Shown: positions 1 to 64,000 of the stretch, piece after piece
Layout of the letters: the number at the start of each line of letters is the position of its first letter
Numbering within the stretch: the first letter of the stretch is position 1
NCBI RefSeq assembly: GCF_003999195.1
Contig: NZ_RJVR01000179.1
Span: 1 to 64,000 of the forward strand
Length of the DNA: 64,000 bases
Direction: 5' to 3'
Origin: Streptomyces soli
GTDB taxonomy: Bacteria > Actinomycetota > Actinomycetes > Streptomycetales > Streptomycetaceae
Made by a program: the position numbers and the translations under genes
Notes under the pieces: model-generated
The model's database searches: none
What the model saw: only the letters and a program-made list of their open reading frames with translations
What the model was told of the DNA's origin: nothing

Positions 1-138
1 GTCCCCACGCGGCGCGGAGGCCGCGAGGGCCGCCGCGGTGACCGCCAGGCCCGCCGCCAGCGCCCTGCGCCGGGTCCGGACCGCCCGGCGGAATCGGTGC
101 CGCCCGCCGCCCGCCCGGATGGGCCCGAAGACCGGCAC
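1..138 (-). CDS. N-terminus of a membrane-anchored or exported protein (partial)
   Basis: Only the first 46 codons lie in the window and the gene runs off the left edge. The reading frame from a GTG at 138 gives an Arg-rich stretch (RRAVRTRRRALAAG) followed by an Ala/Leu/Val-rich hydrophobic segment, as in a signal anchor. This layout fits the SAF-domain (CpaB/RcpC-like) proteins that I recall near fmdB in Streptomyces, but no SAF residues are visible, so the family name is inference. No convincing ribosome binding site precedes the GTG. The start is uncertain. Confidence 0.4.
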   Translation of the reverse strand, partial: MPVFGPIRAGGGRHRFRRAVRTRRRALAAGLAVTAAALAASAPRGD

Positions 139-161
139 CCCACACGGCGGTGGGGGCACCG

Positions 162-179
162 CCCAGCCACCAGGCTGGG
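162..179. repeat. Dispersed palindromic intergenic repeat, copy 1
   Basis: CCCAGCC-acca-GGCTGGG forms a short hairpin followed by GGAGAGTCCCC. Closely related palindromes occur at 8655-8746, 36516-36600 and 40280-40317, always between genes. It is a member of the GC-rich intergenic repeats scattered through Streptomyces genomes. Confidence 0.6.
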
Positions 180-313
180 GGAGAGTCCCCGCCACACCCA
201 CTCGACCCACGCTGCTCTCAGGCAACGCGACCACCCCCTGTCCCTGCCGCTCGGCTGACTGATCTCCACCATGCCCCACGGCCCGGACATCCCGCAGCGA
301 GCCGCCCACCGCC

Positions 314-340
314 TGTGGATAACTCGCTGGTTGTGGATAA
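314..340 (+). promoter_or_regulatory. Pair of DnaA-box-like TGTGGATAA sequences
   Basis: TGTGGATAA occurs at 314-322 and again at 332-340, in the same orientation and 18 bp apart. Each is an exact complement of the classical DnaA box TTATCCACA. The pair lies in the 303-bp gene-free stretch before the HTH/flavin protein. No dnaA, dnaN or other oriC gene is near, so a regulatory or titration role is more likely than an origin. Functional relevance is inference. Confidence 0.35.
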
Positions 341-350
341 GTCGGTCACC

Positions 351-428
351 CGTTCGATAGACATTATGGGGCGACTCTGGTCAAGCCGCCGCTCGGGTGC
401 TCTGCTGGTAACAGACATTCGTTCGATA
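351..428 (+). repeat. CGTTCGATA direct repeat upstream of the HTH/flavin gene
   Basis: CGTTCGATA is present at 351-359 and 420-428. The second copy ends 16 bp before the start codon of the next gene. It is a possible operator for that gene's own HTH domain. GTTCGA also resembles half of an actinobacterial LexA box, but the second half is missing. Confidence 0.35.
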
Positions 429-444
429 CGCGGAGGCGGAGGTG

Positions 445-1092
445 ATGACCGTGCCCCACAAGACCGTGCCTCACAGGACGGCGCACCAGCCTGGGGACGT
501 CGGCCGTCGGGTGGCGCTGCGGCGCGAACAGCTGGGACTGACGCTGGAGGAGGTGGCGGCACGGGCCGGCATGGCACCGAGCTATGTGCAGTACGTGGAG
601 GAGCAGTCGGACACCATCGGGTCGAGCGCGCTGCTGCGGCTCGCCGCCGCGCTCCGCACGACCGGGAGGCAGCTGCTCGGCGTCGGCCCCGAGCATCCGG
701 CGGAGGCCCTCGCGCCGCCCCCTCAGACCGTCCTGCAGGAGATGGACCCGGCCGACTGCTGGAACCGCCTGGCCGAACACGGCGTCGGACGGCTCGCGTT
801 GGCCACGGACGACGGCCCCGCGGTCCTGCCGGTCAACTACGCGGTCATCGCCGGCGCGATCGTCTATCGGACCGAGTCAGGCGAGGCCCCGGCCGCCGCC
901 GTGGGCAGCGAGGTGGCCTTCGAGATCGACCAGGTCGACGAGGCGATCGCCGCCGGGTGGAGCGTGTTCGCCGTCGGCAAGGCCGAGCGCGTCACACCGT
1001 CCGAGGAGGAAGCTGCGGGAAAGCGGGACTTGTGGATACGCATCATCCCCGACCGGGTCAGTGGCTGCCTCATACGCGAGAGTCAGCAATGA
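445..1092 (+). CDS. XRE-type HTH / pyridoxamine 5'-phosphate oxidase-like fusion protein
   Basis: The first ~80 residues are an XRE/Cro-like helix-turn-helix ([20 protein letters not shown]...). Residues ~95-215 match the split-barrel fold of PNPOx-like flavin/F420-binding proteins ([21 protein letters not shown]). Together they suggest a cytoplasmic DNA-binding protein that senses a flavin or redox ligand; the ligand is unknown. Start: ATG at 445 is 8 nt after GGAGG (432-436); GTG at 442 is an in-frame alternative. The 3' end overlaps the convergent alcohol dehydrogenase gene by 23 bp. I recall such fusion proteins near stress and anaerobic-survival genes of actinobacteria, including alcohol dehydrogenases, as here. 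Confidence 0.85.
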
Positions 1093-2083
1093 GCACGGCC
1101 GCCCCGTTGACCCGGCCCTCGGCCAGATCGGTGAGCGCCTGGTCGGCCCGGTTCAGCGAGTAGGGGGTGACGACGGCCCGGATCCCGATCCGGGCGGCCA
1201 GTGCGAGGAACTCCCGCCCGTCCTGCCGGGTGTTGGAGGTGACGCTGCGCAGCTGACGCTCCTGGAAGAGGTGGCGCTGGTAGTTCAGCACGGGGATGTC
1301 GGTGAGGTGGATCCCGGCGACCGCGAGTGTCCCGCCGCGGTCCAGGGCCTCCAGCGCCACGGGCACCAGGTCGCCCACCGGCGCGAAGAGGATCGCCGAG
1401 TCCAGCGGCTCCGGAGGCGCGTCGCGCGCGTCGCGTGCCGAGGCCGCGCCCAGCGACAGGGCGAGCACCCGGGCCGGCTCCGACCGGGTCAGCACATGGA
1501 CGGTGGCACCCTCGGCAATCGCGACCTGCGCGGCCAGGTGCGCCGACGCCCCGAAGCCGTAGATGCCGAGCCGCCCGCCAGGCGGCAGGTCGCTGCGGCG
1601 CAGTGCGCGGTAGCCGATGATCCCCGCGCAGAGCAGCGGCGCCAGCTGGGCCGGGTCCGGGCCATCCGGCAGCTCGTACGCGTACTCCTCGGGTGCGAGC
1701 GTGTAGTCGGCGAAGCCGCCGTCGGCGTCCCAGCCGGTGTAGACGGATTCGGGGCAGAGGTTCTCGTGGCCGGCCGTGCAGTAGCGGCAGATCCCGCAGG
1801 TGCCGCGCAGCCAGGCCACCCCGGCCCGGTCGCCCTCCCGGAAACGGGTGACCCCGGGCCCGGTGCCGATCACCCGGCCGACCACCTCGTGGCCGGGTAC
1901 GGTCTCGGGCCGCCGGGGCGGCAGGTCGCCCTCGGCGAGGTGCAGATCCGTCCGGCAGACCCCGCACGCCTCGACCCGCAGCAGCAACTCACCCGGCCCC
2001 GGCACCGGCACCGGGCGGCGCACCTTTACCAGGGGCTCCGTCACCATCCGCCCCGGCCGGTCCACGACCCACCCGCTCAGCAT
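1070..2083 (-). CDS. Zinc-dependent alcohol dehydrogenase (MDR family)
   Basis: This is a medium-chain zinc alcohol dehydrogenase, NAD(P)-dependent and cytosolic, oxidising alcohols or reducing aldehydes. Catalytic zinc ligands sit in GVCRTDLH (Cys) and PGHEVVG (His-Glu). The structural-zinc loop [15 protein letters not shown] has all four cysteines. The Rossmann part has the variant GFGASA rather than GxGGxG. Length (337 aa) is usual for the family. It is convergent with, and overlaps, the HTH/PNPOx gene. The pairing suggests a shared redox context but not co-transcription. The exact substrate cannot be read from the sequence. Confidence 0.9.
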
Positions 2084-2125
2084 GCTTCCAGTCTGCGTCC
2101 TGACGCGGTTGGACGCCCGCGTTGA

Positions 2126-2167
2126 CCCGACCGAACCGACCGAACCGACCGAACCGACCGAACCGAC
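2126..2167. repeat. Tandem 9-bp repeat (ACCGAACCG)
   Basis: ACCGAACCG is repeated just over four times in perfect tandem in the intergenic space upstream of the alcohol dehydrogenase. It lies outside any supported gene. The copy number is likely to vary between strains by slippage. Confidence 0.8.
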
Positions 2168-2220
2168 CCACGCACCCCACCAACCCAGGGAGCATCGACT
2201 GTGATTTCCGTCACGACACG

Positions 2221-2259
2221 CGTTCGGGCCCCGCCGGACGAATCGGCGGGGCCCGAACG
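2221..2259. terminator. Long perfect hairpin downstream of the fmdB-like gene
   Basis: A 16-bp perfect inverted repeat (CGTTCGGGCCCCGCCG / CGGCGGGGCCCGAACG) with a 7-nt loop starts 22 bp past the stop of the minus-strand zinc-ribbon gene. There is no strong T-tract, which is common for Streptomyces terminators. Confidence 0.7.
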
Positions 2260-2281
2260 AAGAATCAGGCTGTGACGGGGC

Positions 2282-2593
2282 TCAGGCGGCCGAGCTGCCG
2301 GTCGACGAGCCGGTCCCGGCGCTGGAGGAGCTGGTGCTGCTCGGCGTGCTCGACGGCTTCGAGTCGCTGCTGCCAGCAGTGGCGGGCTTCGCCGCCGGGG
2401 TGGTGCCGGACGACGAGCTGCGGCTGTCGGTCCGGTAGAAGCCGGAGCCCTTGAAGACGACGCCGACCGCTGAGAAGACCTTGCGCAGGCGTCCGTCGCA
2501 CGCCGGGCACTCGGTGAGCGCGTCGTCGGTGAACTTCTGCACCACCTCGAGGCCCTCGCCACAATCGGTGCACTGGTACTGGTAGGTCGGCAC
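2282..2593 (-). CDS. FmdB-family zinc-ribbon protein
   Basis: 103 residues. The N-terminus MPTYQYQCTDCG begins the classic FmdB zinc ribbon with two CxxC knuckles (CTDCG near residue 8 and CPACDG near residue 30), followed by the family's FKGSGFY motif. The C-terminal half is a low-complexity Ser/Thr/Ala tail. FmdB proteins were first linked to formamidase/amidase regulation; their biochemical role is unknown. GTG start at 2593 follows a strong AGGAGG. The leader contains a CIRCE-like operator (2603-2629), suggesting heat-shock control by HrcA. The long hairpin at 2221-2259 closes the gene. Confidence 0.88.
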   Translation of the reverse strand: MPTYQYQCTDCGEGLEVVQKFTDDALTECPACDGRLRKVFSAVGVVFKGSGFYRTDSRSSSSGTTPAAKPATAGSSDSKPSSTPSSTSSSSAGTGSSTGSSAA

Positions 2594-2602
2594 TTGCTCC
2601 TC

Positions 2603-2629
2603 CTGGCACTCTCACTCAGTGAGTGCTAA
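2603..2629 (-). promoter_or_regulatory. CIRCE-like HrcA operator in the fmdB leader
   Basis: The HrcA operator consensus is TTAGCACTC-N9-GAGTGCTAA. Here the plus strand reads CTGGCACTC (2603-2611), exactly 9 nt, then GAGTGCTAA (2621-2629). The right arm matches 9/9 and the left arm 7/9. It sits in the 5' leader just ahead of the ribosome binding site, the usual place for CIRCE. Binding by HrcA is inference. Confidence 0.7.
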
Positions 2630-2659
2630 CGACGGTCAATAGTGCAGCATTCCGCGTCG

Positions 2660-3964
2660 TCAGTCCACTGTGGCCGGAACTTGGTGACCGATCCCACGGG
2701 CCACGACCCGGCCGGCGGGCCGCCGGGCGAGCCGGCCGCGCAGCGCGACCACCGTGGCCAGGGCCAGGGCTGTGCCCGCCAGGGGCACCACGAACCCGGC
2801 ACTGGCACCGAAACCGTCGGCCAGCTGACCGGCGACGGTGACCGCCGCGGCCTGCCCCAGGGCGACCGAGCCGGTGAGCCAGGTGAAGGCCTCGGTGCGG
2901 GCGGTCGCCGGGACCAGGCCCTCGACCAGGGTGAAGCCGGTGATCAGCGCCGGAGCGATACACAGGCCGACCAGCAGCCCGGCGGCGCCCATCAACGGCA
3001 CCGAGTGGACGGCCCACAGGGCCGAGGCGGCCAGAGTCAGGGCGGCGTAGCCGACGAGCAGGCGGCGGCGGGGACCGGTCTTCCAGGCGATGGCACCGCA
3101 GACGATGCCGGCGAGCATGTTGCCGGCCGCGAAGATCCCGTAGAGCACGCCGCTGATCCCCGGTTGCCCGGCCTCATGTGCGAAGGCGGTCAGCGAGACC
3201 TGCATGCCGCCGAAGACCGCGCCGATGCCGAGGAAGGCCGCGGCCAGCACCCGCACACCCGGGACGGTCAGCGCCGAGGCACGCTTCTCGCGGGCGGCCC
3301 CGTCGGCCCCGGCTTCCTCGGCGACGCGGTTCGGTACGGGCTGGGTGCGGCGCTGAGCCGCGAACAGCAGCCCGCCGGCCAGCGTCAGCGAGGCCTCGGC
3401 GACCAGACCGGCCGCCGGGTGCACCCCGGCGCACAGCGCGGTGGCCAGCACCGGGCCGATGACGAAGGTGAACTCGTCCGTCACCGACTCGAAGGCCGCC
3501 GCGGTCTGCATCAGCGGTGATCCGGAGTCCAGCGTCGCCGCCCACCGGGCCCGCACCATCGGCCCGACCTGCGGCACTGAGGCACCCGCCGGCACCGCGG
3601 CCACGAACAGCGCCCACAGCGGGGCGTGCGCCAGCGCCAGCACGGCCAGCAGCGCCACCGACGCCGCGTGCACCAGCACACCCGGCACCAGCACCGCGCC
3701 CTGCCCGTAGCGGTCGGCGAGCTTGCCGCTCTGCGGCGCGAACAACGCCATGGCGACGCCCGTTGCAGCGGCGACCGCGCCCGCCATGCCGAAGGAGCCC
3801 GTCGTGTGCTCGACGAGCAGCACGATGCCGATGGTCAGCATCGCGAAGGGCTGCCGGGCCGCGAAGCCGGGCAGCAGGAAGCCCCACGCGCCGGGCGTGC
3901 GCAGCAGTTGCCCGTATCCGGGCTTGGACCCCTCTCGGGGCGAACGAGTGACCGTGGATGCCAC
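2660..3964 (-). CDS. MFS transporter
   Basis: A 434-residue integral membrane protein with about 12 hydrophobic segments. The loop after TM2 reads GKLADRYG, close to the MFS motif A (GxLaDrxGrkxxl), and a second half-repeat begins near residue 215. It probably exports small hydrophobic compounds or drugs; the substrate is not readable. I take the GTG at 3964 (VASTVTRS) as the start because the frame upstream to 4099 encodes an Arg/Pro-rich leader atypical for MFS proteins, and GGAAAGG lies upstream. The same strand carries the cation antiporter just upstream. Confidence 0.8.
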   Translation of the reverse strand: MASTVTRSPREGSKPGYGQLLRTPGAWGFLLPGFAARQPFAMLTIGIVLLVEHTTGSFGMAGAVAAATGVAMALFAPQSGKLADRYGQGAVLVPGVLVHAASVALLAVLALAHAPLWALFVAAVPAGASVPQVGPMVRARWAATLDSGSPLMQTAAAFESVTDEFTFVIGPVLATALCAGVHPAAGLVAEASLTLAGGLLFAAQRRTQPVPNRVAEEAGADGAAREKRASALTVPGVRVLAAAFLGIGAVFGGMQVSLTAFAHEAGQPGISGVLYGIFAAGNMLAGIVCGAIAWKTGPRRRLLVGYAALTLAASALWAVHSVPLMGAAGLLVGLCIAPALITGFTLVEGLVPATARTEAFTWLTGSVALGQAAAVTVAGQLADGFGASAGFVVPLAGTALALATVVALRGRLARRPAGRVVARGIGHQVPATVD

Positions 3965-4143
3965 GGCCGGGCCTTTCCGCCGCCTGGTAGCGGGCCCCGG
4001 CACTTCAGGGGCTGCGCCGAGAGCTGTCCTCTCGCGCCGTACCGGGGTAGATACCGGGTCGCTACCCGGCCGCCAAGCGGTGTTGCGCCAGCTCTTCATC
4101 AGACAGAGTTGGTGTTTCCATCACGTTTCAACAGCCACCTACC

Positions 4144-5652
4144 CTAGCGTGTTCCGCTGTCCTCACGGCCGTCGGTCCCCAGCCATGTGGCGAGTTTCCC
4201 GCCACGTCCGATCGCCCGCAGTCGCGCCTCCGTCTCGTCGCGGACCGGGTCGGTCGCCACCACGAGCAGTTCGTCCCCCCGGCGCAGCACCGTCGTGGGC
4301 AGCGGCACAAAGCTCTTCCCGTCGCGTACGACCAGCGTCACACCGGCCCCGGCGGGCAGCCGCAGCTCGCTGACCTCCACGCCGTGCATCCGTGAGGCCT
4401 CGGGGATCTGGACCGACAGCAGATGCCCCCGCAGCCGTTCCAGCGGGGCCGACTCGATGCCCAGGTCGGAAGCCGCCTCAGCGTCGCCGAGCCGCAGCCG
4501 CCGCGCCAGCCACGGCAGCGTAGGACCCTGAACCAGGGTGTATACGATCACCAGCAGGAAGACGATGTTGAAGATCCGGCGGCTCTCCGCCACTCCCGAC
4601 ACCATCGGGATCGTCGCCAGCACGATCGGCACCGCCCCGCGCAGCCCCGCCCATGACACCAGCGCCTGCTCCCGCCACGGCGTACGGAAGGGCGCCAGGC
4701 TCAGCAGCACCGACACCGGCCGCGCCAACGCCGTCAGCACCAGGCCGACCACCACCGCCGGCCAGAGGTCGTCGCCCAGCTCATGCGGGGTCACCAGCAG
4801 CCCCAGCAGCACGAACAGGCCGATCTGGGCTATCCACGCCAGACCCTCCGCGAAGCCCCGCGTCGCCGGCCCGTGCGGCAGCTTGGCATTGCCCAGCACC
4901 AGCGAGGCCACGTACACCGCCAGGAAGCCCGAGCCGTGCGCCAGCGCCCCGCCCGCGTATGCCAGCACCGTGATCGCCATGACCGCGATCGGGTACAGAC
5001 CGGAGGCCGGCAGCGCCAGATGCCGCATCGCGTACGCGCCCAGGAAGCCGAGCGCCAGCCCGATCGCCGCGCCGATCGCCAACTCCAGCACGATCTCGCC
5101 GAGCAGGACGTACCAGTGGTCGATGTGTCCGGTGGTGGAGAAGGCGAGGACGAGAATGACGACCGGCGCGTCATTGAAGCCCGACTCCGCCTCCAGCAGA
5201 CCCGTCAGCCGGGAAGGCAGCGGCACCCGCCGCAGCACCGAGAAGACCGCCGCCGCGTCCGTGGACGACACCACCGCGCCGATGATGAGCGACTGCCGCC
5301 AGTCCAGGTCCACCAGATAGTGCGCCGCAGCCGCTGTGATGCCCACGCTGACCGCGACGCCGACCGTCGCCAGAACGGCCGCCGCCGGCACCGCCGGCCT
5401 GATCTCCCGCCAGTGCGTGCCGAGACCGCCCTCCCCCAGGATCACCACGAGTGCCGCATATCCCAGCACTTGGGTCAGCTCGGCGTTGTCGAAGCGCACC
5501 CCTAGCCCGTCCTGCCCTATGGCGACGCCGATGCCCAGGTAGATGAGCAGACTGGGCAACCCGCTGCGCGACGAAAGACGCACCGCGACCACCGCGATGA
5601 GCAGTACCGCCGCGCACACCAGCAGGAGTTCGTTGAGCCGGTCGACAGACAG
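4144..5652 (-). CDS. CPA1-type potassium/proton antiporter with TrkA-C domain
   Basis: A membrane antiporter of the NhaP2/CvrA type. About 12 TM segments fill residues 1-390. The ion-binding region has VVSSTDAAAVFSVL and ESGFNDAPV, typical of CPA1 exchangers. A C-terminal RCK/TrkA-C domain (residues ~415-490, LRLPAGAGVTLVVRDG) should gate transport by nucleotide or ion sensing. The first ATG/GTG/TTG in frame is GTG 5619, but it removes the conserved N-terminus. A CTG at 5652 gives SVDRLNELLLV, as in relatives, and is preceded 7 nt upstream by GGAAGGA, so I start there. This is a rare CTG start. Confidence 0.85.
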   Translation of the reverse strand: MSVDRLNELLLVCAAVLLIAVVAVRLSSRSGLPSLLIYLGIGVAIGQDGLGVRFDNAELTQVLGYAALVVILGEGGLGTHWREIRPAVPAAAVLATVGVAVSVGITAAAAHYLVDLDWRQSLIIGAVVSSTDAAAVFSVLRRVPLPSRLTGLLEAESGFNDAPVVILVLAFSTTGHIDHWYVLLGEIVLELAIGAAIGLALGFLGAYAMRHLALPASGLYPIAVMAITVLAYAGGALAHGSGFLAVYVASLVLGNAKLPHGPATRGFAEGLAWIAQIGLFVLLGLLVTPHELGDDLWPAVVVGLVLTALARPVSVLLSLAPFRTPWREQALVSWAGLRGAVPIVLATIPMVSGVAESRRIFNIVFLLVIVYTLVQGPTLPWLARRLRLGDAEAASDLGIESAPLERLRGHLLSVQIPEASRMHGVEVSELRLPAGAGVTLVVRDGKSFVPLPTTVLRRGDELLVVATDPVRDETEARLRAIGRGGKLATWLGTDGREDSGTR

Positions 5653-5717
5653 GAGATGGTCCTTCCACTGGGCCGGGACAGGGGAGGGGCACGAAGTTCG
5701 GCTGGAAGTTCGTTGCC

Positions 5718-5735
5718 TTACCTAATATTTTACCT
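5718..5735 (-). promoter_or_regulatory. AT-rich divergent promoter region with TTACCT direct repeat
   Basis: TTACCT occurs at 5718-5723 and 5730-5735 around an AT-rich core unusual for this genome. On the minus strand the core reads TAAAAT (5732-5727), a good -10 for the antiporter. The neighbouring TTAGGTAAGGC resembles half an iron-regulator (DtxR/DmdR) box, but the other half is poor. The regulator is unknown. Confidence 0.4.
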
Positions 5736-5842
5736 GCACTTGAGACTTGGGCGATCTCGGTGACTCCGCGTAGGGGACACCCAGGCGCTACGCCTATGGT
5801 GTGACCCAGCAATCGGTCCACCCTGCCCCTCGAAGGACATCG

Positions 5843-8626
5843 ATGCCCGCCAAGAAGAAATCCCGCCGCACGCGCCTCCTTGTGATGGGGCTCGTGATCC
5901 TGCTCGTGGCGGGCATCGGCTACGGGTCGTACTGGAGCGTCGACACCGTCCGCGCGTCCTTCCCGCAGACCACCGGTACGTTGAAGCTCGCCGGCCTCTC
6001 CAGCCCCGTCCAGGTCAAGCGCGACAGTAGCGGCGTCCCGCAGATCTACGCCGACACCGCCGAGGACCTGTTCCGTGCCCAGGGGTTCGTCCAGGCGCAG
6101 GACCGCTTCTACGAGATGGATGTGCGCCGGCACATGACCTCGGGCCGGCTGTCGGAGATGTTCGGCAGCGGCCAGGTCGAGACCGACGCCTTCCTGCGCA
6201 CGCTCGGCTGGCGCCAGGTCGCGCAGGAGGAGTACGACCACCAGCTCTCGGCCAAGACCAAGCAGTACCTCCAGGCCTACTCCGACGGCGTCAACGCCTA
6301 CTTGGCGAACCACAGCGGATCCTCGCTGTCGGTCGAGTACGCCGCGCTGAATTTCCAGAACGACTACAAGCCCGAGAAGTGGACCCCCGTCGACTCGATC
6401 GCCTGGCTCAAGGCCATGGCCTGGGACCTGCGCGGCAACATGCAGGACGAGATCGACCGTTCGCTGCTCACCAGCCGCCTGAGCTCCAAGCAGATCTCCG
6501 ACCTGTACCCGGCCTACCCGTACAGCCGGAACGCCCCGATCGTCGACAGCACCACGACCACGGGTACGAGCGGCACGGGCACCACCGGAAGCACCACCGG
6601 CACCGGCTCCACGGGCACCACCGGGACGACGGGCACCACCGGGACGACGGGCACCGGCACGACCGCGACCACGACGTCCGCCTCCACCGCCGCCTCGAAC
6701 GTCCAGTCGCAGCTCTCCGCGCTCTCCAACACCCTCGACGAGATCCCGTCCCTGCTCGGCCCGTCCGGCAACGGCATAGGCTCCAACTCCTGGGTCGTCT
6801 CCGGCAAATACACCACCACCGGCAAACCCATGCTCGCCAACGACCCGCACCTGGCCCCTCAGATGCCGTCGCTCTGGTACCAGATGGGCCTGCACTGCAA
6901 AACCGTCAGCACCGCCTGCCCCTTCGACGTCGCCGGCTACACCTTCTCCGGCATGCCCGGCGTCGTCATCGGTCACAACCAGGACATCGCCTGGGGCATG
7001 ACCAACATGGGCGCCGACGTGACCGACCTCTACCTGGAGAAGGTCACCAGCGACACATACCTCTACGACGGCAAGCAGAAGAAGTTCACCACCCGCAAGG
7101 AGACCATCAAGGTCGCCGGCGGCGCCAGCCACACCATCACCGTACGAAGCACCAACAACGGCCCCGTGATCTCCGACCGCGACTCCGAGCTGCTCAAGGT
7201 CGGTGAAGAGGCCCCGGTCGGCAGCTCAGCCCCAGACCGCGGCAACGGCTACGCCGTCTCGCTCAAGTGGACCGCGCTCACCCCCTCCAAGACCATGGAC
7301 GCGATCTTCGAGATCGACAAGTCCACCGACTGGACCCAGTTCCGCACCGCGGCCAAGGACTTCGCCGTCCCGTCCCAGAACCTCATCTACGCCGACTCCA
7401 AGGGCCACATCGGCTACCAGGCCCCCGGCCAGGTCCCCATCCGCGGCCAGGGCGACGGCCGCTACCCCGCCCCTGGCTGGGACTCCAGCTACAACTGGAC
7501 GGGCTACATCCCGTACAACGAGATGCCGAGTGAGTACGACCCCCCGAGCGGCTACATCGTCACCGCCAACCAGGCCGTCGTCGACCAGAAGTACCACCAC
7601 CTGATCACCGCGGACTGGGGTTACGGCACGCGCAGCCAGCGGATCAACGACCTCATCAAGTCCAAGATCAAGGACGGTGGGCTCATCTCCATGGACGACA
7701 TGCAGGAGATGCAGAACGACAGCAGCAGCGAGATCGCCAAGCTGCTCGTGCCGATCCTGACCAAGATCACCATCAAGAACGACAAGAACGACTATGTCCG
7801 TCAGGCCCAGAAGCTCCTGGAGACCTGGGACTACAACCAGAACTCCGACTCCGCCGCCGCGGCCTACTTCAACGCGGTCTGGCGCAACGTCCTCAAGCTC
7901 GCCTTCGGCAACAAACTCCCCAAGGAGCTACGCCCCGTAGGCCAGTGCCTCACCGTCCCGGCCACCGACCAATCCGGCCCGGTCGACGACCTCAACGGCA
8001 AGGCCAAGCTCGTACGTGAATGCGGCGAGCGCGCCCCCGACCAGGCCCAGCCCGACGGCGGCGACCGCTGGTTCGAGGTGGTCCGCTCGATCCTGAACGA
8101 CAAGACCAACGAGTGGTGGATCTCGTCCCCCACGGCCTTCTACGACAAGAACAGCGACAAGCACCGCACCACGCGCGATGAACTCCTCGCCCAGGCCATG
8201 AAGGACGCCCGCTACGAGCTCACCGCCAAGCTCGGCAAGGACATCGACACCTGGAGTTGGGGCCGCCTCCACCAGCTGAACCTCACCAACCAGACGCTCG
8301 GCACCTCCGGCCCCAGCATCGTCAAGTGGCTCCTCAACCGCGGCCCCTGGAACCTCAGCGGCGGCGAAGCGGCCGTCAACGCCACCGGCTGGAACGCCGC
8401 CGGCGGCTACGATGTCATCTGGGTGCCCTCGATGCGGATGGTCGTCTCCCTCGCCGACTTCGACAAATCCCGCTGGATCAACCTCACCGGCGCCTCCGGC
8501 CACGCCTACAACGCCCACTACTCCGACCAGACCACCAAATGGGCAAGAGGCGAGCTCCTGCCATGGGTCTTCTCCGAGAAACAGGTCGAAGCGTCGACGT
8601 CGGACACGCTGGCGCTGACGCCGTAG
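5843..8626 (+). CDS. Penicillin acylase family protein (S45 Ntn-hydrolase)
   Basis: A 927-residue membrane-anchored or secreted amide hydrolase, possibly acting on acyl-homoserine lactones, N-acyl amino acids or beta-lactam side chains. ATG 5843 follows GAAGGA; the upstream GTG 5801 lacks a site. Residues 10-32 form a signal anchor. The alpha chain contains FRAQGFVQAQDRFYEMD, typical of S45. The nucleophile is Ser314 in GIGSNSWVVSG, where autocatalytic cleavage between Gly and Ser should create the beta chain. HNQDIAWGMT follows in the beta chain. The linker before the cut holds a Thr/Gly-rich low-complexity tract (about residues 236-276) encoded by tandem DNA repeats, which is unusual. Confidence 0.9.
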   Translation: MPAKKKSRRTRLLVMGLVILLVAGIGYGSYWSVDTVRASFPQTTGTLKLAGLSSPVQVKRDSSGVPQIYADTAEDLFRAQGFVQAQDRFYEMDVRRHMTSGRLSEMFGSGQVETDAFLRTLGWRQVAQEEYDHQLSAKTKQYLQAYSDGVNAYLANHSGSSLSVEYAALNFQNDYKPEKWTPVDSIAWLKAMAWDLRGNMQDEIDRSLLTSRLSSKQISDLYPAYPYSRNAPIVDSTTTTGTSGTGTTGSTTGTGSTGTTGTTGTTGTTGTGTTATTTSASTAASNVQSQLSALSNTLDEIPSLLGPSGNGIGSNSWVVSGKYTTTGKPMLANDPHLAPQMPSLWYQMGLHCKTVSTACPFDVAGYTFSGMPGVVIGHNQDIAWGMTNMGADVTDLYLEKVTSDTYLYDGKQKKFTTRKETIKVAGGASHTITVRSTNNGPVISDRDSELLKVGEEAPVGSSAPDRGNGYAVSLKWTALTPSKTMDAIFEIDKSTDWTQFRTAAKDFAVPSQNLIYADSKGHIGYQAPGQVPIRGQGDGRYPAPGWDSSYNWTGYIPYNEMPSEYDPPSGYIVTANQAVVDQKYHHLITADWGYGTRSQRINDLIKSKIKDGGLISMDDMQEMQNDSSSEIAKLLVPILTKITIKNDKNDYVRQAQKLLETWDYNQNSDSAAAAYFNAVWRNVLKLAFGNKLPKELRPVGQCLTVPATDQSGPVDDLNGKAKLVRECGERAPDQAQPDGGDRWFEVVRSILNDKTNEWWISSPTAFYDKNSDKHRTTRDELLAQAMKDARYELTAKLGKDIDTWSWGRLHQLNLTNQTLGTSGPSIVKWLLNRGPWNLSGGEAAVNATGWNAAGGYDVIWVPSMRMVVSLADFDKSRWINLTGASGHAYNAHYSDQTTKWARGELLPWVFSEKQVEASTSDTLALTP
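6613..6648 (+). repeat. 18-bp tandem repeat inside the penicillin acylase gene
   Basis: Two perfect 18-bp units (GGGCACCACCGGGACGAC), followed by a partial third unit, encode GTTGTT steps of the Thr/Gly linker. Slippage here would change the spacer length without breaking the frame. Confidence 0.8.
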
Positions 8627-8654
8627 GCTCCGCCGGGTTGTGGGAGAACGTTCC

Positions 8655-8746
8655 GCTGGGGGTCCTCCCCCAGCCTGGCGGCTGGGTGGGGGTCCTCCCC
8701 CTGGCTTCGCCGGGGGCACCCCCACCGGCCGAAGGCTGGGGGAGGA
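8655..8746. repeat. Cluster of dispersed palindromic intergenic repeats, copy 2
   Basis: Several overlapping inverted repeats built from GGGGGTCCTCCCCC, CCCAGCC-tggc-GGCTGGG and CCCCCTGG-CTTCG-CCGGGGG fill the gap between the penicillin acylase and the convergent cyclo-ligase gene. They can fold on both strands and may also terminate both transcripts. Confidence 0.7.
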
Positions 8747-8786
8747 ACGGGCTGGCACAACCCGGCCACCGGCGGTTAGCCGCCAC

Positions 8787-9395
8787 TCAACCTGAGCCAC
8801 CCCCGCGCGGAAAGCGCGTCACGCCCTCCGGCGTGACCACCGCGTCGACAGGACGGTCGTGCGCCTCCGCCGGTACCCGCCCCAGCACCTCGTGCCCATA
8901 CAGCAGCATCATCAACGCCGCCCCCGCCCCCGCCGCCTCCAAGCGGCCCAGCACGCGGTCGTACGACCCCCCGCCCCGCCCCAGCCGCATCCCGCGACCG
9001 TCCACCGCGAGCCCCGGAAGCAGCACCACGTCCGCCTCCGTGACCGCGTCCACCCCCAGCCGCGGCCCGGCAGGCTGATACAGGCCGCGCGCCGACCGCT
9101 CCAGCCCCTCAGGGCCGCCGTAAACCGCCCAGTCCAGATCGTTGTCCCCCAGGAGCACCGGTAGCAACACATGCTCTCCGCGCCCCCGGAGCACCTCCAG
9201 CAACGCCCGCGTGCCCGGCTCGCTCCCGATCGAGACGTACCCGGCCACCGTCCGTGCCCCGGCCAATTCCTCCAGTTCAAGCGCGCGTTCCGCGATCGCC
9301 CGCTCGGCCACCGCCTGTTGCTCGGCCGTCAACGCGGCTCTCACCCGGAGGAGATCAGCTCGCAACACGGACTTGTTATTGTTGTCCTCACCCAT
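8787..9395 (-). CDS. 5-formyltetrahydrofolate cyclo-ligase
   Basis: The cytosolic enzyme converts 5-formyl-THF plus ATP to 5,10-methenyl-THF, salvaging the folate pool. The diagnostic C-terminal motif GMRLGRGGGSYDR is present near residue 138, and the N-terminal basic helix KSVLRADLL fits the family. About 202 residues is the usual length. The start may be ATG 9395 or GTG 9404; neither has ideal spacing to the GGCGGGG upstream. The gene is divergent from galU. Confidence 0.92.
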   Translation of the reverse strand: MGEDNNNKSVLRADLLRVRAALTAEQQAVAERAIAERALELEELAGARTVAGYVSIGSEPGTRALLEVLRGRGEHVLLPVLLGDNDLDWAVYGGPEGLERSARGLYQPAGPRLGVDAVTEADVVLLPGLAVDGRGMRLGRGGGSYDRVLGRLEAAGAGAALMMLLYGHEVLGRVPAEAHDRPVDAVVTPEGVTRFPRGGGSG

Positions 9396-9463
9396 TTGGC
9401 ACACAATCCCCGCCTATCCACATCAAACAACCGGAACTTCATCTTCACCTCATACGCACGGGT

Positions 9464-9469
9464 TATGGT
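9464..9469 (+). promoter_or_regulatory. Leaderless-type -10 for galU
   Basis: TATGGT ends 7 nt before the galU ATG (9477), which would place the transcription start on or next to the start codon. No convincing ribosome binding site precedes the ATG, in agreement with a leaderless mRNA. The -35 is weak. Confidence 0.5.
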
Positions 9470-9476
9470 GCAGAGC

Positions 9477-10381
<905 letters not shown>

Positions 10382-10385
<4 letters not shown>

Positions 10386-11695
10386 GCAGTACGGCGCGTG
10401 GCACGGCTGACCGCGTCTGGTCGGTTTCCGAACACCTCGACAACATCCTGCGGCAGCTCCGGCCGCTGGAGCCGATCGAGCTGCAACTCCTCGATGCGCA
10501 AGGGTGCGTCCTCGTCGAGGACGTCACCGTCCCGGTCGCGCTGCCGCCCTTCGAGAACAGCTCGATGGACGGCTACGCGGTCCGCACCACCGACACCCAG
10601 GGCGCGACCGACGAGCACCCGGCCGTCCTCACCGTCATCGGTGACGTCGCCGCCGGCGCCGGCGAGCTGCCCACCGTCGGCCCCGGTGAGGCCGCCCGCA
10701 TCATGACCGGCGCCCCGCTGCCGCCCGGCGCCGAGGCCGTGGTCCCGGTGGAGTGGACCGACGGCGGTACGGGTTCCCTGGCCCGGGCGATCGGCATGCG
10801 CGCCGCCAGCGCCGAGCCGGTCGGCGCCGAGGTCCGGGTCCACCGCCCGGCCGCCCCCGGGCAGTACGTACGAGCCCGGGGCAGCGATGTCGCCGCCGGC
10901 GAGCTGGCGCTGGCGGCGGGCACCGTCCTCGGGCCGCCGCAGATCGCGCTGCTGGCCGCCGTCGGCCGGGCGACGGTACGGGTCAGGCCCCGGCCCCGAG
11001 TCGTGGTGATGTCCACCGGCAGCGAGCTGGTCCCGCCCGGTGAGGAGCTGGCCCCGGGCACCATCCACGACTCCAACAGCTTCATGCTCACCGCCGCCGC
11101 CCGCGACGCCGGCGCCCTCTCCTACCGCGTCGGCGCCGTGGTCGACGATGCCGAGACGCTCCGGACCACCATCGAGGACCAGATCATCCGCGCCGACCTC
11201 CTCGTCACCAGCGGCGGCGTCAGCGTGGGCGCGTACGACGTGGTCAAGGAGGCGCTGGGCGACCAGATCGACTTCCGCAAGCTCGCCATGCAGCCCGGCA
11301 AGCCTCAGGGCTTCGGCTTCGTCGGCGGCGAGCGCGAGACCGAGGGCGAAAGCCGTACCGCCCGCGTCCCCCTGCTGGCCCTCCCGGGCAATCCGGTCAG
11401 CTCGTACGTCTCCTTCGAGCTCTTCGTACGCCCCGCCATCCGCACCCTCATGGGCGTCGAGCCCGTCCACCGCTGCTCGGTACGCGCCGTCTGCGAGGGC
11501 GGCGTCACCTCGTCCCCCAAGGGCAAGCGGCAGTTCCTGCGCGGCTGGTACGCGGACGGGCGCGTCACCCCTGTGGGCGGCGCCGGGTCGCACCTGGTCA
11601 AGGCCCTGGCGCACGCGAACGCGCTGATCGTCGTCCCCGAGGACTCGGTCGAGGTCGCGGACGGCGCCGAGGTGGACGTGGTACTGCTCGACTGA
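10382..11695 (+). CDS. glp: Gephyrin-like molybdotransferase Glp / MoeA
   Basis: 437 residues with MoeA domain order: MoeA N/linker (PPFENSSMDGYAVR near residue 55), MPT-binding domain (VTSGGVSVGAYD near residue 275) and beta-barrel domain IV. MoeA inserts molybdate into adenylylated molybdopterin. Actinobacterial homologues called Glp instead bind the membrane receptor GlpR and take part in cell division. The order galU-glp-...-rimJ-glpR favours Glp; co-location with moaC and mogA favours Moco synthesis. The stretch FRKLAMQPGKP keeps the first Lys but has Gln where E. coli MoeA, from memory, has a second Lys. TTG start with GAGGAG upstream and a 4-bp overlap with galU. Confidence 0.9.
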
Positions 11696-11700
11696 GCCGG

Positions 11701-11706
11701 TACGGT
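11701..11706 (+). promoter_or_regulatory. Leaderless-type -10 for moaC
   Basis: TACGGT ends exactly 7 nt before GTG 11713, so an internal leaderless promoter could drive moaC-mogA-rimJ separately from glp. No ribosome binding site precedes the GTG. Confidence 0.45.
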
Positions 11707-11712
11707 GGCCCG

Positions 11713-12195
11713 GTGACCGAGCAGCAACGACATCTCACGCACCTTGACGAGGCCGGCGCGGCCCGCATGGTCGACGTCTCCGGGAAGGACGTCACCGCCC
11801 GCACCGCCCGCGCCACCGGCCGGGTCCTCGTCTCCCCCCGGGTCATCGAGCTGCTGCGTGGCGAGGGCGTCCCCAAGGGCGACGCCCTCGCCACCGCCCG
11901 CATCGCTGGCATCATGGGCGCCAAGCGGACCCCGGACCTCATCCCGCTCTGCCACCCGCTCGCCGTCTCCGGCGTCAAGGTCGACCTCGCGGTCGCCGAC
12001 GACGCTGTCGAGATCGCCGCGACCGTGAAGACCACGGACCGTACGGGCGTCGAGATGGAGGCCCTGACCGCCGTCACGGTCGCCGCCCTCACCGTCATCG
12101 ACATGGTCAAGGCCGTCGACAAGGCCGCCGTCATCACCGACGTACGGGTCGAGGAGAAGACCGGCGGCAAGTCCGGCGAGTGGAGGCGCGCGTGA
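11713..12195 (+). CDS. moaC: Cyclic pyranopterin monophosphate synthase
   Basis: 160 residues. With MoaA it converts GTP into cyclic pyranopterin monophosphate, the first step of molybdenum cofactor synthesis. The family motifs are intact: MVDVSGK at the N-terminus, IPLCHPLAVSGV near residue 77, TGVEMEALTAV near 115, and DMVKAVDK near 135 with the catalytic Asp/Lys. It is 17 nt after glp and overlaps mogA by 4 bp (GTGA), so the genes are co-transcribed. Confidence 0.95.
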   Translation: MTEQQRHLTHLDEAGAARMVDVSGKDVTARTARATGRVLVSPRVIELLRGEGVPKGDALATARIAGIMGAKRTPDLIPLCHPLAVSGVKVDLAVADDAVEIAATVKTTDRTGVEMEALTAVTVAALTVIDMVKAVDKAAVITDVRVEEKTGGKSGEWRRA

Positions 12196-12692
12196 AAGCC
12201 CTCGCGATCACCGCGTCGAACCGGGCCTCGGCGGGCGTGTACGAAGACCGTGGCGGCCCCCTCATCGTGGCCGCCCTCCAAGACCTCGGCTTCGCGGTCG
12301 ACGGCCCGAGGGTCGTCCCCGACGGCGAGCCGGTCGAGGCCGCCCTGCGGGAGGCGGTGGCCGCCTCGTATGACGTCGTGATCACCACCGGCGGCACCGG
12401 CATCTCGCCCACCGACCGCACACCCGAGGTCACCCGGAGCGTCCTGGATTACGAGATCCCGGGCATCGCCGAGGCGATCCGCGCCGCCGGGCGGGAGAAG
12501 GTCCCCACCGCCGCCCTCTCGCGTGGCGTCGCCGGGGTCGCCGGGCGCACCCTGGTGGTGAACCTTCCCGGGTCCACCGGCGGCGTCAAGGACGGCCTGG
12601 CCGTACTCGCCCCCCTCATCGTCCACGCCGTCGACCAGATCCGCGGCGGCGACCACCCCACGTCCGGGCACACCTCTGGGAGACCAAGCTGA
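12192..12692 (+). CDS. mogA: Molybdopterin adenylyltransferase (MogA/MoaB family)
   Basis: 166 residues. It adenylylates molybdopterin before metal insertion by MoeA. The MPT-binding signature VITTGGTGISPTD lies near residue 63, and LPGSTGGVKDGL near 124. GTG 12192 overlaps the moaC stop and is preceded by GGAGG; the more upstream GTG 12180 lies inside moaC. Its own stop overlaps the start of the acetyltransferase. Confidence 0.92.
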   Translation: MKALAITASNRASAGVYEDRGGPLIVAALQDLGFAVDGPRVVPDGEPVEAALREAVAASYDVVITTGGTGISPTDRTPEVTRSVLDYEIPGIAEAIRAAGREKVPTAALSRGVAGVAGRTLVVNLPGSTGGVKDGLAVLAPLIVHAVDQIRGGDHPTSGHTSGRPS

Positions 12693-13309
12693 ACGGGTCC
12701 TGGCCTGCCGAACTGGCGGACGGGGACGTCCTCCTCCGCCCCATAAAGCTGCGCGATCAGCGCGCCTGGCGTGAGGTGAACCGCCGCAACCGCGACTGGC
12801 TGCGCCCCTGGGAAGCCACCGTGCCCCCCGCCCCGCCCGACCACCTCACCCAGCGCCCCACCTACCGCCAGATGGTCCGCCACCTGCGCGCCGAGGCCCA
12901 CGCCGGCCGCATGCTGCCCTTCGTCATCGAGTACCAGGGCCGCCTGGCCGGCCAGCTCACCGTCGCCGGCATCACCTGGGGCTCCATGTGCTCCGCCCAC
13001 ATCGGCTACTGGGTCGACGAGGCCGTCGCCGGCCGCGGCGTCATGCCCACCGCCGTCGCCCTCGCCGTCGACCATTCCTTCCGCCATGTCGGCCTGCACC
13101 GCATCGAGGTCTGCATCCGGCCGGAGAACGCCCCCAGTCGCCGCGTCGTCGAAAAACTCGGATTCCGCGAGGAGGGCCTTCGCCCCCGCTATCTCCATAT
13201 CGACGGCGCCTGGCGGGACCATCTGGTCTTCGCCCTCACGGCCGAGGAGATCCCGGAAGGGCTCCTCACCCGCTGGCACCAGGCACGACCTGGCACACCG
13301 CAAAAATAA
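12689..13309 (+). CDS. RimJ/RimL-type GNAT acetyltransferase
   Basis: 206 residues of the GNAT fold, transferring acetyl from acetyl-CoA probably to a protein N-terminus or small amine. HIGYWVDEAVAGRGVMPTAV is the acetyl-CoA-binding motif, and HRIEVCIRPENAPSRRVVEKLGF is the RimJ signature region. The first ATG/GTG in frame (12776) would remove beta-1 and alpha-1. CTG 12689 restores NGSWPAELADGDVLLRP, overlaps the mogA stop (CTGA) and has GGGAG 7 nt upstream, so I use it. It lies between glp and glpR, as in other actinobacteria. Confidence 0.88.
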   Translation: MNGSWPAELADGDVLLRPIKLRDQRAWREVNRRNRDWLRPWEATVPPAPPDHLTQRPTYRQMVRHLRAEAHAGRMLPFVIEYQGRLAGQLTVAGITWGSMCSAHIGYWVDEAVAGRGVMPTAVALAVDHSFRHVGLHRIEVCIRPENAPSRRVVEKLGFREEGLRPRYLHIDGAWRDHLVFALTAEEIPEGLLTRWHQARPGTPQK

Positions 13310-13425
13310 AATAAACGTTCGAAATATTGCTCGACCCTGACCCTAATCACAAAAAAATTTCGGCGTATCAGCCCGATCGTGCGACACACCGCGCCAAATT
13401 GCGTATGGCCCTGGCCATGTCCCCC

Positions 13426-13431
13426 TACCGT
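13426..13431 (+). promoter_or_regulatory. Leaderless-type -10 for the divisome gene
   Basis: TACCGT ends 7 nt before GTG 13439, with no Shine-Dalgarno in between. The 130-bp gap before it contains a conspicuous A/T patch (13306-13360) in an otherwise GC-rich genome, and may also terminate the upstream operon. Confidence 0.45.
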
Positions 13432-13438
13432 GTGAAGC

Positions 13439-14305
13439 GTGAGCAGCAGCGGCCTCATCTACGCAGTCATCGTCGGGGCCTGGGCTGCCTACTTGGTGCC
13501 GATGTGGCTCCGTAGGCAGGACGAGCTCAACGAGGCCCGTCCGACGGAACGCTTCAGCACCGCCATCCGGCTTCTGTCCGGACGGGCGGCGATGGAGCGG
13601 AAGTACGCCAAGACGCGCGACGAGGACGACGACGAACAACCGGCAGCCGAGAAGCAGCCGGACCAGCTGGACGTGAAACCGGAGGAGCCGGTCGACGTCC
13701 GGTCCCTGGCCGTACCCGCGACCCAGGCCAAGTCCCCGCCCTCTTCCCCGTCCCCCTCCCCGGCGCAAGCGCAGCGGAAGGTGAAGGTCCCAACCCCCCG
13801 GGCCAAGGTCCTGGCCCGCCGCCGGCGCACCACCACCCTCCTCTTCCTGGCCTTCACTGCCGGCGCCATCGTCGCGGCCGTCGGCGGCCTCGCCCTCCTC
13901 TGGGCCCCGGCCGTCCCGGCCGTCCTGCTCACCCTCTACATCGGCCACCTCCGCTCCCAGGAACGCCGCCGCTTCGAGGTCAAGCTCGACCAGCGCCGCG
14001 CCGCCGCCGCCGCCCAGCGCCTCCGCGACCGCCCCGCCCACCCGGAGCCCGCGCCCGAGCCCATTCCCGTACCGGAGCAGCCCGCCGCTGCGGACCGCCG
14101 CGCCCTCGTCGAGCAGACCGACCACGCCGAATGGGTCGACCAGCAGCGCGCCCCCTCCGAGGACACCTGGGAAGTCCCTGCCCCCCGCCCCACCTTCGCC
14201 ACCGCCCCCGTAACCCGCCCCCGCCCCCGCGAGCGCGCCCCCCGCGGCACCCCCCTCTTCGACCAGTACTCCAACCCCGACCGCCCCCGCGCCGCCAACG
14301 AGTAA
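13439..14305 (+). CDS. sepX: Divisome protein SepX/GlpR
   Basis: 288 residues. A short N-terminal TM segment (GLIYAVIVGAWAAYLVP), then MWLRRQDELNEARPTERFSTAIRLL, which is the hallmark of the actinobacterial SepX/GlpR family. A disordered Pro/Glu-rich linker follows, then a central pair of TM helices (~residues 130-165), and a long charged, proline-rich cytoplasmic tail. Family members act in septum formation; GlpR is the membrane receptor of gephyrin-like Glp, encoded 2 kb upstream here. The GTG start has a leaderless-type promoter. The next feature downstream is tRNA-Ala. Confidence 0.88.
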   Translation: MSSSGLIYAVIVGAWAAYLVPMWLRRQDELNEARPTERFSTAIRLLSGRAAMERKYAKTRDEDDDEQPAAEKQPDQLDVKPEEPVDVRSLAVPATQAKSPPSSPSPSPAQAQRKVKVPTPRAKVLARRRRTTTLLFLAFTAGAIVAAVGGLALLWAPAVPAVLLTLYIGHLRSQERRRFEVKLDQRRAAAAAQRLRDRPAHPEPAPEPIPVPEQPAAADRRALVEQTDHAEWVDQQRAPSEDTWEVPAPRPTFATAPVTRPRPRERAPRGTPLFDQYSNPDRPRAANE

Positions 14306-14378
14306 TCCCCTCCCCGGCCCCCCGGCACCCCCTGGCCTGACCACCCCGCCGGAGATGCTAAAGTTTTCCTCGTTGCAA

Positions 14379-14452
14379 GGGCCTGTGGCGCAGTCCGGTA
14401 GCGCACCTCGTTCGCATCGAGGGGGTCAGGGGTTCGAATCCCCTCAGGTCCA
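14379..14452 (+). tRNA. tRNA-Ala (anticodon CGC)
   Basis: A complete cloverleaf of 74 nt: acceptor GGGCCTG/CAGGTCC with the G3:U70 pair that identifies alanine tRNAs, D arm GCGC/GCGC, anticodon stem CCTCG/CGAGG with loop TTCGCAT (anticodon CGC, codon GCG), and T arm AGGGG-TTCGAAT-CCCCT. CCA is not encoded. Its 3' half was used as an integration site (see the repeats at 14421 and 16915). Confidence 0.97.
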
Positions 14453-14454
14453 CA
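14421..14454 (+). repeat. attL-like site: 3' end of tRNA-Ala
   Basis: The last 34 nt around the T arm and acceptor of tRNA-Ala recur at 16915-16948 with 32 of 34 bases identical. This is the standard signature of tRNA-targeted integration by a tyrosine recombinase. The intact tRNA lies on this side. Confidence 0.85.
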
Positions 14455-14469
14455 ACCACAGCAGCTCAA

Positions 14470-14503
14470 AGCCCCCGGCGGATCACTCCGCCGGGGGCTT
14501 TTT
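14470..14503 (+). terminator. Rho-independent terminator after tRNA-Ala
   Basis: A 13-bp perfect stem AGCCCCCGGCGGA / TCCGCCGGGGGCT with a TCAC loop is followed by TTTT. It starts 17 bp after the tRNA. Confidence 0.92.
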
Positions 14504-14531
14504 GGCGTCGTACAGCAGCGAAGTACAGCAA

Positions 14532-14680
14532 CTACTTCTGATCTTGCTGTCCCAGGTGCTTGCCGAGCTTGCGCAGCGCCTTGCGCGTCGCCTCGGACGG
14601 CACGTGCGTATAGACCTCCGTCGTCACCGCGATCTTGCTGTGCCGGAGGATCTGCATCGCGCGATCCGTGGGTGCACATC
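14532..14680 (-). pseudogene. Tyrosine recombinase (integrase) C-terminal remnant
   Basis: The minus strand, ending at TAG 14532, encodes about 48 codons reading ..DRAMQILRHSKIAVTTEVYTHV... and a basic tail. This matches the end of actinobacterial phage/AICE integrases: the HxxR-type region is partly lost, RHSKIAVT corresponds to the last catalytic His block, and Tyr in EVYTHV is the nucleophile. Everything upstream is missing; the frame runs directly into the phosphatase fragment. Its position, reading toward the tRNA-Ala 3' end, is where int genes normally sit. Confidence 0.85.
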
Positions 14681-15028
14681 GAGGGCGGCGAGCAGCGACC
14701 CGCACGCCTGGAGGACTTCGTCACCGGTCCTCCCACCAAGCCGAAGAGCTATCCGTTCGTACCCGGTGACCGTCTGCTGCTGTACACCGATGGGGTGATC
14801 GAAGCCCGCAATCGCGGCAACGAATTCTTCGCCCTGCCCGAGGCCATGGAAGCGGCGTGCCGCGCCTGCACCCCGCCGGAGTTCCTGGAACAACTGCACC
14901 AGGAATTGATCCGCCATACCGAAGACCGCCTGGCGGACGATGTGGCGATGCTCGTCGTTGATCGGCTCGACGAAGGAGTTGGCAGACAGGCCGGATCAGG
15001 CTCTCTTCGCGAGACGCCGCTTCCGTAA
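14672..15028 (+). pseudogene. SpoIIE/PP2C phosphatase C-terminal fragment
   Basis: PFVPGDRLLLYTDGVIEARN (near residue 30) and RLADDVAMLVVDR are the last conserved blocks of SpoIIE-type PP2C phosphatases, which dephosphorylate anti-anti-sigma factors. The N-terminal GAF/PAS and first metal-binding blocks are missing, so the product would be inactive. The fragment starts abruptly at the integrase junction, showing that a deletion joined two unrelated genes. Confidence 0.8.
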
Positions 15029-15113
15029 GGGCCGAATAGACTGACCTGAGTCACTGACTGGCCCGCCCGTAGTTCGCACCGAGAGGGTTCGACCGCCGCG
15101 ATACCTTTGGGCA

Positions 15114-15485
15114 ATGGATGAGGCGACGGTGGGGTCTCAGGAGCCCTGCGACTGGTGCGGGCGGCCCGGTGTGGTGATCCAGTTCAACAGCTGGGCAGAG
15201 GACGGGACGCTGCTCTATCGCGACCCGGCCCTGTGCTCCGTGTGCGAGCTGCTTACCGACTCCGACACGGGCGACGTCGGCGACGCCGTCTATCAGCTCG
15301 TGCCAGACCTCGATCGTCGGCTGGCGGGCTTCGAGGCCAGCTTGGTGGCTCGGTGGCAGGAGAAGGTCCGCACCGGGCAGAGGTCGCCACAGCGGGCCGA
15401 CGAACGGCCGCCAGGGCGGAGCCGGACCTTTATCGTTCAGCATGGCGAAGAGAGTCCCGATCGCAGCCAAGGCCCGCAGCCATAA
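15114..15485 (+). CDS. Hypothetical protein with CxxC pairs
   Basis: 123 residues, not recognised. The N-terminal part has CDWCG (residue ~12) and CSVCELL (residue ~41), a possible zinc-binding pair, then an acidic region GDVGDAVYQL and a charged C-terminus without a clear fold. No clear Shine-Dalgarno; TACCTT lies shortly upstream of the ATG. Third-position GC bias is moderate. It lies inside the decayed element and may be cargo or a decaying gene. Confidence 0.5.
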   Translation: MDEATVGSQEPCDWCGRPGVVIQFNSWAEDGTLLYRDPALCSVCELLTDSDTGDVGDAVYQLVPDLDRRLAGFEASLVARWQEKVRTGQRSPQRADERPPGRSRTFIVQHGEESPDRSQGPQP

Positions 15486-15797
15486 GCCGCGTTGAGCCGC
15501 CACCGACGGTGGACTATGCGTGGACGGCGAGCCCGTCGGCGAGCGCCCATTGAGACCTGACCAGCAGCAACGCCTGAGACGTACGGGGCCTCCGGAGCCG
15601 TTTGCGGTACAGCAACTACAGCGACCGCCTATGACCTAGGTCCACAGACCGCCCGAGTCGCCAACAGCTTACGGGCCCCGATCTCTCGCCCCATGGCAGC
15701 TCCCGCCCAAAGCCGCTCCGCCGACCTCGCGGTCCGGTGCAGAACCCTCATCGCGACCAGGGGAGTGTCCATGCTCGGCGTCGCGTTGGCGCCCGGA
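15486..15797. other. Gene-free stretch in the decayed element
   Basis: I see no supportable gene here. It contains one copy (15669-15712) of a ~44-bp repeat whose second copy lies at 16471-16515. Confidence 0.5.
15669..15712 (+). repeat. Direct repeat flanking the DHFR-like gene, left copy
   Basis: TTACGGGCCCCGATCTCTCG followed by CCCCATGGCAGC and GCCCAAAG. The right copy at 16471-16515 shares the GATCTCTCGCCCCAT core and both edges. The two copies enclose the DHFR-like gene. Confidence 0.65.
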
Positions 15798-16358
15798 TCA
15801 GGTGCTCATGCGGTAGTGGAGGTGAACGACGCCGCTTCGGAATCGGCGCTCGCCGATCAGCTGGAGCTGGGTATCGACGTTGCCCGGCAGCGCCCTCTTA
15901 CCGCCACCGATGATGATCGGTCCGAGAAGGAGGTGGAGCTCGTCGACCAAACCTGCGGCGATCGCCTGGCCAGCGAGCTCGGCACCACCGATGGTGATGT
16001 CCGATTCTGAGGTCTCCTTGAGCCGGTGAATCGCATCGATGTCGAGATCGCGTTCGATCCGCGTTCTCGCGCTGGACACCGTCTGAAGCGTGCGGGAGTA
16101 CACGATCTTCTCGGCCGCCCGCCAGATGTGCGCGAAGTCCCGAGTCACCGCCGGCTGATCGCTGCCGGTGTCCACGGTCTCCCAGAACACCATCGTCTCG
16201 TACATTCGCCGCCCGTAGAGGTAGACGCCGATCGGGCGCTCGAGGCCGTTGACGAACGCGTGCACCTCCTCATCGGGCGCCGCCCACTCGAACCTGCCCT
16301 GGTCGTCCTCGACATATCCGTCAAGCGAGGCGATCGCGGAATAGATCAGCTTCGCCAT
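15798..16358 (-). CDS. Dihydrofolate reductase family protein (RibD C-terminal-like)
   Basis: 186 residues. MAKLIYSAIASLDGYVED is the typical N-terminus of stand-alone RibD_C/DHFR-like reductases, with GVYLYGRRMYETM as the NADPH-site block and SDITIGGAELAGQAIAAGLVDEL as the second. Such proteins are NAD(P)H-dependent, but the substrate is unknown. ATG 16358 follows GAGGAGA; the longer frame to 16466 has no site. It is flanked by a ~44-bp direct repeat and sits inside the tRNA-bounded element, so it is probably acquired cargo. A second family member is at 18620. Confidence 0.88.
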   Translation of the reverse strand: MAKLIYSAIASLDGYVEDDQGRFEWAAPDEEVHAFVNGLERPIGVYLYGRRMYETMVFWETVDTGSDQPAVTRDFAHIWRAAEKIVYSRTLQTVSSARTRIERDLDIDAIHRLKETSESDITIGGAELAGQAIAAGLVDELHLLLGPIIIGGGKRALPGNVDTQLQLIGERRFRSGVVHLHYRMST

Positions 16359-16470
16359 GGCGTGTCTCCTCGTCGCGCAATTGAGTCCCCCTGACGCTTC
16401 TCTCGCGCGGTGTAGCGGTATTCGTGCCGGTCGGGCGTTGTAGGCACTTTCGCGAGAGGCGCGCACCAGC

Positions 16471-16515
16471 GTACGGCCCCACGATCTCTCGCCCCATAGC
16501 AGCGCGAGCCCAAAG
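16471..16515 (+). repeat. Direct repeat flanking the DHFR-like gene, right copy
   Basis: GTACGGCCCCACGATCTCTC, then GCCCCATAGCAGC and GCCCAAAG, match the copy at 15669-15712 with a few mismatches and a small indel. Confidence 0.65.
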
Positions 16516-16627
16516 TCTCGGCACGCCGCTCGCGCGGTACGTTGAATGGCTCACGCCGGCGCTGCGAGGCGACCCCAGCACCCCGCTCACCGGGGAGTGG
16601 AGACGCCTCGATGGCGGCTGAGGGGAG

Positions 16628-16810
16628 TCAGACGGGCGTACCGGGAATCACCTTGAATCCGGTGCCGCACGCCGCCGCTAGGTTCGTCGGGCCGAACGGG
16701 GTTGCGGTGATGTTGCAGACGGCTTCGTAGGCCACCCCGTACTTGGCCAACAAGGTCACGTAGACCTGCGAAGGGTTTTCCCGAGTCCCACGGCGCTGCC
16801 CTGACGACTG
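16628..16810 (-). pseudogene. Unidentified gene tail
   Basis: The minus strand is open for about 60 codons ending at TGA 16628, reading ..RENPSQVYVTLLAKYGVAYE.. and ..GTGFKVIPGTPV. It has no start codon and no ribosome binding site, and an in-frame TAG precedes it. It looks like the C-terminus of a lost gene. I do not recognise the family. It abuts the right att-like repeat. Confidence 0.35.
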
Positions 16811-16914
16811 CTAAGAGGCGTTCTCGCAGATATTGGCCTGTATGCCCACTCAAGTACCGGTGATCCCAAGCTCAGAGCACGTGCCCCGTACTCGGTTCTG
16901 CTGGAGGAAGTGCA

Positions 16915-16948
16915 GGGGGACAGGGGTTCGAATCCACTCAGGTCCACA
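16915..16948 (+). repeat. attR-like site: copy of the tRNA-Ala 3' end
   Basis: GGGGGACAGGGGTTCGAATC followed by CACTCAGGTCCACA repeats the tRNA-Ala T arm and acceptor end with two substitutions (T to A and C to A). The rest of the tRNA is absent, so this is a fragment and not a second tRNA gene. It marks the outer edge of the insertion, 30 bp from the stop of the beta-propeller gene. Confidence 0.85.
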
Positions 16949-16977
16949 GCAACTCGTAGCGTACGGCAGCGAAGCTG

Positions 16978-18021
16978 TCACGGGCTCACGGCCACGCCGT
17001 ACGGGCTCGTGCCGACGGTGACGGTTGCGGCGACTTTGAGGGTCTTGGGGTTGATGACGCTGAGGGTGCCTGCTCCCTGGTTGGTGACGTAGACCGCGGT
17101 GGAGGTGGCCGTCACGTTGAAGGGGTCGGTGCCTGGGGGGCCGATGTCGACGGTCGCCGAGACGTGGTGGGTATGGGTGTCGATCACGGACACTTTGCCG
17201 GGGCCGAGGACAGCGACGTAGGCCTTCGAGCCGTCCGGTGCGATGCCTACGTCGAAGGGGCCCTCGCCGACGGGCACGGTGGCCGTGACTTTGCCGGTAC
17301 GGGTTCCGACCACCGTGACGCCGGCTGCCGTTTCGTTGGCCACGTAGGCTGACGTGCCGTCCGGGGTTACGGCGACGCCTACGGGCGAGCGTCCTGCGGG
17401 GAGCTGCCGGGTGACCCGGTGCGTACGGGTGTCGATGACGGACAGATTCTTCGACCCGGTGTTGGCGACGTAGGCCGTGGCGCCGTCGCGGCTGATGGCC
17501 ACGCTCACCGGGGAGACGGCGACCGGGACGGTCGCGGTCACCCGGTTGGTCCGGGTGTCGAGGACCGAGACGTTGTTCGAACCCCCGTTGGCGACGTAGA
17601 GGGACGTGCCGTCCGGGCTGAGACGGACACCGGTGGGGTTCTTGCCGACCTTCATGGTCGTTACGATCTTGTTGGTCCGGGTGTCGAGCACTGACACGGT
17701 GGCCGATCCGTTGTCGGCGATGTACGCGTGCTTGCCGTCCCGGGCGATGGCGATGCCTTCGGGAGCCGTACCCGCGGGGACAGTCGAGATGACCTTGTTG
17801 GTTCGGGCATCGATCACGGAGACGGTGTTGTCCTGCTGGTTGGTGACGTACACGCGACCGCCGGTGCTCGGCAGCCGGGCGGCGGAAGGCGCCGGCATGA
17901 GCCACACGGCGACGGTACCGGAGGCCAGCAGGAGCCCGATGCCGATCCCCAGCACCGGCCGGAGCGCTTTCCTGCGCTGTCGGCCGGCGCTGGGGGTTCG
18001 GGTTCGTCGGGGGAAGTACAT
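16978..18021 (-). CDS. YVTN-type beta-propeller protein
   Basis: 347 residues. A basic N-terminus and one hydrophobic segment (LRPVLGIGIGLLLASG, residues ~26-41) anchor or export the protein. The rest is seven ~42-residue repeats, each with VYVTN/AYVAN ... VSVIDTRT ... VTATVPVG, forming a seven-blade propeller of the archaeal surface-layer/YVTN type. Such proteins bind ligands or partners outside the cell; no catalytic residues are evident. ATG 18021 follows AGGAGG at 4 nt. Its 3' end lies just beyond the att-like repeat, so it belongs to the resident chromosome. Confidence 0.85.
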   Translation of the reverse strand: MYFPRRTRTPSAGRQRRKALRPVLGIGIGLLLASGTVAVWLMPAPSAARLPSTGGRVYVTNQQDNTVSVIDARTNKVISTVPAGTAPEGIAIARDGKHAYIADNGSATVSVLDTRTNKIVTTMKVGKNPTGVRLSPDGTSLYVANGGSNNVSVLDTRTNRVTATVPVAVSPVSVAISRDGATAYVANTGSKNLSVIDTRTHRVTRQLPAGRSPVGVAVTPDGTSAYVANETAAGVTVVGTRTGKVTATVPVGEGPFDVGIAPDGSKAYVAVLGPGKVSVIDTHTHHVSATVDIGPPGTDPFNVTATSTAVYVTNQGAGTLSVINPKTLKVAATVTVGTSPYGVAVSP

Positions 18022-18070
18022 CTCGCCTCCTGGACACATCGCAGAACGTCGGTCTGTGAGCAGCGAGCGG

Positions 18071-18337
18071 TCAGCTCAAGAGCCCCCGGGCGTAGTAGTC
18101 CTTCTCATCGCGCACGCCCGGAAGGGCGAAGAAGTAGCCGCCGCCCCGCGGGCTGATGTAAGGCACCAGGGCCTCGCCTTAGGCCAGGGCCTCACCACCG
18201 TCCAGCAGGCTCCCGCCCGCCGCTGCGACGACGCCCGCGGCGGTGCCCTGAAGGAACGACCGCCGTGCGAAGAAACTGGCCGGACAACCGCTGTCGCGCG
18301 CCGCGTCTTCCAGAGCGAGGAGCCGTTCGTCACTCAT
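18071..18337 (-). pseudogene. Internally deleted EfeB-like Dyp-type peroxidase
   Basis: ATG 18337 begins a Tat-signal protein (MSDERLLALED... FARRSFLQGTAAGVVAAAGG) that stops at TAA 18179. In the same frame the sequence resumes as [20 protein letters not shown] and ends in [12 protein letters not shown], which matches the C-terminus of EfeB-type deferrochelatase/peroxidases. About 300 codons in between, including the haem-ligand His region, are missing. GGTGAGGCCCTGG and GGCGAGGCCCTGG sit side by side at the junction, suggesting deletion between short repeats. No efeO or efeU is nearby. Non-functional. Confidence 0.75.
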
Positions 18338-18619
18338 GCTTTCCCTCTCGAACGTGCACGGTGGTGTGCCGGGTGACTCGCCCGCTCCACCGGTTGTCAG
18401 CCGATAGCGACACTCCAGCACCCCGGCTGTTCACGCGCATTCCAGGCGCTTCCAAACGGGTGCGGAGACGGGCTTGCCGGCGGGGTGGACGGGCACCACG
18501 GCGTGGCGCGCTTCGGCTGGGACAGTCCGCTTCTGGCGGTGCGACACCGATGAGCCCTGCCGGCCCGCGTCGTCTACTGGCGGAGGAAAAAACACCGGCG
18601 ACTTCTGTGGAGGGCCAGC

Positions 18620-19237
18620 ATGAGGAAGATCACCGCACAGCTGTTCATCTCGCTCGACGGCGTCGTGGAGGCGCCCGACCAGTGGCACTTCCCCTACTAC
18701 AACGACGAGATGGGCGCGGCCGTAGACGCCACCCTCGGCGCGGCCGACACGTTGATCCTCGGCCGGAAGACGTACGACAGTTTCGCCGGGGCGTGGCCCG
18801 AGCGGGAGGCGGCCGGCGGGGAGGACGCACCCTTCGCCAAGGCCCTGGGTGATGCCCGGAAGATCGTCGTGTCGAATCAGCAACTCGAGTTCACGTGGCG
18901 GAACTCCGAGCAGCTCAGAGGCGATGTCAATCAGGCGGTCACCGCACTCAAGAACGAGCAGTGGGGCGGCCCCATCGTCATGAGCGGCTCGGTCTCCGTC
19001 GTCCGTCAGTTGCTGGCGGCGGGGCTGCTGGACGAGCTGCACCTCCTGGTGCATCCGATCGCCGTCCGCAAGGGGATGCGGCTGTTCGAGGAGGGCGATG
19101 CACCGGTCCCGCTGAAGCTGGTCTCCTCCGAGACCTTCCAGACGGGTGTGCTGAACCTCTTCTACGCCCCCGCCGAGTCAGCCGGCGAGGCAACCTATGA
19201 CGATGCCAAGGCCCACCTGCCTCAGGCCGGGCAGTAG
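18620..19237 (+). CDS. Dihydrofolate reductase family protein
   Basis: 205 residues. MRKITAQLFISLDGVVEAP opens the RibD_C/DHFR-like fold; DTLILGRKTYDSFAG and GGPIVMSGSVSVVRQLLAAG are the NADPH-binding blocks. It is likely an NADPH-dependent reductase of unknown substrate, unlike true folA in lacking the core folate-site pattern. ATG 18620 follows TGGAGGG. It is flanked on both sides by broken genes and is only distantly similar to the family member at 15798, so it is not a tandem duplicate. Confidence 0.88.
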   Translation: MRKITAQLFISLDGVVEAPDQWHFPYYNDEMGAAVDATLGAADTLILGRKTYDSFAGAWPEREAAGGEDAPFAKALGDARKIVVSNQQLEFTWRNSEQLRGDVNQAVTALKNEQWGGPIVMSGSVSVVRQLLAAGLLDELHLLVHPIAVRKGMRLFEEGDAPVPLKLVSSETFQTGVLNLFYAPAESAGEATYDDAKAHLPQAGQ

Positions 19238-19260
19238 CGGGTGTGCCTGCCCCGCGGCGA

Positions 19261-19471
19261 TCATTGCTCCCGGTACGGGGCCAGGAAGGCGGTCAGCGCG
19301 GCCAGCATCGCCTCGGGAGCCTCCTCGGCGGGGTAGTGGCCGCAGTTGGGCAGGATCAGGCTTTCCAGGTCGTGGGGGACGAGCCGCATCGTGTTCTCGA
19401 CCAGTTCGGCCGACCCGGGAGACCGAGCCGGGGCCCTCGGGTGCGAGCGGGGCGGTCGGAGACGAGCTCAT
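19261..19471 (-). pseudogene. Truncated alpha/beta-hydrolase
   Basis: The minus strand ends at TGA 19261 and reads ..LVPHDLESLILPNCGHYPAE.. and ..LTAFLAPYRE, the catalytic-His block and final helix of epoxide-hydrolase-like alpha/beta-hydrolases. Upstream, ATG 19471 with a GAAAGGGGA site starts a short N-terminus (SSSPTAPLAPEGPGS) that is off by one frame at the junction near 19414. The nucleophile elbow and cap domain are missing. Deletion remnant. Confidence 0.7.
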
Positions 19472-19544
19472 GGCGGTCCCCTTTCGGGGGTGTGGGTGCG
19501 CCGGAGTGCCCCCCTGTGGAACGGCCTGCGCCTGCTGAACGCAA

Positions 19545-19578
19545 CGCTCCCCGGCCGCAGGTGCGCGACCGGGGAGCG
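19545..19578. terminator. Hairpin downstream of the chitinase gene
   Basis: CGCTCCCCGG / CCGGGGAGCG, a 10-bp perfect stem with a 14-nt loop, lies 24 bp beyond the stop of the minus-strand GH18 gene. Confidence 0.6.
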
Positions 19579-19601
19579 GGGAGCGGACTATCCCGGGGGT
19601 G

Positions 19602-20984
19602 TCAGCCGGTGTAGGCCGCGAAGGTGCGGGTGAAGTCCCAGGCGGCCTGGGAGACGCCGGAGCAGGTGTCGTCGTTGGGGTAGGCGCCGGAGCAGGGGCG
19701 GTCGCGGTTGGCGGACCAGAAGGTCAGGCGGGCGAGGTGGTGGGTCTGGGCGTAGCTCAGGATGGTGCGGAAGTCAGCGACGGTGACGGTCTCGTTGGCG
19801 TCGGTGATGCCGTTCATCGAGGAGATGCCGCTGTGGCGGTATGCCGTGTCGTCGGTGTAGCCGTAGGCGCTCTTGAGGGCGTTCTTCAGGCCGTCGGTGG
19901 CCTGCATGGTGAGGTTGCCCATGTTCTGGCCGGCGGCGCCGAAGTCGAACGGCATGATGGTCCAGCTGTCGACGGTGAGCCCGGAGGCGGCGGCCTTGTT
20001 GATCAGGCTGGTGTCGGGACCGGTCGTGCCGGTGCCGATGGTGACGTACTCGACGATGCCCGGGTTGTTGGTCTTGATGATCTTGAGGGCGTCGACGGTG
20101 CGCTGCTGGACGGTGGAGTTGCTGTAGGCGTCGGCCTCGATGTCGATGTCGATGGCCTTGAGCCCGTAGGCGTTGATGACCTGCTGGTAGGCGCCGGCGA
20201 GAGCGGAGGCGCTGGTGCAGGAGGACTCCAGCTTGTTGCCGCTGTAGCCGCCGAAGGACGGGACGACGTCGCCGCCGGCCGCCCGGATCTTGTTGATGGT
20301 GGTCTGGTCGACGCCGCCGGTCAGCGGACGGCCGCCGTCCCACTGGGGGTTGCAGGTGCCGTTGCTGAGCACGAAGGCGAGGGTGAACCACTTGACGCCG
20401 GTCGCCGACATGATGGTCGTCGGGTCCGGCGGGTTGCCCCAGCCGTTGTAGATGTACGGTGCCACGGCCTGCACCGCGTTGGTGGGCGGCGGGGTGGTGG
20501 GCGGCGTGGTGGTGCCGGTGGGCGTGGTCCACTTCTGGTTGCTGCCGCCGCTGCAGGACCAGATCTGCAGCCTGGTGCCGTTGGCGGAGGTGTTGCCGGT
20601 CGCGTCAAGACACTTGCCCGTCGCCGGGTTGACGATGTCCTTCGCGGAACTGATCGTCCACTTCTGCGCGTTGGTGCCGTTGCAGTCGTAGAGCTGGATC
20701 TTGGTGCCGTCGGCAGTGCCTGCGGAGGTGATGTCCATGCACTTGCCGAGGGCGCGCAGGGTGCCGTCGGAGCCGACGGTCCACTGCTGTGCGCCGGTGC
20801 CGTTGCAGTCGTAGAGCTGCACTGCTGTGCCGTTGGTGGTGCTCGCGCCGGCTATGTCGATGCATTTCCCGCCGATGCCGGTGATCGGTCCCGTCGGGTC
20901 GGCGGCTGAGGCCTGGGTGACGCCGAGGGCGCCGAGGGTGCCGGCGGCAAGGGCGGCGGCGACGAAGGTCGTGAGTTTTCTCAT
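19602..20984 (-). CDS. Secreted GH18 chitinase-like protein with N-terminal RICIN lectin
   Basis: 460 residues. Sec signal MRKLTTFVAAALAAGTLGAL...ASA (1-33). Residues ~38-160 form a ricin-type beta-trefoil with three QxW repeats (QQWTV, QKWTI, QKWTT). A Thr/Pro linker follows, then a GH18 TIM barrel (~residues 175-460). Its catalytic strand reads AIDIDIEAD, keeping DxDxE with the acid Glu. It should cleave chitin or related beta-1,4-GlcNAc polymers outside the cell. The start ATG 20984 overlaps the GH16 stop (TGATG), so translation is coupled. The lectin is nearly identical to that of the upstream GH16 enzyme. Confidence 0.9.
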   Translation of the reverse strand: MRKLTTFVAAALAAGTLGALGVTQASAADPTGPITGIGGKCIDIAGASTTNGTAVQLYDCNGTGAQQWTVGSDGTLRALGKCMDITSAGTADGTKIQLYDCNGTNAQKWTISSAKDIVNPATGKCLDATGNTSANGTRLQIWSCSGGSNQKWTTPTGTTTPPTTPPPTNAVQAVAPYIYNGWGNPPDPTTIMSATGVKWFTLAFVLSNGTCNPQWDGGRPLTGGVDQTTINKIRAAGGDVVPSFGGYSGNKLESSCTSASALAGAYQQVINAYGLKAIDIDIEADAYSNSTVQQRTVDALKIIKTNNPGIVEYVTIGTGTTGPDTSLINKAAASGLTVDSWTIMPFDFGAAGQNMGNLTMQATDGLKNALKSAYGYTDDTAYRHSGISSMNGITDANETVTVADFRTILSYAQTHHLARLTFWSANRDRPCSGAYPNDDTCSGVSQAAWDFTRTFAAYTG

Positions 20985-22252
20985 CAGCCGGTCACGGTCC
21001 ATTTCTGATTGGCGCCGCCGGTGCAGGTCCAGATCTGGAGCCTGGTGCCGTTGGCGGAGCTGTTGCCGGACGCGTCAAGACACTTGTTCGCCGCCGGGTT
21101 GACGATGTCGTTCGCAGAACTGACGGTCCATTTCTGAGCGTTGGTGCCGTTGCAGTCGTAGAGCTGGACCTGACTGCCGTCTGCGGTACCTGCGGAGGTG
21201 ATGTCCATGCACTTGCCGAGGGCGCGCAGGGTGCCGTCGGAGCCGACGGTCCACTGCTGCGCGGCGGAGCCGTTGCAGTCGTAGAGCTGCACCGCTGTGC
21301 CGTTGGCGGAGTTGGCTCCGGCAACGTCGATGCACTTGCCGCCGATTCCGGTGATCGCGTGGCCGACGGCCGCGGTGTCGCTGGTGGTGACGTGCACGTA
21401 GTCGACGACCAGTTGCTGCGGGAAGGACGTGCTGCTGTCCGGGTCGCCGGGCCAGTAACCGCCGACGGCGAGGTTCAGGATGATGTAGAAGGGGTGGTCG
21501 AACACCCAGGTGTTGCCGCCCAGGTCCGCAGGGGTGCGGGTCTGGTAGACGATGCCGTCGACGGACCAGGAGATGGAGTTCGGCGACCAGTCCACCGCGA
21601 AGGTGTGGAAGGCGTCGGAGAAGCTCTGCCCGTTCGGGAGGGTGTATCCGGCGCCGATGCCGCCCGAACCGGAGTAACCGGGACCGTGGATGGTGCCGTG
21701 GATGGTGCCGGGCTCGTAGCCGACGTTCTCCATGATGTCGAGCTCACCGCTGTTGGGCCAGCCGACGGTGCCGATGTTGTTGCCGAGCATCCAGAACGCG
21801 GGCCACATGCCCTGGCCGCGCGGCAGCTTCATGCGCGACTCGAAGTGCCCGTATGCCTGGGTGAAGGTCTGCGCGGTCGACAGCCGGGAGGAGGTGTACG
21901 TGCAAGTTCCGTACCAGCACTGGTAGTTGGCCGGATTCTCCTTCTTGGCGGTGATGACCAGGTTGCCCTGCCCGTCGAGCGCGGCGTTGTTGGTGCCGCT
22001 GGTGTAGTACTCGCGCTCGTGGTTGTTGACGTTGTCACCGGTCTCGGGGCGCCACTTGGAGCTGCTGACGGCAGTGCCGGCCGTACCGTTGAAGTCGTCG
22101 GTGAACGTCGCGGTGGCGGCTGCCGGGGCGAGGTCAGGCGCGGTCGCGGCCTGCTGGGACGGGGCCTGCTGCAGCCAGCCGCAGAGCAGCAGGGTGGCGG
22201 CGGCCAGTAAAGCGAGGGGACGTATTCGTCGGGTGGGGGGTGATGCCGACAT
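20984..22252 (-). CDS. Secreted GH16 endo-beta-1,3-glucanase with C-terminal RICIN lectin
   Basis: 422 residues. Signal peptide (RRIRPLALLAAATLLLCGWL). GH16 jelly-roll domain (~residues 50-285) with catalytic ELDIMENVG; the two Glu are nucleophile and acid. GHFESRMKLPRGQGMWPAFW is typical of laminarinases. Residues ~295-422 are a ricin-type trefoil with QQWTV and QKWTV repeats. Likely hydrolyses fungal-wall beta-1,3-glucan, complementing the coupled chitinase. ATG 22252 has AAGGAG 7 nt upstream. A promoter and DasR-like palindrome lie about 120-170 bp upstream. Confidence 0.92.
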   Translation of the reverse strand: MSASPPTRRIRPLALLAAATLLLCGWLQQAPSQQAATAPDLAPAAATATFTDDFNGTAGTAVSSSKWRPETGDNVNNHEREYYTSGTNNAALDGQGNLVITAKKENPANYQCWYGTCTYTSSRLSTAQTFTQAYGHFESRMKLPRGQGMWPAFWMLGNNIGTVGWPNSGELDIMENVGYEPGTIHGTIHGPGYSGSGGIGAGYTLPNGQSFSDAFHTFAVDWSPNSISWSVDGIVYQTRTPADLGGNTWVFDHPFYIILNLAVGGYWPGDPDSSTSFPQQLVVDYVHVTTSDTAAVGHAITGIGGKCIDVAGANSANGTAVQLYDCNGSAAQQWTVGSDGTLRALGKCMDITSAGTADGSQVQLYDCNGTNAQKWTVSSANDIVNPAANKCLDASGNSSANGTRLQIWTCTGGANQKWTVTG

Positions 22253-22367
22253 GCCGGACTCCTTGGTGGGGACGTCAGAGATCAGCGAGAAGGCGTGCAC
22301 CTGACAGATGGCAGAAGACTCTGCAGGACACTCTGGGGGCTTCTCTCACGGCTTAGTTCAGGACGTG

Positions 22368-22396
22368 ATTTAAGTGCCGGGGCTGATGGGCGTCAA
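22368..22396 (-). promoter_or_regulatory. Promoter of the GH16-GH18 operon
   Basis: On the minus strand TTGACG (22396-22391) is followed after 17 nt by TTAAAT (22373-22368). The leader would be about 110 nt. The -35 is close to consensus. Confidence 0.5.
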
Positions 22397-22405
22397 TACT
22401 TGCGC

Positions 22406-22421
22406 AAAGGTCTATACCTTA
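22406..22421 (-). promoter_or_regulatory. DasR-like (dre) palindrome
   Basis: AAAGGTCTATACCTTA contains GGTCTA-x-ACC, matching 10 of 16 positions of the dre consensus ACTGGTCTAGACCAGT, as found upstream of Streptomyces chitinase genes. It lies just upstream of the -35 of the GH16-GH18 operon. Glucosamine/chitin-responsive control is inference. Confidence 0.5.
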
Positions 22422-22473
22422 TTGTTGTCACATCGCGCCGGCCCCCGGAGCCTCGGACAGGCAGTACGGCACG

Positions 22474-23394
22474 TCAGGGCCGGGTGCCGCCGCGGGTGGC
22501 GATGGAGGCCAGTTCCTTCGCGGCTCCGGTCAGTGGCCGCGCCTTCGGGAACACCAGGCGCAGCACTCGGGTGAGATCGAGGCCGAGCACCGGGACGGAC
22601 ACGAGCCTGCCGTCGGCGAGTTCACCTGTGACGGCCAGTGAGCTGAGTACCGCTGGGCCAACGCCTTCGGCCACGGCGGACTTGATGGCCGTGGTGGAGG
22701 ACAGCTCCAGGATGGGCGCCGCGAGGACGCTGTCGGTGGTCCGCCGTAGCGCGCGCTCCAGGTAGCGCCTGGTGCCGGACCCGTGCTCCCTGCTCACCAG
22801 GGGTGCGGCCGCCAGCTCCTCGGTTGTGATGCCGGAGCGCCTCCGCGCCCACGGGTGCCCAGGGCTCACGATCACCGTCAGGGTGTCCCGGGCGACCGTA
22901 CGGGAGCGCAGGCCGTCCGGCACATCCGGACCCTCGATGAAACCGAGGTCCGCAGTGCCCGCCAGCACGGCGGCGGCGACATCGTCGGAGTTGCCGGTCG
23001 TCAGCGCGACCGAGGTCTTCGCGGCCGAGGCGTGGAAGGCCGCGAGCCAATGGGGCACGAGGTACTCGGCGACCGTCAGACTGGCCGCGACCGACAGCCG
23101 GCTCTCCAGCGTCTTGCGCAGGGACGTGATGCCCGCGTCCAGCGCGATGGCGGCGTCAATGGCCGTACGGGCCCAGTCGGCGACCAGTGCGCCCTCCTCG
23201 GTGAGCCGGGAACCACGCGGGGAGCGCTCCAGCAAGGGCACGCCCAGCAGCTGTTCCAGGGTGCTGATGCGGCTGCTGGCGGCGGGCTGGCTGACGTCGT
23301 GAGCACGAGCGGCGGCGCCCACGCTGCCCAGCCGCGCGACGGAGAGCAGCAGATCGAAGGCGGCCAGGTCACTGACACGGCTCGGCATGGGCAT
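22474..23394 (-). CDS. LysR-family transcriptional regulator
   Basis: 306 residues. The N-terminal winged HTH has VARLGSVGAAARAHDVSQPA and SSRISTLEQLLGVPLLERSP, the standard LysR recognition helix. The remainder is a periplasmic-binding-like effector domain (AEYLVPHWLAAF, ADLGFIEGPDVP). The effector is unknown. It starts 11 bp from the divergent ORF at 23406, the usual LysR arrangement, although that neighbour is small and uncharacterised. GTG/ATG choice is between 23394 and 23388. Confidence 0.9.
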   Translation of the reverse strand: MPMPSRVSDLAAFDLLLSVARLGSVGAAARAHDVSQPAASSRISTLEQLLGVPLLERSPRGSRLTEEGALVADWARTAIDAAIALDAGITSLRKTLESRLSVAASLTVAEYLVPHWLAAFHASAAKTSVALTTGNSDDVAAAVLAGTADLGFIEGPDVPDGLRSRTVARDTLTVIVSPGHPWARRRSGITTEELAAAPLVSREHGSGTRRYLERALRRTTDSVLAAPILELSSTTAIKSAVAEGVGPAVLSSLAVTGELADGRLVSVPVLGLDLTRVLRLVFPKARPLTGAAKELASIATRGGTRP

Positions 23395-23405
23395 AAGCCG
23401 AGCCT

Positions 23406-23813
23406 ATGACCCCATCCCGGATTGGTGCCTACCGAGTGGAGTACGAGCCCGACCCGCCGATCTTCGCGCCCCGGATCACGGTGGCCGCGGATCTGCGTTC
23501 ACCGGGAGACGCCTGGTTCGGCGCCGCCCGCCGTAGCCTCACCGGCAGGATCACGACCAATGTGTTGACCCTCGCCGTCCGGGACCTGGGACCGGGCCAG
23601 ACCGTCCTGATGACCACTTACCGATCAGACGGACACCACGTCACCACCGGCGAGCCCTTCATCGAGGCCCACACTGAAGCCGCGGACCGGCACGAGCTCC
23701 TGGAGGAACTCTGGGGCGCGCTCGCCCCGGAATTCCGGGTAGCGGTGGCGACCTTCGAACCCGGGCACCTCCCCGACGCGGCGATCCGTCACGAAGTCCG
23801 CCCTGAGGCGTGA
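23406..23813 (+). CDS. Hypothetical protein divergent from LysR gene
   Basis: 135 residues with good third-position GC bias, so probably coding. No recognised domain; predicted as a small alpha/beta protein with VLTLAVRDLGPGQTVLM and a Glu-rich helix ELLEELWGAL. No signal peptide or TM segment. Because it shares an 11-bp intergenic space with the LysR gene it is the most obvious target of that regulator. No clear Shine-Dalgarno, so the transcript may be leaderless. Confidence 0.55.
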   Translation: MTPSRIGAYRVEYEPDPPIFAPRITVAADLRSPGDAWFGAARRSLTGRITTNVLTLAVRDLGPGQTVLMTTYRSDGHHVTTGEPFIEAHTEAADRHELLEELWGALAPEFRVAVATFEPGHLPDAAIRHEVRPEA

Positions 23814-24122
23814 CTGCGCCCATCGGTAGGAAGCTCCCCGCCGAGTGGGTCGGACGCCGAAGCTGCTCGCCGCCTGCAGTTGCGAGCGTTTACGGAGCCT
23901 CCGACTCATCGGCGATCTGTGGCTCGGGGGTGGCCTGTGCCCGCGAAGGCGCCGAGCGGGAGCAGACCGCCGCCCGCATCGCCTGGCCGGACCGCGAACA
24001 CGCTTACACCGCCGCCAACCGTTCCGCCGTCAGGAAAGCCCTGCTCTGACACTGGCGGCAGCCGGAGTGGGGCGTACCGTACTGGCGTCCCGCTCGCATG
24101 ACGACTGCTTCCGGAGAGCGAA
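23814..24122. other. Unassigned stretch before the VWA gene
   Basis: No gene can be supported. The plus frame ending at 24049 has a coding-like tail (EREQTAARIAWPDREHAY..) that may be the end of a decayed gene, but there is no recognisable domain or ribosome binding site. Confidence 0.35.
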
Positions 24123-24887
24123 ATGGCCATCGATTACGTCAAGCGCCCGAGGCCGGTTCCGGAGGGGGCGGCCATCAGTTTGGAGAAGGTGCAGGCGGCG
24201 GCGCCGGGGTTGGTGAGCCTCTACAAGACGGCGAGGGTGTCGCTGGAGAAGTCGGGGTTGGCTGGGCAACGGGCTGCTGTCTATCTGGTCCTTGACCGGT
24301 CGGGGAGTATGCGGGGGCATTACAAGGACGGCGCGGTGCAGCATTTGGCGGAGCAGGTGCTGGGGTTGTCGGTGAACCTGGATGACGACGGCAGGGTGCC
24401 GGTGGTGTTCTTCTCGACCGAGATCGATGGGGTGGCCAGCATCGGGCTGGAGGACTACGAGGGCCGGATCAACGAGCTGCACGAGAGTTACGGCCATCTG
24501 GGGCGTACCAATTACCACCTGGCCATGCAGGCGGTCATCGACCATTACGGCGCGTCCGGCGCGACCGACCCCGCGTTTGTGGTCTTCCAGACCGACGGCG
24601 GCCCCACCTCCCGTACGGCCGCCGAGCACGTGCTGTGCACGGCTGCGCGGTTGCCGATCTTCTGGCAGTTCGTCGGCTTCGGGGACCCGGAGGACAAGCA
24701 GTTCGACTTCCTGCGGAAGCTGGACGATCTTCCGGCGCCGGCGAAGCGGGTGGTGGACAACGCGGGATTCTTCCCTGCGGGGGCGGATCCGCGGGCGGTG
24801 TCGGATGGGGAGTTGTACAAGGCGTTGATGAGCGAGTTTCCGGAGTGGCTGCGCGCCGCGCGGGCTGCGGGGGTCTTGTCCGGCTGA
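24123..24887 (+). CDS. VWA-domain protein (tellurium-resistance/TerF-like)
   Basis: 254 residues, cytoplasmic. A complete von Willebrand A domain with MIDAS motif DRSGSM (Asp58, Ser60, Ser62), the Thr of GRTNYHLAMQ and the Asp of FQTDGGPTS, so it should bind Mg2+ and a protein ligand. The N-terminal leader (VSLEKVQAAAPGLVSLYKTA) resembles TerD/TerF-linked VWA proteins, but no TerD gene is present. ATG 24123 has GGAGAG 6 nt upstream. It leads the co-directional series with the helical-repeat, HSP90 and TPR genes, although a 103-bp gap follows it. Confidence 0.87.
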   Translation: MAIDYVKRPRPVPEGAAISLEKVQAAAPGLVSLYKTARVSLEKSGLAGQRAAVYLVLDRSGSMRGHYKDGAVQHLAEQVLGLSVNLDDDGRVPVVFFSTEIDGVASIGLEDYEGRINELHESYGHLGRTNYHLAMQAVIDHYGASGATDPAFVVFQTDGGPTSRTAAEHVLCTAARLPIFWQFVGFGDPEDKQFDFLRKLDDLPAPAKRVVDNAGFFPAGADPRAVSDGELYKALMSEFPEWLRAARAAGVLSG

Positions 24888-24990
24888 GTTACGAGCGCGA
24901 CCTCACCCCGCACCTGGCGGGGGCCGGCGGGCATGATAATCAGTCTTCGGGGTGTGGTGTGTGGGTCCTGTGGGCCAGGAGGGGGTTGTT

Positions 24991-25989
24991 GTGGCATTGG
25001 TGCGTGGTGGTGTGGAGGGCGGCGGGTCGGCGTCCTGGTTGAAGCGGTGGGGGCCGCGGCCGATGGCGCGGTTGGATCCGGCGGTGGGGGATCCGGAGCT
25101 GGCGGAGTTGCGGAAGGCGGCGAAGGCGAAGGACTGGGCGGGGATGCGGGGGCGGCTGGAGGCCGTGCCCGATGGGTGGGACCGGACGTGGCTGCTGGTG
25201 CATGCGGTCAAGGTCGCGGGGATCGAGGGGTGGATACCGGAGGCGATCGCGGCGGAGCCGGAGTCGGCGCTCGCGGTGCTGACGTCGGGCGCGCGGCAGA
25301 TCGAGTGGGCGTGGGAGGCACGTACGGGGGCGCGAGCCCAGCATGTGTCGCGGGAGCGGTTCGAGGTGTTCCACGAGCGGCTGCGGGTGGCGGAGGAGCT
25401 GCTGTACGACGTCGCCGAGCGTGAGCCGGAGTGGGTTGCGCCCTGGTACTTCCTGCAGGTCGCAGGGCGGGGGCTGCAGGTGGGGCCGGAGATCGCGCGG
25501 TTGCGCTTCGAGGCGTCCGTGCGGCGCTGCCCGGGCCATCCGGGGGCGCACCGGCAGCAGTTGCAGCAGGTGTGCCACAAGTGGGGCGGCTCGCATGAGC
25601 AGATGCACGCGTTCGCCCGGGAGTCGATGCTGAGCGCGCCCGAGGGCAGCGCGCTGGGGGAGCTGGTCGCGATCGCGCACCTGGAGCACTGGCTCGACCT
25701 GGACGAGGACGGCGCCGGCCACTCGTACATGTACCAGGACGACGTGGCGGAACAGCTGCGGGAGGCCGCGGAGCGGTCGATCTGGCACCCGGACTTCGGG
25801 CGGCCGCGCGGCTGGATCGAGACGTACAACACCTTCGCGATGGCGTTCTCGCTCGCGGGCGAGAAGAAGGCGGCGGCCGAACTCTTCGCCGCCATCGGCG
25901 GGATCGTCACACCGTTCCCGTGGCAGTACATCAACGGTGCCGACCCGACCGTGCCGTTCCGCGCCCTGCGTTCCGATGCCGGACGCTGA
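24991..25989 (+). CDS. Uncharacterised helical-repeat (TPR-like) protein
   Basis: 332 residues, no TM segment. Repeated amphipathic helices with Trp/Glu pairs (LRKAAKAKDWAGMRGRLEAV, VAEREPEWVAPWYFLQVAGR, FNTFAMAF-like ends) suggest a TPR/Sel1-like solenoid; no standard domain is recognised. GTG 24991 follows GGAGGGGG; the frame is open further upstream to 24952 but without a site. The stop lies 40 bp before the likely HSP90 start. Probably an adaptor for one of the neighbouring proteins; this is inference. Confidence 0.72.
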   Translation: MALVRGGVEGGGSASWLKRWGPRPMARLDPAVGDPELAELRKAAKAKDWAGMRGRLEAVPDGWDRTWLLVHAVKVAGIEGWIPEAIAAEPESALAVLTSGARQIEWAWEARTGARAQHVSRERFEVFHERLRVAEELLYDVAEREPEWVAPWYFLQVAGRGLQVGPEIARLRFEASVRRCPGHPGAHRQQLQQVCHKWGGSHEQMHAFARESMLSAPEGSALGELVAIAHLEHWLDLDEDGAGHSYMYQDDVAEQLREAAERSIWHPDFGRPRGWIETYNTFAMAFSLAGEKKAAAELFAAIGGIVTPFPWQYINGADPTVPFRALRSDAGR

Positions 25990-26029
25990 GTCCGCCGCCG
26001 CCCCGCCACTGACCGAAAAGGCCCCTCAG

Positions 26030-27853
26030 GTGTCCCAGCCCCAAACAGCTCACACATTCCAGGTCGACCTGCGCGGCCTGGTGGACCTGCTGTCCCATCA
26101 CCTCTACTCCAGCCCCCGCGTCTACCTGCGCGAGCTGCTGCAGAACGCCGTGGACGCGATCACCGCCCGGCAGGCCGTACAGCCCGGCGCCCCGGCCCGG
26201 ATCACCGTACGCACCGGCGACTCGCTCACCGTCACCGACAGCGGCATCGGCCTGAGCGAGGCCGACGTACACAGCTTCCTGGCCACCATCGGACGCAGCT
26301 CCAAGCGCGCCGCCGAGGGCGAACTCGAGGCGGCCCGTGGGGACTTCATCGGGCAGTTCGGGATCGGGCTGCTCGCCTGCTTCGTCGTGGCCGACGAGAT
26401 CACCGTCATCAGCCGGCACGCGATCACCCCCGGGGCTCCGGCCGTGGAGTGGCGCGGCCGCTCCGACGGCAGCTACACCATCCGTACGCTGCCGCCCGAA
26501 GCCATGCCCGAGCCGGGCACCACCGTGACGCTGACACCGCGCGCCGACGGCACCCAGTGGACCCGCCCCGACCAGGTGACCGCGCTCGCCAGGCACTACG
26601 GCGGACTGCTGCGGCACGAGGTCACCGTCGTCGACCCACAGGGCACCAGCACGCGGATCAACGACACGCCGCCGTGGGAGCAGGCCCACGGCTCGCCGCT
26701 GGCGCGCCGGGAGGCGCTGGCCGAGCACTGCCGTACGACCTTCGGCTTCACGCCGCTGGACACCATCGACCTCGATCTGCCGGTCGCGGGTCTGCGCGGG
26801 GTCGCGTACGTACTGCCGACGGCCGTCAGCCCGTCGGAGCGGGCGGGGCACCGCGTACACCTCAAGGGCATGCTGCTGTCCGATCAGGCGACGGAACTGC
26901 TGCCCGACTGGGCGTTCTTCGTACGCTGCGTCGTGGACTCGACCAGCCTGCGCCCGACGGCCTCGCGCGAGGCGCTGTACGAGGACGAGACGCTGGCCGC
27001 GATCCGCGACGCCCTCGGCGTGCGCATCCGCGACTGGCTCACCGGGCTGGCCGCCAGCGACCCGGCCCTGCTGCACCGGTTCATCGACAGCCACCACCTG
27101 GCCGTCAAGGCGCTGGCCCGGTACGACGACGAGCTGCTGCGGATGCTGCTGCCCTGGCTGCCGTTCGAGACCACCGACGGGAATGTGACGCTGGAGGAGT
27201 TCGCCCGGACCCACCGCACGGTCCTGGTCACCCGCAGCGTCGAGGAGTTCCGCCAGGTCGCGCCCATCGCGGCGGCCGCCGGCCTGGGCGTCGTGAACGG
27301 CGGCTACACCTACGACCGGGACCTGGTGCACCGGCTCCCCGAGATCCGGCCCGGCACCACCGTCACCGACCTGGACCCGGCCACGGTCACCGCGCACCTG
27401 GACTCGGTCGACACGTCCGCCGAACTCGCGGCCGCCGCCTTCCTCAGCATCGCGCGCGAGACGATCGGCGCGTACGAGTGCGACGTCGTCCTGCGCAGCT
27501 TCCAGCCCGTGACTGCGCCCGCGCTGCTGCTGGACAACCGCGAGGCCCGCCACGAGCGGACCCGGGCCGGCCTGGCCGAGAGCAGCGACGGGCTGTGGGC
27601 CGACATCCTCGGCTCCCTGCGGTCCGAGACGCCCCGCGCCCAACTGGTGCTCAACCACCTCAACCCGCTGGTGCGCCGCGCCGCCACGATCACCGAACGC
27701 GGACTGGCCGTCACCACCGCCGAGGCGCTGTACGGGCAGGCCCTGCTGCTCACCCGCCGCCCGCTGCGGGCCGCCGAGAGCGCGCTGCTCAACCGGGCCT
27801 TCATCGGCCTCCTCACCCACGCCATGCACGACCAGGAAAAAGGGGAGCTGTGA
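26030..27853 (+). CDS. HSP90-family chaperone ATPase
   Basis: 607 residues. The GHKL ATP site is complete: RELLQNAVDA (Glu35 catalytic, Asn39 Mg2+), VTDSGIGLS, GQFGIGLLACFVV. The middle domain has the conserved Arg of LRPTASREALYEDE that contacts the gamma phosphate. The C-terminal third is divergent and ends without MEEVD. It is related to, but clearly distinct from, housekeeping HtpG. GTG 26030 (VSQPQTAHTFQVDLRGLVDL) has AAAAGG upstream and matches family starts; the longer frame to 25937 overlaps the previous gene. The stop overlaps the TPR gene (TGATG), so the two proteins are made together. Confidence 0.9.
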   Translation: MSQPQTAHTFQVDLRGLVDLLSHHLYSSPRVYLRELLQNAVDAITARQAVQPGAPARITVRTGDSLTVTDSGIGLSEADVHSFLATIGRSSKRAAEGELEAARGDFIGQFGIGLLACFVVADEITVISRHAITPGAPAVEWRGRSDGSYTIRTLPPEAMPEPGTTVTLTPRADGTQWTRPDQVTALARHYGGLLRHEVTVVDPQGTSTRINDTPPWEQAHGSPLARREALAEHCRTTFGFTPLDTIDLDLPVAGLRGVAYVLPTAVSPSERAGHRVHLKGMLLSDQATELLPDWAFFVRCVVDSTSLRPTASREALYEDETLAAIRDALGVRIRDWLTGLAASDPALLHRFIDSHHLAVKALARYDDELLRMLLPWLPFETTDGNVTLEEFARTHRTVLVTRSVEEFRQVAPIAAAAGLGVVNGGYTYDRDLVHRLPEIRPGTTVTDLDPATVTAHLDSVDTSAELAAAAFLSIARETIGAYECDVVLRSFQPVTAPALLLDNREARHERTRAGLAESSDGLWADILGSLRSETPRAQLVLNHLNPLVRRAATITERGLAVTTAEALYGQALLLTRRPLRAAESALLNRAFIGLLTHAMHDQEKGEL

Positions 27854-30801
27854 TGCTGGACACCCCGGAAGCCGTTTTCGAGGCGCTGCGCGAGAACCAC
27901 GAGCGGCCGTACGGACTGCCGCGCACCGTGACCGCCGAGGAACTGGTTGAGGCGGCAGAGCAGTTCGAGGCGCCGGATGCCCTGGTGACCGCGCTGCTGG
28001 AGCTGATGGAGGCGTACGAGTACACCGGCGAGCACCGCAAGTCGCCGGTGGTCTTCGCCCGCATTCTGCAGGTGTGGGACAGCAAACCCGAGGCCTTCAG
28101 TGAATGGGAGTCCCGGCAGGTCTTCTGGCGCTTCAAGTGGGTCACGACCTCGCTGCTCCAGGTGCCCGACATCCCGCTGACCGCGATCCAGCGCTGGACC
28201 GACCAGATGCGGGACCGCTACCGCGACGCCGGGCACGGCATGCAGCCGGTGGCCGCCATGCGCCACCGGGTCGCCGCCCACACCGGATCCGGCGACTTCG
28301 CCGCCTACGACCTGTGGGTGACCCGGCCGCGCGACGCCATGAGCGACTGCAAGGCCTGCGAGATCCGGCACCGGGCACTGCACCACCTCCGGGCCGGCGA
28401 CGATGGGCGTGCGCTGGACGTCTGGCGCCCGGTCCTCGACGGCGGGGAGGGCTGCTCGGAGGAGCCGTACGTGAGCCAGGCCTTCGCGCTGGCGCCGCTG
28501 CTGCGGCTCGGCCGCACCGACGAGGCCCGCTCGCACCACCTGGTGGGCTACCGCTTCGCCCGGGGCAAGGCCGGGATGGCCGAAGAGGTAGGTCTGCACC
28601 TCGAGTTCTGCGCCCTGTCCCGTAACGAGGGGCGGGGGCTGGAGATCCTCGCCGAGAATCGGCCGCTGTTCGACGTGACCGGTGCCCCGCTCTCGCTCCT
28701 CGGCTTCCTCGGCGGCGTCCAGGTGTTGCTGAGCCGCCTGGTCGAGGACGGTTACGCCACGACCGCCGTTGCCGGACCGCTCGGCCGGAACTGGACCGCC
28801 GAGACCCTGCTCGCCCGGGTCGGCGCCGACGCGGCGGCCCTGGCGGCGGCCTTCGACGCCCGCAACGGCACCCCGGCCGTCGGCGACCGTCTCCGCGAGC
28901 GGCTGGCCCAGCGGCCGTTGCTCGCCGAGCCTCTGCCGCTCGGCCTGCGCACGGCGCCGGTGGCCGGGACGGTGGCTCCGGCGGTCCCGGCGGCTCATCC
29001 GGCGGCTCCCCCGGACATCACGGAGGACTTCGCCGAGCTCGTGGCTCAGGCCCGGCAGCAGTCGGACGGCGGCCACCCCGGCGCCTCCGCGCTGTGGGCG
29101 CGGATCGCCGAACGCGTGGCCGCCGACGACCACGTACACGATCCCGAAGTGGGCCCGGAGGGCGGACTGCGGGCCGACCTGGCCAAGCAGCGGGCCTTCA
29201 CCGCGTACGAGGCGGACCGGGTGGAGGACGGCAACGCGGCCATGACGGAAGCGGCCGAGCTCTACGAACAGGCCGGCCTGCCCTGGCACGTGCTTGTCGC
29301 CCGGGCCCGTATCGCCTCGGTCTCCCTGCAGTTCGGGGTGGAAGCCGCCACCCTCGCCGTCGGCGACCCCGGCACGTGGTCCGAGCTGGACGCGGTGCTG
29401 CGCGAGGCGGAGGAGCTGCTGGCAGCCACCGAGGAGGCGGGGGCCGACGAGGCCGCCGAGGCGCACCGGAAATACCTCACGGTGCTGCAGTGCCGGGCCT
29501 TCGCCGCGCGTGCCGAAGCCGTAGCGGAACTGCCCGAGATATCCGCGGCGGCGCGAGAGAGGTTCGATGCCCTGACCGCGGCCGTGCTGTCCGAGGCGGC
29601 CCGGCTCGACGTCCCCCAGCAGGCCGCCACCGCACACACGTACATCGCCGATCTCGCCGCCCGCATCGGCGACCTCGAGGAGGCGGAGGCGGAACTGCGC
29701 GCCGCCCTCGACATCATTGAGGCCGACGACACACCGTGGCGGGCCCAGCGGGCCGAAGCACTGCTGGGCCAGGTCCTGATGCAGCAGCACCGCAGCGAGG
29801 AGGCCGTCGAGTACCTGCGCCAGGCGATGGCCCGGGCCGCCCGGTACGGCGACGCCCACTTCCCCGTCGCCCGCACCCACGCGCTGCTCGGCCACGCCTC
29901 CTCCCACACCGACGATCTGGCGGGCGCCGTCCGCCACCTGTCCGAGGCGGCCGCCTGCTTCGACAGGGAGGCAAACGACAACGGCGCCGCTGAGATCCGC
30001 CTCGAACTCGCCGACGTCCTCGGCCGTTCCGGGCAGCAGGCCGACGCCGTGGCCGTGCTCGAATCTTTGGTCATGGACGACGCCGCCTCGTCGGTCGACG
30101 AGCGGCTCGTCGCCCAGGCCCGGCTCAACCTTGCCCGCGGCCTGCGCGAGTTGGACGAACACCGGGCCTCCGCCGAGCAGTTCCTGCTGCTCGCCGACGC
30201 CTCCGCCGACTGGGACGAGCAGTTCACCCACACCCTCGCCGCCGCCGAAGCCGCCGTCGCCCTGGCCCGTACGGACCGCTGGGACGCGGCCCGCACTGCG
30301 TACGACCGTGCTGTCGCCTCGCACACCAAGGCCCCCAACCCCGGCCCCGTCGGCGAGATGATGCGCCAGTTCGCGGCCCTCGTCATCGCCAACGACGGCC
30401 TCGACGGCCTCGACACCGCCCTCGGCCACCTCTCCGAGGCCGACGAGGTGCTCGCCGCCGTCCCCGAGGACGAGGAGGGCTTCGCCCACTGGTACGAGGC
30501 CGGTTCCACGCACTACCAGCGTGCCCGCGCCCTCGCCGCCGCCGAACGCTTCCCCGACGCTCTCGCCGAGATGGAACGCGCCATCGCCGCCCACGACCAA
30601 GGCGGCCCCCAAGGCGAATCCCCCCGCGCCGAAGCAGTCCGCGTCGCCGCCCTCATCGAAGCCAACGGCCTCGACTCCCCCCAAGCCGCCACCGCCCGCC
30701 TCACCCCCGCCATCCGCCGCTGCGAAGCCGCCGGCCTCCAGCACGCCGCGCGGATCCTCGTGAAGCTCCGGGCCGAGCTTGCTTCGCGTAACGCGGGGTG
30801 A
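27853..30801 (+). CDS. Large tetratricopeptide-repeat protein
   Basis: 982 residues, soluble. The N-terminal ~370 residues are helical and partly unique (PEAVFEALRENHERPYGLP). After an Ala/Pro linker the C-terminal ~600 residues are TPR-like helix pairs, for example AEAELRAALDIIEADDTPWR, EEAVEYLRQAMARAARYGDA and AGAVRHLSEAAACFDREAND. TPR proteins are the classical partners of HSP90, and this gene is translationally coupled to the HSP90 gene by TGATG with GGGGAG upstream. I infer a dedicated co-chaperone or client-recruiting scaffold. The apparent frame continues upstream to 26449 only as a shadow of the HSP90 gene. Confidence 0.85.
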   Translation: MLDTPEAVFEALRENHERPYGLPRTVTAEELVEAAEQFEAPDALVTALLELMEAYEYTGEHRKSPVVFARILQVWDSKPEAFSEWESRQVFWRFKWVTTSLLQVPDIPLTAIQRWTDQMRDRYRDAGHGMQPVAAMRHRVAAHTGSGDFAAYDLWVTRPRDAMSDCKACEIRHRALHHLRAGDDGRALDVWRPVLDGGEGCSEEPYVSQAFALAPLLRLGRTDEARSHHLVGYRFARGKAGMAEEVGLHLEFCALSRNEGRGLEILAENRPLFDVTGAPLSLLGFLGGVQVLLSRLVEDGYATTAVAGPLGRNWTAETLLARVGADAAALAAAFDARNGTPAVGDRLRERLAQRPLLAEPLPLGLRTAPVAGTVAPAVPAAHPAAPPDITEDFAELVAQARQQSDGGHPGASALWARIAERVAADDHVHDPEVGPEGGLRADLAKQRAFTAYEADRVEDGNAAMTEAAELYEQAGLPWHVLVARARIASVSLQFGVEAATLAVGDPGTWSELDAVLREAEELLAATEEAGADEAAEAHRKYLTVLQCRAFAARAEAVAELPEISAAARERFDALTAAVLSEAARLDVPQQAATAHTYIADLAARIGDLEEAEAELRAALDIIEADDTPWRAQRAEALLGQVLMQQHRSEEAVEYLRQAMARAARYGDAHFPVARTHALLGHASSHTDDLAGAVRHLSEAAACFDREANDNGAAEIRLELADVLGRSGQQADAVAVLESLVMDDAASSVDERLVAQARLNLARGLRELDEHRASAEQFLLLADASADWDEQFTHTLAAAEAAVALARTDRWDAARTAYDRAVASHTKAPNPGPVGEMMRQFAALVIANDGLDGLDTALGHLSEADEVLAAVPEDEEGFAHWYEAGSTHYQRARALAAAERFPDALAEMERAIAAHDQGGPQGESPRAEAVRVAALIEANGLDSPQAATARLTPAIRRCEAAGLQHAARILVKLRAELASRNAG

Positions 30802-30813
30802 TCCGCATGCCGC

Positions 30814-30852
30814 GGGTCCCCGCGCACCGTGCCTGCCGGTGCGCGGGGACCC
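30814..30852. terminator. Terminator between the TPR and protease genes
   Basis: A 15-bp perfect stem GGGTCCCCGCGCACC / GGTGCGCGGGGACCC with a 9-nt loop lies 12 bp after the TPR stop and before the convergent protease end, so it can serve both. Confidence 0.85.
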
Positions 30853-30891
30853 CTGTGCTGAGAGCTTGTGGCGACGCTGTCGCCTGTTCTG

Positions 30892-32688
30892 TCAGCCGAA
30901 GATGCCGTACTGCTGCCAGCCCGTGCCGATCGTGATGCGACTGCCGAAGATGTCCGATGTGGCTTTTCCTGTGCCCGGGTACAGGTACAGGGTGCCGCCC
31001 GGCGTGCGGGTGACGAAGTCGGCCTTGCCGTCGCCGGTGATGTCGCCCACCGCGTCGAACGCGTTGTAGCCGGACCAGGTGCGGACGTGGATACGGCTGG
31101 AGAACGCCCCGGAACCAGCCTTGCCCGTGCCCTTGTAGAGGTACATGTACGAGTTGCTGCTCTTGCGGACGATCAGGTCGGCCTTGCCGTCACCCGTGAA
31201 GTCGCCGTGGGCGCTGAAGGAGTTGTACTGGTTCCAGCCCGTGCCGACCTCGATGCGAGCCGAGAAGGTGCCGTTGCCCTTGCCCGGGTAGATCCACAAC
31301 ACGCCGCCGGAGTCCACCGAGAGCAGGTCGGGGATTGCGTCACCGGTCACGTCGCCGGGTGCGGCGATGCGGGTGCGGGTCTTCCAGTTGGAGAAGATCT
31401 GCGTCCAGGTGAAGGTATTGCTGGAGGGGACGTAGTGCCCCCACAGGATGGCCCCGTCGGAACTGCGGCGTACCACGAAGTCCTGGTAGTCGTCCCGGTT
31501 GAGGTCCGCCTGCAGGATGACGTTCAGACCGCTCCACTTACCGAGGGACTGGCGGGCGGCGAAGGACGTGCCCTTGGAGTCGTACTCGTAGCCCGTGCCG
31601 TCCGAGCTGCGCCGTACGAACAGGTCGGCCTTGCTGTCGGCGCTGAGGTTCGTGTCGTCGATCCGGGGTTCGGTCGCACCGACATAGGTGCTCACCTTGG
31701 TGAACACGCTGTACGCGCCGGAGGAGACACAGTCCTGGACACCCCAGGAGACCACGCCCACGATCTTCCCGCCGACGACCAGCGGACCGCCGGAGTCGCC
31801 GTTGCACGGCGTCACGGTGCCGGTGTCCGAGCCGGTGGCCGGATGGCCCGCGCAGACCATGTCACCGGCGATGAAGTCACTGCCGAAGTAACTGCCGCAG
31901 GTGGTGTTGGAGTTGATCGGCAGCGTCGCCGACTGCAGGGTCTGCGAGATGTCCTGACTGGTGGAGCTGGTGCGGCCCCAGCCGTAGACGGTGGCCGTGG
32001 TGCCGGCCGTGTACGACGCGGTGTCATTTGAGGTGGTGAGCTTGAGCGGCTTCGCGGTGACCGGGCTCGCCAGCGTCAGGACCGCGATGTCGTTGGCGAC
32101 GGTGGTCGCGTTGAAGGACGAATGGTTCCACTGCCGCCACACGCCACTGACGGTGCCGCCGTGCAGGTTGGTGGTGCCGTCCGAGTTTGTCGTCGGCAGC
32201 TGGTCGGTGCCGGTCACGACGGCCCCGTATGTCTTCCAGTTGGCGCCCTTGACGCAGTGCGCGGCGGTGAGGATCTTCGTGGGCGACACCACGGTGCCGC
32301 CGCAGAAGAAGCCGACGTCGTCGCTCGTGTCGGTCGTGCCCTTGTCGTCGTAGTACCAGAGCTGCGCCATCCACGGAGCCGTGGAGATGGAGGTGTCGGT
32401 ACCGCCGATGACGTTCGGATTTGTGCTGTTCGCCGACATCGATGTGCTCGCGGACCCGGCCGTCTGCGGGTCGGTCTTCAGCGCGCCGTCGATACGGGCC
32501 GTCAGCTGCGCCTGCGAGGGGGCGCTGACGCTTGCGGTATTGCCGGGAGCCGGAAGCGGCGCCGGCGAGGCGTTGGCAGAGGTGGTCAGAAACGCGCCGA
32601 TGACACCAACGGCCAGCGTGGTGGCGGCGGCAGGGATGGCTATGCGCATCCGTCTGCCGTGCCTGCCACGATTTTTGGCAGAGAACAC
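30892..32688 (-). CDS. Secreted trypsin-like protease with FG-GAP repeats
   Basis: 598 residues. GTG 32688 has AAGGAG 7 nt upstream; the later ATG 32649 has none. A basic stretch and a Sec signal (MRIAIPAAATTLAVGVIGAF) are followed by a propeptide of ~60 residues; mature trypsin should begin at Val93 (VIGGTDTS). The S1 triad is His144 (TAAHC), Asp200 (NDIAVL) and Ser299 (CNGDSGGPL). Residues ~340-598 hold FG-GAP/VCBS-type repeats (GDVTGDAIPDLLSV, GDFTGDGKADLIVR, GDITGDGKADFVTR) with Ca2+-binding DxxGDGxxD loops, forming a propeller for substrate or surface binding. Confidence 0.92.
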   Translation of the reverse strand: MFSAKNRGRHGRRMRIAIPAAATTLAVGVIGAFLTTSANASPAPLPAPGNTASVSAPSQAQLTARIDGALKTDPQTAGSASTSMSANSTNPNVIGGTDTSISTAPWMAQLWYYDDKGTTDTSDDVGFFCGGTVVSPTKILTAAHCVKGANWKTYGAVVTGTDQLPTTNSDGTTNLHGGTVSGVWRQWNHSSFNATTVANDIAVLTLASPVTAKPLKLTTSNDTASYTAGTTATVYGWGRTSSTSQDISQTLQSATLPINSNTTCGSYFGSDFIAGDMVCAGHPATGSDTGTVTPCNGDSGGPLVVGGKIVGVVSWGVQDCVSSGAYSVFTKVSTYVGATEPRIDDTNLSADSKADLFVRRSSDGTGYEYDSKGTSFAARQSLGKWSGLNVILQADLNRDDYQDFVVRRSSDGAILWGHYVPSSNTFTWTQIFSNWKTRTRIAAPGDVTGDAIPDLLSVDSGGVLWIYPGKGNGTFSARIEVGTGWNQYNSFSAHGDFTGDGKADLIVRKSSNSYMYLYKGTGKAGSGAFSSRIHVRTWSGYNAFDAVGDITGDGKADFVTRTPGGTLYLYPGTGKATSDIFGSRITIGTGWQQYGIFG

Positions 32689-32960
32689 TCGGGTCTCCTT
32701 GCAATGAAAGAACGAAGTCGCGCGGAGACGGGGAGCAGTGCTCGTTCGAAGGCAGGACACAGCGTCATCCATACGTCGCGGACGGAAGGCCGGTGCCCGA
32801 AAGTGCGTTCCCCCCACCTGCGGCTGGCCGATCCTATGAACGCCTCGGAGAATTCCACTAGTGAACTGATGGCAAGCACGGAAAAAATTTGGCAAAATCA
32901 AGGGATGTCGCGTGCCTTTCCGGAGCCGCGCGCCAATGGCGGAGGCGTTCTCGGGGGCTA
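32689..32960. other. Upstream region of the protease gene
   Basis: No gene. On the minus strand TAGGAT (32836-32831) is a good Streptomyces -10 and would give a ~135-nt leader. An A/T-rich patch (32880-32905) lies further upstream. No operator is obvious. Confidence 0.4.
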
Positions 32961-32989
32961 GGGACAGCACGCCGGTCTCGGTCTAGGCT
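32961..32989 (+). promoter_or_regulatory. Leaderless promoter of the LLM oxidoreductase
   Basis: GGGACA (32961-32966), 17-nt spacer, TAGGCT (32984-32989). The -10 ends 7 nt before ATG 32996 and there is no Shine-Dalgarno, so transcription should begin at the start codon. Confidence 0.6.
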
Positions 32990-32995
32990 GACGGC

Positions 32996-33895
32996 ATGTC
33001 GAGTGATCGTTCACAGCAGGGCCGTATCGGCGTGATGTTCGACAGGGACCGGCAGCCGGAGGAACTCACCCCGTTCGCCCGGGAGGTTGAGGACCTCGGC
33101 GTGGACGACCTGTGGGTGGTGGAGGACCTGGCGTGGGCGGGGGCGATGTCGTCGGCGGCGCTCGTGCTGGCGGCCACGGAACGGCTGCGGGTGGGGATCG
33201 GGATCGCCCCGGCGCCGTTGCGGAACCCGGCGTTGCTGGCGATGGAACTGGCCATGCTGGAGCGGGTGTTCCCCGGGCGGCTGATCGCGGGCATCGGGCA
33301 CGGGGCGCCGCAGTGGATGGCGCAGGTGGGGGCGGCCACGCCGCGCAAGCTGGCGCTGCTTGAGGAGACGATCGGCGCCGTCAAGGCGCTGCTGCGCGGG
33401 GAGACCCTGACGGTGGAGGGGCAGGTCGTACACATCGACGGCGTACGGCTGGTGCACCCGCCGGCGGCGGCTCCGCCAGTGGTGGCAGGGGTCGTACGGC
33501 CCCGGTCGCTGGAGCTGTCGGGGCGGGTGGCGGACGGGACGGTCATCGCGGAGGGGCAAGGGCCGCGGGAGGTTGAGGCTGCGCTCAGGCACATCCGGAA
33601 GGGGGCGGGTGAGGCTGGGGCAGCGGCGCATGAGGTGGTCGTCTTTACCCATCTGTGCGTCGGGGACGACCCGGAGCGAGTCGCGGCGGCCACGGCGCCG
33701 ATCGTCGAGGAGTACATGGGCTGGCTGAAGGTCCCGGCCCACGAGGTGTTCCTGGCGGCGGGCCCGGTCGCGACGGCGGCGGAGCGGATCCGGAGCCTGT
33801 GGGATGCGGGGGCGGGCACGGTCGTTCTGCGGCCGGTGGGCGAGGATCCTGCCGGGCAGGTGCGGGAGGCGCTGGCTGCGCTGGGCCGCGTGTAA
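32996..33895 (+). CDS. LLM-class flavin-dependent oxidoreductase
   Basis: 299 residues of the bacterial luciferase-like TIM barrel, binding FMN or F420. RIGVMFDRDRQPEELTPFAR is the first strand, RLRVGIGIAPAPLRNPALLA is the typical beta3-alpha3 block and AGIGHGAPQWMAQVG follows. Probably an F420-dependent oxidoreductase in the cytosol; the substrate is unknown. The start codon directly follows a leaderless promoter. The downstream DNA to 34.3 kb contains only gene remnants. Confidence 0.88.
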   Translation: MSSDRSQQGRIGVMFDRDRQPEELTPFAREVEDLGVDDLWVVEDLAWAGAMSSAALVLAATERLRVGIGIAPAPLRNPALLAMELAMLERVFPGRLIAGIGHGAPQWMAQVGAATPRKLALLEETIGAVKALLRGETLTVEGQVVHIDGVRLVHPPAAAPPVVAGVVRPRSLELSGRVADGTVIAEGQGPREVEAALRHIRKGAGEAGAAAHEVVVFTHLCVGDDPERVAAATAPIVEEYMGWLKVPAHEVFLAAGPVATAAERIRSLWDAGAGTVVLRPVGEDPAGQVREALAALGRV

Positions 33896-34015
33896 GGGCG
33901 GCGCGGCCACCGCCCGGCCGTCCGCCACCGCCTCCAAGCCCGTCACCGACACGGCGAGGATTTCGGGCGTGACGATCGTCGGCGACACGAGCAGAGCTCG
34001 CCGTCTGTGAGCGCT

Positions 34016-34237
34016 TCAAGGGCAACAACACGGCGCCGAGCCGTCGGCGCTCGGCAGTGGGCCCGACGGTGTGGCGGCGATGACGTGCGGGACGACGGAG
34101 TCGGGGAGCAGCAGGCGTACGGCGACGTACGGGCCGCGCTCGAACGCGGCGACGGCGCGGCGGGCGCGGGTGTAGTCGTCGCGGAGTCGGGGGTCGGTGA
34201 TGCCCGCGCGGTCGAGGGTGCGCTGCCAGGTGGCCAT
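34016..34237 (-). pseudogene. N-terminal remnant of a squalene/phytoene synthase family gene
   Basis: ATG 34237 begins MATWQRTLDRAGITDPRLRD and continues ..FERGPYVAVRLLLPDSVVPH.., matching the first ~60 residues of a phytoene/squalene-synthase-like prenyltransferase. The homology ends at HVIAAT and the frame closes shortly after with unrelated sequence. Both Asp-rich catalytic motifs are missing, so it is non-functional. The adjoining 33.9-34.0 kb shows no gene. Confidence 0.65.
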
Positions 34238-34295
34238 GGGTGCGCACCCTACCCGTCCGGCGGAGCAGCGCGGGGCGCGGGCGGAGTGTGTGACA

Positions 34296-34301
34296 TACCG
34301 T
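34296..34301 (+). promoter_or_regulatory. Leaderless-type -10 for the MMPL gene
   Basis: TACCGT ends 7 nt before ATG 34309. No ribosome binding site lies in between. The -35 is not clear. Confidence 0.45.
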
Positions 34302-34308
34302 CAGAATT

Positions 34309-36477
34309 ATGAGCTCCGACGGACAGGGGTGGCTGCGGCGCCTCGGCGAGTGGTGCGCCCGGCACGGAGTCGTGGTGATCGTGCTGTGGCTCGTGGCGCT
34401 GGGCGGGCTTCAGGGGGCGCAGCAGGCGTTCGGCGGAACGTACTCCGACGACTTCACGCTGCCGGGTACGCAGTCCAACACGGGCTTCAACGTACACAAG
34501 GAGCACTCGCCGAACACGGGCGGCCAGAGCGCGCAGATCGTCATGCACGACCCCAAGGCGCCGCTGACGGACGTGAAGGACCAGGTCGACCAGGCGGTCG
34601 GGGCGCTGCAGAAGCTGCCGCACGTGCTGGGCGCGACCAATCCACTGCGGAGCAACTCCGGGGCGCTGTCGTCGGACGGGAAGACCGGGTACAGCACCGT
34701 ACGGTTCGACGCCAACCCCTCCACCCTCGGCCCGGCCTACATCGACCAGGTCCATGATGCGGTGGCGCCGCTGCGGAAGGCCGGGGTGGAGGTCGAGTAC
34801 GGCGGCACGCTGGGTGAGCTGGCGCGGCCGAAGGCCTCGGACCTGAGGAGCGAGGCGATCGGTTTCGTGGTGGCGGTCATCGTGCTGCTGATCGGCTTCG
34901 GGAGTGTGATCGCGGCAGGGCTTCCGCTGCTGACGGCGCTGGTCAGCGTCGTCATCGGGCTCAGTCTGCTGAGTCTGCTGGCGGCGGCCCTGACCTTCGC
35001 GAGCGTGTCGCCGACGCTCGCCACGATGATCGGCCTCGGCGTGGGCATCGACTACGCCCTGTTCCTGCTCACCCGGCACCGCCAGCTGCTCATGGACGGC
35101 GACGCCCCGGCGGTCGCCGCGGGCCGGGCGGTGGCCACCAGTGGCCGGGCCGTCGTGGTGTCGGGCTGCACGGTCATCATCGCGCTGGCCGGGCTGTCGG
35201 TGTCCGGGGTGACGTTCATCAGCAAGCTGGGCCTCGCTGCCGCGGTCACCGTGATCACGGCGGTGGTGGGCGCGCTCACACTGGCGCCGGCGCTGCTCGG
35301 CCTGATCGGGCGGTGGGTCGACCGCTACCACGTACGCAGACCGGTCGCGGAGACCGACGCCGCGCCGGGGGAGGAGGTGCAGGGCACCTGGCACCGGTAC
35401 GCGCTGCGCGTCGCGCGCCGGCCGTGGCGGTTCCTGGCGGGCGGGGTGTTCGCGGTGGTGGTGCTGGCCATTCCGCTGTTCTCGATGCGGCTCGGGCACA
35501 TCGGGGACGGCGCCGACCCGACGAGCTTCACCGACCGGCGCGCGTACGACCTGATGTCGCAGGGCTTCGGGCCCGGCTCCAACGGGCCGTTGACCGTCGT
35601 CATCGACCAGAGCAAGGTGCCCGCGGCCGACCGGTCCGCGCTGTCCGGCAACGTGACCAAGGCCCTCAAAGGGCTCGCCGACGTCGCCGGCGTCAGCCCC
35701 CTCCAAGCCACCGGCGACGGCGACGTACTCACCTCCACGGTCATCCCCAAGGGCGCGCCGCAGGACGAGAGCACGACGGACCTGGTCAACCACCTCAAGG
35801 ACGACGTGCTGCCGCAGGCGGTGTCCGGCACGGCGGCCAAGGGCTTTGTGACCGGGACGACGGCCGCGCAGATCGACTTCCTCGACATCGTCTCCAGCCG
35901 GCTGCCGCTGATCATCGCGGTGGTGGTCGCGCTGGCCTTCATCATCATCCTGGTCGTCTTCCGGGGGCTGCTCGTCGCTGTGAAGGCAGCCGTACTCAAT
36001 CTGCTCTCGATCGGGGCGTCCTACGGTGTCGTGGTCGCGGTCTTCCAGTGGGGCTGGGGCGGACCCGGGCTGGGGGTGTCGGGGAAGGTGCCGATCGAGA
36101 GCTACGTACCGATGATGATGTTCGCCATCGTCTTCGGTCTGAGCATGGACTACGAGGTCTTCCTGCTGGCCCGGGTGCAGGAGGCGTGGCTGCGTACGCA
36201 CGACAGCACGGGCAGCGTCGCGCACGCGTTGGAGATCACGGCCCGGGTGATCAGCTGCGCGGCGCTGATCATGGCGAGCGTCTTCGCGGCCTTCATCCTC
36301 AGCGACAACATCGTCGTCAAGATGCTGGGGCTGGCGCTGGCGGTGAGTGTGCTCATCGACGCGACGATCGTACGACTGCTGCTGGTGCCGGCGGTGATGA
36401 CGCTGCTCGGACGCTGGGCCTGGTGGATCCCGCGCTGGCTGGACCGGGTGATGCCCCACCTCAACGCGGAGGGGTGA
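34309..36477 (+). CDS. MMPL-family (RND-type) transporter
   Basis: 722 residues. TM1 (residues ~20-37) is followed by an extracytoplasmic loop, then TM2-6, a second loop (~395-530) and TM7-11, the duplicated MMPL layout. TM segments carry [17 protein letters not shown] and [16 protein letters not shown], holding the Asp-Tyr pairs used for proton relay. It probably exports a lipid, glycolipid or hydrophobic drug across the cytoplasmic membrane. Length is typical of Streptomyces MMPL proteins. It stands alone, so the substrate is not indicated by neighbours. Confidence 0.92.
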
Positions 36478-36515
36478 GAGGCGTTAGCGCGGGGGCGGCG
36501 CGTTAGCTCCGCCCT

Positions 36516-36600
36516 CTGGACCCTCCCCCAGTGGGGAGCGAAGCGAGATGGGGGCACCTCCCAGACGGAGTCTGGGGGTGGGGGCACCTCCCAGCGTCTA
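36516..36600. repeat. Cluster of dispersed palindromic intergenic repeats, copy 3
   Basis: CTCCCCCAGTGGGGAG, then GGGGGCACCTCCCAG twice in direct repeat around ACGGAGTCTGGGGGT. These are the GCACCTCCCAG-type elements common in Streptomyces intergenic regions. They lie between the MMPL gene and the convergent Cys-rich gene and may terminate both. Confidence 0.7.
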
Positions 36601-36780
36601 GGCCACGCGTTGGGTCGGCGCCTTCACCACCAGGGGCGCCGGCCCGCACCGTGGACACGGTCGGTACCTGGGTCCGCCCGACCCGGGTACCAGCCGGTCG
36701 TCATCCAGCTCGATGACCTCTCCCCAGCCACGGCACACCGGGCATCCGTGTTCTTCGTGACACGTACATGCTCGGCACAT
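36598..36780 (-). CDS. Small Cys-rich zinc-finger-like protein
   Basis: 60 residues. MCRACTCHEEHGCPVCRGWG followed by an acidic stretch and YRPCPRCGPAP gives two clusters (CRAC/CPVC and CPRC) resembling the DnaJ-type CxxCxG zinc finger. ATG 36780 has GGAGGTG 5 nt upstream, a very good site, so I believe it is expressed. Function unknown; a zinc-binding adaptor or RNA/protein-binding module is possible. Confidence 0.65.
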   Translation of the reverse strand: MCRACTCHEEHGCPVCRGWGEVIELDDDRLVPGSGGPRYRPCPRCGPAPLVVKAPTQRVA

Positions 36781-36917
36781 GACGGCACCTCCGCTTCTCG
36801 GGAGGTGCGGCTGGACAACGTGGGGGGAAGGATACCCGGCCGCGTGAACTCCCTGTGCGTTACCTTTCCCCTGGTTTCGGGCGGGGTGGGGGAGAGCCCC
36901 CTGCCGGCATGGCGGGG

Positions 36918-38384
36918 TCAGCCGCGGTAGGTCTCCAGGAGGCGGAGCCAGATCTCGCTGATGGTGGGGTACGCGGGGACGGCGTGCCAGAGGCGGGGGA
37001 TGGGGACTTGGCCGGTGATGGCGATGGTGGCGGCGTGGAGGAGCTCGCCGACGGCGGGGCCGACGAGGGTGAGTCCGAGAAGGACGTCGCGGTCGGGGTC
37101 GATGATGGCGCGGGCGTGGCCGCGGTAGTTGTCGGCGTACAGGGACGCGCCGGCGACCCTGCCGAGGTCGTAGTCGACGACGCGTACGGCCTGCCCGGCA
37201 CGGGCAGCCGCGTCGGCGGTGAGGCCGACCGACGCGGCTTCGGGCTGGGTGAAGACGACCTGGGGGACGGCGGCGATGTCGGCGGTGGCGGAGTGGGCGC
37301 CCCAGGGGGCGGTGTCGAGGGGAGCGCCGGAGGCACGGGCGGCGATGACGGCACCGGCGATGCGGCCCTGGTATTTGCCCTGGTGGGTGAGGAGGGCGCG
37401 GTGGTTGGTGTCTCCGGCGCAGTAGAGCCAGCCGCCGGGGACGCCGGTGACGGCGCAGGTGTCGTCGACGTCGAGCCAGGAGCCGGGCCGCAGGCCCACC
37501 GTCTCCAGGCCCAGATCATCCGTGCTGGGGGCGCGCCCGGTGGCGAAGAGGATCTCGTCGGCGGTGAGTTGGGAGCCGTCCGACAGGTCGGCCGTCACCG
37601 GGTCGAACTCCGAGGCCCGGCTCACGCCGGTGACGGAGACGCCGGTACGGACATCGACGCCGGCCTCCCGCAGGCCCCCGGCCACCAACTCGCCGGCGAA
37701 GGGCTCCCAGCGGGGGAGCAGTCCGTCGCCCCGCACCAGGAGGGTGACCTCGGAGCCGAGTGCGCGCCAGGCGGTGGCCATCTCGACGCCGACGACACCA
37801 CCGCCGACGACCACGAGCCGGCCCGGCACTTCGGGGGAGCTGGTGGCGTCGCGGCTGGTCCAGGGGTGGGCGGTGTCGAGGCCCGGCAGGTCGGGCAGCA
37901 AGGCGCGGGTGCCGGTGCAGACCGCGACCGCGTGCCGGGCGGTGAGCACCCGGCAGCCGCCCTCGGGGGTCTCCACGGCGACGCGGCGGGGACCGTCGAG
38001 CCGGCCCCGGCCTCGTACGAGGTCGACGCCGACGGATTCCAGCCACTTCACCTGGCCGGCGTCCTTCCAGTGCGAGGCGAACTCGTCGCGCCGGGCGAGC
38101 ACCGCCGCCGCGTCGAGACGGCGGTCGGCGACCGACTCCCGTGAGCCGGCCACCGAGGCCGCCTCCGCCAGGGCCGCGGCGGGCCGCAGCAGTGCCTTGC
38201 TGGGCATACACGCCCAGTACGAGCACTCGCCGCCGACCAGCTCGCTCTCCACGAGGGCCGTGGTCAGTCCGGCGGCCCGGGTCCGGTCGGCGAGGTTCTC
38301 GCCGGTCGGGCCGCCGCCGATCACGATGACGTCGTAGACGTCATAGACGTCGTGGGTGTCCATAGCGGTTTCCGATTGCTCCAT
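36918..38384 (-). CDS. Pyridine nucleotide-disulfide oxidoreductase (class I)
   Basis: 488 residues. FAD-binding DVIVIGGGPTGENLADR, then the redox-active pair in GGECSYWACMPSKALL (Cys-x4-Cys as in mercuric reductase and lipoamide dehydrogenase). NAD(P)-binding LVVVGGGVVGVEMATAW, second FAD block LYCAGDTNH and a C-terminal dimer domain ending ..YPTISEIWLRLLETYRG. The C-terminal His-x4-Glu of lipoamide dehydrogenase is replaced (HAVPAYPTISE), so the reductant target is uncertain; a mercuric- or NAD-dependent-reductase relative is likely. Starts at 38384 and 38363 are both possible. Confidence 0.88.
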   Translation of the reverse strand: MEQSETAMDTHDVYDVYDVIVIGGGPTGENLADRTRAAGLTTALVESELVGGECSYWACMPSKALLRPAAALAEAASVAGSRESVADRRLDAAAVLARRDEFASHWKDAGQVKWLESVGVDLVRGRGRLDGPRRVAVETPEGGCRVLTARHAVAVCTGTRALLPDLPGLDTAHPWTSRDATSSPEVPGRLVVVGGGVVGVEMATAWRALGSEVTLLVRGDGLLPRWEPFAGELVAGGLREAGVDVRTGVSVTGVSRASEFDPVTADLSDGSQLTADEILFATGRAPSTDDLGLETVGLRPGSWLDVDDTCAVTGVPGGWLYCAGDTNHRALLTHQGKYQGRIAGAVIAARASGAPLDTAPWGAHSATADIAAVPQVVFTQPEAASVGLTADAAARAGQAVRVVDYDLGRVAGASLYADNYRGHARAIIDPDRDVLLGLTLVGPAVGELLHAATIAITGQVPIPRLWHAVPAYPTISEIWLRLLETYRG

Positions 38385-38447
38385 ACCCTCAGCAAACACA
38401 CAGCGGGCCCGAAGCGCACGCCCAAACTCCTCATCCAGGATGGCGAA

Positions 38448-38732
38448 ATGCCCGCACTTGCTGAGTCCGTACGCGTTCTCGTCATCAATGACGAGAACGG
38501 AATCACGGAGCTGCTGCCTCCGGCCGCCTCCGAGGCCGGCCGGCAGCCGTTCAGCGCGCTGCCGCGGCGTATCGGCGCGGCAGCCCCGGTGCGGTATCCG
38601 ATGAGCAACCCGCGCCAGGTGCTGAGCAAGGCGCAGATCCTGGGCACGGTGTGGAGCGACACCTTCGTTCCGATGATCCACACGGTGCGCGGGGTCGGCT
38701 GCGCCGTCAAATGCCCCGAGGAGCGGACGTGA
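38448..38732 (+). pseudogene. Gutted OmpR-family response regulator
   Basis: ATG 38448 begins MPALAESVRVLVINDENGIT, the first strand of a receiver domain (normally VLVVDDE), but the phospho-acceptor Asp block and rest of the receiver are missing. The frame resumes in the winged-helix domain with NPRQVLSKAQILGTVWSD, skips its middle, and ends PMIHTVRGVGCAVK, a degraded copy of the OmpR wing. Several in-frame deletions have kept it open and coupled (GTGA) to the histidine kinase. It cannot be phosphorylated. Confidence 0.8.
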
Positions 38733-40234
38733 GACTGCGCATCTCGTCCCTACGGGTCCGGCTGCTCGTCCTGATCAGCGCGACCCTCGTCGTGGTGTGC
38801 GCGGCGATGGCCCTGACCACGATCCTGGCCGGGCGCCGCTTGGTGATGGACGGCCTCGACTCGCGGGTCGGGAACGCCGCCGCGCGCAGTCAGGGCGGTA
38901 TGCAGAACCGCTCCGTTGCCGACGACGACACGGATCTGGGCTTCCTCGACAAGCGCGGCCAGGCCGTCGGCACCCTCGCCGCCCGCTACCGCTCCAACGG
39001 CACGATCAGCGCGGCCGAGGTCGTCACGGAAACCGGCCTGCAGACGCTGACCGCCGCGCAGACCGCCGCACTGGCAGCCGTCCCGGCCGACGGCGCCGTC
39101 CGCACCCGTACGATCCCGGGCCTGGGCGCCTACCGCGTGGTCCGCCTCGCCGACACCAGCGTGCCCGTCCTCACGGGGCTGCCGCTCGCCGCCGAGCATG
39201 ACTTCATCGACAAGCTCGTCGCCGCCGAGGCGGTCGCCGCGGCGGCGGCCCTCGTGGTCGCCGGGTGCGCCTGTGCCGTGGTCATCCGGCGCCAACTGCG
39301 GCCGCTGGGCCGGGTCGCCGCCACCGCCGTCGAGGTCTCCCGCTCCCCGCTGGGCCGCGGCGAGGTCGCCGCTCTCACCCGGGTGCCGGAGCCCGATACT
39401 GACCCGGGCAGCGAGGCCGGCCAGGTCGGGGCCGCCCTCAACCGCATGATCGAGCACGTCGAGGCGTCGCTGGCCGTACGGCAGCAGAGCGAGGCCCGCA
39501 TGCGGCGCTTCCTCGCCGACGCCAGCCACGAACTGCGCACGCCGCTCGCCTCCATCGCCGGCTATGCCGAGCTCGCCAACCGCGGCGGCTCGGCCATCGA
39601 CCTCGCGCGCGCCTGGCAGCGGGTCGCCTCGGAGGCCTCGCGTATGACGGGGCTGGTCGAGGACCTGCTGCTGCTTGCACGGCTCGACGAGGGGCGTCCG
39701 CTGGAGTCCGGCGAGGTCGACCTGACGTCGCTCGTCGCCGAGGCCGTCTGGGACGCCCGCGCGGCGGAGGGCGACGGGCACCGCTGGCACGTGCGGTTGC
39801 CCTCCGGGCCTGCCGTCGTCATGGGCGACGAGGCGAGGATCCGTCAGGCCGTCGCCAATCTGCTGGCCAACGCCCGTACGCACACGCCGCCCGGCACCGC
39901 GATCGTGGCCGAGGTCGCGGAAGTCGGTGCCGAGTGTGTGGTGCGGGTCGAGGACGACGGGCCCGGCATTCCGGCGGAGCTGCTTCCCGCGGTCTTCGAG
40001 CGGTTCAGCAGGGGCGACGCGTCTCGCTCGCGCGGCGTTGGCCTGGGCGCGGGGTCCGGGGCCGGGTCGGGGCTCGGGCTCGCGATCGCCGCCGCGATCG
40101 TCGAGGCCCACGGCGGCATCATCGCGGCGGAGAGCGTGCCGGGGCGGACCGTCTTCACGGTACGGATCCCTGCGGGTGCCTCGGCCCCACTGGGCCCGGG
40201 GGCGCCCGTCGCGGAAGCCCGCGCGCTCAGCTGA
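38729..40234 (+). CDS. Sensor histidine kinase
   Basis: 501 residues. TM1 (~10-33), a ~110-residue extracytoplasmic sensor region, TM2 (~158-180), HAMP, dimerisation/phospho-acceptor domain FLADASHELRTPLASIAGY with His267, and HATPase with N-box NLLANARTHTPPG, G1 DDGPGIP and G2 GLGLAI. The ATP lid before G2 contains a Gly/Ser expansion (GVGLGAGSGAGSGLGLAI). All kinase residues are present. GTG 38729 overlaps the stop of the broken response regulator and has GAGGAG upstream. The kinase has lost its cognate partner here, so it may signal to another regulator or be on the way to loss. Confidence 0.9.
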   Translation: MRLRISSLRVRLLVLISATLVVVCAAMALTTILAGRRLVMDGLDSRVGNAAARSQGGMQNRSVADDDTDLGFLDKRGQAVGTLAARYRSNGTISAAEVVTETGLQTLTAAQTAALAAVPADGAVRTRTIPGLGAYRVVRLADTSVPVLTGLPLAAEHDFIDKLVAAEAVAAAAALVVAGCACAVVIRRQLRPLGRVAATAVEVSRSPLGRGEVAALTRVPEPDTDPGSEAGQVGAALNRMIEHVEASLAVRQQSEARMRRFLADASHELRTPLASIAGYAELANRGGSAIDLARAWQRVASEASRMTGLVEDLLLLARLDEGRPLESGEVDLTSLVAEAVWDARAAEGDGHRWHVRLPSGPAVVMGDEARIRQAVANLLANARTHTPPGTAIVAEVAEVGAECVVRVEDDGPGIPAELLPAVFERFSRGDASRSRGVGLGAGSGAGSGLGLAIAAAIVEAHGGIIAAESVPGRTVFTVRIPAGASAPLGPGAPVAEARALS

Positions 40235-40279
40235 CGCCGGGCGGCCCGGGTCTTCCCCCACCCCGCCCCTTCCCGAAAC

Positions 40280-40317
40280 CGGACTCTCCCCCAGCCTGGC
40301 GGCTGGGGGAGAGTCCG
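40280..40317. repeat. Dispersed palindromic intergenic repeat, copy 4
   Basis: CGGACTCTCCCCCAGCC-tggc-GGCTGGGGGAGAGTCCG, a perfect 17-bp stem. It is the cleanest copy of this family and lies between the histidine kinase and the convergent SpoIIE-like gene. GGGGCCGAGCGGCGCGA also occurs twice just downstream. Confidence 0.8.
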
Positions 40318-40505
40318 GCGCAGCGGCTCGAAGCCCGAGAGGCACCCGGGGCCGAGCGGCGCGAGAGGCGCAGAAAAGAAAGGGGCCCGGCCACCCGCCG
40401 GCAGGCGCCAACGCGGCCCCAGCCACCCACCCAGCAGGAGCGCGGCGGCGCCCCGGCCCCCCCGGGGCCGAGCGGCGCGATTGGCCGGGGGCACGGGTCT
40501 GCCTG

Positions 40506-43085
40506 TCACGCCGTGCAGCCCGGAATGGGCTGTTCCGTCCAGATGACTTTGCCGCGGGCGGTGTGGCGGGTGCCCCAGCGGGCGCTGAGTTGGGCGACGA
40601 GGAAGATGCCGCGGCCGCCTTCGTCGGTGGTGGCGGCGCGGCGGAGGCGGGGGGAGGTGCCGCTGCCGTCGGAGACTTCGAAGACGAGGGCGCGGTCGCG
40701 TAGGAGGCGGGCCTGGACGGGGCCGTCGGCGTGCCGGATTGCGTTGGTGATGAGTTCGCTGGCGATGAGCTCGGTGGTGAAGGCCAGGTCTTCCAGGCCC
40801 CAGTCGGTGAGCCGGCGGATGATGGCGGCGCGCAGGTCGGAGACGGCGGCGGGGTCGTCGGGGACGTCCCAGCAGGCGACGCGGCGGGCGTCGAGCGTAC
40901 GGGTGCGGGCGACGAGCAGGGCGACGTCGTCGGAGGCGACGGAGGGCGAGGGGAGCAGGGCTTTCTCGACGGCGGCGCAGAGCTCGTCGGCCGTACGGGC
41001 CGTACGCGGCGAGGTCCGGCCGGCGCCGCTGAGCACGTGCTGGAGGACGCGCATGCCGGTGTCGGGGTCGCGGCCGTCGGCGCCGCCGATGAGGCCGTCG
41101 GTGAACAGGACGAGGTCGCTGCCCTCCGGAAGCTCGAACTCGGCGGTTTCGAAGGACAGTCCGCCCGCCCCGAGCGGTGGCCCGGCGGGCAGGTCGGGGA
41201 TCTCGACGCGGCCGTCGGGCAGGACCAGGGCCGGCGATGGATGCCCCGCGCGGGCCATGGTGCAGCGGCGCGAGACGGGATCGTATACCGCGTACAAACA
41301 GGTGGCGCCGACGAGGCTGCCGACGCCCCCCGGGCCGCCGTCGAGACGGTCGGCGAGGTCGTCGAGCTGGCCGAGGAGCTCGTCGGGCGGCAGGTCGAGC
41401 GCGGAGAAGTTGTGGACGGCGGTACGCAGCCGGCCCATCGCGGCGGCGGCGTGCAGACCGTGCCCCGCCACGTCGCCGACGACGAGGGCGACGCGGGCGC
41501 CGGACAGCGGGATGACGTCGAACCAGTCGCCGCCGACCTGACCTCGGGCGGGCTGATAGCGGTACGCGGCCTCGACGGCGTGCTGCTCGGGCAGGGCCTG
41601 TGGGAGCAGGCTGCGCTGCAGCTCCAGGGCGAGGTGGTGTTCGCGGGTGAAGAGCCGGGCGTTGTCGATGGCGACGGCGGTCCGGGCGCCCAGCTCCTGG
41701 GCCAGCGCGAGGTCGTCCTCCTCGAAGGGCCCGAACTCCCCGGCGCTGACGTTCCGTTCGAAGCTCGCGACCCCGAGCAGTGTCTCGCGGGCCCGCAGCG
41801 GTACGGCGATCAGCCGGTCTCCGTCGGCCAGGACGGGGGCGCCCAGGGCGAGGGCGCGGGCCTGCGGGGCGGCCGGGTGGAAGCGGACGGTACCCCCGGC
41901 GGACGTCGGTGGCGCCGCGTGCATCAGGCCTATGCCCGCCACGCCGGGCTGCTCACCGCGCAGCACCGGCTCGAAGAGGTCCACCGTCGCCCGGTCGGCG
42001 AAGCGCGGCACGGCGGCCTCGGCCAGCTCCTCGGCGGTGCGGGTCACGTCGAGCGTGGTGCCGATCAGCGCCCCGACATCGCAGAGCAGCTCCAGCCGGC
42101 GCCGAGCGGCCACCGCGAGCTTGCTGACCCCGGGCTCGCCGACGAGCAGCTGCCCGGCGTCGTCGCTGCTGGAGCCGCCCGCGTCCCCTTCCCCGGGCGT
42201 GGCCGAGCCGATCGCGATGCTGTGCGGTCCGGCCTCGTACGGCAGGCTCACCTCGACGACGGCGCCGGACTCGCCGTACGCGGTGGCGACCGGGCGGCAG
42301 AGCAGCATCGCCGTACGCCCGTAGGACAGCGGCACTTCGAGCGCGGCGCGGCGGCCGTCGGAGATCAGCCCGGCGGCGGCGTCGGTGAGCAGGATCTCGT
42401 CGCGCCCGGTGACGACGGCCGGGACGCCGAGCCGCTGGAGGGTGCCGTCGCCGTCGAGGAGGAGGGCCGGGGTGCGGAAGCGGCGGTCCGCGCGCAGGAA
42501 GGCGTGCAGCAGGGCGCGTTCGCGGTCGGAGCACTGGTCGAGGAGGGACTGTTCGATGGCGAGGGCGGCCTCGTGGGCCAGGCCGGTCATCAGGGGATGG
42601 GCGTCGGCGGCCTCGCTGGTGAGGTCCAGGACGCCCTGGATGCGGCCGCTGACCGGGTGGCGTACGGGGATGCCCACGCAGGTGAGGTGGCTCAGCAGGT
42701 CGCAGAAGTGCTCGCGACCGACGACCCGGACCGGCCGCCGCTCCTCCAGGGCGGTGCCCATGCCGTTGGTGCCCGCGTCGCGCTCGTGGTAGCTGAAGCC
42801 AGGGGCGAATCCGACCTTCTCCAGGGCGTGGAGGAAGGACGACTGTGCGGCCCGGCGGTCCAGGATGACGCCCGCGTCGTCGGTGAGCGCGACATTGACC
42901 CGGGTGCCGGACAGTGCCGCCTCCAACCGGTCGAGGGGCGGTCGGGCGGCGCGGGCGAAGTCGCCGGTGAGGTCGAGCTCGTCGGTGTACGGGAGCTCCA
43001 GCCGGTCAGGGGTGAGGCCACGGGCGAGACATCGCTGCCACGAAGCGCGGATGGGCGTCCGCACAGCCTCCACCACCTGGCTCAC
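40506..43085 (-). CDS. GAF-SpoIIE phosphatase-HATPase fusion protein
   Basis: 859 residues, cytoplasmic. Residues 1-190 match the sensory N-terminus of AcoR-type activators (VRTPIRASWQRCLARGLTPD, GTNGMGTALEERRPV, IQGVLDLTSEAADAHPLMTG). A second variable segment follows, then a GAF domain (~325-500). The SpoIIE/PP2C domain (~515-725) has GGDWFDVIPL, VGDVAGHG and SDLVLFTDGLIGG with the metal-binding Asp. The C-terminal HATPase (~745-850) has ELITNAIRHA and GGRGIFLVAQL, as in anti-sigma kinases. It therefore combines a signal sensor with opposing phosphatase and kinase activities of a partner-switching pathway. GTG 43085 is a tentative start. Confidence 0.88.
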   Translation of the reverse strand: MSQVVEAVRTPIRASWQRCLARGLTPDRLELPYTDELDLTGDFARAARPPLDRLEAALSGTRVNVALTDDAGVILDRRAAQSSFLHALEKVGFAPGFSYHERDAGTNGMGTALEERRPVRVVGREHFCDLLSHLTCVGIPVRHPVSGRIQGVLDLTSEAADAHPLMTGLAHEAALAIEQSLLDQCSDRERALLHAFLRADRRFRTPALLLDGDGTLQRLGVPAVVTGRDEILLTDAAAGLISDGRRAALEVPLSYGRTAMLLCRPVATAYGESGAVVEVSLPYEAGPHSIAIGSATPGEGDAGGSSSDDAGQLLVGEPGVSKLAVAARRRLELLCDVGALIGTTLDVTRTAEELAEAAVPRFADRATVDLFEPVLRGEQPGVAGIGLMHAAPPTSAGGTVRFHPAAPQARALALGAPVLADGDRLIAVPLRARETLLGVASFERNVSAGEFGPFEEDDLALAQELGARTAVAIDNARLFTREHHLALELQRSLLPQALPEQHAVEAAYRYQPARGQVGGDWFDVIPLSGARVALVVGDVAGHGLHAAAAMGRLRTAVHNFSALDLPPDELLGQLDDLADRLDGGPGGVGSLVGATCLYAVYDPVSRRCTMARAGHPSPALVLPDGRVEIPDLPAGPPLGAGGLSFETAEFELPEGSDLVLFTDGLIGGADGRDPDTGMRVLQHVLSGAGRTSPRTARTADELCAAVEKALLPSPSVASDDVALLVARTRTLDARRVACWDVPDDPAAVSDLRAAIIRRLTDWGLEDLAFTTELIASELITNAIRHADGPVQARLLRDRALVFEVSDGSGTSPRLRRAATTDEGGRGIFLVAQLSARWGTRHTARGKVIWTEQPIPGCTA

Positions 43086-43320
43086 ATCCTTGTGTTGACG
43101 CGTTTGTGACGCTGTCTGGAGCCTCGAAAGTAGGCGGGGCGACGGCCGTCTGTGGCGATCCGCGTCAACGGCCACCCGTGTGAGTGACACAGGTTTGACG
43201 CCTGCGGTAATCGCGCCGGGTGGCAACGGGCGCGTAACGATCGCGAACCGGGGCCCACTGAGCGAGACTGGACCCTTGGCGCCAGGACGCAGGACCGCAC
43301 ACACGAGGAGTCAATCCATC

Positions 43321-43746
43321 ATGGCTACCAAGCGCATTGCGCACACCGCCTGGGAAGGCAGTCTGCTCGAAGGCAAGGGCGTCGTCACCCTGGACTCGTC
43401 CGGAGTCGGGGAGTACCCGGTGACGTGGGCCTCCCGCTCGCAGGAGGCCAACGGCAAGACCAGCCCCGAGGAGCTGATCGCGGCCGCGCACTCGAGCTGC
43501 TTCTCCATGGCCCTGTCGCACGGCCTCGCCCAGGCCGGCACCCCGCCGACCAGCCTCCGCACCGAGGCCGAGGTCACCTTCCAGCCCGGCGAGGGCATCA
43601 CCGGCATCCACCTGACCGTACAGGGCCAGGTGCCGGGTCTGGACGAGGCCGACTTCGTCAAGGCCGCCGAGGATGCCAAGGCGAACTGCCCGGTCAGCCA
43701 GGCGCTTACGGGTACGACGATCACGCTGACGGCCGGTCTCGGCTAA
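43321..43746 (+). CDS. OsmC-family peroxiredoxin
   Basis: 141 residues. It reduces organic hydroperoxides with two redox cysteines, seen in AAAHSSCFSMALSHGL (peroxidatic) and AKANCPVSQALTG (resolving). MATKRIAHTAWEGSLLEGKG is the usual OsmC N-terminus with the conserved Arg/Glu environment. ATG 43321 has GAGGAG 9 nt upstream. It stands upstream of, but is not obviously co-transcribed with, the TetR gene, which has its own promoter. Confidence 0.93.
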   Translation: MATKRIAHTAWEGSLLEGKGVVTLDSSGVGEYPVTWASRSQEANGKTSPEELIAAAHSSCFSMALSHGLAQAGTPPTSLRTEAEVTFQPGEGITGIHLTVQGQVPGLDEADFVKAAEDAKANCPVSQALTGTTITLTAGLG

Positions 43747-43801
43747 GCCTTCGGCGCGACCGCCACCTGTCGGGACATGCGACTGCCGTCTGTCGGGACA
43801 C

Positions 43802-43830
43802 TTGGGTTCCGGCAGGCGGCGGTCTATTCT
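43802..43830 (+). promoter_or_regulatory. Promoter of the tetR gene
   Basis: TTGGGT (43802-43807), 17-nt spacer, TATTCT (43825-43830). The transcription start falls just before the TetR operator-like site. Confidence 0.6.
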
Positions 43831-43838
43831 CTTAGGTG

Positions 43839-43855
43839 TACGCAATCGTTTCGAT
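43839..43855 (+). promoter_or_regulatory. TetR operator-like site (autoregulation)
   Basis: TACGCAATCGTTTCGAT shares TACGxAAxxGTTTCG with the perfect palindrome TACGAAACGGTTTCGTA before the efflux gene (45140-45156). It overlaps the predicted transcription start of tetR. Confidence 0.65.
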
Positions 43856-43870
43856 GACGAAGGGGTGAGC

Positions 43871-44470
43871 ATGACCACCCAAGCCCCGGCCACCGCGCGC
43901 CGCACCCGCCTGACCCCGGAGCGGGAGCAGGAGCTCTACACCGCCGTCATCGATCTGCTCCGCGAGGTCGGCTACGAAGCCCTGACCATGGACGCCGTCG
44001 CGGCCCGTACGCACTCCAGCAAGGCCACCCTCTACCGTCAGTGGAAGGGCAAGCCGGAGCTGGTCGCCACCGCGCTGCGCGCCTGCAAGCCGGTGCATGC
44101 CGAGGACATCGACACCGGTTCCATCGTCACGGACCTGCACGAGCTGGCCCGGGGCGCCGCCGACCACGGCGATGGTGACACCGCCGTGATGCGCGCACTG
44201 GCGCACGCCTCGGCGCAGAACCCCGATCTCCACCAGGCGCTGCGCGACGCCCTGGTCGATCCGGAGACCGCCGCCTTCCGCCGCATGATGGCCCGGGCGG
44301 TCGAGCGCGGCGAGGTCGCGGCCGACCGGAAGGCGATGGACTTCATCTTCTACGTGATGATCGGCGCGTTCCTAGGGCGGCCGCTGCTCGACGACAAACC
44401 GGTCGACCCCGACTTCCTGCACGCGTACATAGACGCCATCGTCCTCCCCGCCCTCGGGGTCGGTCGCTGA
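43871..44470 (+). CDS. TetR-family repressor
   Basis: 199 residues. Helix-turn-helix at residues ~25-62 (AVIDLLREVGYEALTMDAVA, THSSKATLYRQWKGKPELV) and a helical C-terminal ligand-binding domain of the TetR_C type. ATG 43871 has GAAGGGG upstream; the longer frame to 43802 lies in the promoter. Shared operator sequences indicate that it represses itself and the EmrB-type exporter 0.75 kb downstream, probably being released by a drug that the pump exports. The two genes are separated by two minus-strand genes. Confidence 0.9.
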   Translation: MTTQAPATARRTRLTPEREQELYTAVIDLLREVGYEALTMDAVAARTHSSKATLYRQWKGKPELVATALRACKPVHAEDIDTGSIVTDLHELARGAADHGDGDTAVMRALAHASAQNPDLHQALRDALVDPETAAFRRMMARAVERGEVAADRKAMDFIFYVMIGAFLGRPLLDDKPVDPDFLHAYIDAIVLPALGVGR

Positions 44471-44473
44471 CCG

Positions 44474-44776
44474 TCAGTCGCTGACCGTGCTGCGCGGCTG
44501 GTACTCCAGGTCCTGGTAGTCCGGGTGGTGGGCGATCCAGCCCGCGATGAAGGGACACGCCGCCAGCACCCGCTGCCCCCGCGACCGGGCCTCGTCCAGC
44601 GCGGTGCGCGCGATCGCCGAGCCGATCCCCTGGCCCTCGTACTCCGGCTCGACCTCGGTGTGCAGGAAGGCGATCACCTCAGGCGTACGGATGTACGTGG
44701 CGACGCCGGCCAACTTGCCGTCGACGCGCGCCTCGTAGCGCTTCGCGTCGGGCGCGTCGGTCACTTCCGGCTTCAT
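44474..44776 (-). CDS. GNAT-like N-acetyltransferase (YjdJ type)
   Basis: 100 residues, a short GNAT domain. RYEARVDGKLAGVATYI, VIAFLHTEVEPEYEGQGIGS (acetyl-CoA loop) and VLAACPFIAGWIAHHPDYQD are the conserved blocks of this small family. ATG 44776 overlaps the stop of the upstream DUF2630 gene (ATGA), so the two are co-translated. The 3' end abuts the convergent tetR gene. The acceptor substrate is unknown. Confidence 0.87.
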   Translation of the reverse strand: MKPEVTDAPDAKRYEARVDGKLAGVATYIRTPEVIAFLHTEVEPEYEGQGIGSAIARTALDEARSRGQRVLAACPFIAGWIAHHPDYQDLEYQPRSTVSD

Positions 44777-45039
44777 GACTGATAGCCCTCCACCGTGTCG
44801 GACGGCCGCACCCGCGCCTCCCCGGGGTCCTCGCCGACCTCCGCCTTGGCGCGGCGCTGCCGCAACAGGTCCCAGCACTGGTCGAGTTCGCGCTCCAGGG
44901 CAGCGAGCCGCTGCTGCTCGGTCTCGCCGTCGATCTCGCCGGCGGCGAGCAGGTCTCGCAGGGTTTTCTCGTCGGCGACCATCGCGCTGATCCGGGCCAG
45001 GATCGCGTGCTCGGGGCTGCCGCTCTGCTGCTGTCCCAC
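44773..45039 (-). CDS. DUF2630 family protein
   Basis: 88 residues, a small charged helical protein. HAILARISAMVADEKTLRDL and RLAALERELDQCWDLLRQRR are characteristic of DUF2630, predicted to form a coiled coil. Function unknown. GTG 45039 has GGGAGGT 7 nt upstream; the longer frame to 45138 lies in the divergent promoter region. It is coupled to the GNAT gene and is divergent from the EmrB-type exporter. Confidence 0.85.
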   Translation of the reverse strand: MGQQQSGSPEHAILARISAMVADEKTLRDLLAAGEIDGETEQQRLAALERELDQCWDLLRQRRAKAEVGEDPGEARVRPSDTVEGYQS

Positions 45040-45094
45040 GGGGTACCTCCCTCGGTCCTCCTCAACTCTAGGGAGGCGGGCCGGGCGGCGCGAT

Positions 45095-45156
45095 CGAAAC
45101 GCTTGCGTTTCGTTCAGGACTGGCCTAGGCTTACCCACGTACGAAACGGTTTCGTA
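45095..45156 (+). promoter_or_regulatory. Operator-promoter region of the EmrB-type exporter
   Basis: Promoter TTGCGT (45103-45108), 17 nt, TAGGCT (45126-45131). Two palindromes flank it: CGAAACGC-TT-GCGTTTCG (45095-45112) across the -35 and TACGAAAC-G-GTTTCGTA (45140-45156) at the start of transcription. Both have perfect 8-bp arms sharing CGAAAC/GTTTCG. The site before tetR is a degenerate copy. This is a clear two-operator repression layout. Confidence 0.8.
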
Positions 45157-45216
45157 TCGCAGAAATCGTTTCAGCCTCCCATCCCAGCTCTCAGCTCACG
45201 ACTGGAGTACGTCCCC

Positions 45217-46728
45217 ATGTCCCAGACAGCCTCCGCAGAGGCCACAGCGGCTACCGGGCAGGCCGGCTCACCTGCCTCCGAGACCGGCTCCCGCCATCGC
45301 TGGTGGATCCTCGCGATCATCGGCCTCGCCCAGCTGATGGTCGTGCTCGACGCCACCATCGTGAACATCGCCCTGCCGTCCGCCCAGGCCGACCTCGGCT
45401 TCTCCGACGGCAACCGCACCTGGATCGTCACCGCCTACTCGCTCGCCTTCGGCAGCCTCCTGCTGCTCGGCGGCCGGATCGCCGACCTCTTCGGCCGCAA
45501 GCCCGCCTTCCTGGTGGGCGTGAGCGGTTTCGCGATCGCCTCGGCCGTGGCCGGCGCCGCCACCAACTTCGAGATGCTGGTCGCGGGCCGCGCCCTCCAG
45601 GGCCTGTTCGGCGCCCTGCTCGCGCCCGCCGCGCTCTCGCTGCTGACCACGACGTTCACCGACGCCAAGGAACGCGCCAAGGCCTTCGGTATCTTCGGCG
45701 CCATCGCCGGCTCCGGCGCGGCCATCGGCCTGCTGCTCGGTGGCGTCCTCACCGAGTACCTGAACTGGCGCTGGACCCTCTACGTCAACCTCTTCCTGGC
45801 CGTCTTCGCCATCATCGGCGGCACGCTGCTGCTCAAGCGCACGCCTCGCGACCCGAGTGCCAAGCTCGACCTGCCCGGTACGGTCCTGGTCACCACCGGC
45901 CTCTTCAGCATCGTGTACGGATTCTCCAACGCCGAGTCCCACGACTGGAGCTCCCCGCTGTCCTGGGGCTTCCTCGCCGCCGGTGCGGTGCTCCTGACCG
46001 TCTTCACCTGGTGGCAGACCAAGGCCTCGCACCCGCTGCTGCCGCTGCGCGTGCTCCTCGACCGGAACCGTGGCGCGTCCTTCGCGGCCATGCTGATCGC
46101 CAGCGCCGGGATGTTCGGTGTGTTCCTGTTCCTCACCTACTACCTGCAGCTCAGCCTCGGCTTCTCCGCGATCCAGACGGGCCTTGCCTTCCTCCCGATG
46201 GTCGGTGCGCTCATGGTCAGCGCGACCGCTTCCACGAACTTCCTGCTCACGAGGATCAGCCCCAAGATCGTTGTTTCGCTGGGCATGCTCCTCGGGGCGG
46301 TCGGCCTGGTCTGGATCACGGGCCTCGATCTGAGCAGCACCTACGCCGCGAACGTCCTGCCCCCGCTGCTCGTCATCGGCTTCGGTATCGGCCTGATCAT
46401 GGCTCCCGCGATGAGCCTGGCCACGGCCGGTGTGGCGCCCGACGACGCCGGAGTCGCCTCCGCCTCCGTCAACACCATGCAGCAGATCGGCGGCTCCATC
46501 GGTACCGCCCTGCTCAACACCCTTGCCGCCAGCGCCGCGACGAACTACCGCGTCGGCAAGGACCCGACCAACAAGCTCGTCCAGGCCAACGCGGCCCTGG
46601 AGAGCTACTCCACCGCCTACTGGTGGTCGGCAGGCTTCTTCGCCGCCGGCGCCCTGATTACGGTGCTGCTGTACCGGCGCGGCGTCCCGCAGACGGACCC
46701 GGACGCGGCACCCGCAGTCCACATGTGA
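45217..46728 (+). CDS. DHA2-family (EmrB/QacA) MFS drug exporter
   Basis: 503 residues with 14 TM segments. LDATIVNIALPSAQADLGFS in TM1 is the DHA2 motif, GGRIADLFGRKPAFLVG is motif A and FGIFGAIAGSGAAIGLLLGG is motif C of proton/drug antiporters. It exports cationic or hydrophobic drugs using the proton gradient. ATG 45217 has GGAG upstream. Paired operators in front and a matching site before tetR identify its repressor. A 20-bp terminator hairpin follows. Confidence 0.93.
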   Translation: MSQTASAEATAATGQAGSPASETGSRHRWWILAIIGLAQLMVVLDATIVNIALPSAQADLGFSDGNRTWIVTAYSLAFGSLLLLGGRIADLFGRKPAFLVGVSGFAIASAVAGAATNFEMLVAGRALQGLFGALLAPAALSLLTTTFTDAKERAKAFGIFGAIAGSGAAIGLLLGGVLTEYLNWRWTLYVNLFLAVFAIIGGTLLLKRTPRDPSAKLDLPGTVLVTTGLFSIVYGFSNAESHDWSSPLSWGFLAAGAVLLTVFTWWQTKASHPLLPLRVLLDRNRGASFAAMLIASAGMFGVFLFLTYYLQLSLGFSAIQTGLAFLPMVGALMVSATASTNFLLTRISPKIVVSLGMLLGAVGLVWITGLDLSSTYAANVLPPLLVIGFGIGLIMAPAMSLATAGVAPDDAGVASASVNTMQQIGGSIGTALLNTLAASAATNYRVGKDPTNKLVQANAALESYSTAYWWSAGFFAAGALITVLLYRRGVPQTDPDAAPAVHM

Positions 46729-46781
46729 GCGGCATGTGGTAGCCCGCACCGACCCGTGGGGACGGGGTACGGAGCGGACAT

Positions 46782-46827
46782 GAGGCCCGGTGGCCGATTC
46801 CGATCATGGAATCGGCCACCGGGCCTC
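46782..46827. terminator. Terminator after the EmrB-type exporter
   Basis: A 20-bp perfect stem GAGGCCCGGTGGCCGATTCC / GGAATCGGCCACCGGGCCTC with a 6-nt loop. Confidence 0.92.
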
Positions 46828-46952
46828 GACGCTTTCGTGTCGCGCGCCGGCGTCGCCGGTGTAGCCGTGTCGAGTGCCGTGCATCACAAAAGGGAACCGA
46901 TTGTCGGTTAATGTGCGTTTTCCGTGGCGGGCGTACCGGAAAGGGTCCTCCG

Positions 46953-48149
46953 TTGAACCTGCTCGACCTGCTGCTCCTCCTCGCGGTGCTGGCCTACGCC
47001 ATCACCGGGTACCGCCGCGGCCTCGTCGCCGGCTTCGTATGCCTCGCCGGCTTCCTCGGCGGCGCGGTGGTCGGCGTATGGCTCCTGCCGTACGTCCTGG
47101 AGCATGTGAAGTCCGGTACCTCGCAGGCCACCTTCGTCGCCCTGCTCACCGTCCTCCTCCCGGCCGCCGCCGGGCACGCCGTCGCCGCCGGGCTCGCCTG
47201 GAAACTGCGCGCAGGGCTGAACTGGGGCCCGGCCCGCTGGGTGGACGGGATCGGTGGCGCCGCCGCCAATGTCGTCGCCGTGCTGCTGGTCTCCTGGGTC
47301 GTGGCGACCGTGCTGGTCTCCTCCGCCTCGGTGACCCTCAACCAGGCCATCCGGGGCTCGGCGGTCCTCGGTGCCGTCCAGGACGCGATGCCCTCGCAGG
47401 CCCCGACCTGGTTCAGCCGTGCTACGGGAGCCCTCGCGGCGGCGGGCTTCCCGCAGGTCTTCAACCCCTTCGAGTCCGAGCCCGTCAACGGCGTCCCCCA
47501 GCCCTCCGGCGACAACGTCACGGCCGCCGCCACGGTCTCCGCCAAGGACAGCACCGTCAAGATCGAGGGCATCGCCGACGTCGAGGGCCGCCACCAGGGC
47601 CAGGAGGGCAGCGGCTTCGTCTACGCCGACGAGCACGTCATGACCAACGCCCACGTCGTGGCGGGAGTGGACGCGCCCACCGTCCAGACCGGCGGCACCG
47701 GCCGCACGTACACCGCCAAGGTCGTCCTGTTCGACCCCAAGAAGGACGTCGCCGTCCTCGACGTCCCGGGCCTCCACGCCCCCACCCTGAACTTCGCCGG
47801 CACCGCCTCACGCGGCGACGGCGCCGTGGTCGCCGGCTACCCCGAGAACGGCGGTCTCGACCTCCGCGCCGCCACCGTCGCCGGCCGCATCCGTGCCAAC
47901 GGCCAGGACATCTACGGCGACGGCACCGTCACCCGCGACATCTACCAGATCCGCTCCACCGTCCGCCCGGGCAACTCCGGCGGGCCCCTGCTCACGAAGA
48001 GCGGCAGGATCTACGGCGTCGTCTTCGCCCGCTCCACCACCGACGCCACCACCGGCTACGTCCTCACGGCGGACGAGGTCACGACCGACGCCGCCCGGGC
48101 GGTCACGTCCACCCAGGCGGTGGACACGGGCAACCGGGCAGCGCTCTAG
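46953..48149 (+). CDS. MarP-type membrane serine protease (CvpA + S1C)
   Basis: 398 residues. Four TM segments (~1-165) with the colicin-V-production (CvpA) pattern (LNLLDLLLLLAVLAYAITGY), then an extracytoplasmic trypsin-like domain with His in MTNAHVVAGV, Asp in KKDVAVLDV and Ser in RPGNSGGPLL. In Mycobacterium MarP is needed for acid and oxidative stress resistance by processing periplasmic targets. TTG 46953 has GGAAAGG 8 nt upstream and gives the family N-terminus; upstream ATG/GTG options in frame encode unrelated sequence. The 3' end is 14 bp from the convergent phosphatase gene. Confidence 0.9.
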   Translation: MNLLDLLLLLAVLAYAITGYRRGLVAGFVCLAGFLGGAVVGVWLLPYVLEHVKSGTSQATFVALLTVLLPAAAGHAVAAGLAWKLRAGLNWGPARWVDGIGGAAANVVAVLLVSWVVATVLVSSASVTLNQAIRGSAVLGAVQDAMPSQAPTWFSRATGALAAAGFPQVFNPFESEPVNGVPQPSGDNVTAAATVSAKDSTVKIEGIADVEGRHQGQEGSGFVYADEHVMTNAHVVAGVDAPTVQTGGTGRTYTAKVVLFDPKKDVAVLDVPGLHAPTLNFAGTASRGDGAVVAGYPENGGLDLRAATVAGRIRANGQDIYGDGTVTRDIYQIRSTVRPGNSGGPLLTKSGRIYGVVFARSTTDATTGYVLTADEVTTDAARAVTSTQAVDTGNRAAL

Positions 48150-48163
48150 CTCCGGGACTGTGC

Positions 48164-48787
48164 CTAGTCGAGCAGCCCGTCGTAGTCGGGCAGCTTGTAC
48201 GTCTGCTCGGCGTGGCCGCCGGTCAGGTCGGTGGTGTTGTTGCCGACGTTCGCGATGATCGTGTAGCCCTTGGCCTCGATCTTCGCCCGCTGCGCCGTCT
48301 TGAAGGCGCTCACCTCGCCGAAGAGGTCGATCAGCGACCTGCCGTACAGCCCGTCGACCGGATAGCCCACCTCGTCGAGGTTGTATTCGGTCGCCAGCTC
48401 GATGAAGTCCGGCCGGGCGGTGACGAAGAAGACGCTCACCCCGTGCGCGTGCGCGTACTGCGCGAGCTTCAGCACGCCCGGCGTCGCCGGGGTCGGATAG
48501 CCGCCCTTGAAGTACGTGGCGAGCGAGGTGTTGTCGATGTCCAGCACGATGGCGAGCTTCTCGTTGCTGAACGCGCTCGCGGTGCGCTGCGCGATGTAGG
48601 ACTGCGCGGTGTCGGTGATCGCGCTGACGTCCTGCACCCAGGTGTCGTACGTGGCCGTGCTGGCCGCACTGCTCGCCGAACTGCTGTCCGCCACGGCGGG
48701 TGTCGCCGGGAGGGCGACTCCGGCGGTGCCGATCGCGGCGACGACCGCTGCGGCCGCGACGCCTCGTCTCCAACGTGATGTGTCCAT
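48164..48787 (-). CDS. Secreted HAD-superfamily acid phosphatase
   Basis: 207 residues. Signal peptide (residues 1-34, ends TPAVA-DS). HAD motif I is IVLDIDNTSLATYF with the Asp-x-Asp nucleophile pair, motif II FFVTARPD, Lys in ALRIAK-like KTAQRAKIEAKG and motif IV IANVGNNTTDL. It resembles class B/C acid phosphatases, so it probably hydrolyses extracellular phosphomonoesters for phosphate scavenging. ATG 48787 is preceded by GCGAAAG. Monocistronic. Confidence 0.9.
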   Translation of the reverse strand: MDTSRWRRGVAAAAVVAAIGTAGVALPATPAVADSSSASSAASTATYDTWVQDVSAITDTAQSYIAQRTASAFSNEKLAIVLDIDNTSLATYFKGGYPTPATPGVLKLAQYAHAHGVSVFFVTARPDFIELATEYNLDEVGYPVDGLYGRSLIDLFGEVSAFKTAQRAKIEAKGYTIIANVGNNTTDLTGGHAEQTYKLPDYDGLLD

Positions 48788-48954
48788 GCAGACACTTTCG
48801 CCCTGCGGGAGGAGCGCTGACCGAACATCAGTTAACTGGTCGGCAACTTTCCTGTGGCCTCACCCATTTGAACGGCGACCGATCGCGATCGGCATAAAGC
48901 CGACATAACGTCACATGTGACGGGCACTCGGCCCGATAACTGGAGGTTCCTCAC

Positions 48955-49623
48955 ATGTGTTCCCGCCACCGCTCGCGTCCCGTCCGCTCGGCTTCCGTCG
49001 CTCTCATAGCCATGGCCGCCCTCGGCCTCGCCGCTTCGCCCGCCGTCTCCGCCGTCTCCTTCGTCTCGGCCGTCTCCGCCGTCTCGCCCTCCGGCAACAA
49101 CATCACCTCCTTCAGATACGCCGTCAGCCCCGGCACCGTCAAGGCCGGCGGGCTCGTCAAACTCAGCTCCTCCGGATGCGACGTCCCCTCCGTGACCGCC
49201 TCCTCCGGTGTCTTCAACACCGTCGAGCTCGTCTCGGGCCACCCCAAGCTCGTCCGTGTGGCCTCCGCCGCCAGGGCCGGCGCCCAGTACACCGTCAACT
49301 TCACCTGCCACGGCCAGTCCGGCCACACCTCCCTCACCATCGCGGGCGGCACCTCCGCCGCCGCCCCCGTCTCGCCTTCCCCCTACGGCTCTTCTTCCGC
49401 CTACACCTCCCCCTCCCCCTTCTCCTCCCCTTCCCCCTACGACTCGCCCTCCCTGATTCCCGGTACCACCCCCCCGCCCACCGGCGCCATCCCGGGCGGC
49501 CTCGGCGGCTCCGCCGGCGGCTTCAACACATCCGAAGCCCTCATCGGCGGCGCCTTCCTCGCCACCGCGGCCGGCGTCGGTCTCGTCCTCGTACGCCGTC
49601 GCCGCAGCGGCGACCACTCCTGA
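48955..49623 (+). CDS. Secreted, C-terminally membrane-anchored protein
   Basis: 222 residues. Signal peptide (SVALIAMAALGLAASPAVSA), a ~90-residue beta-rich domain with two cysteines (GCDVPS, FTCHGQ), a Ser/Pro/Tyr-rich stalk (SPSPYGSSSAYTSPSPFSSP), then a TM helix (LIGGAFLATAAGVGLVLV) and RRRR tail. This layout is a wall- or membrane-displayed surface protein, without an LPxTG motif. ATG 48955 has GGAGG 7 nt upstream. The signal-peptide end contains the tandem VSAVSFVSAVSAVS. Function unknown; I recall similar small proteins expressed on Streptomyces aerial hyphae, but that is not shown here. Confidence 0.75.
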   Translation: MCSRHRSRPVRSASVALIAMAALGLAASPAVSAVSFVSAVSAVSPSGNNITSFRYAVSPGTVKAGGLVKLSSSGCDVPSVTASSGVFNTVELVSGHPKLVRVASAARAGAQYTVNFTCHGQSGHTSLTIAGGTSAAAPVSPSPYGSSSAYTSPSPFSSPSPYDSPSLIPGTTPPPTGAIPGGLGGSAGGFNTSEALIGGAFLATAAGVGLVLVRRRRSGDHS

Positions 49624-49637
49624 GGCGTACCGCCCCC

Positions 49638-49670
49638 GCCCACCTCCCGGCTTCACCCCGGGAGGTGGGC
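49638..49670. terminator. Terminator after the surface protein gene
   Basis: GCCCACCTCCCGG / CCGGGAGGTGGGC, a 13-bp perfect stem with a 7-nt loop. It starts 14 bp after the surface-protein stop and overlaps the end of the broken methyltransferase gene on the other strand. Confidence 0.8.
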
Positions 49671-50255
49671 GACGACCGTGAAGAGGCTGAAGGAGGCGAG
49701 GAAGGGGCCGCTGGACAGGGAAGCGAACCACGCCCGGCCGAGGCGGTCGTCCATGTCGCCGGCCGATGGCCTTGCGGGTGTTGCGGCCCAGGCCGAGGAT
49801 CCGGTCGGCGAGGTGCGTGTCGCGGAAGACCGGGGTCGTCGCCTCGACAGCCCGGACCGCGAACCCGGACTGCTCGGCCAGGCGCGCCAGTCGGCGGCCG
49901 ATGGTGGCATTCCGTACGGCCCTGGTCGTCGTGTAGCGGGTGAAGGCCCGGCTGGTGTCGAGGTCCTCGGCGTCGATGACCAGGGGGTCCCAGTCGGGTT
50001 CGGCCAAGCCGATCACAGCGCTGGGACGGGCCACGCGCCGCAGTTCGCCGAGCACGCGTCCGGGGTCGGCCACATGCATCAGAACCCGGTCGACGCGCGC
50101 CCGGTCGACGGTGCCGTCCTCCACCGGCAGCGCATGGGCGTCGCCTTCGCGGAGCTCGGCCTGAGGGTGCTCGGCGGCCAGGCGGTGCCGGGCCTCGGCG
50201 AGCATCGAGGGGTCCTGGTCGACCCCGACGACCGTTCCGGCGGTCCCGACTCGGA
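49653..50255 (-). pseudogene. Broken SAM-dependent methyltransferase
   Basis: The minus strand reads AGTVVGVDQDPSMLAEARHR, LPVEDGTVDRARVDRVLMHV, HVADPGRVLGELRRVARPS, the class I methyltransferase core from motif I onward. The SAM-binding GxGxG strand and the N-terminus are missing because the gene is cut near 50255. Close to 49765 the frame shifts: the last part (..SSGPFLASFSLFTVVAHLPG) is in another frame and ends at 49653. Both lesions abolish function. The cut end abuts the aldo-keto reductase fragment on the opposite strand. Confidence 0.75.
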
Positions 50256-50577
50256 TGACCCGGGGCTCGCGCTGGTCACGTACACGCCGCTGCTGAGCGG
50301 CGCGTACGTACGCGCCGACAAGCCGCTCGGCCCCGACTTCGACCACGCGGGCACGCCCCTGCGCCTGGCGGCCCTGCGGGAGGTGGCCAAGGAGACCGGG
50401 GCGACGGCCAACCAGGTGGTGCTGGCCTGGCTGATCGGCGGCGAAGTCCCCGTCATTCCACTGGTCGGCGCCTCCTCGGTGGCCCAGCTCGACGAGAGCC
50501 TGGCCGCGGTGGACCTGGAGCTGACGGCAGAGCAGCGTACGAAGCTGGACGAGGCAGCCGCGGGCGTCAGGGCTTGA
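50256..50577 (+). pseudogene. Aldo-keto reductase C-terminal fragment
   Basis: The plus strand reads LALVTYTPLLSGAYVRADKP, REVAKETGATANQVVLAWLI, VIPLVGASSVAQLDESLAAV, the last third of an AKR-family NADPH reductase including the phosphate-binding loop. The catalytic Tyr/Lys half is missing. It meets the truncated methyltransferase head to head, indicating a rearrangement or deletion joining both genes. Its stop overlaps the end of the next gene by 11 bp. Confidence 0.78.
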
Positions 50578-51379
50578 CGGATAGCCCGGCGGCGATGAGG
50601 CGTTCCCAGACGGTGAGTTCGTGGGGAGCGTCGGTGGGACGCCATTCGGCGGCGGGGACGAGGCCGGGGGGCAGGAGGGTGAGGTCGCCGAAGAGGGCGG
50701 TGATCTGCTCGTCGGTGCGCCAGCGGCCACGGCCGAGGGAGGACTGGAGGACCTCCTGCATGTGGGCGCTGCGGGGATCGTTCTCGCTGCGGAAGTGGCT
50801 GATGAAGACGTAACTCCCGGAGGGGATGCGGTCGTACCAGTAGCGGACGAGTGCGGCCGGGTCCTCGTCGTCGTTGAGGTGGTGGAGGATCGCGCTGAGG
50901 ATGATGGCGACCGGCTGCTCGAAGTCGATGAGCGCGCGGGTGTCCGGGCTCTCGTAGATCGCCTCGGGGTCGCGGAGGTCGGCCTGGAAGACCGTGGTGT
51001 TCTCGTTCTCCGCCAGCAGCGCGCGGCCGTGGGCCAGGACGACGGGGTCGTTGTCGACGTAGACGACCCGGGACTCCGGCGCGTGGCGTTGGGCGACCTG
51101 GTGGACGTTGTCCGAGGTCGGGAGCCCGCTGCCCATGTCGATGAACTGCCGGACGGGCGTGCCGGCGACGATCTCGCGCACCGCGCGGACCAGGACGCCC
51201 CGGTTGTCGTGGGCGATGGCCTGCGACCCGGGAAGGTCCTTGATGAAGTGGTCCGCGAGCGCCCGGTCCACCTCGTAGTTGTCCTTGCCGCCGAGCAGAT
51301 AGTCGTACGTGCGGGCGATGCTGGGCTTGGTCGGATCCACGCCGGGGATGTCGGTGGTGCTCACGCCTTCGGCTGCCAT
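50567..51379 (-). CDS. SAM-dependent methyltransferase (DUF574 / SAV2177 type)
   Basis: 270 residues. IARTYDYLLGGKDNYEVDRA is the family signature shared by the large group of actinobacterial SAV2177-like methyltransferases. FIDMGSGLPTSDNVHQVAQR is the SAM-binding loop and VVYVDNDPVVLAHGRALL follows. Targets are unknown; Streptomyces encodes many copies. ATG 51379 has GGAGGG upstream. It stands alone between the broken genes and the MerR regulator. Confidence 0.92.
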   Translation of the reverse strand: MAAEGVSTTDIPGVDPTKPSIARTYDYLLGGKDNYEVDRALADHFIKDLPGSQAIAHDNRGVLVRAVREIVAGTPVRQFIDMGSGLPTSDNVHQVAQRHAPESRVVYVDNDPVVLAHGRALLAENENTTVFQADLRDPEAIYESPDTRALIDFEQPVAIILSAILHHLNDDEDPAALVRYWYDRIPSGSYVFISHFRSENDPRSAHMQEVLQSSLGRGRWRTDEQITALFGDLTLLPPGLVPAAEWRPTDAPHELTVWERLIAAGLSVKP

Positions 51380-51496
51380 CTCGGTTGTCCCTCCGGAACA
51401 GCGGTGCGTACGTAACGGGGATCACTCTATGCGAGGGAGCCCGTAAAGACCGCTGTGGTCAGGCAAGTTGGCGCAGGGCGTCCGGCCTTTGAGGAC

Positions 51497-51515
51497 CTGG
51501 GGGCGGAGCCCCCAG
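51497..51515. repeat. GC-rich intergenic hairpin
   Basis: CTGGGGGCGGAGCCCCCAG, followed by CCAGGGGCGCAGCCCAGGGG. This is the other common Streptomyces intergenic repeat type (GGGGGCGGAGCCCCC). It may terminate the MerR transcript. Confidence 0.65.
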
Positions 51516-51551
51516 TGGGGTCCAGGGGCGCAGCCCAGGGGCGGGGTGCGG

Positions 51552-52265
51552 TCAGCCGTCGGCGGCGGCTTTGGCGAGCTCTTCGCGCATGCGGCGGTCC
51601 ATGGCCAGCGCCAGCTCCGCTTCGACGATGTCCTTGACGAGGGGCCGGAGGCGGGCGATGGCGTCGGCAAGATCCGCGCCGGGGAGGACGTGGACGCGGG
51701 CGAGGTCGACGAAGAGGTCGGCGAGGGAGTCGAGGCGGCCGCGCATCTCGCGGCCGGCGGCGAGGACGTCGGCGAGGGGGATGCCCTCCTTGACGAGGGC
51801 GGAGGAGGCCTCCAGGAGGCGGCGGCTGACGTGGACGACGTCGTCGCCGTCGACCGCGATGTAGCCGATGCCGAGGGCGGTCGCGAGGTTGTCCGCGGTG
51901 GCCTGGTCCGCGTAGTAGTCGGCGAGCGCTTCCGGGGTGAGCCGGACCCGGCTCTCCTCCGACCAGGGGGTGACGGCGTCCAGGCCGAGGACCTCGGCGA
52001 CGTTGCGGCCTCTCTCGGCGGCGGCCATCAGCTCGGCGATGCCGCCGAGGGTGTGGCCGCGGTCGAGGAGGCCGGTGATGGTGCGGAGCCGGGCGAGGTG
52101 GTGGTCGTCGTACCAGGCGATGCGGCCCTCGCGGCGGGGCGGCGGGAGCAGCTTGCGCTCGCGGTAGAAGCGCACGGTTCGCACGGGTACGCCGGCCGCC
52201 TGGGCCAGCTCTTCCATGCGGTATTCGCGGGCCGCGGGCTGTTCGGTTACGTCGTCCTTCGCCAC
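51552..52265 (-). CDS. MerR-family transcriptional regulator
   Basis: 237 residues. MerR winged helix at residues ~15-85 (YRMEELAQAAGVPVRTVRFY, RERKLLPPP, RLRTITGLLDRGHTLGGIAE), a linker helix and a long helical C-terminal effector domain (~110-237) without the metal-binding Cys of MerR itself, so an organic ligand is likely. GTG 52265 start. It is divergent from the monooxygenase operon with a 16-bp palindrome in between and almost certainly controls it. Confidence 0.9.
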   Translation of the reverse strand: MAKDDVTEQPAAREYRMEELAQAAGVPVRTVRFYRERKLLPPPRREGRIAWYDDHHLARLRTITGLLDRGHTLGGIAELMAAAERGRNVAEVLGLDAVTPWSEESRVRLTPEALADYYADQATADNLATALGIGYIAVDGDDVVHVSRRLLEASSALVKEGIPLADVLAAGREMRGRLDSLADLFVDLARVHVLPGADLADAIARLRPLVKDIVEAELALAMDRRMREELAKAAADG

Positions 52266-52338
52266 AGTCGAAGCCTACGTGTTCGACTTTCGCGCGAGCT
52301 CTACCGCTGGTAACCGGGTTGGCTTACGCTCCAATCGT

Positions 52339-52354
52339 GCCAGTGATTACTGGC
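52339..52354 (+). promoter_or_regulatory. Candidate operator between MerR gene and monooxygenase operon
   Basis: GCCAGT-GATT-ACTGGC, a perfect palindrome with 6-bp arms, located 23 bp before the monooxygenase ATG. TACGCT (52325-52330) just upstream is a possible -10. Confidence 0.55.
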
Positions 52355-52377
52355 GGAGTCGTCATGGGAGCGGCGGG

Positions 52378-53907
52378 ATGGACGAGCGCAGCGAACACGT
52401 GCGGGTGGCGGTGATCGGGTCGGGGTTCGGCGGACTGGGTGCGGCGGTGCGGCTGCGCCGCGAAGGCGTGACGGACTTCGTCGTACTGGAGCGGGCGGAC
52501 GCGGTCGGCGGCACATGGCGGGACAACAGCTACCCGGGGTGCGCGTGCGATGTGCCGTCGCACCTCTACTCCTTCTCCTTCGCGCCGAACGCTCAGTGGC
52601 CGCGCGCCTTCTCCGGCCAGCAGCACATCCGCGACTACCTGGAGCGGGTCACCGACACCTTCGGGCTTCGGCCGCACATCCGCTTCAACTCCGAGGTCCA
52701 GCAGGCCCGCTGGGACGACGAGGCGCGGCTCTGGCGGTTGCGCACGGCGCAGGGCGAGCTGACCGCCGACCTCGTCATCTCCGCCACCGGGCCGCTCTCC
52801 GACCCCAAGCTGCCCGACATCCACGGCCTGGACAGCTTCCCCGGCGCCGTCTTCCACTCCTCCCGCTGGGATCACGACTACGACCTCAAGGGCAAGCGCG
52901 TGGCCATGGTCGGCACCGGGGCGTCGGCGATCCAGATCGTGCCGTCGATCCAGCCCGACGTGAAGTCGCTGACCGTCGTGCAGCGCACGCCGCCGTGGGT
53001 GATGCCCAAGATGGACCGGGGGATCAACAAGGCCGAGCAGTGGCTGCACCACCAGATCCCGGCAACGGCGAAGGCGCGGCGCGGGCTGCTGTGGCTCGTA
53101 CGGGAGTACCAGGTCGGGGCGTTCGTGAAGCGGCCGAAGCTGATGAAGGCGGCCGAGCAGCTCGCGAAGAGCAATATGCGCCGGTCGATCAAGGACCCGG
53201 AGCTGCGGGCCAAGCTGACGCCCGACTACACGATCGGGTGCAAGCGGATCCTGCTGTCCAACGACTACTATCCCGCGCTCGCCCAGCCCAACACCGAGCT
53301 GGTCGCCTCCGGCCTGAAGGAGGTGCGCGGCTCGACCATCGTCATGGCCGACGGCACCGAGCGCGAGGTCGACGCGATCGTCTTCGGCACCGGCTTCCAT
53401 GTCACCGACATGCCGATCGGCGACCGTGTCATCGGCGCCGACGGCCGCTCGCTGGCCGAGCACTGGAAGGACGGGATGGCGGCGCTGCGCGGCTGCACGG
53501 TCGACGGCTTCCCCAACCTTCTGCTGATCATCGGTCCGAACTCGGGGCTCGGCAACAGCTCGATGATCCTCATGATCGAGGCCTCGCTGAACTACGTCGC
53601 CGAATATCTGCGGGCGCTCGACACCACGGGCGCGTACGCCCTCGACGCGAAGCCGGCCGCCGTACGGTCCTGGAATACCGAGATGCAGCGCCGCATGGCC
53701 CGCACGGTGTGGACGACCGGTGGCTGCAAGAGCTGGTACCTGGACTCGAACGGCCGCAACACCACGGCCTGGCCCGGCACGACGGCGGAATTCCGGCGCG
53801 CGACGCGGCGGCTGAAACTGGAGGAGTACGAATTGCTGCGCACGGCACCCGCGAGCGCCCCCGCGTCCCCGGCCGCCCCGGCGTCCCCGGCGGAGGTGGC
53901 CTCGTGA
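52378..53907 (+). CDS. Flavin-dependent (Baeyer-Villiger-type) monooxygenase
   Basis: 509 residues. FAD-binding GSGFGGLG (residues 14-21), NADPH-binding GTGASA (179-184) and the BVMO fingerprint FxGxxxHxxxWD at 154-165 (FPGAVFHSSRWD). It should insert oxygen next to a carbonyl, giving an ester or lactone from a ketone with NADPH and O2. ATG 52378 follows GGGAG. The stop overlaps the hydrolase start (GTGA). The Ala/Pro/Ser-rich tail after residue 485 is likely disordered. Together with the next two genes it forms a degradation module. Confidence 0.93.
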   Translation: MDERSEHVRVAVIGSGFGGLGAAVRLRREGVTDFVVLERADAVGGTWRDNSYPGCACDVPSHLYSFSFAPNAQWPRAFSGQQHIRDYLERVTDTFGLRPHIRFNSEVQQARWDDEARLWRLRTAQGELTADLVISATGPLSDPKLPDIHGLDSFPGAVFHSSRWDHDYDLKGKRVAMVGTGASAIQIVPSIQPDVKSLTVVQRTPPWVMPKMDRGINKAEQWLHHQIPATAKARRGLLWLVREYQVGAFVKRPKLMKAAEQLAKSNMRRSIKDPELRAKLTPDYTIGCKRILLSNDYYPALAQPNTELVASGLKEVRGSTIVMADGTEREVDAIVFGTGFHVTDMPIGDRVIGADGRSLAEHWKDGMAALRGCTVDGFPNLLLIIGPNSGLGNSSMILMIEASLNYVAEYLRALDTTGAYALDAKPAAVRSWNTEMQRRMARTVWTTGGCKSWYLDSNGRNTTAWPGTTAEFRRATRRLKLEEYELLRTAPASAPASPAAPASPAEVAS

Positions 53908-54857
53908 CCGCGACGACCACCGTCTACGACCTTCCGGCAGCGCGCCGTACGGACTTCGTACGGTCGGCGGACGGCACCCGGATCAATGTCGAGGAGTACG
54001 GTCCGGAGGGCGCGCCGACCGTCGTGCTCATCCACGGCTGGACCTGCAAGACCTCCTTCTGGGCCCCGGTCATCCATGAACTCGCCGGAGAGTTCCGGGT
54101 CGTGGCGTACGACCAGCGCGGCCACGGCCGCAGCGAGACCCCCGGGCGCGGCGGCTACAGCACGGAGGCGCTGGCCGACGACCTCGCGGCGGTGGTCGAC
54201 ACCTTCCTCGGCGAGGACGAACAGGCCGTGCTGGTCGGCCACTCCATGGGCGGCATGACGGTGATGGCGGGCGGCGACCGGCCCGCGATCCAGGACCGTA
54301 CGGCCGCCGTGCTGCTCGCCAACACCGGCAGCGGGCGGTTGCTCGAGGTGGCGAACGTGTTGCCGCCGAGAGTGCGTTCGGCGCGGGTGCGCCGGGCCTT
54401 CCAGCGGTTCCTGCTGCTGTCGGCGCTGCCGCTGGGGCCGCAGACGGCGCTGACCCGGGCGGCCTTCAAGTACGGCGTGATGGCGAAGAGTTCGACCCGG
54501 GAGCAGGTCGCCGCGACAGCCCGCATCGTGCACGCCTGCGCCCGCCGCCCCCGGTCGGCCTGGGGACGGGTGCTGTCCGAGCTGAACCTCGACGCCGGCA
54601 TCGCCGCCCTCCGTGCCCCCACCGCCGTCCTCGTCGGCACCGCCGACAAGCTCACCCCGCCTGCCCACGGCCACGACATGGTCACCCGGCTCGCCAACTG
54701 CGTCGGCCTGACCGAGCTGGACGGACGGGGCCACATGACGCCCATCGAGGCCCCGGCCGCGTTCGCCGCCGTCGTACGGACCCTCGTCCGCGACCACCTG
54801 ACCGCCAAGACGGCCCAGACCGCCGAGACCGCCAAGGCGGAGGAGACGACCGCATGA
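53904..54857 (+). CDS. Alpha/beta-hydrolase (esterase)
   Basis: 317 residues. Oxyanion block VVLIHGWTCKTSFWAPV, nucleophile elbow GHSMGG with Ser114, acid VGTADKLTPP, catalytic His in DGRGHMTPIEAP. The C-terminus is a repetitive Thr/Ala/Glu tail. Coupled by GTGA to the monooxygenase and by ATGA to the dehydrogenase. In context it should hydrolyse the ester made by the monooxygenase to an alcohol and an acid. Confidence 0.92.
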   Translation: MTATTTVYDLPAARRTDFVRSADGTRINVEEYGPEGAPTVVLIHGWTCKTSFWAPVIHELAGEFRVVAYDQRGHGRSETPGRGGYSTEALADDLAAVVDTFLGEDEQAVLVGHSMGGMTVMAGGDRPAIQDRTAAVLLANTGSGRLLEVANVLPPRVRSARVRRAFQRFLLLSALPLGPQTALTRAAFKYGVMAKSSTREQVAATARIVHACARRPRSAWGRVLSELNLDAGIAALRAPTAVLVGTADKLTPPAHGHDMVTRLANCVGLTELDGRGHMTPIEAPAAFAAVVRTLVRDHLTAKTAQTAETAKAEETTA

Positions 54858-55741
54858 GCAGATCACTGAACGGCCAGGTCGTCGTCGTCACCGGCGCCGC
54901 CCGCGGCGTCGGCGCACTCCTCGCCGGCAAACTCGCCGCGCGGGGGGCCAGGCTCGCGCTGGTGGGCCTGGAGCCGGACGAGCTCAAGGCCGTCGCCGAG
55001 GGGATCGGCCCGCAGGCCGCGTACTGGACGGCGGACGTCACCGACCACGATGCCATGGCCTCGGTCGCCGCCGAGGTGGTCGAGCGGTTCGGAGCGGTGG
55101 ACGTCGTCGTCGCCAACGCGGGCGTCGCCACGGGCGGCCCTTTCCTGGAGAGCGACGCACGGGACTTCGAGCGCGTCGTACAGGTGAATCTGCTCGGCAG
55201 CGTCACCACCGCGCGGGCCTTCTTGCCGGCCCTGCTCCAGTCGAAGGGCTACCTGCTGCAGATCGCCTCCCTCGCCGCCATCACCCCCGCGCCGATGATG
55301 ACCGCGTACTGCGCCAGCAAGGCGGGCGTCGAGAGCTTCGCCCACTGCCTGCGCGCCGAGGTCGGGCACAAGGGCGTCAAGGTCGGCGTCGGCTACCTCA
55401 GTTGGACCGACACCGACATGGTCCGCGGCGCCGACCAGGACGACGTCATGCGCGAGGCCCGCGCCCGGCTGCCCTGGCCCGCCAACCGTACGTACCCCCT
55501 CGACCCGGCCGTCGATCGCATCGCCGCGGGCGTGCAGCGCCGCTCCGCTCACGTCTACGCCCAACGGTGGCTGCGCGGTATGCAGTCCGTGCGTGGCTAC
55601 GTGCCCGGGCTCATCGGCGGTGCCCTCGGCCAGCGCGAAATGCGGCGCCTGGAGCCCCGCATAGCCGCCGCGGGCGGCATCCGCCGCGGTCTCGTCGGCC
55701 GCGGCGGCGAAGCGGACGAACGGGGCCGGGCCGCGCGCTGA
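54854..55741 (+). CDS. Short-chain dehydrogenase/reductase
   Basis: 295 residues. Cofactor motif TGAARGVG (13-20), NAG block VVVANAGVATGG, and catalytic Ser139, Tyr152, Lys156 (YCASK). The presence of Asp/Glu after beta2 (LEPDEL) does not settle NAD versus NADP. ATG 54854 overlaps the hydrolase stop (ATGA). It may oxidise the alcohol precursor to the ketone that the monooxygenase uses, closing the pathway. Length is slightly above the classical 250. Confidence 0.92.
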   Translation: MSRSLNGQVVVVTGAARGVGALLAGKLAARGARLALVGLEPDELKAVAEGIGPQAAYWTADVTDHDAMASVAAEVVERFGAVDVVVANAGVATGGPFLESDARDFERVVQVNLLGSVTTARAFLPALLQSKGYLLQIASLAAITPAPMMTAYCASKAGVESFAHCLRAEVGHKGVKVGVGYLSWTDTDMVRGADQDDVMREARARLPWPANRTYPLDPAVDRIAAGVQRRSAHVYAQRWLRGMQSVRGYVPGLIGGALGQREMRRLEPRIAAAGGIRRGLVGRGGEADERGRAAR

Positions 55742-55917
55742 CCCTTGCGGGGCCGTGGGCCGGTTGGGGTGGGGAGATCCCCCACCCCGCCCCTTCCCGG
55801 TCCACCGGCCGCGCCGGGCAACGCTGCCTGACCTGGGCGAAGTCGCACAAAGTGCACATTCCACCACGCCGTGTAAGTCTGGTCGGGGCCCATCCCACAC
55901 ATCCCAGAGGAGTGATC

Positions 55918-56142
55918 ATGGGCAAGAACGACCCGATGAAGGGCAGTGCCAACGACTACGCCAAGAAGGCGAAGCAGCGGTCCGGCAAGCCGGACCCGCT
56001 CCAGGAGATCGACGACGAGTCGCTGGCGGAGGAGATGCCGCAGCGCCCCGGACGCGAGTCGCAGGAGCAGACGCGTGACCGGAGCCGCGGCCAGCAGGAG
56101 ATGCTGGACGACGTGCAGGCCGACGACCGCTGGGACACCTGA
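55918..56142 (+). CDS. Small hydrophilic protein of unknown function
   Basis: 74 residues: MGKNDPMKGSANDYAKKAKQ then an acidic, Gln/Arg-rich tail with no hydrophobic core, so probably disordered. ATG 55918 has GAGGAG 7 nt upstream and a terminator follows, so it is a real transcription unit. It is not part of the preceding operon (gap of 176 bp). Possibly a stress- or spore-associated hydrophilic protein; this is a guess from composition only. Confidence 0.72.
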   Translation: MGKNDPMKGSANDYAKKAKQRSGKPDPLQEIDDESLAEEMPQRPGRESQEQTRDRSRGQQEMLDDVQADDRWDT

Positions 56143-56171
56143 GCCCTGACGCGGCACAGACGCGAATGACT

Positions 56172-56202
56172 AAGGGGCGCGCCCGCCAAGGGCGCGCCCC
56201 TT
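56172..56202. terminator. Bidirectional terminator
   Basis: AAGGGGCGCGCCC / GGGCGCGCCCCTT, a 13-bp perfect stem with GCCAA loop and A/T at both ends, between the convergent small gene and tricorn gene. Confidence 0.9.
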
Positions 56203-56231
56203 CCCGCGTATTCAGATTCGTTCAGATTCGT

Positions 56232-59200
56232 TCAGGTGCGTCGCGGGGGGAGTGGGGGGCGGCGGCGGTCGGGGCGGTCGGAGAGGTCGGGCGGGGTGGA
56301 GGCGGGGTGCTTCTTCAGCAGATCGAGTGCTGTGCGGACTGCGACGTCCATCTCGATGTGGCGGCCCTCCGCCCAGTCCAACGGCGTGCGCAGGGAGGGG
56401 ATGTCGGGCTCGACGCCGTAGTTCTCGACGGACCAGCCGTAGTGGTCGAACCAGGCCGCGTTCATCGGGACCGTGATGATCGTGCCGTCGCCGAGCTTGT
56501 GGCGGCCGGTCATGCCGACGACACCGCCCCACGTACGCGTGCCGACGACCGGGCCGAGGGCGAGGAGCTTGAAGGCGGTGGTGATCATGTCGCCGTCACT
56601 GGACGTCGCTTCGTCGCAGAGGGCGACGATGGGGCCGCGCGGGGCATTGCTGGCGTAGGAGACGGGCTCGGCGTTGCGCGTGTGGTCCCAGCCGAGGATC
56701 TTGCGGGTGAGCTTCTCGACGACCAGCTCGCTGATGTGGCCGCCGGCATTGCCGCGTACGTCGACGATGAGTGAGGGGAGGGCGACTTCCATGCGCAGGT
56801 CGCGGTTGAACTGCGCCCAGCCCGAGCCGCCCATGTCAGGGATGTGGAGGTAGCCGCACTGGCCGTCGCTCATCTCCCGTACGACCTCGCGGCGTTTGGC
56901 GACCCAGTCCTGGTAGCGCAGCGGCCGTTCGTCGATGAGCGGGACGACAGCGACCCGGCGGGGCGGCCCCTCGGGCGAGGCGAAGGTCAGCTCGACCGTC
57001 GTACCGCCCGCCGCGGCGAGCAGCGGCGCCGGGCCGGCGACGGGGTCGACCGGGCGGCCGTCGACATGGGTGAGGGCGGCGCCCTCGCGGATACCGGTGC
57101 CGGCGAGCGGGGAGCGGGCCTTGGAGTCGGAGGACTCGCCGGGCAGGATGCGGGACAGGACCCACGAACCGTCCTTGCCATGCGTGAAGTTGGCGCCGAG
57201 CAGCCCGATGGGACGCTGGTAGTGCGCCGGTCCCTCGTTGCGCCGGGCCGGCGACACGTACGCGTGCGACGTGCCCAGCTCGCCGAACACCTCGCGGAGC
57301 AGGTCCGCGAACTCGTCCGGGGACGCGACCCGTTCGACCAGCGGACGGTACTGGGCCAGGACGGCCGGCCAGTCGATCCCGCACATGTCGGGGGCCCAGA
57401 AGTAGTCGCGGATGATGCGGCCCGCCTCGTCGAAGGACTGCCGCCACTCGGCGGCCGGGTCGGCCTCGTGGAGGATGCGGCGCATGTCGATGTAGACGGT
57501 GGAGTCGAGATCGCCGAGCTCGTTCGCGGGGACGGCGGTCAGTTCCCCCTCGTCGTACACGACCAGGCGGGTGCCGTCGCCGCTGACCCGGTACCAGTCC
57601 ATGTGGTGGACCAGCTCGGTCCGCTTGGACTTGGCCAGGTCGAAGAACTCCAGGCTCGGACGGGCCGACGGGTCCGCCGGGTTGACGAAGGTCTCGCCCA
57701 GCGCGCCCGAGATCGGCCAGCGCAGCCAGACGACACCGCCGCGTACGGGTTCCAGCGACGAGTACTTCGACGCCGGCACCGGGAACGGCGTCACCCGGCT
57801 CGGCAGGCCCTCCGCCTCCACCGCGACCGGGCCGCTGCCGGTCTCGACCGGGTCGAGGCCGCCGACGGCCGGGCGGCCCTCGACGGGCAGCGCGAAGGGC
57901 GACGGCGTCACGGAGTTGAGCGGTACGAGGTAGGGGCGGCAGCCCAGCGGGAAGGACAGGTCGCCGGTGTGGACGTCGTACACCGGGTCGAAGCCGCGCC
58001 AGGACAGAAAGGCGAGATAGCGGCCGTCGCGGGTGAAGACGGGCTGCTCGTCCTCGAAACGGCCGTTCGTGACGTCGATGACGGTGCCGTCCGCGAGCTT
58101 CGCGATCCTGATCATGCGCAGCGAGCGGCCGATACCCGGGTGCGACCACGCCAGCCACGCCGAGTCGGGCGAGAACGCCAGGTCCCGGACCGGGCCGTTC
58201 GTGGACTTGGCCAGCTCCGTCACCTCGCCCTTGCCGTCCTCGACGGCGGCGTCGACGAGGAGCAGCCGCCCGTCGTTGGCCGCCACCGCGAGGGTCTCGC
58301 CGTCCGGCGACGAGATCAGCTCATGGACCCGGCCCAGCTTGCCGACCGCCAACCGCCGTCCGCCGCTGCCGCACGACGGCCGCGTGGGCTCGGCGCCTTC
58401 GGCCGCCCCGGCGTCGGCCGCCGGTGTCGCCGCCGGCTCTGTCCGGACTGCCGCCCGCCCCGGCAGGTCGGCGATCTCGATCGCGTCCTCGCCCTCCGCG
58501 TCCGTGACGAAGGCGATGCGCCCGGTCTCGCCCAGCATCTCCGGCAGCCGGATGCGGGCGCCCGGCTCGTCGGCGATCGTCCGGGCCGGGCCGTCCCGGT
58601 GGGTCAGCCAGTAGAGGCTGCCGCGTACGCAGACCGCGCTGGCGCGGCCCGTACGGTCACAGGCGACCGCGTCCAGATAGGAGGCGGCCGGCACCTGGTA
58701 CGGGCGCCGCCCGGCCCGCGGGCCGCCCAGCCTCACGTCGAGGCGGCGGGGGAGGGCGTCCGGGTCGGAGAGGGCGTCGACGAGCCAGATCTCGCCCGCG
58801 CACTGGTAGACGACGCGGGAGCCGTCGGTGGCCGCGCTGCGGGCGTAGAAGTCGGCGTGGTCGGTGTGGCGTCGCACGTCCGAGCCGTCGGCCGCGCACG
58901 AGTACAGATTCCCCACGCCTTCGTGGTCGGACAGGAACGCGATCCGGTCCCCCACGAACATCGGCGCCTCCAGATGCCCCCCGAGGTCCGGCACCAGCCG
59001 CTCCCCATGCAGCCACAGCCGCCCCATCGCCCCGCCCCGGTACCGCTTCCAGGCCGCCGGCTCGTGCGGCGGCGTCCCGCTGAGCAGAAGCGTGCGGTGC
59101 TCGCCGTCCACGTCGCGTACGGCGATGTCCGAGACCGGGCCCCACGGCAGGCGGCCGCCGGGGCTGCCGTCTGTGGGGACGTTGTAGGCCCACGAGAAGT

Positions 59201-59552
59201 ACGAGAACGGCTGACCGTGGGAGGAGACGGCGAGGATCTGGCCGTCCGGGTTCCAGCCCCGTACCCGGGTATCGAAGCTGCCCCAGTACGTCAGCCGCCG
59301 CGCCGGCCCGCCGTCCACCGGCGCGAGGTGGATCTCCGGGTCCAGGCTCCGCCAGTTCGTGAACGCGATCGCCGCCCCGTCCGGCGAGAACCGCGGGTGC
59401 CCGACCCGCGTCCGGTCCGCGGTAATCCGCCACGCCCGGCCGGGCGACGCCCCGGGCGGCCCCAGCGGGGCGACCCAGATATCGTCCTCGGCCGCGAAGC
59501 ACAACAGATCGCCGTGGACATGCGGAAACCGGAGATACGCGGCGTCGCTCAC
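56232..59552 (-). CDS. Tricorn protease homologue
   Basis: 1106 residues. The N-terminal half is a six- plus seven-blade beta-propeller (WD-like blades such as VGHPRFSPDGAAIAFTN, RVRGWNPDGQILAVSS, RDLAFSPDSAWLAW). Then come core C1, a PDZ domain (AGTGIREGAALTHVDGRPVD) and core C2. Catalytic residues are His763 (LGTSHAYVSP) and Ser985-Asp986 (EATSSDGD). It digests oligopeptides released by the proteasome in the cytosol. GTG 59552 start. An Ala-rich insertion occurs between the propellers (~375-385). Length is close to the archaeal enzyme (1071). Confidence 0.93.
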   Translation of the reverse strand: MSDAAYLRFPHVHGDLLCFAAEDDIWVAPLGPPGASPGRAWRITADRTRVGHPRFSPDGAAIAFTNWRSLDPEIHLAPVDGGPARRLTYWGSFDTRVRGWNPDGQILAVSSHGQPFSYFSWAYNVPTDGSPGGRLPWGPVSDIAVRDVDGEHRTLLLSGTPPHEPAAWKRYRGGAMGRLWLHGERLVPDLGGHLEAPMFVGDRIAFLSDHEGVGNLYSCAADGSDVRRHTDHADFYARSAATDGSRVVYQCAGEIWLVDALSDPDALPRRLDVRLGGPRAGRRPYQVPAASYLDAVACDRTGRASAVCVRGSLYWLTHRDGPARTIADEPGARIRLPEMLGETGRIAFVTDAEGEDAIEIADLPGRAAVRTEPAATPAADAGAAEGAEPTRPSCGSGGRRLAVGKLGRVHELISSPDGETLAVAANDGRLLLVDAAVEDGKGEVTELAKSTNGPVRDLAFSPDSAWLAWSHPGIGRSLRMIRIAKLADGTVIDVTNGRFEDEQPVFTRDGRYLAFLSWRGFDPVYDVHTGDLSFPLGCRPYLVPLNSVTPSPFALPVEGRPAVGGLDPVETGSGPVAVEAEGLPSRVTPFPVPASKYSSLEPVRGGVVWLRWPISGALGETFVNPADPSARPSLEFFDLAKSKRTELVHHMDWYRVSGDGTRLVVYDEGELTAVPANELGDLDSTVYIDMRRILHEADPAAEWRQSFDEAGRIIRDYFWAPDMCGIDWPAVLAQYRPLVERVASPDEFADLLREVFGELGTSHAYVSPARRNEGPAHYQRPIGLLGANFTHGKDGSWVLSRILPGESSDSKARSPLAGTGIREGAALTHVDGRPVDPVAGPAPLLAAAGGTTVELTFASPEGPPRRVAVVPLIDERPLRYQDWVAKRREVVREMSDGQCGYLHIPDMGGSGWAQFNRDLRMEVALPSLIVDVRGNAGGHISELVVEKLTRKILGWDHTRNAEPVSYASNAPRGPIVALCDEATSSDGDMITTAFKLLALGPVVGTRTWGGVVGMTGRHKLGDGTIITVPMNAAWFDHYGWSVENYGVEPDIPSLRTPLDWAEGRHIEMDVAVRTALDLLKKHPASTPPDLSDRPDRRRPPLPPRRT

Positions 59553-59650
59553 CTAACCCATGGTTCGCGGCACCGGAAGCCCGGGCAACTCGGGCGGCCA
59601 CCGACCGCGCGGACGCGACCTTCTCCGTCGGCCACGGAGCCGGCCCGCAG

Positions 59651-60823
59651 CTACAGGCACACCCGCACCGCGCGCACCAGCGCCTGGGCGCGGGGGTCTG
59701 CCGTGACATTGCGCTGCATGCCGTTGGTGACGTAGCCGAAGCCGATGCCGGCCCCCGGGTCGGCGAAGGCGAGGGAGCCGCCGCGGCCGGGGTGGCCGAA
59801 GGAGCCGGGGGAGAGGAAGGGGGAGGCGGGGCCGTGCAGCATGTAGCCGAGGCCGAAGCGGGTGTTGACGACCAGGACGCGGTCCGGGCCGTCCGACTCG
59901 ATGGTGCGGGCGGCGGTGAGGGTGGCCGGGGCGAAGAGTTTGCGGCCGCCTTCCGATACGTCCCCGACGAGGGCGGCGTAGAAGCGGGCCAGCGACCGGG
60001 CGGTGGCGATACCGGCGGAGGCGGCCAGCTCGGCGGCCCGGTAGGCGGGGTCGTTCTCGTCGGGCCGCGGGTCGATGACGCCGAAGGCCCGCCGGGTGAG
60101 AGAGCCCGGGTCGGCGTACGCGTCGGCCACCGCGCGCTTGGGCCGGGCCTTCAGTCCCTGCCCGGCCGGGGCGGGCGGCGGCTCGACGGGGGCGAGGCGG
60201 CCCACGCGGTGCGCCTGCTCCGGCGGCAGGCCGATCCACAGGTCCAGGCCGCCGAGCGGACGGGCGATCTCCTGCTCGACGAACCGGCCTATGGACCGGC
60301 CGCTCGCCCGCAGCACCAGCTCCCCGAGCAGCCAGCTGTACGTCACGGCGTGGTACCCGTGGTCCGCCCCCGGCGCCCACAGTGGCGTCTGCGCGGCCAC
60401 CGCGCGCGCCCCGCTGACCCCGTCCACGGCCTGCGCGGGCGTCAGCGGCGTGTCCAGCGCCGGTACGGCGGCACGGTGCGCCAGCGCGTCGCGTACGGTG
60501 ACCCGTTCCTTGCCGTGCGCCTTGAACTCCGGCCAGTACGAGCCCACCGGCGCGTCCAGGTCCAACTGCCCGCGCTGGTGCAGCAGGAGCAGGCAGGCCG
60601 CAGCGACCCCCTTCGTGGCGGACCGGACGACCTGAGCGGTGTCCTGTTCCCAGGGAGCCGTGCCCTCCGGGTCCGCGACCCCGGCGTACAGGTCCACGAC
60701 CTTCCGGCCGTCCCGGTACAGGGCAACGGCTGCGCCGCGCTCGCCCAGCGCCTCGAAATTGCGTACAAACGCATCCCGGACCGGCTCGAACCCGTCCGCC
60801 ACCGTCCCGTGGACGTCCACCAT
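59651..60823 (-). CDS. Serine hydrolase, beta-lactamase/esterase (EstB-type) family
   Basis: 390 residues. The SxxK nucleophile motif is in VVRSATKGVAAACL (near residue 76), the YxN-like Tyr in HAVTYSWLLGELV, and GHPGRGGSLAFADP is the class C-like third motif (HxG). These proteins are usually carboxylesterases or peptidases rather than true beta-lactamases; no signal peptide is present, so it is cytosolic. ATG 60823 has AGGAG upstream; the longer frame to 60865 has no support. It is in the same direction as the tricorn gene but 98 bp apart. Confidence 0.9.
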   Translation of the reverse strand: MVDVHGTVADGFEPVRDAFVRNFEALGERGAAVALYRDGRKVVDLYAGVADPEGTAPWEQDTAQVVRSATKGVAAACLLLLHQRGQLDLDAPVGSYWPEFKAHGKERVTVRDALAHRAAVPALDTPLTPAQAVDGVSGARAVAAQTPLWAPGADHGYHAVTYSWLLGELVLRASGRSIGRFVEQEIARPLGGLDLWIGLPPEQAHRVGRLAPVEPPPAPAGQGLKARPKRAVADAYADPGSLTRRAFGVIDPRPDENDPAYRAAELAASAGIATARSLARFYAALVGDVSEGGRKLFAPATLTAARTIESDGPDRVLVVNTRFGLGYMLHGPASPFLSPGSFGHPGRGGSLAFADPGAGIGFGYVTNGMQRNVTADPRAQALVRAVRVCL

Positions 60824-60966
60824 GTCCCCGTGCTCCTGCCCTCGCCGACTCCCTCCATGGTGCACGCACCGCCCCCGGCGCAGGCGCCGGGGGCCGTGAC
60901 AGTCGCGTAAACCGTCCGGAAGCCGCCTACCGGGCGGGGTACGCGTTCCTCAGCAGCTCCGGGAAC

Positions 60967-62625
60967 CTACCCGGCGCAGGCGGCACCGGCCGCTCGCCCG
61001 GCCGCGCGGCCGGAGAAGATGCAGCCGCCGAGGAAGGTGCCCTCGAGGGAGCGGTAGCCATGGACGCCGCCGCCGCCGAAGCCGGCTGCTTCGCCGGCGG
61101 CGTAGAGGCCCGGGAGGGGATCCCCGGAGGCGGTGAGGACGCGGGAGTCGAGGTCGGTTTCCAGGCCGCCGAGGGACTTGCGGGTGAGGATGTTGAGCCG
61201 TACGGCGATGAGCGGGCCGGCCTTGGGATCGAGGAGGCGGTGCGGGGTGGCGGTGCGGATCAGCTTGTCGCCGAGGTAGTTGCGGGCCCCGCGGATGGCG
61301 GTGACCTGGAGGTCCTTCGTGAAGGTGTTGGCGATCTCGCGGTCGCGGGCCTCGATCTCGCGCCGCAGTGCGCTCTCGTCGATGAGGGTGTCCTTGGTGA
61401 TCGCGTTCATGCCGCGCACCAGGGCAGCGAGATCCTGCTCGACGACGAAGTCGGCGCCGTGCTCCTTGAAGGCCTCGACCGGTCCCGGCGCGCCCGGAAG
61501 CGCGCGCTTGAGGACCTCGCGGACGCTCTTGCCGGTCAGGTCGGGGTTCTGCTCGGAGCCGGAGAGGGCGAACTCCTTCTCGATGATCTTCTGGGTGAGG
61601 ACGAACCAGGTGTACTCGTAGCCCGTCGTCATGATGTGTTCGAGCGTGCCGAGCGTGTCGAAGCCCGGGAAGAGCGGCACCGGAAGCCGCTTGCCGGTGG
61701 CGTCCAGCCAGAGGGAGGAGGGGCCGGGGAGGATGCGGATGCCGTGGCGGGCCCAGATGGGGTTCCAGTTCTCGATGCCCTCGGTGTAGTGCCACATGCG
61801 GTCGCGGTTGATGTGGTGGGCGCCGGCCTCCTCGGCGATGCCGAGCATCAGGCCGTCCACGTGAGCCGGGACGCCGGACAGCAGCTTCTCCGGGGGCGTC
61901 CCGAGCCGTGCCGGCCAGCTCTGGCGTACGAGGTCGTGGTTGCCGCCGATGCCGCCGGAGGTGACGATGACGGCCTGCGCGGAGAGCTCGAAGTCGGAGG
62001 CGACCTCGCGGGAGCTGGCCTGGCCGCGGTCCGCGTCGCTGGGCACGAGCACCTCGCCGGTGATGCCGGTGACCGTGCCGTCCGTCGTGGTCAACGCGGT
62101 GACCCGGTGCCGGAAGCGCAGCTCGACCCGGCCGCGCGCGACCGCCTCGCGCACCCGGCGGTCGAAGGGGGCGACGATGCCGGGGCCGGTACCCCAGGTG
62201 ATGTGGAAGCGGGGCACCGAGTTGCCGGGGCCGGTGGCCAGGAAGCCGCCGCGCTCGGCCCAGCCGACGACGGGGAAGAACCGTACGCCGCGCTCGTGCA
62301 GCCAGCTGCGCTTCTCGCCGGCCGCGAAGTCGACGTACGCCTCGGCCCACTTGCGCGGCCAGCGGTCCTCGTCGCGGTCGAAGCCGGCGGTGCCCATCCA
62401 GTCCTGGAGGGCGAGTTCACGGCTGTCCTTGATCCGCATCCGGCGCTGCTCGGGCGAGTCGACCAGGAACAGCCCGCCGAAGGACCAGAACGCCTGGCCG
62501 CCCATGGAGGCCTCCGGCTCCTGGTCCACCAGGATCACCTTGCGGCCCGCGTCGGCCAGCTCGGCGGTCGCGACAAGCCCGGCCAGGCCGGCTCCGACGA
62601 CGATGACGTCCGCGTCCTGCGTCAT
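60967..62625 (-). CDS. FAD-binding dehydrogenase (KstD / fumarate-reductase-like)
   Basis: 552 residues. FAD motif VIVVGAGLAGLVATAELADA, then EASMGGQAFWSFGGLF. The C-terminal flavin block LPGLYAAGEAAGFGGGGVHG and GYRSLEGTFLGGCIFSGRAA ends the protein. Related to 3-ketosteroid-delta1-dehydrogenases and succinate dehydrogenase flavoproteins; the substrate could be a steroid-like or cyclic ketone. ATG 62625 has GGGGCGGG upstream. A perfect 12-bp palindrome lies 50 bp upstream. Confidence 0.9.
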   Translation of the reverse strand: MTQDADVIVVGAGLAGLVATAELADAGRKVILVDQEPEASMGGQAFWSFGGLFLVDSPEQRRMRIKDSRELALQDWMGTAGFDRDEDRWPRKWAEAYVDFAAGEKRSWLHERGVRFFPVVGWAERGGFLATGPGNSVPRFHITWGTGPGIVAPFDRRVREAVARGRVELRFRHRVTALTTTDGTVTGITGEVLVPSDADRGQASSREVASDFELSAQAVIVTSGGIGGNHDLVRQSWPARLGTPPEKLLSGVPAHVDGLMLGIAEEAGAHHINRDRMWHYTEGIENWNPIWARHGIRILPGPSSLWLDATGKRLPVPLFPGFDTLGTLEHIMTTGYEYTWFVLTQKIIEKEFALSGSEQNPDLTGKSVREVLKRALPGAPGPVEAFKEHGADFVVEQDLAALVRGMNAITKDTLIDESALRREIEARDREIANTFTKDLQVTAIRGARNYLGDKLIRTATPHRLLDPKAGPLIAVRLNILTRKSLGGLETDLDSRVLTASGDPLPGLYAAGEAAGFGGGGVHGYRSLEGTFLGGCIFSGRAAGRAAGAACAG

Positions 62626-62675
62626 GGATGTGCCCGCCCCTTCACCTTCGCGTGTGTGACGAAAGAACGCTACGG

Positions 62676-62687
62676 TACCGGCCGGTA
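62676..62687. promoter_or_regulatory. Palindrome between the flavoprotein and ATP-grasp genes
   Basis: TACCGGCCGGTA, a perfect 12-bp palindrome in the 122-bp divergent region. It may be a repressor site for the flavoprotein gene; no regulator gene is adjacent. Confidence 0.4.
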
Positions 62688-62747
62688 ATCAGGCGAGAGC
62701 GCAGCCTTTTCCCACCGGCGTTGATGTTGAAACGTCACCGCAACGCA

Positions 62748-63890
62748 ATGCCGCTAACATCACCCCTCACACCTGATCATGTCCGGCCGGCAGGCCGGCA
62801 TGAGCCGCCCCGAGGGGAGCCCGCGATCGCCATACGCATTTGGCTCAGCAGTGCCGGAGTAGCCACCTCCGAAGTCATGCGAATGCTTCGCGACAACCCC
62901 GAAGCCGCGCCCGTCCGCATCTACGGCACCAACGTCGATCCCGGCGCCCCCGCGCTCATGGCTGCCGACACCGGGGAGGTCGAGCCCCGACGCGTCGGGA
63001 GCGACGACTACGCAGAATTCGCCCTCGACTTCGCGCGCCGGCACTCCATAGATGTGCTCATCCCGCCCCGCCGCCTCGACGCCCTGGCCGCGCGAGTGGA
63101 CGACTTCGCCGCGATCGGCACCAAGGTCATGTGCTCCCCGGCAGCCTCGATCGACACCCTGACCAGCAAGTCACGTACGTACGAAGCCGCCCGCGCGGCC
63201 GGCATCCCCGTCCCCGACTGGCGGGTCGTACGCGACGCGGCCGGCCTGCGGCAGGCCGTCGCCGAGCTCTCGGCCGACGGCAGCGCGGTCTGCGTCAAGC
63301 CGGCCGGCGAGTACTCCGCCTTCGGCTTCCGCATCCTCGACGACAGTCCGCTCAGCCTCTCCGACCTGCTGGCCCCGCCCCGGCCGGTCGCCTCGGTCGC
63401 GGCCGTGGCCGACGCGCTGACCCGCGCCGAGGACGAGGGCGAGACGGTCCCCAAGCTCATCGTGATGCCCTACCTCGACGGCCCCGAGGTCAGCGTCGAC
63501 TGCCTCTCCGCCCCCGGCGGCGCCCTCCTGACCGGCATCGCCCGTGCCAAGCAGGGCCGTTACCGCATCCTCCTCGACGACCCGGTCTACGTCGGCATCG
63601 CGCGCCAGGTCGTCGACCACTTCGGCCTCGCCTACCTGTCGAACGTCCAGCTCCGCCACTGGCACGGCCGCCCGATGCTGCTGGAGGCCAACCCCCGTCC
63701 GTCGGCCGGCATCTTCCAGACCGCCTACACCGGCGTCAACCTCCCCTGGGCCGCCGTCCGGCTGCTCCTGTCCGGCTCGGCCGGCCCCCTGGCCGACCCC
63801 TGGCTCGGCGGCCGCATCGCCATCACGGAGACGGCGACTCCGGTCGTGGAGCGGGTGCCGCTGGCTGTCGTACAGGAAAGCGTCGCGTAG
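62748..63890 (+). CDS. ATP-grasp enzyme
   Basis: The conserved protein starts at IRIWLSSAGVATSEVMRMLR and runs to about 355 residues: N-terminal Rossmann part (TNVDPGAPALMAAD, SIDVLIPPRRLD), ATP-grasp lid (TSKSRTYEAARAAGIPVPDW, AVCVKPAGEYSAFGFRI) and metal site (LSNVQLRHWHGRPMLLEANP RPS, with the Glu-Asn pair). It should form an amide, thioester or phosphate bond using ATP; the substrate is unknown. ATG 62748 is the first canonical start, but the good site GAGGGGAG points to an ATC at 62826, exactly where homologous sequence begins. Divergent from the flavoprotein. Confidence 0.82.
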   Translation: MPLTSPLTPDHVRPAGRHEPPRGEPAIAIRIWLSSAGVATSEVMRMLRDNPEAAPVRIYGTNVDPGAPALMAADTGEVEPRRVGSDDYAEFALDFARRHSIDVLIPPRRLDALAARVDDFAAIGTKVMCSPAASIDTLTSKSRTYEAARAAGIPVPDWRVVRDAAGLRQAVAELSADGSAVCVKPAGEYSAFGFRILDDSPLSLSDLLAPPRPVASVAAVADALTRAEDEGETVPKLIVMPYLDGPEVSVDCLSAPGGALLTGIARAKQGRYRILLDDPVYVGIARQVVDHFGLAYLSNVQLRHWHGRPMLLEANPRPSAGIFQTAYTGVNLPWAAVRLLLSGSAGPLADPWLGGRIAITETATPVVERVPLAVVQESVA

Positions 63891-63936
63891 GCCCGGCCCG
63901 CTCAGGGCGGGGCCCACGGCCCGGCCCGCCCAGCCG

Positions 63937-64000
63937 CTAGCCCAGCCGGCCGCTCTTGTCGCGTCGAAAGTGGCTCATCCACGACACGTCGTGCGACCAG
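63937..64000 (-). CDS. C-terminal end of an unidentified gene (partial)
   Basis: The minus strand ends at TAG 63937 and reads ..WSHDVSWMSHFRRDKSGRLG. Only 20 codons are in the window and the gene continues beyond it. The composition is protein-like, but no family can be assigned. Confidence 0.45.
   Translation of the reverse strand, partial: WSHDVSWMSHFRRDKSGRLG

Follow-up and report, generated by a model that had tools for sequence, protein, structure and literature searches.

A conserved HSP90-TPR gene pair in Streptomyces soli and other bacteria, a probable chaperone module that stands apart from HtpG

The window, that is the whole stretch of DNA analysed here, covers positions 1-64,000 of the forward strand of contig NZ_RJVR01000179.1 from Streptomyces soli (assembly GCF_003999195.1). 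As described in an earlier sequence-only reading, four genes follow one another on its plus strand: a VWA gene (24123-24887; 254 aa), a gene encoding a 332-aa TPR-like solenoid protein, henceforth HEL (24991-25989), a gene for an HSP90-like ATPase of the partner-A group (26030-27853), and a gene for a TPR partner of 982 residues (27853-30801). The last assignment rests on a TPR_12 match, an AlphaFold2 model and the position behind HSP90. VWA and HEL are separated by 103 bases. The HSP90 reading frame is open from 25937, and translation may start at GTG 26030, leaving a gap of 40 bases behind HEL, or at ATG 25976, giving an overlap of 14 bases. HSP90 stop and TPR start overlap in TGATG at 27851-27855. 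Strand, first gap, TGATG coupling and length of the TPR protein were thus all recovered as first reported. The strong terminator of that reading corresponds to a stable 16-bp hairpin behind the TPR gene (30814-30852, plus strand; −43.3 kcal/mol, z −5.8), but this candidate has no T run. An Rfam scan gave no match at gathering score.

According to the sequence-only reading, all four genes could form a single machine. The VWA protein belongs to the vWA-TerF-like family (PF10138, 225.6 bits, Pfam), and within the window a shared strand and the short gap speak for its membership. However, a VWA match is lacking in 79 of 80 homologous loci, for which up to 10 kb on each side was covered, some contigs being shorter. 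In locus L102, the opposite strand carries a 38% VWA match some 4 kb past the TPR gene. VWA orthologues, defined by a score of at least 300 bits, occur in 76 other genomes. The HSP90-TPR pair is also present in 52 of these genomes, and none of the 83 orthologues lies within 50 kb of HSP90 on one contig, many of the genomes being fragmented. In relatives, VWA is therefore not linked to the pair, and the conserved unit does not comprise all four genes. We reject the TerF-like VWA gene as a member of this unit and regard a four-gene VWA-HEL-HSP90-TPR machine as hardly credible.

The HSP90 protein reaches 832 bits with NCBIfam model NF010683 (curated cut-off 455). The HtpG model NF003555 scores 183.8 bits, under its curated cut-off of 371, yet aligns with residues 38-611, so that the C-terminus is divergent, as had been noted, but not foreign. 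The top PDB match is TRAP1 (E 3.4e-32). All ATP-site residues are in place, in agreement with the earlier description: none of E66, N70, D101, G105 and R344 varies among the 81 type I or the 13 type II rows. The available text of PMC1525184 lists Y, REL, N, D, G, G, GQFG, G, P and SRE as markers of all HSP90s. In the 37 rows of alignment A3, Y57, R65-L67, N70, D73, G103, G105, G139, F141, G142, G194 and S343-E345 are invariant and Q140 is nearly so; with P323 taken as the listed P, the window protein carries the markers of the superfamily. It is the sole PF00183 match in its genome, where no HtpG scores above the model cut-off.

In a tree of 38 HSP90s, the HSP90s with partner A, those with partner B (Pseudomonas type) and HtpG form one group each (100/100), partner-A HSP90s grouping apart from the other two, in a tree with long branches for which the program warns of false joins. 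All 81 type I rows carry GQFGIGLL[AS] and RPTASRE, against GQFGVGFYS and SLNISRE in both HtpG rows of the same alignment. Near the six HtpG rows of the tree, four of which have no more than some 1.5 kb of flanking sequence on either side, no match to HEL or to the N-terminal domain of the TPR partner was found.

This N-terminal domain, TPR-N (about 350-360 residues; in the window residues 1-360, 27853-28932, plus strand), is the portion of the partner that is conserved across phyla, with hmm matches in Listeria, Paenibacillus, a gut contig and other actinobacteria. The partner as a whole is a TPR protein by profile, as TPR_12 is found in the window protein (E 3.5e-12, Pfam) and in 36 of 38 members, and its AlphaFold2 model is helical (pLDDT 91.4). 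Common to TPR-N is the motif D-C-x-A-C-E ... C-x-x-x-P. D165, C166, A168, C169, E170, C201 and P205 do not vary among the 13 rows of alignment A5, which leaves out the Pseudomonas row of A4 because that row did not align. C166 and C169 (codons 28348-28359, plus strand), together with C201 (28453-28455), constitute a candidate metal or redox site. A PDB sequence search with TPR-N returned one designed protein (E 0.0048).

HEL is likewise helical in its AlphaFold2 model (pLDDT 92). Its best PDB structure match is a consensus TPR superhelix (E 2.8e-4) at a weak TM of 0.34, a PDB sequence search gave no match, and Pfam TPR_14 and DUF4034 are weakly matched in 6 and 4 of 45 members, respectively. 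HEL and TPR-N were considered as mutual relatives, which was ruled out by hhalign (0.2%). In 150 genomes of the window's family, the HEL gene lies directly upstream of 61 of 105 HSP90 genes and is thus a unit member for part of the family. HEL analogues in other families were rejected as well, the genes upstream of the pair appearing unrelated among ten compared by eye over their first 70 residues.

Conservation of the pair itself is far stricter. In the same 150 genomes, a TPR gene lies directly behind every HSP90 gene over the cut-off (105 of 105), and of the 110 TPR-N domains, 105 immediately follow such an HSP90, while a fragment or remnant of an HSP90 precedes two of the remaining five. 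Since the order holds in all 105 cases, it exceeds what chance would give. In 78 of 80 loci, at most 10 bases separate the HSP90 stop from the called TPR start. Outside the family, HSP90 and TPR are paired in 16 of 19 cases from other actinobacterial families, on a gut contig, in Listeria, there with two tandem partners, and in Paenibacillus, where the longest reading frames overlap by 4 bases. Hence, the two genes travel together, with reading frames that nearly touch or overlap. The conserved neighbourhood comes down to the HSP90-TPR pair, joined by HEL in part of the family. Alternatively, both genes could be neighbours by history only and act apart, in line with a few partners without a nearby HSP90 (G044, G145, G149, L232-L234, Actinomyces oris L192, Priestia L193 and, with a type B partner, Nonomuraea L194) and with one HSP90 over the cut-off, G466 of another actinobacterial family, that has no TPR-N match within 19.9 kb. 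This is very unlikely, as adjacency is kept in two phyla although the flanks change: around HEL-HSP90-TPR, the next commonest neighbour cluster is present in 16 of 80 loci.

A role in the stress response had also been suggested, and the pair could be a general stress chaperone pair standing in for HtpG, as the window genome without an HtpG over the cut-off might indicate. Across the 150 genomes, however, 49 contain both the pair and HtpG, 45 the pair only, 24 HtpG only and 32 neither, so that presence of the one is independent of the other (Fisher p 0.31; own genus p 1.0) and replacement of HtpG is unsupported. Nor does any heat-shock operator stand out. In 90 upstream regions, mismatch counts for CIRCE, HAIR and RheA resemble those of shuffles, HAIR and RheA reaching 3 of 14 mismatches in one region each where the shuffles stopped at 4. 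No sigma-70 match turned up in a scan (0.2 expected), a result of little weight for Streptomyces soli. In the available text, lmo0942 of Listeria is counted among heat shock protein genes in one study (PMC10393277). Heat shock lowers PA1069 by 1.98 log2 units and raises htpG by 2.83 (PMC4957987), PA1069 being presumably the Pseudomonas partner B, of doubtful homology to partner A. Taken together, a stress pair in place of HtpG is improbable, and a maturation machine, either constitutive or active under particular conditions, seems to fit the module better than a heat-shock unit.

We also considered a conflict or anti-phage system, in which the HSP90-like ATPase would serve as sensor or switch, with recognition of an invader or transfer of the signal falling to the TPR proteins. 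The patchy spread of the pair's HSP90 (94 of 150 family genomes) is consistent with this, as are the variable flanks of the three-gene cassette and the presence of the triad on one mobilizable Streptomyces globosus plasmid. Two-gene copies in L113, L114, L123 and L131, on the other hand, lie between FakA-like and RecG-like genes (domains checked in L113), and the other neighbours in the window carry lectin, GH16, trypsin, monooxygenase, MMPL and reductase domains. An HSP90 relative in Pseudanabaena, which has a weak TIR-like tail, would also fit a conflict system, as it adjoins a TIR protein and has a TPR protein in its vicinity; the tail stays under the Pfam cut-off and no TIR appears in the PDB search, and we do not accept it as a fusion. 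PADLOC yielded one DpdF, one PsyrT and five mad3 matches, in 45 families, for 101 neighbouring proteins sampled from 15 of the 80 loci, against 39 families, with mad3 in two and PD-T4-6 in two, for a baseline of 101 proteins from other loci. Counted by family, any defence excess near the cassette would therefore be small, DpdF and PsyrT being matched only in cassette neighbours among the 25 families listed per set. The four window proteins contain no effector domain (Pfam) and gave generic GHKL similarity only (best PADLOC E 2.2e-9), and for the HSP90s of Listeria and Pseudomonas and the Pseudomonas partner nothing beyond generic ATPase similarity was detected. Among viral contigs, 10 stretches fit a pattern, none of which was confirmed. 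An anti-phage function is unlikely.

These data are best read as an HSP90 machine that has a TPR protein of its own as co-chaperone or adaptor: judged from gene linkage and protein sequence, HSP90 and its partner probably constitute a two-gene chaperone module to which the HEL solenoid would be added in part of the family. Of the dedicated chaperone machine initially proposed, gene linkage upholds the HSP90-TPR unit, whose HSP90 groups apart from HtpG, and VWA membership falls. In such a module, HSP90 would run an ATP-driven clamp cycle, and the partner would bind it via the conserved N-terminal domain, use its long TPR surface to hold a client and thereby give HSP90 specificity. The D-C-x-A-C-E ... 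C motif may bind a structural metal or act as a redox switch, and HEL may be an extra client or complex adaptor. The partner that follows 105 of 105 HSP90 genes in the window's family is a named candidate bacterial co-chaperone with a conserved domain for binding tests, and genomes such as that of the window, with the pair's HSP90 as their only Pfam HSP90, offer a clean genetic system.

Among known families, the window HSP90 is a clear member of NF010683/PRK14083, 'HSP90 family protein', the annotation name also used in the Streptomyces globosus and Listeria records. This model names the protein only, and the partner would give a biological reason for its standing apart from HtpG. In the open literature available, the name PRK14083 turned up in one paper, on the HSP genes of a fish. 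With HtpG, the window HSP90 shares the fold by sequence, the ATP site and the catalytic Glu and Arg, and it differs by its score under the HtpG cut-off, its own tree group and its partner gene. The available text of Chen et al. (2006, PMC1525184) divides bacterial HTPG into Groups A, B and C, with Groups A and C in gamma-proteobacteria, Firmicutes and Actinobacteria and two HTPG copies in Streptomyces coelicolor; its main text contains neither 'operon' nor 'TPR'. The window protein has IGQFGIGLLA and RPTASRE in place of the Group A signatures IGQFGVGFY and PLN, and may correspond to Group C of the published description. The geldanamycin-resistant HtpG of Streptomyces hygroscopicus, for which the changes E88G and N92L are reported in the available text of PMC3603443, might also belong with the window HSP90. 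At the position aligned to E88, the residue is D in 80 and E in 1 of the type I rows, D in 10 and E in 3 of the type II rows, and E in the two HtpG rows; at the position aligned to N92, it is F in all 81 type I rows, L in 12 and F in 1 of the type II rows, and L in both HtpG rows.

The closest parallel in gene order, HSP90 followed by a TPR-like gene, is the Pseudomonas pair of the PA1068-PA1069 type; we take PA1069 to be the partner and PA1068 its HSP90. The HSP90 of this pair falls into a different tree group. The partner A model does not find partner B, whose homology to partner A is doubtful (hhalign 58%); the partner B sequences of Pseudomonas and of a genome from the window's family share 40% identity. 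A one-line remark in the available text of PMC4053335 has PA1069 of Pseudomonas aeruginosa appear operonic with an Hsp90 gene; in two other papers, PA1068 and PA1069 proved to be strain names. Apart from this remark, the assertion that no such operon is characterised holds for function in the open literature, an open-access search having found no study of the HSP90-TPR pair and neither a client nor a phenotype for its HSP90 group. It is conceivable, if somewhat short of an even call, that a CxxC-bearing TPR partner evolved together with each of two or more HSP90 groups (A and B) as its genetically fixed, dedicated co-chaperone in Actinomycetota, Bacillota and Pseudomonadota.

Eukaryotic HSP90 and its TPR co-chaperones resemble this arrangement in that a TPR protein is the presumed HSP90 helper. 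Their binding depends on the C-terminal MEEVD of HSP90, on which the statement of the sequence-only reading that TPR proteins bind HSP90 would have to rest. EEVD is absent from 101 of 101 bacterial sequences, both at the end and within the last 15 residues, so that this statement is unsupported as reasoned and MEEVD docking is rejected; any contact via TPR-N would have to do without that tail. To our knowledge, bacterial HSP90 is usually described as operating without TPR co-chaperones of the eukaryotic type. If HSP90 groups A and B did each evolve with a partner of this kind, bacteria would have reached the HSP90-TPR co-chaperone principle of eukaryotes in a form of their own, with no MEEVD tail and with a genetically fixed neighbour as partner that sets the choice of client.

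The sequence-only reading had grouped four plus-strand genes, for a VWA, a helical-repeat, an HSP90 and a TPR protein, into one chaperone or adaptor set, perhaps for stress or phage response. An ORF check located all four as described, at 24123-24887, 24991-25989, 26030-27853 and 27853-30801. Pfam profile searches identified the first product as a vWA-TerF-like protein (PF10138, 225.6 bits), the third as an HSP90-like ATPase and the fourth as a TPR protein, and matched no family to the second, a 332-aa helical-repeat protein (HEL). The HSP90 stop and the TPR gene start overlap in TGATG, and a 16-bp hairpin (30814-30852) lies 3' of the TPR gene. The window HSP90 scores 832 bits with NCBIfam model NF010683 (cut-off 455) and 183.8 bits with the HtpG model, below its cut-off of 371. 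It is the single Pfam HSP90 match genome-wide; two further NF010683 matches reach merely 28.5 and 27 bits, and a profile search of the genome found no HtpG above cut-off. The unit is flanked (19602-22300 and 30892-32970) by genes for ricin-lectin, GH16-ricin-lectin and trypsin-FG-GAP proteins.

Linkage was evaluated in two sets. Among the best 80 of at least 530 confirmed HSP90 relatives from named genomes, a set biased to close relatives, HEL lies immediately 5' of HSP90 in 79/80 loci by gene calls and 80/80 by tblastn, and a TPR gene lies 3' in 80/80 by tblastn. The TPR gene calls fall into one cluster in 73 loci, with six short calls on short contigs and a fragmented gene in L066; the runner-up neighbour cluster is found in 16 loci, without a fixed position. 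The less biased set was an even draw of 150 Streptomycetaceae genomes. There, the N-terminal domain of the TPR partner (TPR-N, residues 1-360 of 982) is encoded immediately 3' of all 105 HSP90 genes above cut-off, the window's included, and HEL is upstream of 61 of these (counting HEL matches from 340 bits upwards and a single split gene). Another 16 HEL genes above this score sit elsewhere. Conversely, 105 of 110 TPR-N domains stand immediately behind an above-cut-off HSP90. In genome G135, TPR-N is preceded by a fragment of HSP90 at the end of a contig; in G138 (L187, contig G138:C353) an HSP90 without its middle part, real or an assembly artefact, lies between HEL and TPR genes; and no HSP90 was found near those of G044, G145 and G149. 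Two-gene copies in L113, L114, L123 and L131 are flanked by FakA-like and RecG-like genes (domains checked in L113). HEL paralogues also occur without HSP90, followed by a protein of ~575 aa, at G000:C16 (L141:9239-11752), L142, L143, L144 and L151, and the window's own genome carries one such copy; of two ~575-aa proteins tested for Peptidase_M16_C, L142 scores above and L141 just below the cut-off.

The VWA gene did not hold its place in the set: none of its 83 best relatives outside the window genome lies within 50 kb of HSP90 on one contig. It is the single PF10138 match in its genome, and relatives were found in 106/150 family genomes. It is a bystander of the HSP90 module, and the window's three-gene copy is an ordinary example of that module. 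Presence of the module does not depend on that of HtpG; of the 150 family genomes, 49 carry both the HSP90 pair and HtpG, 45 the pair only, 24 HtpG only and 32 neither (p 0.31). Scans of 90 upstream regions brought out no heat-shock operator.

In the alignment, the catalytic residues of HSP90 are invariant in 81 type I (HEL upstream), 13 type II (family HSP90s without HEL), 3 type B (Pseudomonas-type partner) and 2 HtpG rows. Every type I and II row has Tyr at the position corresponding to yeast Q384. None of 101 HSP90 tails checked contains EEVD. TPR-N residues D165, C166, A168, C169, E170, C201 and P205 are invariant in 13/13 rows from Streptomyces to Listeria, an alignment that left out the Pseudomonas partner, which did not align; F334-D335-x-R337 lies close to the domain's end. 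The Pfam search of the partner returned no model of its own, only TPR models and scattered single-member matches. AlphaFold2 predicted HEL (pLDDT 92) and the TPR protein (91.4) confidently, and the PDB matches of both models are generic TPR superhelices.

In 296 class genomes, 19 TPR-N places of 150 bits or more fall outside the family; two more, scoring 21.9 bits, were set aside. An HSP90 gene immediately precedes 16 of the 19, namely 14/17 plus G377 and G398, and the three places without it have the lowest scores. NF010683 exceeds its cut-off in 11/346 phylum-sample genomes, three of them outside the family; the partner is present in G377 and G398 and absent in G466 (L180), where no TPR-N is detectable and HSP90 is followed by a gene for a 240-aa protein that matches the C-terminal TPR profile only weakly. 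In Listeria (L181:6806-9616), HSP90 precedes a tandem pair of partners (324 and 320 aa), adjoined by an SMI1/KNR4 family gene; one 353-aa partner follows in Paenibacillus and one of ~900 aa on a 6.6-kb faecal contig deposited as phage. A partner is also present in Actinomyces oris and Priestia, where no HSP90 lies within 4 kb of it. A Pseudanabaena HSP90 relative (877 aa, L196:4932-7565) weakly resembles TIR over residues 723-775, with a score under the Pfam cut-off; the same stretch encodes a TIR, a TPR and a VWA protein as well as a DEAD/DEAH helicase.

A second partner type, B, was found in Pseudomonas aeruginosa and Xanthomonas, where a 764- or 774-aa TPR-like protein follows a related HSP90; the plasmid gene of L185 is, by its gene order, presumably PA1069. 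In three family genomes compared, partner B also stands behind an HSP90 that shares ~35% identity with the window protein, and the Pseudomonas and family (L125) proteins are 40% identical. Some of the genomes lacking both the pair's HSP90 and HtpG above cut-off, such as G025 and G102, contain type B HSP90. Because a profile comparison of the window-type partner (A) with B gave 58% probability with CxxC motifs in register, a common origin of the two is possible. In the HSP90 tree (n=38), partner A, partner B and HtpG sequences each form one group with 100/100 support, accompanied by a long-branch warning from the program. No TPR-N or HEL match lies near the six HtpG rows, four of which cover only ~1.5 kb to either side. 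All nine HEL owners sampled cluster together in the tree, and HEL was therefore probably gained once. Given the linkage, the near-overlapping frames and the agreement of HSP90 group with partner type, a joint function of HSP90 and its TPR partner appears likely.

The HSP90-partner module is real and conserved, and it is largely unstudied as far as the open-access literature searched shows. In Listeria, fri adjoins lmo0942 (PMC3534079). The L181 HSP90 likewise adjoins fri, and its partners are therefore taken to be lmo0941 and lmo0940; PMC6901971 reports signs of selection on lmo0941, with function unassigned there. For partner B, published work mentions PA1069 among AmrZ-bound genes (PMC3946381, with an RNA-seq fold change of 3.22), in a list from BatR co-precipitation (PMC13411936) and in a table of differential proteins of surface-adherent cells (entries 8.6, 10.8 and 2.0; PMC5541441). 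According to PMC4053335, PA1069 appears operonic with the Hsp90 gene, had in earlier work been induced by calcium, by biofilm growth or by both, and was lower in abundance or undetected in efhP mutant biofilms. On heat shock, PA1069 changed by -1.98 log2 and htpG by +2.83 (PMC4957987).
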